Below, piece after piece: positions 1 through 6,190 of a stretch of DNA of 6,190 nt. The DNA comes from Chloroflexota bacterium. Lineage in GTDB: Bacteria > Chloroflexota > UBA6077 > CF-72. How positions within the stretch are numbered: position 1 is the first letter of the stretch; the number at the start of each line of letters is the position of its first letter. Where the stretch lies: NCBI GenBank assembly GCA_019247135.1, contig JAFAPL010000652.1, positions 1 through 6,190 on the forward strand, written 5' to 3'. The notes beneath the pieces are model-generated. The model ran no database searches. It worked only from the letters and a program-made list of their open reading frames with translations, and was not told where the DNA came from. A program made the position numbers and the translations under genes.

Positions 1-109
1 GCGTCACGCGAGGCGTCACGCGAGCCTGCGGCACACAAAGAGCGTGACACAGAGCGTCACGTGGAGGCCGAAAGCGTCACGTAGGGCGTCACGTGAGGCG
101 TCACGTGAC
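1..109. repeat. Seven-copy 12-bp repeat, consensus GCGTCACGTGAG
   Basis: Units start at 1, 13, 42, 54, 74, 86 and 98. Units 1-2 are identical (GCGTCACGCGAG). Unit 3 (GCGTGACACAGA) is degenerate. Units 4-7 begin GCGTCACGT. Pairs or triplets are directly adjacent, separated by gaps of 17 bases (25-41) and 8 bases (66-73). Several units hold the palindrome CACGTG, extending to a perfect 12-base palindrome CGTCACGTGACG at 99-110. The array touches the left edge, so it may continue outside the window. It ends about 40 bases before the -35 box of the sigma-like gene, so it may be a regulatory array or a simple tandem expansion. The same bases can be read as an Ala-Ser-Arg-rich peptide in the downstream gene's frame, but that reading is probably not translated. 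Confidence 0.8.
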
Positions 110-149
110 GAGTGTGGTGCGGCTTACAGCCAGGCTGTTGCGACCCTCA

Positions 150-178
150 CTGACCCACCCGCAACACAAGCCTACGCT
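150..178 (+). promoter_or_regulatory. Sigma-70-type promoter of the sigma-like gene
   Basis: A -35-like CTGACC (150-155) is separated by exactly 17 bases from a -10-like TACGCT (173-178). Transcription would start near 185, giving a leader of about 27 bases before the ATG at 212. This was read by eye, with no measured start site. Confidence 0.45.
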
Positions 179-197
179 GCGCCCAAGATGCTGATGC

Positions 198-203
198 GAG
201 GGA
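198..203 (+). promoter_or_regulatory. Ribosome binding site GAGGGA
   Basis: GAGGGA lies 8 bases before the ATG at 212. It favours that start over the GTG at 44 and the ATGs at 188 and 194, none of which has such a site at the right distance. It is the only clear Shine-Dalgarno sequence found at a gene start in this window. Confidence 0.5.
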
Positions 204-211
204 CCGGGCGT

Positions 212-844
212 ATGAACGGGCAATTCGAGGAGCCGCTGCAGAGCGACCTTGACCTCATCGATGGCTACGAACTGCTGAGACGCGCCATCTGCCAGCGCGA
301 CCAGCCAGCCTGGACAGCGGCCATGACACGCTATCGCGTGGTCGTCATCGCGGCAATTCGCCGCCACCCTGCCTGGGTCATCAATACCGAAAGCGAAGAC
401 TACTGGGTCAATCGCGCCTTCGAGCGCTTCTGGTGCGCGGTCACGCCGGACCGCCTGTGTTTGTTCCCGTCACTCGGCCCGCTGCTGCGGTATTTGCAGA
501 TGTGCACCCACAGCGTCGTCATCGACGAGATGCGCAGTCGACGGCGCAACCAGCACGAACTGCTCTCGGAGACCACGAACGGGCTGCCACACAACAAGGG
601 CGCCGAGGATGCGATGGTCGCCCGTCTGAGCGCGAGCGAGCTGTGGAACGCGGTCGCCTCCGAGTTGCACGACGAGCCTGAACGACTCGTGGCCAGCCTG
701 TCGCTCCTGCGCGGCATGAAGCCCGCCCAGGTGCAAGCGCTGCACCCCGAGCACTTTGTCGACGCTGCCGACGTCTATCGCGTCAAACGCAACGTGCTCG
801 AACGGCTTCGACGGAACAGCGCCGTTCGGCGCTTCCGCGACTGA
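212..844 (+). CDS. Sigma-70-like (ECF-type) RNA polymerase sigma factor
   Basis: This 210-residue protein is predicted to bind core RNA polymerase and direct it to specific promoters. Residues about 30-112 look like sigma region 2: a helical stretch, the segment ERFWCAVTPDRLCLFPSL (71-88), then YLQMCTHSVVIDEMRSRRR (94-112), which resembles the conserved core- and -10-binding helices. Residues about 140-200 look like region 4, with a helix-turn-helix and a final basic segment VYRVKRNVLERLRR (188-201). A polar linker joins the two. Length fits a two-domain ECF-type factor. I recognise the arrangement from Chloroflexota sigma-like proteins that are often annotated only as hypothetical. The frame stays open back to a GTG at 44 through the repeat array, but promoter and ribosome-site placement favour ATG 212. 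No anti-sigma gene is adjacent; the next gene downstream is convergent. The target promoters are unknown. Confidence 0.72.
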   Translation: MNGQFEEPLQSDLDLIDGYELLRRAICQRDQPAWTAAMTRYRVVVIAAIRRHPAWVINTESEDYWVNRAFERFWCAVTPDRLCLFPSLGPLLRYLQMCTHSVVIDEMRSRRRNQHELLSETTNGLPHNKGAEDAMVARLSASELWNAVASELHDEPERLVASLSLLRGMKPAQVQALHPEHFVDAADVYRVKRNVLERLRRNSAVRRFRD

Positions 845-977
845 CGTCAGGACGCGATCGCGACGACCCATCCAACGAGATCGCGCTCTTGCAGCTCGGA
901 CCCGATGCACCCGGACCCGAATCAACCCGCGCTCGCATCTGCTACATCGCCTGAGAGAGGCCTCTGCCTGTCCGCCT

Positions 978-1006
978 CCCCGCGCAACTGTTCGCGCTGC
1001 GCGAGG
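978..1006. other. Possible hairpin between convergent genes
   Basis: CGCGCA (981-986) pairs with TGCGCG (998-1003) around an 11-base loop. After one mismatch, CC (978-979) pairs with GG (1005-1006). It sits in the 169-base non-coding stretch between the sigma-like gene and the convergent small ORF. No U-tract follows on either strand, so a terminator role is uncertain. The rest of 845-1013 holds only short palindromes (841-850, 853-862, 956-965). Confidence 0.25.
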
Positions 1007-1013
1007 GCTCTGG

Positions 1014-1229
1014 CTAGCCGCCACCCCCGCGCAACTGATCCCGCAACACCTCGGCCGCTTGTCCGAATGTGCTGCCTGGCTCGAGGCCGAGAATGTCGGC
1101 GTACTCCTGCGGCAGCGGATCCGCACACCCCTCCACCTGCTTCACCAGCTCCATTGACCCTGCGTCGGGCTCGCCGTCCAGCAGCTCGAGAAACGCGTTG
1201 CGGACCGTCGCGCTGACCTGCTTCGTCAC
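1014..1229 (-). CDS. 71-residue acidic protein of unknown function, coupled to PAC2 gene
   Basis: I do not recognise a family. The protein is small and soluble-looking, with no signal peptide or membrane segment. It is acidic through its middle (LELLDGEPDAGSMELVKQVE, residues 14-33) and ends in QLRGGGG. There is one Cys (about residue 35). The GTG start overlaps the TGA stop of the PAC2-family gene in a GTGA arrangement, which implies translational coupling. Codons end mostly in G or C, as in the neighbouring genes, which supports a real gene despite its size. Sharing a transcript with the PAC2 protein suggests a partner or accessory role, but nothing in the sequence gives a specific function. 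Confidence 0.6.
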   Translation of the reverse strand: MTKQVSATVRNAFLELLDGEPDAGSMELVKQVEGCADPLPQEYADILGLEPGSTFGQAAEVLRDQLRGGGG

Positions 1230-2140
1230 TGCTGGTCGCCACGCAGACCGCGGAGGAAGTCTTCGAGGTCACGCAACACGGCCTCGCTGCTCGGCAGCTC
1301 GCCACCCGGCTCAGCTTCTTCGCGAACTGACGGGATGTCCTCGGGCTCCTCATCTTCGCGCAGCGCGTCGATGCGTTCCTTCAAGCTCGGACGTTGGCTG
1401 AGAAATTCGTCGATTTGATCGGCAAGCTCGGCGCCACCTCGTTCCAGCGCGCCAAGCGGCAGCGAGACCCCGGTCAGAGCATCGACCACTCGAAGCATCG
1501 CCGCGGCGGTCCACGGATGCACCATGCCCGGCACGTAACTTGGCGTGGACGCAGTCAGTCCCGCGCCCGGCAGACCGCGCTCAGCCGCGAGCGAGTGCAA
1601 CACCGTGGCGATGCCGGTCGGCCCCTCGTAGCGACTCATGCTGATGCGACGCTGCCGCAACGCTGCCCGGAACTGGCTATTCGTACCCCAGCCCCGCATC
1701 TGGACCCTCGCGCGATGGTGAACCGGCGCCAGGATCGCTCCGAGCGTGAGCAATGCCTGCGCTCCGAGCTGCTGGAACGCCTCAATCAGGGCGTCGGAAA
1801 ACGTGCGCCAGCGAAGGTTCGGCTCCGGGCCGACGAATAGCACGAGGTCACGCGTCGACTCCGTGCGCGCGACGTAGATCTCCGCGCGCGGCCAGGTGTG
1901 AATGCGTTGGCCCTCGGCGTTCAGCGAGGTGGTCGGACGCGTATCCGAGTACTGATAGAACTGCTCGGGATCCAGCTCGACGACCTTGCGAGCGCTGAAC
2001 TCGTCGATCACGTGCTCCAGCGCCGCCGTGCTTGCCGAGCCGGCGTTGATCCAGCCGCCGAAACCGGCCACCACGTACGGCTCACGCAGGCCCTGACTGC
2101 TCAGGTCCTCGAGAATTTGGCCAGCATCGGCGAGCGCCAC
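1226..2140 (-). CDS. PAC2 family protein (proteasome-assembly-chaperone-like)
   Basis: This 304-residue protein matches the bacterial/archaeal PAC2 family. Family signs are the N-terminal VVAGFGGWINAGSAS (23-37), GPEPNLRWRTF (104-114) followed by a helix, the strand/turn TLGAILAPVHHRARVQMRG (132-150), YEGPTGIATVLHSLA (171-185), and a conserved PSYVPGMVHPWTA block (200-212). The usual Pro-His-Thr-Arg-Pro turn appears here as VHHRARV, a small deviation. An acidic linker (about 261-280) leads to a C-terminal helical tail, LRDLEDFLRGLRG, similar to the tails of actinobacterial members. In eukaryotes PAC2 helps assemble proteasomes; the bacterial role is not established. The GTG start is the first usable one: a TGA lies in frame 11 codons upstream, and a -10 sequence lies 7 bases before it. 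It is the first gene of an operon with the 71-residue ORF. Confidence 0.88.
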   Translation of the reverse strand: MALADAGQILEDLSSQGLREPYVVAGFGGWINAGSASTAALEHVIDEFSARKVVELDPEQFYQYSDTRPTTSLNAEGQRIHTWPRAEIYVARTESTRDLVLFVGPEPNLRWRTFSDALIEAFQQLGAQALLTLGAILAPVHHRARVQMRGWGTNSQFRAALRQRRISMSRYEGPTGIATVLHSLAAERGLPGAGLTASTPSYVPGMVHPWTAAAMLRVVDALTGVSLPLGALERGGAELADQIDEFLSQRPSLKERIDALREDEEPEDIPSVREEAEPGGELPSSEAVLRDLEDFLRGLRGDQQ

Positions 2141-2147
2141 GGCCGGC

Positions 2148-2153
2148 AGTATA
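2148..2153 (-). promoter_or_regulatory. -10 element of a likely leaderless PAC2 transcript
   Basis: TATACT reads on the minus strand at 2153-2148, a near-consensus -10 in otherwise GC-rich DNA. Seven bases (GCCGGCC) separate it from the GTG at 2140, so transcription should begin at or next to the start codon. There is no Shine-Dalgarno sequence and no convincing -35 at 16-18 bases. Confidence 0.5.
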
Positions 2154-2222
2154 GGCGGCGATCTCGTCGTTCATGCGTTTGCACTGCGCGGTCAACGGCC
2201 CAGGCCATCCGAGTAAAGCGGA

Positions 2223-2228
2223 TACGAT
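2223..2228 (+). promoter_or_regulatory. -10 element of a likely leaderless methyltransferase transcript
   Basis: TACGAT is followed after exactly 7 bases by the ATG at 2236, the same geometry as the divergent PAC2 promoter. It overlaps the alternative ATG at 2227, so a transcript starting here could only use 2236. No Shine-Dalgarno or good -35 is visible. Confidence 0.42.
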
Positions 2229-2235
2229 GCCCGCG

Positions 2236-2952
2236 ATGGCTGAGCAGCCCGACACCAACGCGGCACTCTGGAAGTCCGAGGAAGTGGTCAAAGCGTTCGT
2301 CGCTCAGGGGCGCGAACGGCAGCGCGCGGAGCAGTTGGCGCTCGTCGCACGCTTGTTGCCGTTCACCCCGTCCGACACGTTTACTTTTCTCGATCTGGGC
2401 GCCGGGACGGGCGCCGCCTCACGCGCCGTGCTGGCTGAATACCCGAACGCGACGGCGCTGCTGGGGGACTTCTCGGAGCAGATGATGGCTGCGGGCCACC
2501 AGCAGATGAAGGAGTACGACGGTCGGTATCGCTACGTCGAGCTCGACATGCATGCGTCCACGTGGCCCGACGAGATTCCGGCGCGGCTGGACGCCGTCAT
2601 CTCGGCCCTCAGCATTCACCACCTGCCGGATGAACGCAAGCGCGGGATCTTCAGGCAGATCTTCGAGCGACTCGCGCCAGGCGCGTGGTATATCAACTTC
2701 GATCCGATTCGCGCGCCGAACGCGGACCTCGAGACGATGTGGCAACGCGTCAACGATCGCTACGATCCGGAGGATCCACACCGGCGCACGCACCGCACAC
2801 CGCTGGAGCAGGCGCGTTACGAGAACCACGTCCGCTACATGATCCCGCTCGCACCGCAGCTCGACTGGCTCCGCGAAGCGGGTTTCCTCAATGTCGAGGT
2901 GTTCTGGAAACGACTGGATTGGGTGATCTACGGAGGCCAGCGGCCCGCTTAG
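2236..2952 (+). CDS. Class I SAM-dependent methyltransferase
   Basis: This 238-residue protein has a Rossmann-type methyltransferase fold. Motif I is FLDLGAGTGAASRAVL (51-66), which binds S-adenosylmethionine. The acidic end of strand 2 is probably D78 in LLGDFS. VELDMH (101-106) gives the next loop, ALDAVISALSIHHLPDE-like sequence (about 118-133) is motif IV with its HH pair, and a post-motif strand follows in LAPGAWYINFD (146-156). The C-terminal WLREAGFLNVEVFWK (211-225) is the usual last-strand region. The acceptor is not readable; the family covers small molecules, lipids and quinone precursors. I chose ATG 2236 from the promoter geometry. ATG 2227 would add three residues, and an ATG at 2173 would add 21 with no support. 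It is a single gene, divergent from PAC2 and convergent with the SDR gene. Confidence 0.88.
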   Translation: MAEQPDTNAALWKSEEVVKAFVAQGRERQRAEQLALVARLLPFTPSDTFTFLDLGAGTGAASRAVLAEYPNATALLGDFSEQMMAAGHQQMKEYDGRYRYVELDMHASTWPDEIPARLDAVISALSIHHLPDERKRGIFRQIFERLAPGAWYINFDPIRAPNADLETMWQRVNDRYDPEDPHRRTHRTPLEQARYENHVRYMIPLAPQLDWLREAGFLNVEVFWKRLDWVIYGGQRPA

Positions 2953-2962
2953 GCCGCGGCCT
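2951..2962. other. Perfect 12-bp palindrome at methyltransferase stop
   Basis: AGGCCGCGGCCT overlaps the last two bases of the methyltransferase TAG stop, in the 81-base gap between convergent genes. As RNA it could form only a short stem and has no U-tract, so it is a weak terminator candidate or a protein-binding site. Nothing else stands out in 2963-3033. Confidence 0.3.
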
Positions 2963-3033
2963 CCTTCTCGAGATCGTCACTCCGGATCGGATCAATTTCG
3001 CCCCAACGATGTAGGTCGACAGGCGCAAGCCGG

Positions 3034-3780
3034 TTAGTGGAGATACTGACCGCCGTCGACGTTGATCGTCTGGCCGGTGATGAACGCGCTCAGGTCGGAC
3101 GCGAGAAAGATCACCGTTCCAACGAGGTCCGACGGCTGTTCCTCGCGTTTCAGGATCCGCGAGCCCGCACTCTGCGCCAGACGTTCAGCCGGGTAAACGG
3201 TCCGCACGACCTCGCTGGAGGTCAACCCCGGCGTGATCACGTTCACGCGCACGCCGTAGTCGCCGAGCTCGCGCGCCAGCACCCTCGTCAGGCCCCATAC
3301 AGCCGCCTTGCTGGTCACATAGTGGGCGAACCCTGTCTGGCCGCCATGGATCGTGCCCGAGGAGATGTTGATGATCGCCCCGCTCCGCTGTTCCCGGAAC
3401 ACCGGCGCGACCGCCTTGCTGCACAGCCACACACCGCGGACGTTGATCGCCATGACACGGTCCCACTCCTCCACGGGAATCGCGTCGAAGTCTTTGCGCG
3501 GCTGGATCAACTCCGTGAAGATCGCCGCATTGTTGACCAGCACGTCAACCCGACCGTACTGAGCAAGCGTGGATTCCACCATCCGCGCGACGCTCGACTC
3601 GTCCGACACATCAACATGACAGCCGATACCTCCGAGCTCGCCTGCCACGCGCTGAGCGTTCTCGGAGATGATGTCAGCAACAACCACGCGCGCGCCTTCG
3701 GCGGCGAGGCCACGACAGTACTCGGCGCCGATTCCGCGACCACCGCCCGTGACGATGGCGACCTTGTTCTCGAGCAGCAT
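3034..3780 (-). CDS. SDR family NAD-type oxidoreductase
   Basis: This 248-residue classical short-chain dehydrogenase/reductase has the cofactor motif TGGGRGIG (11-18). Asp36 ends strand 2 (VVVADI), which usually means NAD(H) rather than NADP(H). Other family marks are D57 in the adenine-site loop, NNAA (83-86), N113, the catalytic Ser141 (INISSGT), and Tyr154/Lys158 (YVTSK). PGLTSS (184-189) and a C-terminal GQTINVDGG (236-244) complete the fold. All catalytic residues are present, so it should be active, probably on an alcohol/ketone or 3-oxoacyl-type substrate that cannot be read from sequence. The ATG at 3780 fits the usual SDR N-terminus; the frame stays open upstream but runs antisense to the regulator. 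It is divergent from the XRE/MmyB gene with 49 bases between them, the usual layout of a regulator and its target. Confidence 0.92.
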   Translation of the reverse strand: MLLENKVAIVTGGGRGIGAEYCRGLAAEGARVVVADIISENAQRVAGELGGIGCHVDVSDESSVARMVESTLAQYGRVDVLVNNAAIFTELIQPRKDFDAIPVEEWDRVMAINVRGVWLCSKAVAPVFREQRSGAIINISSGTIHGGQTGFAHYVTSKAAVWGLTRVLARELGDYGVRVNVITPGLTSSEVVRTVYPAERLAQSAGSRILKREEQPSDLVGTVIFLASDLSAFITGQTINVDGGQYLH

Positions 3781-3819
3781 TACTTCGCAGGTAATCGTAT
3801 CCGGCGCGCGCTTGAAGTA
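3781..3819. promoter_or_regulatory. Candidate operator: wide inverted repeat in divergent promoter
   Basis: TACTTC (3781-3786) and GAAGTA (3814-3819) are perfect 6-base inverted arms with centres 33 bases apart, about three helical turns. One arm touches the SDR start codon and the other overlaps the regulator's -10. A dimeric XRE protein bound to both arms would cover both promoters. Arms this short can occur by chance. Confidence 0.35.
3794..3799 (-). promoter_or_regulatory. -10 element of SDR gene
   Basis: TACGAT reads on the minus strand at 3799-3794, 13 bases before the ATG at 3780. This would give a 5' leader of only about 6-7 bases. There is no Shine-Dalgarno and no clear -35. Confidence 0.35.
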
Positions 3820-3823
3820 GCGT
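3818..3823 (+). promoter_or_regulatory. -10 element of the XRE regulator, likely leaderless
   Basis: TAGCGT is followed by 6 bases (ACACAC) and then the GTG at 3830. Its first three bases are also an in-frame TAG, which fixes 3830 as the earliest possible start. There is no Shine-Dalgarno sequence. The match to TANNNT is modest. Confidence 0.33.
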
Positions 3824-3829
3824 ACACAC

Positions 3830-4639
3830 GTGAGCGTTGCAACAGACGCACGCAGACCGCAGATCGGTGGATTGCTGCGCGAGTGGCGCGAGCGCCGGCG
3901 ATTGAGCCAGCTCGACCTGGCTTTGCAGGCCGAGATCTCGACGCGCCACCTCAGCTTCGTGGAGACCGGCCGATCGCGGCCAAGTAGTGAGATGATTCTG
4001 CGGCTGACCGACCAGCTTGACGTACCCCTGCGCGAGCGCAACCGGCTCCTGCTCGCGGCTGGATACGCCCCGTTCTACGCCGAGACGGCTCTCGATTCAC
4101 CGCACATGGACGCCGTTCGGGTGGCGGTGCGGCAGGTGCTGGTCGGGCACGAACCATTCCCCGCCGTGGCGGTCGATCGAGCGTGGAACATCGTCGACGC
4201 AAATGAGAGCAGCACCAAAGTCTTCCTCGAGGGCGTCGCGCCGGATCTTCTCCAGCGACCCGTGAACGCGCTGCGAGTGGCGCTGCATCCGGACGGACTC
4301 GCCGCGCGCATCATCAATCTGGGGGAGTGGCGTGCGCACCTTCTGGGGCGTGTCCGACGCGAGCTCGCGTCGTCGGCGGACGCGCGATTGGCGGAGCTGT
4401 ACAGCGAGCTGCGCGGCTACCCGTGCGACCAGGTGGAACCGGAGCCGGATTGGCATGGCCCGGGTGGCGTGGTCGTTCCGCTGCGGATTCGATTTGCGGA
4501 GCGCGAGCTCGAGTTTTTCAGCATGGTTGCATCCTTCGGGACGCCGCGCGACATCACCGTCGACGAGCTCGCCATCGAGTCGTTCTTCCCGGCCGACCAG
4601 GACACCGCGGCAACGCTGCGGCGCGTGGCCAGCGAGTAG
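3830..4639 (+). CDS. XRE-family regulator with MmyB-like ligand-binding domain
   Basis: This 269-residue regulator has an N-terminal XRE helix-turn-helix at about 12-70 (LLREWRERRRLSQLDLALQA, then STRHLSFVETGRSRPS around the recognition helix). A C-terminal MmyB/MltR-type PAS-like domain spans about 93-265. Family marks in the latter are GHEPFPAVAVDRAWNIVDAN (106-125), the ALHPDGLAARIINLGEWRAHLL block (151-172), and the closing DELAIESFFPADQDT (245-259). Length is normal for the family. MltR of Chloroflexus aurantiacus, the structural prototype, was crystallised with a fatty acid, so a hydrophobic small ligand is plausible here. The gene diverges from the SDR and probably regulates both it and itself. 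GTG 3830 is the only start upstream of the HTH without an intervening stop. Confidence 0.9.
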   Translation: MSVATDARRPQIGGLLREWRERRRLSQLDLALQAEISTRHLSFVETGRSRPSSEMILRLTDQLDVPLRERNRLLLAAGYAPFYAETALDSPHMDAVRVAVRQVLVGHEPFPAVAVDRAWNIVDANESSTKVFLEGVAPDLLQRPVNALRVALHPDGLAARIINLGEWRAHLLGRVRRELASSADARLAELYSELRGYPCDQVEPEPDWHGPGGVVVPLRIRFAERELEFFSMVASFGTPRDITVDELAIESFFPADQDTAATLRRVASE

Positions 4640-4675
4640 CCATTTTCAGCCGGCGACATCACCCGGGCGAGTCGA

Positions 4676-5446
4676 TCAGATGCCAGGTGATTTTCGCTCG
4701 GAAAATGCACGAGCGAGTGCGGCAAAGTTGTCGGCGTTCACGCTGGCTGAACCTGCCAGGACTCCGTCGATGCGCTCATCGGCGGCGATTTCTTGCACGT
4801 TCCGAGGACTGACCTGGCCGCCATAGATGACGCGAATGCTCTCCGCAAGCTCGCCACCTTGTAGATCGCGCACCGTATCACGAACGATCCCGCACATCTC
4901 GCCAACATACGACAGAGGCGGAGGCGCGACGCGCCCCATGGTCGTCCACACCGGCTCGTAGGCCACCACGAGCGATGACGAGACCTCCGCTTCCTCGAGC
5001 GCTGACTCCAGCTGAGCAGTCAGCACATATGCGCCACTGCCTTCGTCCAGTTGATCGGCGGTCTCGCCCACACACAGGATGGGGCGCAATCCGCGCTTCA
5101 ACGCGACAAGCATCTTCTGGCGCACAATAGCGTCCTTGTCGGCGAAAAGAATGCGCCGCTCGTACTGGCCGACGAGCACGTAGTTGCAAACATCCGCCAG
5201 CATGCGCGCGGAGACCTCGCCGGTGTAGGCGCCGCCGTCTTGTGTATGAATGTTCTGCGCGCCAACGCTGATCGAGCTCTGTGCAACCATTCGCCGTACG
5301 TCTACGATCCACGGAAACGGTGGGCAGACGACCAGCTCGATAGTGTTGAGATCCGCCACGCGCGGTAACAGCGCTTGCATGAGAGTGACAGCATCAGACA
5401 GCGTCGTATTCATTTTCCAGTTGCCCACGATCAGCGGAGTACGCAC
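4676..5446 (-). CDS. tpiA: Triosephosphate isomerase homologue with altered active site
   Basis: This 256-residue TIM barrel has the normal family length (about 250). Clear TIM features are GNWKMN (8-13, with Asn9 and Lys11), GAQNIH (62-67), GAYTGEVSARML (72-83), CVGET (125-129), AYEPVW (162-167, general base Glu164) and IYGG (207-210). The expected GHSERR reads GQYERR (93-98): the electrophilic His is Gln94 and the next Ser is Tyr95. Loop 6 reads TTMGRVA (168-174) in place of the usual A-I-G-T-G-K sequence. Loop 7 GGS is GGQ (Gln211), and the loop 8 Gly pair is Gly-Ser (232-233). Ordinary isomerase activity is therefore doubtful, and the symbol marks family only. The GTG start shares its G with the TAG stop of the upstream gene, so it is probably translated by coupling. 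No gap or pgk gene is nearby in the window. Confidence 0.85.
   Translation of the reverse strand: MRTPLIVGNWKMNTTLSDAVTLMQALLPRVADLNTIELVVCPPFPWIVDVRRMVAQSSISVGAQNIHTQDGGAYTGEVSARMLADVCNYVLVGQYERRILFADKDAIVRQKMLVALKRGLRPILCVGETADQLDEGSGAYVLTAQLESALEEAEVSSSLVVAYEPVWTTMGRVAPPPLSYVGEMCGIVRDTVRDLQGGELAESIRVIYGGQVSPRNVQEIAADERIDGVLAGSASVNADNFAALARAFSERKSPGI
4694..4716. other. GC-rich hairpin overlapping a second hairpin
   Basis: TCGCTCG (4694-4700) pairs with CGAGCGA (4710-4716) across a 9-base loop. A second perfect stem, ATTTTC (4690-4695) with GAAAAT (4701-4706), shares bases, so the two cannot form together. They lie in the last codons of the TIM-like gene, 55 bases past the stop of the convergent XRE gene. 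No U-tract follows on either strand. It may help end the XRE transcript, but this is weak. Confidence 0.25.
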
Positions 5447-6190
5447 TAGCGACGCGGTCCAGGCCACACATTCAGCGCTCGTTCGGCCAGACGACGAGAG
5501 CGTGCCTCGATTTCGCCGGCCCGCCAACATTCGATCTCCGCAAAGTCGCGCACCAGCTCGAGCCCGTAGCGTGTCATGCGCCGCAGCTCTTTCTTCCGTT
5601 CGGTAACGCCGAGGTCCGGCGCACGGCCACGCGGCACCCAGGTGAAGTTGCCCAGCCTGCCGACGACGGCCCAGTAGTCACGCTCGGACACCCCGAGCTC
5701 GTTCAGCCAGTCCTCGCGCGGCAGCAACGGCGTGATCAACTGCAACTCGAGTTGATCGAACGCAACGGGTCGTGCGTGCGGGTAGCTGTCCTCCAGGGCC
5801 TGGAATATGAGGTTCCTCTGATCCGGGTGGCTCCCGAAATACAGTGGATAGTGCACGGCATTTTCGAGCACCACTGCGTCGTCAGGCCATGCGATCTGGG
5901 AGGCTGAAAGTGCGTCAACAAATGCCGCTGCGCGATCGGCCGCGCTGACGACGGTATTGTAGATGCCGATGAGCAACTGGTTTTCGTCTATTTGCGGCGC
6001 GGACGTCAACAACCGGCGTACAAAAAATGACTCGACGCACACGAGCAACTGGCGCATCTGGTCGGCAGTCAGCGAGCCGGCGCGATAGTCCGCTTGCAAT
6101 CGGAGCAGCAGGGGTTCGAACGGGTGCACCACGGTCCGCGACCATGCTGTCAGACGCGCAAGCCGCTTGCGGACTCCGACGTCTGGTTCA
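5446..6190 (-). CDS. DUF262/DUF1524 (GmrSD-like) protein, C-terminal part, 5' end outside window
   Basis: The frame is open to the right edge with no stop, so the 247 visible residues are the C-terminal portion of a longer gene. Numbered from the edge, residues about 10-60 (RLARLTAW, then HPFEPLLLRL, then VESFFVRRLL) match the helical end of a DUF262 region with its typical 'ESFxVRR' helix. Residues about 145-246 match a DUF1524 region: ITPLLPREDW (152-161), LGNFTW (179-184), ERKKELRRM (197-205), and the family's ending pattern W...EI..R...LAERALNVWP (222-243). Members include GmrSD, SspE and BrxU, phage restriction factors in which DUF262 uses nucleotides and DUF1524 is an HNH nuclease. Here the usual Glu-His pair before the Pro is missing (LELQLITP), so the nuclease may be inactive. 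It is followed by the TIM-like gene with a 1-base overlap. Confidence 0.72.
   Translation of the reverse strand, partial: EPDVGVRKRLARLTAWSRTVVHPFEPLLLRLQADYRAGSLTADQMRQLLVCVESFFVRRLLTSAPQIDENQLLIGIYNTVVSAADRAAAFVDALSASQIAWPDDAVVLENAVHYPLYFGSHPDQRNLIFQALEDSYPHARPVAFDQLELQLITPLLPREDWLNELGVSERDYWAVVGRLGNFTWVPRGRAPDLGVTERKKELRRMTRYGLELVRDFAEIECWRAGEIEARSRRLAERALNVWPGPRR

Follow-up and report, generated by a model that had tools for sequence, protein, structure and literature searches.

The closest described relatives of the locus analysed here are found among triosephosphate isomerases (TIM, TpiA, PF00121) and DUF262 proteins. In the accessible part of a study of TIM, His95 is described as mediating proton transfer between the two oxygens, Ser96 as being kept in 98% of TIMs, and the E165D substitution alone as lowering kcat ~1500-fold (PMC12874384). 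L-erythrulose-1-phosphate isomerase (11ef) is a TIM homologue with another substrate, and its likeness to the protein described below lies in a sequence match only (130 bits). A DUF262 domain is combined with a DUF1524 domain in the GmrSD/BrxU type IV restriction enzymes, for which the available text of one source links DGQQR to NTP hydrolysis and an E/D-H-N-N motif to cleavage, both as predictions (PMC4619093). DUF262 is also found in the phosphorothioate-sensing proteins DndI/SspE, and the accessible part of a further report covers the DUF262 systems Menshen, Dazbog and PD-T4-2, which have no DUF1524 domain and for which that part names no TIM-fold partner, the partner of Menshen being a predicted OLD nuclease (PMC10952713).

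Here the analysis covered a 6,190-nucleotide stretch of Chloroflexota DNA (contig JAFAPL010000652.1; hereafter the window), in which a gene for a TIM-fold protein without the catalytic His overlaps the end of a gene for a DUF262 (GmrSD-type) protein. The features are as follows, codons and motifs having been read from the sequence unless a match or an alignment is named:

4676..5446, minus strand: GTG-initiated gene for a 256-aa TIM-fold paralogue that belongs to the QYERR clade, with a whole-length match to the Pfam TIM family (230 bits)
5422-5420, minus strand: Asn9 codon
5416-5414, minus strand: Lys11 codon
5162..5167, minus strand: Gln-Tyr replacing the catalytic His95-Ser96, CAG (Gln) at 5167-5165 and TAC (Tyr) at 5164-5162
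4955..4957, minus strand: Glu164 codon, the catalytic base position
4925..4945, minus strand: rewritten loop 6, TTMGRVA
4814..4816, minus strand: Gln in loop 7, a sublineage trait that co-varies with the loop-6 Arg
4748..4750, minus strand: loop-8 Ser, replacing the second Gly of the GG that binds phosphate
5446..6189, minus strand: 3' half of the DUF262 (GmrSD-type) gene, which runs off the window, 100% identical to P0225 over 247 residues
5737..5742, minus strand: Gln-Leu where the DUF1524/HNH site has Glu-His, the nuclease His being lost (from an alignment)
5444..5448, minus strand: TAGTG, in which the DUF262 stop and the GTG start of the TIM gene share one base

An earlier note on this DNA had described the altered pocket, and every codon and coordinate that it named (Gln, Tyr, TTMGRVA, loop-7 Gln and loop-8 Ser) was correct. 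It had also described the barrel, Asn9 and Lys11 as kept in the window protein, which agrees with the codons and with an AlphaFold2 model of the protein built with 85 clade sequences (pLDDT 91.2, pTM 0.91), in which the barrel is intact and whose best PDB match is Clostridium perfringens TIM, 4y8f (TM 0.89, 38% identity). The start of the gene is a choice, because the database twin of the protein, P0002, is annotated 7 residues longer.

The altered residues are shared by a conserved clade, from uncultured Chloroflexota, of at least 155 clustered proteins, a lower bound because the counts come from the matches listed. These comprise the 120 best database matches (including P0002, the window protein) and, from a further search, 35 matches not among them. 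Because P0001 and P0002 both represent the window protein, it enters counts over 121 rows twice and counts over 155 rows once. A one-off change, which had been considered, is ruled out by this sharing. Among the proteins listed, position 95 was Gln in 147, Thr in five, and Pro, Ala or Glu in one each, and His in none; a clade sharing GQYERR, as the earlier note had envisaged, therefore exists, although Gln95 is not strictly kept (8/155). Tyr occupied position 96 in 154 of the 155 aligned proteins listed (His in the other), and Thr-Thr in loop 6 and Glu97 were each present in 155/155. Where letters were available, Asn10 was found in 148/148 and Lys12 in 146/148 clade proteins, 7 rows being gapped. 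The catalytic base was Asp in 81 and Glu in 74 of the 155 listed, a carboxylate in all, so that the statement that Glu164 remains is right for the window protein but not across the clade. The second Gly of loop 8 was absent from all 155 listed (Thr 85, Ser 37, Ala 31, Val 1, Pro 1). In loop 7, Ser was commonest (104 of the 155 listed), followed by Gln (35), Pro (9), Ala (5), Thr (1) and His (1), which makes GGQ a trait of a sublineage and not of the whole clade. Over 121 rows, loop-6 Arg and loop-7 Gln occurred together in 33, Arg only in 2, Gln only in 2 and neither in 84, a co-variation which suggests that loops 6 and 7 still meet. All eight non-Gln replacements of His sit in rows with a Glu base and loop-7 Gln. 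The set of coordinated changes earlier proposed is accordingly clade-wide for His/Ser, loop 6 and loop 8, whereas the loop-7 change co-varies with loop 6.

Canonical TIM copies from the genomes, in comparison, had His and Glu in 110/110 aligned, and the 80 best genome relatives of the window TIM (35-45% identical) all had His, 79 as GHSERR and one as GHNERR. Loop 6 of the canonical copies reads AIGTG or close to it and is one residue longer than that of the clade. Columns distinguishing the clade from canonical TIM were concentrated in the catalytic-face loops, which hold 76 of the 256 residues and 16 of the 26 columns (p 0.0004). Set against TIM, the variant proteins keep the whole fold, Asn10, Lys12, Glu97, T-G-E of loop 3 and, mostly, YGG of loop 7, but have no His95, carry Tyr for Ser96, have a shortened and rewritten loop 6, lack the second Gly of loop 8, have either Glu or Asp at the base position, and are encoded after DUF262. 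The variant TIM of genome G150 (L117:107-1069) additionally contains, close to its N-terminus, ~60 inserted residues of low-complexity Gly/Pro/Ser/Thr sequence.

Clade members were detected at E 1e-90 in 2 of 400 Chloroflexota genomes (G166 and G150), no other genome reaching this value; both carriers belong to one class (29 genomes examined) and one family (4 genomes examined). A third genome of the family, G238, carries a variant copy with an internal deletion that falls under the cut-off, so other damaged copies may have been missed. A canonical GHSERR copy was found in all four family genomes (G166, G150, G238 and G230). The second, canonical tpiA for which the earlier note had proposed a search is thus present in each of the three related genomes that carry the variant, and this coexistence makes the variant a paralogue there. 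In G166 and G150, as judged by eye, the canonical gene follows pgk and precedes DprA-like and topoisomerase-like genes. The canonical TIM of G238 (L166) is normal to about residue 227, after which the family sequence is lost; this may be a frameshift, a broken gene or an assembly error.

An IQ-TREE phylogeny of 62 rows (14 variant, 30 Chloroflexota canonical and 18 others) gave the variant clade 100/100 support with a stem of 0.79. The clade fell outside the 30 Chloroflexota rows with support that is not decisive (89/83), and its nominal sister was one Acidobacteria row (90/66). An earlier FastTree analysis had placed L088 as sister and assigned 0.64 to the variant branch, and this sister was not kept in IQ-TREE. 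A recent copy of the host tpiA was also considered and rejected, since the canonical TIMs of G166, G150 and G230 group together and the variant clade stands apart (100/100). Between G166 and G150, NG86 gave a dN/dS of 0.10 in the variant TIM against 0.12 in the canonical one, with 0.13 in DUF262; these values are rough because dS exceeds 1 for both TIMs. Both the variant TIM and DUF262 are under purifying selection, the variant being about as constrained as the housekeeping TIM.

The overlapping DUF262 gene, which the earlier note had missed, says more about function than the pocket. The window ORF (6189-5446) has no Pfam match because only its 3' half lies inside the window; P0225 is a full DUF262 protein of 546 aa. 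The window half is 65% identical to P0122, the full-length protein encoded next to the variant TIM in G166, and P0122 matches GmrSD_N (DUF262, PF03235) with 128 bits. The PADLOC model Orf5 PDLC02693 matched P0122 over its length with 413 bits and the window half with 94 bits. The same junction was seen at L116, L117 and L150 (G166, G150 and G238), as an 8-base overlap if GTG starts are taken. DUF262 lies directly upstream, with stop and start overlapping, in 4/4 readable loci (the window, L116 of G166, L117+L151 of G150 and L150 of G238); the G150 pair lies on two contigs, L117 and L151, with an identical stretch of 147 bases at their ends. Overlapping genes are also frequent in compact operons whose products form no complex.

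Linkage was further assessed by counting TIM and DUF262 matches on contigs of exactly equal size, which shows a shared contig, not adjacency. An equal-size contig with a close DUF262 match was found for 32 of the 154 TIM matches listed (~1.6 by chance) and not for the other 122. Specifically, in the first list 26 of 119 TIM matches equalled one of 116 DUF262 matches, against a null mean of 1.2 and maximum of 6 in 2000 rounds with sizes jittered by up to 10%, rising to 22/42 for TIM contigs of at least 4 kb; among 35 further TIM matches, 6 matched (null 0.36, maximum 4), or 5/12 on contigs of at least 4 kb. P0090, one of 120 TIM rows, and 4 of 120 DUF262 rows had no contig size and were excluded. 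The test under-counts, as is seen from the pair in the window, which does not pass it (9497 vs 2939); many contigs are also short, and the comparison covered the best matches listed for either protein. Protein distances of TIM and DUF262 over 27 pairs (26 matched plus the window) were correlated with r 0.89 (permutation maximum 0.55), a result that vertical inheritance of any two genes would also produce. As a control, a TIM was found in 0/27 distant DUF262 loci (L123-L149; flanks of up to 1.5 kb per side), nor was one found in the 10 of these loci that were read more widely (L152-L161). In G181 (L168), 2.4 kb separate a distant DUF262 gene (L149) from a canonical GHSERR TIM on the opposite strand, a proximity that is probably due to chance; that DUF262 keeps Glu-His.

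The partner family was examined in 121 close DUF262 rows, namely P0122 and the 120 best database matches listed, a TIM neighbour not being shown for every row. DGQQR was present in 119/119 of the rows listed with letters there, and QR.YSW and FESLN.(K/R)GMPLTQ were nearly invariant. At the HNH histidine position, 118 close rows listed had Leu (112), Met (4), Val (1) or Phe (1) and none had His, while the Asn of GN(F/L)T was found in 117/118. Glu-His was kept, in comparison, in 21 of 24 distant Chloroflexota DUF262 relatives covering the HNH site, a count that leaves out L147 (truncated), P0241, G049 and G359; the HNH site of the G238 DUF262 is masked (X) and enters neither count. The three distant relatives also without the HNH Glu-His are L136, L138 and L141. 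P0241, the DUF262 protein of a Chloroflexota MAG and one of the 118, is 54% identical to P0122 and has Glu-Phe at this site, a possible intermediate in HNH loss.

The partner therefore resembles GmrSD/BrxU in its DUF262 domain with DGQQR, and differs in that the E/D-H-N-N motif of DUF1524 has no His, Glu-His being replaced by Gln-Leu, and in that its gene overlaps a TIM-fold gene. DNA cleavage by its HNH domain is unlikely. A model of the partner (pLDDT 85.9) had as best PDB match the DndBCDE-DndI entry 9jfl (TM 0.59, rmsd 8), with which it shares 16% identity and from whose DndI/SspE family the lost HNH His also sets it apart; the next structural match was BrxU, a weak one (TM 0.34-0.38).

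Taken together, these data favour a non-glycolytic, dedicated TIM-fold protein, probably translated together with the DUF262 (GmrSD-type) protein and acting jointly with it. The non-glycolytic reading follows from the absence of His in all 155 proteins listed and from the GHSERR copies elsewhere in the genomes, two of them next to pgk. Turnover as TIM is disfavoured by the cost of E165D, the role of His95 and the conservation of Ser96, as given in the accessible part of PMC12874384. The pair points to an undescribed two-protein system, in which the TIM-fold protein might use its conserved Lys, Asn and carboxylate to bind a nucleotide or a small phosphorylated molecule, the reshaped loop 6 would act as a lid over the ligand pocket, and the liganded state could control, or be controlled by, NTP hydrolysis in DUF262. 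Tyr96 and the loop-8 side chains may, on the other hand, fill the phosphate site, which would count against ligand binding. More tentatively, the TIM-fold protein could be a pseudoenzyme that, on sensing a phosphorylated metabolite, a nucleotide or a DNA-repair product, gates the NTPase of its nuclease-dead DUF262 partner within a regulatory or immune module; if this were true, a restriction-derived machine would have acquired a glycolytic enzyme fold as its sensor.

The alternative that survives best, which we rate as somewhat short of an even chance, is an antiphage or type-IV-restriction-like pair in which the TIM-fold protein would take on the sensor or effector role of the HNH domain. The G166 partner's match to PADLOC Orf5 and the structural matches to the phosphorothioation-sensing DndBCDE-DndI entry and then to BrxU are in its favour, as are the DUF262 systems without DUF1524 in the accessible text of PMC10952713; an antiphage function is suggested through the partner's relatives only. 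The surroundings do not point the same way. The window flanks encode a short-chain dehydrogenase, an HTH regulator, a methyltransferase and a PAC2 protein, and those of G166, G238 and G150 a luciferase-like monooxygenase, an amidohydrolase, a molybdopterin-binding dehydrogenase and a folate enzyme, together with a thymidylate kinase, an HD-domain protein and a glycoside-hydrolase-like protein. No clear defence gene was seen among the few flanking genes scanned in the window, G166, G150 and G238, where PADLOC matches were weak and generic, and neighbours of this metabolic, regulatory or hydrolase-like type make a chromosomal regulatory role equally possible. Inheritance also looks vertical, with three of the four genomes of one family carrying the variant and no others in 400 at E 1e-90, and the 18 matches to two peptide patterns in viral contigs included no relative.

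Slightly less likely is a new enzyme acting on another phosphorylated substrate, with Glu/Asp164 as base and Tyr96 as a new acid or hydrogen-bond donor in place of His. The retention of the base carboxylate, of Tyr96 and of Lys among the proteins listed (155/155, 154/155 and 146/148) would fit such a protein, as would a dN/dS resembling that of canonical TIM, and the available part of PMC12874384 describes Ser96 changes that can suppress the E165D and H95N defects, so that the site tolerates re-tuning. Glu and Asp are nevertheless interchanged across the clade in spite of the kcat cost of this exchange in TIM (same source, same part), Gln95 is replaceable (8/155 listed), and the neighbours scanned form no consistent pathway.

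It is very improbable that the protein is an ordinary triosephosphate isomerase or a weak back-up copy. TIM His95 mutants retain residual activity, and the variant has the TIM fold, a whole-length TIM match and the kept Asn, Lys and carboxylate, but His is found in 0/155 and an Asp base in 81/155 of the proteins listed, G166, G150 and G238 also hold a canonical TIM, and the gene sits after DUF262 and not after pgk. A decaying gene or sequencing error, for which the internal deletion in the G238 copy might be cited, is scarcely credible and already contradicted by changes common to at least 155 clusters and a dN/dS of 0.10; the earlier note, too, had argued against random decay.

A search of the open-access literature, most subscription papers lying outside its scope, found no pairing of DUF262 with a TIM-fold protein, nothing on H95Q and nothing related to TIM in antiphage defence; as judged by title or abstract start, it also held nothing relevant on TIM pseudoenzymes. 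A TIM-fold gene without the catalytic His that overlaps a DUF262 gene from a family without the nuclease His is unusual, and the pair possibly represents a new way of controlling DUF262 NTPases. The clade is also a natural experiment in how a TIM active site can change once His95 is gone. For metabolic annotation, it matters that at least 155 clustered proteins are very unlikely to be triosephosphate isomerase, the name that their sources give to many of them.

Elsewhere in the window, an ORF at 2-844 (plus strand) has no Pfam domain and a sigma-factor match in NCBIfam (25 bits) that is far under the cut-off. A 71-aa ORF of no Pfam family at 1014-1229 (minus strand) lies just downstream of the gene at 1226-2140 (minus strand), which encodes the PAC2-family protein (155 bits).
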